Of a DNA stretch of 6,259 bases, positions 1 through 6,259 are shown one piece after another. Source of the DNA: a bacterium (GTDB lineage: Bacteria; Coprothermobacterota; Coprothermobacteria; Coprothermobacterales; JAADFF01). Every line of letters begins with the position of its first letter. Within the stretch, counting starts at the first letter, position 1. Position numbers and translations under genes: made by a program. Where the stretch lies: positions 1-6,259 of the forward strand of contig JAMORD010000112.1 of NCBI GenBank assembly GCA_027063755.1, written 5' to 3'. The notes under the pieces are model-generated. The model was not told the origin of the DNA. It worked only from the letters and a program-made list of their open reading frames with translations, and made no database searches.

Positions 1-159
1 CATATCCATATTGGCAAGATGTGTCTTCTCCTTGGCCTCTTCTACAGCATCTAAATAATATGGGATGGCAACCGCAATAAGAACAGAAAGAATTATCACA
101 ACAACAATAGACTCAATTAGAGAATATCCTCTCTGCCCTCTCTTAGAGATCCCAAACAA
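1..159 (-). CDS. Type IV prepilin-like protein, N-terminal part (cut by left edge)
   Basis: The first 53 codons are present and the frame is still open at base 1. The protein begins with a short basic leader (SKRGQRG), followed by YSLIES and then about 16 hydrophobic residues (IVVVIILSVLIAVAIP). This is the class III signal of type IV pilins and type II secretion pseudopilins. The prepilin peptidase would cut after Gly11, leaving Tyr at +1 and the conserved Glu at +5. After IPYY comes a charged helix (LDAVEEAKEK), as in the pilin alpha-1 stalk. The start is taken as TTG at 159-157: an in-frame TAA lies two codons upstream at 165-163, and no other usual start precedes the leader. A G-rich stretch (174-170) may act as a weak ribosome site. 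The gene overlaps the end of dtd by 17 bases, so it is probably translated by coupling. The C-terminal domain is off the window, so major pilin, minor pilin and pseudopilin cannot be told apart. Confidence 0.8.
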   Translation of the reverse strand, partial: MFGISKRGQRGYSLIESIVVVIILSVLIAVAIPYYLDAVEEAKEKTHLANMDM

Positions 160-607
160 TGTTTACCGGCCCCCAAGAAACTGCATCTATTTCCATATCG
201 GCACCAAAAGTTCCATGAATAAACGGTAATTTCTCAGCCTCCATAGCATGAATAAACATTTGTTCCAAACGAACATACAATTTCTCGGCCAGTTCTGGTT
301 TTAGTGCCTCTGTAAAAGATGGCCTTTTACCACGAGAGATATCTGCATATAAAGTAAAGTTGCTCACGAGGACCATACCACCTCTAATATCTTTTATGGA
401 TAAATTCATCTTTCCATTTTTATCGGGAAATACCCTAAGACCTATTAACTTATTAACAACCTTGGTAAACACTTTATCCCAATCACATCTTTCACCATCA
501 GCATTAGAAAAGCCTACATACACAACCAAACCTTTGTTAATAAAACCTTTATCCTCTCCATTTACTGTGAGAGATGCCTTAGAAACCCTCTGGATAATCA
601 TTCTCAT
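143..607 (-). CDS. dtd: D-aminoacyl-tRNA deacylase (DTD)
   Basis: This cytoplasmic homodimeric enzyme hydrolyses D-amino acids (and glycine mischarged on tRNA-Ala) from tRNA, keeping D-residues out of translation. At 154 residues it has the usual family length. It opens with the typical MR-(M)IIQRVSKASLTV strand, followed by GLVVYVGF, KVVNKLIGLRVFPD, GKMNLS and RGKRPSFTEA, all at the expected places. The active-site strand reads VSNFTLYAD (81-89), where most homologs have SQFTLxAD. The C-terminal Gly-cisPro motif reads SWGPVN (144-149) instead of NxGPVT; Gly146 and Pro147, which screen chirality, are kept. The start ATG overlaps the relA stop as ATGA, which indicates translational coupling. 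MR-initial sequences are usual in the family, so I prefer the first Met to Met3. A GGGGGAAG stretch lies upstream inside relA. The family call is firm; the altered SQ motif is the only oddity. Confidence 0.95.
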   Translation of the reverse strand: MRMIIQRVSKASLTVNGEDKGFINKGLVVYVGFSNADGERCDWDKVFTKVVNKLIGLRVFPDKNGKMNLSIKDIRGGMVLVSNFTLYADISRGKRPSFTEALKPELAEKLYVRLEQMFIHAMEAEKLPFIHGTFGADMEIDAVSWGPVNIVWDL

Positions 608-3039
608 CGTCTCATCTTCCCCCTTTTCACACGCTCAACTCCTCTAATTTTTAGTAGCTTTCTTCTGACAGCGTGGTATTCGCCAACATCTTTCAATGGT
701 ACCACAAGTTCTATTACAGTCATGCCATCGCGTTTACGGAAATATGTCTTTATACGGGAAATATTTTTATCAAAGGAAGCCAGTTCCTTAGCAATATCAA
801 GTAAAAGCCCTTTCCTATCCCATGTGTCAAGAATAAGCTTAGTCGGATAAGCTCCATCCGAATCCTTGAGATAATCCAGTTCATCCCAAGAAACCTTAAC
901 AAGCCTATCAGGATGAGCACTTTTCATAAGCCCCTTCAAGACAGGACAGCCTTTCTTGTGCACAACAATTCCTTTTCCCGTCGTCACCCAACCTACAATA
1001 TCCTCTCCAGGCAAAGGCTGACAACATGAAGCCCTTGAAAGATAAAAAGAAGTTTTTCTTTTTGTCTTCGGAGCATCCACAATATTTATTTCGGCATCTT
1101 TATTTTTTACAAATTCGCATAATCCCAAATCCCTTAATACATCTTTGACAAAATTGGTAATAGCAGAAGATACCATAGCCTCTATAGATTGACCTTTCCG
1201 ATCGGGCGATTTAACCCCCGATATAATCCCTTTTTTCAGTCGAGCCAATTTTATATACAGATCTTGTAAAGTCCACTTTTGGTTCGTATCTACAGCCTCT
1301 TTAAACTTGGCAATATCTACCCCTAACCTGTGCAACACTTTCTCAAGCAGTTGTTTACCTTCTCTAAGTTCTTCCTCTCTACGAAGTTTCCTGAAATAAC
1401 CGCGTATTTTGTCCCTTGCCCTACTACTTTTAACAAAATATAACCAATCCCTCTTAGGACCTTTAGCCGTTTTGGAAGTAATAATCTCCACCTGATCTCC
1501 AGATTGAAGCTGATAATCTAAGGGAACTAATTTACCATTTACCTTAGCAGCTGTACAACGGTGCCCTACTTCTGTATGAATTGCATAAGCAAAATCAACT
1601 GGTGTAGCACCTTCTGGCAGAAATATGGCCTGTCCTTTAGGAGTAAATACCATTATTTCATCGGCAAAGAGTTGTTGTTCTATCTCTTTGTGAAGAGGAT
1701 CTTCTCCCCATGTCTGGAAAATAGATGACAATTTTTCGCGCATGGCTTCAACAATTTTCAGTTCTTCTACAGTAACCTCTCCTTCTTTATAAGCCCAATG
1801 TGCTGCTACACCAAATTCTGCTTCTTTATGCATATCTATAGTTCGTATTTGCACTTCCAATGGCTCTCCTGCCCCATCAAAGATTGTAGTATGAAGAGAA
1901 CGATAGCCATTAGGCTTCGGACGACTAATAAAATCTTTAAATCTATCGGGTATGGAAGTGTACAAAGAGTGAACAACCCCTAATACCTGATAACACAACT
2001 CTGGGGGAACTTCTTCATCTTTTGGGGTTTCCCAATCAAGAATAACTCTCACCCCAACAAGATCATATATCTCATCAAACGACTTACCAAGGCTTTCCAT
2101 TTTCCTATAAATACTGGGGACACTCTTTACACGATATTTCACAATTGGAACAATACCATGTGGAGCCATAGCCTCAGCTGTATGAACTCGTATATTTTCT
2201 ATAACCTCTTTTATCTGTTCTCTCCGTCCCTTGATTTTATCTATGACCCTTTTACGAATAAACTCATATTCGTGGGGATAAAGTGTTTTAAAAGACAGTT
2301 TTTCAAGCTCGGTTTTTATCATATAGATACCGAGCCTCTGTGCCAGTGGCACATAAACTTCCATAGTCTCCCGTGCAATAATCTTTCTCTTCTCCTCAGG
2401 CATAAATATTATCGTTCGCATATTATGAAGTCTATCCGCAAGTTTCAAAAATGCCACACGAGGTTCTTGGGCTATATTAATAAGCAGCTTTCTAATGGCC
2501 TTTCTCTTAACCTGGGCTTTTGAAGCAACGATATTCTGATCATTTCTCTCACTGGCTGTAAGTTTTGTAACACCATCTACCATCTTGGCAACAAAGGTTC
2601 CAAATTTTTCCCTAATATCATCCAAACTAACATCGGGATTATCCTCTACACTATCATGAAGAAGTGCAGCTTGTATGGTAGAAACATCTGCTTGAAATTC
2701 AGACAGAATAATCGCAACGGCTACTGTGTGAACAATATAAGGCTCCCCACTCCTACGTTTTTGATAGCGATGCACCTTTTCCATGAAATTATAGGCTTTA
2801 AGTACTTCCTGAATATCACTGGAAGACATATAAGATAAGGCTTTAACTAATCTACTCCATAAAATCGCACTGTACAGTTTATACAAGTAGTCATCAAGCA
2901 AGTAGGCAGGTATATTAAACTTCGGAGTAGATACCTCAATATTTTCTGGTACTAAACGAGAAGGGATGCCTTCATATACAGGCATCCCTTCTTTTAACAC
3001 CTCTTTTATTTTATTAGAAGCGGACCATGCTGATAACAT
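604..3039 (-). CDS. relA: Bifunctional (p)ppGpp synthetase/hydrolase, RelA/SpoT (RSH) family
   Basis: Long RSH protein that makes (p)ppGpp from ATP and GDP/GTP and hydrolyses it, acting on the ribosome in the stringent response. The hydrolase domain (about 85-235) keeps the metal-site residues His104, HD 128-129, ED 132-133 and Asp202 in LADRLHNMRT. The synthetase domain (about 280-420) has Arg303, Lys305, Asp326, the NGYRSLHTT loop (Tyr379) and catalytic Glu395 in EVQIRT. RFKD at 366-369 is the RXKD form seen in bifunctional enzymes, not the EXDD of synthetase-only RelA. TGS follows at about 460-522 (His488), then a helical region, the Cys-rich zinc-finger-like segment (CC 672-673, VHKKGC to 698) and a C-terminal ACT domain (about 735-805). 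At 811 residues it is longer than the usual 720-750, mostly from about 55 extra N-terminal residues. The ATG start overlaps apt by 26 bases and has only a weak GAAAG site; GTG at codon 14 and ATG at codon 19 are alternatives. rel or spoT would be equally valid names. Confidence 0.95.
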   Translation of the reverse strand: MLSAWSASNKIKEVLKEGMPVYEGIPSRLVPENIEVSTPKFNIPAYLLDDYLYKLYSAILWSRLVKALSYMSSSDIQEVLKAYNFMEKVHRYQKRRSGEPYIVHTVAVAIILSEFQADVSTIQAALLHDSVEDNPDVSLDDIREKFGTFVAKMVDGVTKLTASERNDQNIVASKAQVKRKAIRKLLINIAQEPRVAFLKLADRLHNMRTIIFMPEEKRKIIARETMEVYVPLAQRLGIYMIKTELEKLSFKTLYPHEYEFIRKRVIDKIKGRREQIKEVIENIRVHTAEAMAPHGIVPIVKYRVKSVPSIYRKMESLGKSFDEIYDLVGVRVILDWETPKDEEVPPELCYQVLGVVHSLYTSIPDRFKDFISRPKPNGYRSLHTTIFDGAGEPLEVQIRTIDMHKEAEFGVAAHWAYKEGEVTVEELKIVEAMREKLSSIFQTWGEDPLHKEIEQQLFADEIMVFTPKGQAIFLPEGATPVDFAYAIHTEVGHRCTAAKVNGKLVPLDYQLQSGDQVEIITSKTAKGPKRDWLYFVKSSRARDKIRGYFRKLRREEELREGKQLLEKVLHRLGVDIAKFKEAVDTNQKWTLQDLYIKLARLKKGIISGVKSPDRKGQSIEAMVSSAITNFVKDVLRDLGLCEFVKNKDAEINIVDAPKTKRKTSFYLSRASCCQPLPGEDIVGWVTTGKGIVVHKKGCPVLKGLMKSAHPDRLVKVSWDELDYLKDSDGAYPTKLILDTWDRKGLLLDIAKELASFDKNISRIKTYFRKRDGMTVIELVVPLKDVGEYHAVRRKLLKIRGVERVKRGKMRR
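2959..2992 (-). repeat. Perfect 13-bp inverted repeat (hairpin) near the 5' end of relA
   Basis: The arms 2959-2971 and 2980-2992 are exact reverse complements (AGAAGGGATGCCT and AGGCATCCCTTCT) around an 8-base loop. In the relA mRNA this would be a 13-bp GC-containing hairpin covering codons 16-27, starting 22 bases after the apt stop. The 5' arm contains ATG codon 19 and the GAAGGG before it, so that alternative start would be buried when the hairpin forms. On the relA strand no U-run follows, so it is not a usual intrinsic terminator in the operon direction. The encoded peptide is itself a near repeat (EGMP, EGIP), which may partly explain the symmetry. A role in relA translation or mRNA processing is inference only. 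Confidence 0.6.
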
Positions 3040-3535
3040 TGTAATCTTTCAACTTCTCACGACCATGTAGGAATTCAAGCTCAACAAAGAATAAGAATCC
3101 TGCAACCTTACCACCAATCTTCTCAATAAGTTTGGCAGCATGGAGTGCTGTTCCACCTGTGGCAAGCACATCATCAACAATAATAACACTCTCACCTGGC
3201 TCCACAGAGTCAACATGAACCTCAATGCAATCAACCCCATATTCAAGATCATAACATTCACTCTCTTTGGTATAGGGAAGCTTACCTTTCTTTCGGAGCA
3301 TTATAAATCCCTTGCCAAGCTTGTAAGCAATAGGAGCACCAAAGACAAAACCACGGGACTCAATACCGGCAATCTTTGAAAACTCTATGCCATCAAGAGC
3401 AGAAGTCATCTCGTCTATTAAGAATTGATAGGCTTCTGCATGTTGAAGCACAGGTGTAATATCTTTAAAGAGAACACCTGGTTTCGGAAAATCAGGCACA
3501 TCTCTTATCAGTGCCTTTACTTCACCTATTGTCAC
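3014..3535 (-). CDS. apt: Adenine phosphoribosyltransferase
   Basis: Purine salvage enzyme converting adenine and PRPP to AMP and pyrophosphate in the cytoplasm. At 173 residues it has the standard Apt length. Visible signatures are the N-terminal IRDVPDFPKPGVLFKDITP (9-27), GIESRGFVFGAPIA (57-70), the flexible-loop region RKKGKLPYTKES (81-92), LEYGVD, the PRPP-binding motif VIIVDDVLATGGTA (117-130) with its paired Asp residues, and the C-terminal ELEFLHGREKL (152-162). The start is GTG at 3535, seven bases after a strong GGGGAGGAG site. A nearby ATG (3542-3540) is in another frame and stops after six codons. The gene lies 16 bases after secF and runs 26 bases into relA. Apt next to an RSH gene is a common arrangement in Firmicutes and other bacteria, and both act on purine nucleotide pools. 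Confidence 0.97.
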   Translation of the reverse strand: MTIGEVKALIRDVPDFPKPGVLFKDITPVLQHAEAYQFLIDEMTSALDGIEFSKIAGIESRGFVFGAPIAYKLGKGFIMLRKKGKLPYTKESECYDLEYGVDCIEVHVDSVEPGESVIIVDDVLATGGTALHAAKLIEKIGGKVAGFLFFVELEFLHGREKLKDYNVISMVRF

Positions 3536-3542
3536 CGTTCAT

Positions 3543-3551
3543 CTCCTCCCC
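3543..3551 (-). promoter_or_regulatory. Ribosome binding site of apt
   Basis: GGGGAGGAG begins immediately after the secF stop codon and lies 7 bases before the GTG at 3535. It supports GTG over the out-of-frame ATG that overlaps the spacer. Confidence 0.85.
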
Positions 3552-4487
3552 TTACTTTTTGGACTTTCTCTGTCCCTTCTTATTTCCCTGTCTCTTGGCC
3601 TGCCAGTTTCTAATATCTACAAGCAGAGGAGATGCTATAAAAATAGAAGAATATGTACCGGCAAGAATACCCACACTAAGCCCCAGACCATAAGAGAGAA
3701 GTAGCCTACCTCCAACTATAAGTAATGCCAGTGCGGCAAGCAGTGTTGTAACAGATGTGTTGAAAGATCTACGGAATGTAGACAATATAGACTTGTTAAC
3801 CAGCTGCTCAAACTGCATACCTCTATATATATGCTTGTTCTCACGAATTCTATCAAGTACAACAATTGTATCCATAACAGAATAACCTACAAGTATTAGC
3901 ACGACAGCAACAAACGAGCTGTCAATAGCCACCCTTGTCATAGCAAATACACCAAGCAATACAAGCACATCGTGAATCAGCGCTGCAATGGTAACAAGAC
4001 CATAGATAAATTCAAATCTTATACTTATATATATGAGAATCAAAACTAAGGCAATTATGGTAGCTGTAAATGCATTCCAAATTAATGTTTTTGCTACAGA
4101 TGGACCAACAAATTCTTGCCTAACGATCTGCTTAAAATCTGGAAGCGTCTTGACAAGATTAATGATTTTATCTCTCTCTTTACCGTTTGTAGCTTTAACC
4201 CTAAGCATCACAGTATTTTCAGGAGAGTCAACAGCCTTTACCTCAATCTTGCCATAACCGGCCTTCTGGAATGTCTCTCTAATAATCTGAAAATCGGGGG
4301 TCTTATTGAACTGAACTTCAAGAACAACACCACCGGTAAAGTCAACACCCAGATTAAAGGGTGCACCTATTGTTGCCATATTGATAATCATGGCAATGAT
4401 ACCTATGGCAATAACCGTTAGAGATATGGCGTAAAACCTTTTTCTATTTCCTACTATATTCCAATTTCCGACCTTAATAATTTCCAC
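3552..4487 (-). CDS. secF: Protein translocase subunit SecF
   Basis: Inner-membrane RND-type subunit that pairs with SecD and uses the ion motive force to pull secreted proteins off the SecYEG channel. The 311 residues fit the family. TM1 is at about 17-38, then LGVDFTGGVVLEVQF (46-60), the standard first-periplasmic-domain motif. A small extracytoplasmic domain (to about 130) follows, then five more membrane segments (about 137-157, 160-182, 190-212, 244-262, 266-289). The charged pair expected for ion coupling is present: Asp206 in GYSVMDT and Arg240 in TFRRSFNTSVTTL. GTYSSIFIASPLL is canonical, and the tail is very basic (KRQGNKKGQRKSKK). The usual Asn before the TM4 Asp is Met here (GYSVMDT, not GYSxNDT). 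The start is GTG at 4487; an in-frame TGA just upstream (4496-4494) rules out a longer form. It sits 16 bases after secD. Confidence 0.97.
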   Translation of the reverse strand: MEIIKVGNWNIVGNRKRFYAISLTVIAIGIIAMIINMATIGAPFNLGVDFTGGVVLEVQFNKTPDFQIIRETFQKAGYGKIEVKAVDSPENTVMLRVKATNGKERDKIINLVKTLPDFKQIVRQEFVGPSVAKTLIWNAFTATIIALVLILIYISIRFEFIYGLVTIAALIHDVLVLLGVFAMTRVAIDSSFVAVVLILVGYSVMDTIVVLDRIRENKHIYRGMQFEQLVNKSILSTFRRSFNTSVTTLLAALALLIVGGRLLLSYGLGLSVGILAGTYSSIFIASPLLVDIRNWQAKRQGNKKGQRKSKK

Positions 4488-4493
4488 CTTGCA

Positions 4494-4503
4494 TCACCTC
4501 TCC
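4494..4503 (-). promoter_or_regulatory. Ribosome binding site of secF
   Basis: GGAGAGGTGA directly follows the secD stop codon and lies 6 bases before the GTG start. It is close to the anti-16S consensus, as expected for keeping SecD and SecF in balance. Confidence 0.85.
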
Positions 4504-5868
4504 TTACGCTGCAGTAGTGCTCTGCTGAGTTTTCTTCCTTGCGGGAAGCATCTCCATCAAGCTCCTCAGCACCATGAGGGATGTAAACACACCTAAGATC
4601 GTACCTATAGCCAGGGTAATAGCAAAACCTCTGATGGTAGGAGCACCAAACCAGTAAAGAACAAGAGCGGAAATCAATGTAGATGCGTTAGAGTCAAGGA
4701 TAGTAGGTGTAGATCTGCTAAATGCCCTTCTTAGAGCCGTGCGCCAGCTCTTCCCTGCAGAAAGCTCTTCCTTAAGTCGCTCAAAGATAATAACAGAACC
4801 GTCAACAGCCATACCAACTGAGAGAATGATACCTCCAATACCCGGCAATGTCAAAACAGCCTGGAAGAGCACTAGTGTTGCAAGATCCATAATGAGGAAT
4901 ACAACAAGACCAATAGAAGAAATGAGTCCCCATAATCCATAATTCAAAGTCATCCAGATAACAACCAAGATAAACGCCAGAATACCAGCCCTTACACCGG
5001 CTTTAAGGGCATCTTCACCTATAGAAGGACCTACATATCTTACTTCCGCAATCTCAACACGGGCCGGCAATGCACCACCCTGCAACAAAGCTGCAAGTTT
5101 TTTCGCCTCATCAAGTGTAAATTTACCTGTAATAACAGCCTTTCCTCCTGTAATCACACTCTGAACAACAGGCGCACTGATAATTTTTCCATCAAGAACT
5201 ATAGGAATGGGTTTACCCAAATATTTACTTGTTATCTCGGCAAACTTCTTTGCTCCTTCATCATTAAACTCAAGATAGACAGCGTAATAAGCGCTGTTAT
5301 TCTGATCTATACCAGCATATGCCTTTACAAGATCTTTACCAGTAAGAAGCACCTGCTCACCTGTTGGATCTCTAAATTCAAGTACTGCAGGCTTACCAAG
5401 TAAATCTACAATATCGTCTGGTGTAAGATTACCACCTTTGATATCAAGTGGTATTTCCATAATAATTCTATTGGCAACAGCCTTATCACGGTATATAACA
5501 ACCTCACTAAGACCGAGTGCATTGACACGATTTTCAAGTACCTTAATGAGCTCATCTACTTCCTGTGGTGTTAGCTGTTTCTGAGTAGCTGTAGAAGCCG
5601 TCTCTAGTGGAAATGCCTCCAAAACAACATGAACACCACCCTTAATATCCAGACCATACCTTAGCCTTAAAGATGAGGATTTTTTTGTCTTACCCTCCGT
5701 GGTAGTAGAGGTTGAAGATGTTGGTGCAGAAGTACCTGTAAGATTTATAGTTGACTGTTCAACAGTGGGCTTGCTGCCAAAATCAATAACACCCAAGGCA
5801 ACAAGATCTACAAACAATGCAATCAAAACCAGAATAGTGACGATTGCAAGTCTCAGCCCCTTACTCAT
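4504..5868 (-). CDS. secD: Protein translocase subunit SecD
   Basis: Partner of SecF in Sec-dependent export, membrane-bound with a large extracytoplasmic P1 domain. At 454 residues it matches the shorter SecD form, not the roughly 615-residue E. coli one. TM1 is at 7-28. After a Ser/Thr-rich linker (39-66) comes YGLDIKGGVHVVLE (71-84), the family's D-x-x-GG motif. P1 then includes NRVNALGLSE (113-122) and the base and head subdomains, through GGALPARVEI (264-273). Five membrane segments follow (about 291-309, 313-335, 342-364, 393-410, 414-436). The TM4 aspartate needed for ion coupling is Asp356 in VDGSVIIFERLKEEL, where VDANV is usual. TILDSNASTLISAL and FAITLAIGTILGVFTS are typical. The ATG start has a very strong ribosome site. 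yajC, which usually precedes secD, is not between it and tgt. Confidence 0.97.
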   Translation of the reverse strand: MSKGLRLAIVTILVLIALFVDLVALGVIDFGSKPTVEQSTINLTGTSAPTSSTSTTTEGKTKKSSSLRLRYGLDIKGGVHVVLEAFPLETASTATQKQLTPQEVDELIKVLENRVNALGLSEVVIYRDKAVANRIIMEIPLDIKGGNLTPDDIVDLLGKPAVLEFRDPTGEQVLLTGKDLVKAYAGIDQNNSAYYAVYLEFNDEGAKKFAEITSKYLGKPIPIVLDGKIISAPVVQSVITGGKAVITGKFTLDEAKKLAALLQGGALPARVEIAEVRYVGPSIGEDALKAGVRAGILAFILVVIWMTLNYGLWGLISSIGLVVFLIMDLATLVLFQAVLTLPGIGGIILSVGMAVDGSVIIFERLKEELSAGKSWRTALRRAFSRSTPTILDSNASTLISALVLYWFGAPTIRGFAITLAIGTILGVFTSLMVLRSLMEMLPARKKTQQSTTAA

Positions 5869-5884
5869 AGCATCCTCCTCCTTT
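5869..5884 (-). promoter_or_regulatory. Ribosome binding site of secD
   Basis: AAAGGAGGAGG (5884-5874) followed by a 5-base spacer precedes ATG at 5868. It is the best Shine-Dalgarno match in the window and fixes the SecD start. Confidence 0.9.
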
Positions 5885-5919
5885 GCACATAACTAAATAA
5901 ATTGACACAGACTTTAGGT

Positions 5920-5948
5920 ATTATATCACTTTGCAGACCATCTTTCCA
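5920..5948 (-). promoter_or_regulatory. Candidate sigma-70-type promoter for the secD operon
   Basis: A perfect -10 hexamer TATAAT (5925-5920) lies just past the tgt stop. A 4-of-6 -35 match, TGGAAA (5948-5943), is 17 bases upstream inside the end of tgt. Initiation would fall around 5912-5914, leaving a leader of about 45 bases before secD. It could drive secD through the prepilin gene independently of tgt. A hexamer match in AT-rich DNA can arise by chance, so this is a candidate only. Confidence 0.4.
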
Positions 5949-6259
5949 CAAAGTCTTGCTTAAATTCTGCAAATGTTCCATCTTTTATGTGCTTCCTGAC
6001 ATCTTCCATAAGAAGTGTCATAAACGCCAAATTGATAAGAGTTGCCACCCTATAACCCAACATCTCCTTTGTTTTAAACAGATGATGAAGATATGCAAGC
6101 GTATACCCTTCCAAGAAAGAATATGTACTCTGGATACGCTCATCTATAGGACGAAAATCATCGGCATACTTGGCATGCCTAATTTTAATAGGACCGCTAA
6201 AGGTATAAATCAACCCATTACGGGCAACCCTCATAGGAAGCACACAGTCAAACATATCC
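5926..6259 (-). CDS. tgt: tRNA-guanine transglycosylase, C-terminal part (cut by right edge)
   Basis: Tgt swaps guanine 34 of tRNAs with GUN anticodons for preQ1 on the way to queuosine. Only the last 110 or so residues are present; the frame enters from the right as DMFDC. The Asp of MFDC is the family's catalytic nucleophile, and the following VLPMRVARNG keeps both Arg residues used in anticodon recognition (usual form VLPTRxxRNG). KIRHAKYADDFRPID, AYLHHLFKTKEMLG and the end INLAFMTLLMEDVRKHIKDGTF match the C-terminal part of the TIM barrel. The zinc site is missing: where the family has CxCxxC this protein reads SxYxxL, and the His of the usual T-E-H-N is Ile (TLIN). The protein stops at TGA 5928-5926, close to the normal family end. 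It may be a zinc-independent Tgt or a paralog of changed specificity. The family call is secure; activity is uncertain. Confidence 0.9.
   Translation of the reverse strand, partial: DMFDCVLPMRVARNGLIYTFSGPIKIRHAKYADDFRPIDERIQSTYSFLEGYTLAYLHHLFKTKEMLGYRVATLINLAFMTLLMEDVRKHIKDGTFAEFKQDFVERWSAK

Follow-up and report, generated by a model that had tools for sequence, protein, structure and literature searches.

A queuosine-operon tRNA-guanine transglycosylase without its zinc ligands in the Coprothermobacterales, most likely an active zinc-free enzyme

The window, meaning the whole 6,259-nucleotide stretch that was analysed, is a contig end (G000:C112) from a genome of the phylum Coprothermobacterota, and the tRNA-guanine transglycosylase gene tgt runs off this end. 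Six genes follow each other on the minus strand in the order tgt, secD, secF, apt, relA/spoT and dtd:

5926 to 6258, minus strand: 3' part of tgt, the C-terminal 110 residues of a Tgt of about 371 residues (open reading frame, PF01702 and TIGR00430/TIGR00449 matches)
4504 to 5868, minus strand: secD, directly downstream of tgt (Pfam SecD domains, synteny)
3552 to 4487, minus strand: secF (Pfam SecD_SecF_C)
3014 to 3535, minus strand: apt (NCBIfam TIGR01090 / NF002636 above cut-off)
604 to 3039, minus strand: relA/spoT (NCBIfam TIGR00691 above cut-off)
143 to 607, minus strand: dtd, D-aminoacyl-tRNA deacylase (NCBIfam TIGR00256 above cut-off)

The 110-residue part of Tgt encoded here matches PF01702 with an E-value of 6e-35 (Pfam). 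The remainder of the gene, preceded by queA and queH, was found on contig C167 (L001) of the same genome, and tgt sits in the conserved locus yebC-ruvCAB-queH-queA-tgt-secD-secF-apt-relA. Both contigs overlap exactly end to end over 292 nt with 97% identity (window positions 5968-6259 correspond to L001:2247-2538), and the break looks as expected of an assembly break at strain variation in a MAG. A genome-wide search for Tgt gave only two matches, namely the overlapping ends of this one gene, and no second or canonical tgt was found in the genome, which is about 88% complete. Paralogy, one of two explanations offered by the first-pass annotation of this DNA, was therefore rejected: the contig break divides a single gene into the two matches, and gene order at the locus agrees with that around the zinc-bearing tgt of the phylum.

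Within tgt, alignments place the following features:

6247 to 6249, minus strand: catalytic nucleophile Asp of MFDC (D280 in Z. mobilis)
6232 to 6234, minus strand: Met of MFDCVLPMR, canonically Thr (PTR; Thr285)
6112 to 6129, minus strand: former CxCxxC zinc loop, now S-T-Y-S-F-L (register set by AYLHHL)
6079 to 6105, minus strand: dimer hot-spot stretch YTLAYLHHL of the former zinc subdomain
6034 to 6036, minus strand: former His ligand (H349 in Z. mobilis), now Ile in ATLINLAF (aligned on INLAF/HNLxF)

The canonical ligands, which we take to be C318, C320, C323 and H349 in Zymomonas numbering, had been described as lost together, and the alignments on AYLHHL and INLAF bear this out: the three Cys positions are occupied by Ser (6127-6129), Tyr (6121-6123) and Leu (6112-6114), and the His position, 26 residues after the third Cys position as proposed, by Ile. 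The substitution of PMR for PTR beside the recognition Arg is likewise real. In this genus the former zinc loop exceeds the canonical length by two residues. The variant contig C167 reads S-A-C-S-F-L at the loop, where Cys occupies the second ligand position, and a second species of the genus (L027/L038; MAG Dictyoglomota L_MetaBat.91; Tgt identity 94%) has R-T-F-T-F-L and the same Ile. A sequencing error was ruled out, as the same loss occurs in the variant contig and in this other species (L038). No substitute Cys/His cluster was found elsewhere in the full-length Tgt of the nearest relative.

Every other feature tested marks the protein as a true Tgt. The nucleophile, reported earlier as conserved, is Asp in all 131 aligned rows, and the equivalents of the general base D102 and of D156 are kept, as is that of E339, whose role we take from the titles of PDB mutant entries. 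The pocket is of the preQ1 type, with Cys and Val aligned to C158 and V233, the preQ1 determinants of TGT (PMC3660597). At the dimer hot spot named in PMC5395182, the positions of W326, Y330 and H333 hold Tyr, Tyr and His and are kept. The full-length orthologue from the second species (L038) scores 421.8 bits against the TIGR00430 cut-off of 306.75 and 453 bits against PF01702; it stays below the cut-off of the archaeosine TgtA equivalog (124.7 versus 350 bits), and no DpdA match was reported for it. Only the Cys3His site, though usual in TIGR00430 members, is missing (S/Y/L/I). A Peregrinibacteria Tgt (L042) that likewise lacks the site reaches 440.4 bits against the same cut-off of 306.75, and the Cys3His site is usual yet not universal among members above cut-off.

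Could the gene be decaying or inactive, leaving the tRNA without its modification? A site regarded as essential has lost its four ligands, and the strain contigs differ in just two amino acids (T/A and Y/C), both inside the former zinc loop. In addition, E. coli TGT is called a zinc metalloprotein on the strength of ligand mutagenesis, according to the passage of PMC9508795 that cites Chong 1995; on this basis, zinc loss might impair activity. Against decay, dN/dS relative to L038 is 0.05 over 358 codons (dN 0.039, dS 0.77) and 0.055 in the window's part of tgt, and the frame is open in all nine genomes of the phylum, save for the contig break in this genome. Residues for catalysis, substrate and dimer contacts are retained, and the operon with queA and queH persists across two families. 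We consider decay very improbable. The two strain differences would fit relaxation confined to the loop of an otherwise constrained protein, although the numbers are small.

AlphaFold was given homologous sequences and often returns a family's fold regardless of how stable the protein is; here it predicts a normal TGT fold with a TIM barrel (pLDDT 92.3), and pLDDT is 95-98 in the blocks covering residues 291-360, the former zinc region. The model superimposes on Z. mobilis TGT (VIA-align) with a Z of about 51 and an rmsd of about 1.6 angstrom over about 365 residues. The former metal loop is predicted as a short helix (residues 301-306). Here, Ile, Phe, Phe and Leu of the loop, together with the Ile at the His position, may form a small hydrophobic core that replaces the metal.

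Two genes of the queuosine pathway, queA and queH, lie upstream of tgt. QueA, encoded beside tgt, scores above its cut-off in L038, and QueH is recognised upstream by Pfam (L001). QueD is present in the genus and in its sister family, encoded beside FolE2 (L096:2276-3185; L097, L098, L099). The suggestion that preQ1 genes be sought thus had a divided outcome: queA and queD were found, whereas none of the nine genomes searched in the phylum yielded QueF, and no convincing QueC was found in these nine, where the matches are weak and ATPase-like. Even so, queD adjoins folE2. The precursor transporter QueT occurs in the sister family (f2) and in a third family (f3), and G001 encodes a YhhQ-family transporter. 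With QueC and QueF not found and these transporters in place, the likely route is that preQ1 is salvaged and then used by Tgt, QueA and QueH in turn. No preQ1 riboswitch scored above the gathering threshold near the transporter or tgt loci.

A base that is probably salvaged, since QueC and QueF were not found, would also suit a specialised paralog or an enzyme with another substrate, for instance one that inserts queuine or, like DpdA, modifies DNA, and the PMR change adjoins the anticodon-contacting Arg. Such a role is nevertheless also very improbable: only one tgt was found in the genome, the C158 and V233 determinants are kept (PMC3660597), QueA, which acts on preQ1-tRNA, adjoins tgt, and L038 passes the TIGR00430 equivalog cut-off with no DpdA match reported.

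FolE2, the GTP cyclohydrolase beside queD, is of the zinc-independent type, and it is the one observation in favour of regarding the loss in Tgt as part of a general zinc-sparing lifestyle. We give this little credence, because the zinc motif of ribosomal protein L36 is kept in f2 and in the genus's own family (f1), that of S14 is kept in f1, and the CxxC motifs of IleRS are also kept.

The history of the loss was followed in nine genomes of the phylum, comprising f1, f2 (five genomes) and f3 (two genomes). The sister family f2 is probably Coprothermobacter and would include the cultured, completely sequenced Coprothermobacter proteolyticus. As the first-pass annotation proposed, relatives were checked for the loss. 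The second species of the genus shares it; in f2 Tgt, the zinc loop is deleted and Glu stands at the His position; Tgt of the more distant f3 (L025, L026) keeps CTCxVC plus His as well as PTR. The order yebC-ruvCAB-queH-(queA)-tgt-secD-secF-(apt)-relA is common to f1, f2 and f3, with ruvC undetected in one f3 genome, so that the genes are positional orthologues and the zinc site was lost in place. In f3 (L103, L104), queH and tgt were found at this locus and queA was not found there. When the zinc and PxR columns are left out of the alignment, the tree still joins f1 and f2 in a clade, with support of 100/97. Most simply, the zinc site was lost once, before f1 and f2 split.

The earlier annotation implied that the loss was peculiar to this gene; instead, the same set, or its three Cys, has been lost in several unrelated lineages. 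Peregrinibacteria-type Tgts are zinc-less in all 42 sequences read, a sample biased by one search peptide that contained the PM motif. One such gene (L061:4971-6068) lies on a contig titled Kiritimatiellales, which is probably mis-binned. One genome of the Altimarinota/Gracilibacteria (L040) has lost the zinc Cys set and kept the His. Loss of the three Cys with the His kept was likewise read in 29 of 30 Tgts of the G012 family (L188-L215, L021), which spans over 30 genera and forms a second large clade with an altered zinc site; the exception, L187, comes from an incomplete genome with two Tgt matches. In the phylum of G010, the zinc site is lost in 3/47 Tgts. Three genomes (L181, L182 and L185) have lost part or all of Cys3His and carry Leu at the C158 position, in a phylum whose other Tgts keep Cys3His. 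Other bacterial Tgts show the full ligand set in 30/31 cases, the exception (L021) being from G012 itself. On the tree, the zinc-site trait requires at least about six changes, and the strongly supported branches alone force three.

The PMR change is confined to zinc-less proteins: Met was found in 45 rows, all without CxCxxC, and in none of the 76 rows with it (0/76), a split (45/45 versus 0/76) that the search-peptide bias leaves unexplained. As three changes on the tree suffice to explain PMR, any coupling between PMR and metal loss rests on few independent events.

Complete ligand loss and PMR are common to the genus and the Peregrinibacteria, which raises horizontal transfer of the zinc-less PMR form between them, and a grouping of f1 with Peregrinibacteria passes the AU test without rejection (p 0.234). 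We hold transfer to be a slim prospect. The best tree pairs the genus with its sister family and places the Peregrinibacteria Tgt in a separate clade, the gene keeps the same ancestral order in three families, and the replacement residues are unlike (S/Y/L/I versus S/S/S/Q).

Altogether, the gene most likely encodes an ordinary, active, zinc-free Tgt of the preQ1 type, the sole one in its genome, whose zinc site was lost in the ancestor of the order; we put the probability of this reading at about 0.82. The analysis itself establishes the sequence, single copy, synteny, phylogeny, purifying selection and predicted fold. The earlier proposal of a zinc-free structural solution, as opposed to decay, is supported by the single copy in a queuosine operon, a dN/dS of about 0.05, the kept residues, the AlphaFold model and a loss conserved across the order. 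The enzyme, a tRNA-guanine(34) transglycosylase, would use the usual Asp nucleophile to replace guanine 34 with preQ1 in tRNAs that have GUN anticodons, and the products of the adjoining queA and queH would complete queuosine. After loss of the Cys3His site in the order's ancestor, protein packing would hold the subdomain instead. In the genus, the loop, longer by two residues, is predicted to form a short helix whose Ile, Phe/Tyr, Phe and Leu would pack with the Ile that replaces the His ligand; the sister family has deleted the loop instead. We infer an active, dimeric enzyme that binds no zinc and in which hydrophobic packing takes the metal's place.

Compared with Z. mobilis TGT (1PUD, 1Q2R) and E. 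coli TGT (COG0343 / TIGR00430), the predicted fold, nucleophile, general base, preQ1 determinants and dimer hot spot are the same, whereas the protein described here has no Cys3His, a loop longer by two residues, and Met for Thr285 (PMR). The f3 enzymes share the neighbourhood yebC-ruvCAB-queH-tgt-secDF-relA and differ by their CTCxVC plus His and PTR. Peregrinibacteria Tgts have likewise lost all four ligands and carry PMR, but with S/S/S/Q as replacements, and queA and queH were not found in the fetched flanks of their tgt. Structural zinc loss in a translation-related protein is also known from the C+/C- ribosomal proteins, e.g. S4 (PMC3087516); the S4 zinc and non-zinc forms are reported to spread horizontally, whereas here a single orthologous enzyme lost its site in place.

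TGT has been described as requiring zinc, and its zinc-binding domain as a hallmark that belongs to the scaffold for tRNA binding (PMC9508795, PMC6165067); no description of a natural zinc-free TGT was found in the open-access literature, to which the search was confined, subscription papers lying outside it. A broader reading, which we hold to be somewhat less likely than not, is that zinc is dispensable in bacterial TGT and that several phylum-level lineages are permanently zinc-free, having found separate structural substitutes; in certain lineages, the change of PTR to PMR might compensate beside the anticodon-binding Arg and retune tRNA recognition. In practice, zinc-less tgt genes would be mislabelled as non-functional by any motif annotation that insists on the Cys residues. 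The zinc-less variant recurs across lineages with testable stand-in structures, and with natural zinc-free orthologues at hand, one of them probably from Coprothermobacter proteolyticus, what the metal contributes to folding, dimer formation and tRNA binding could be tested directly.
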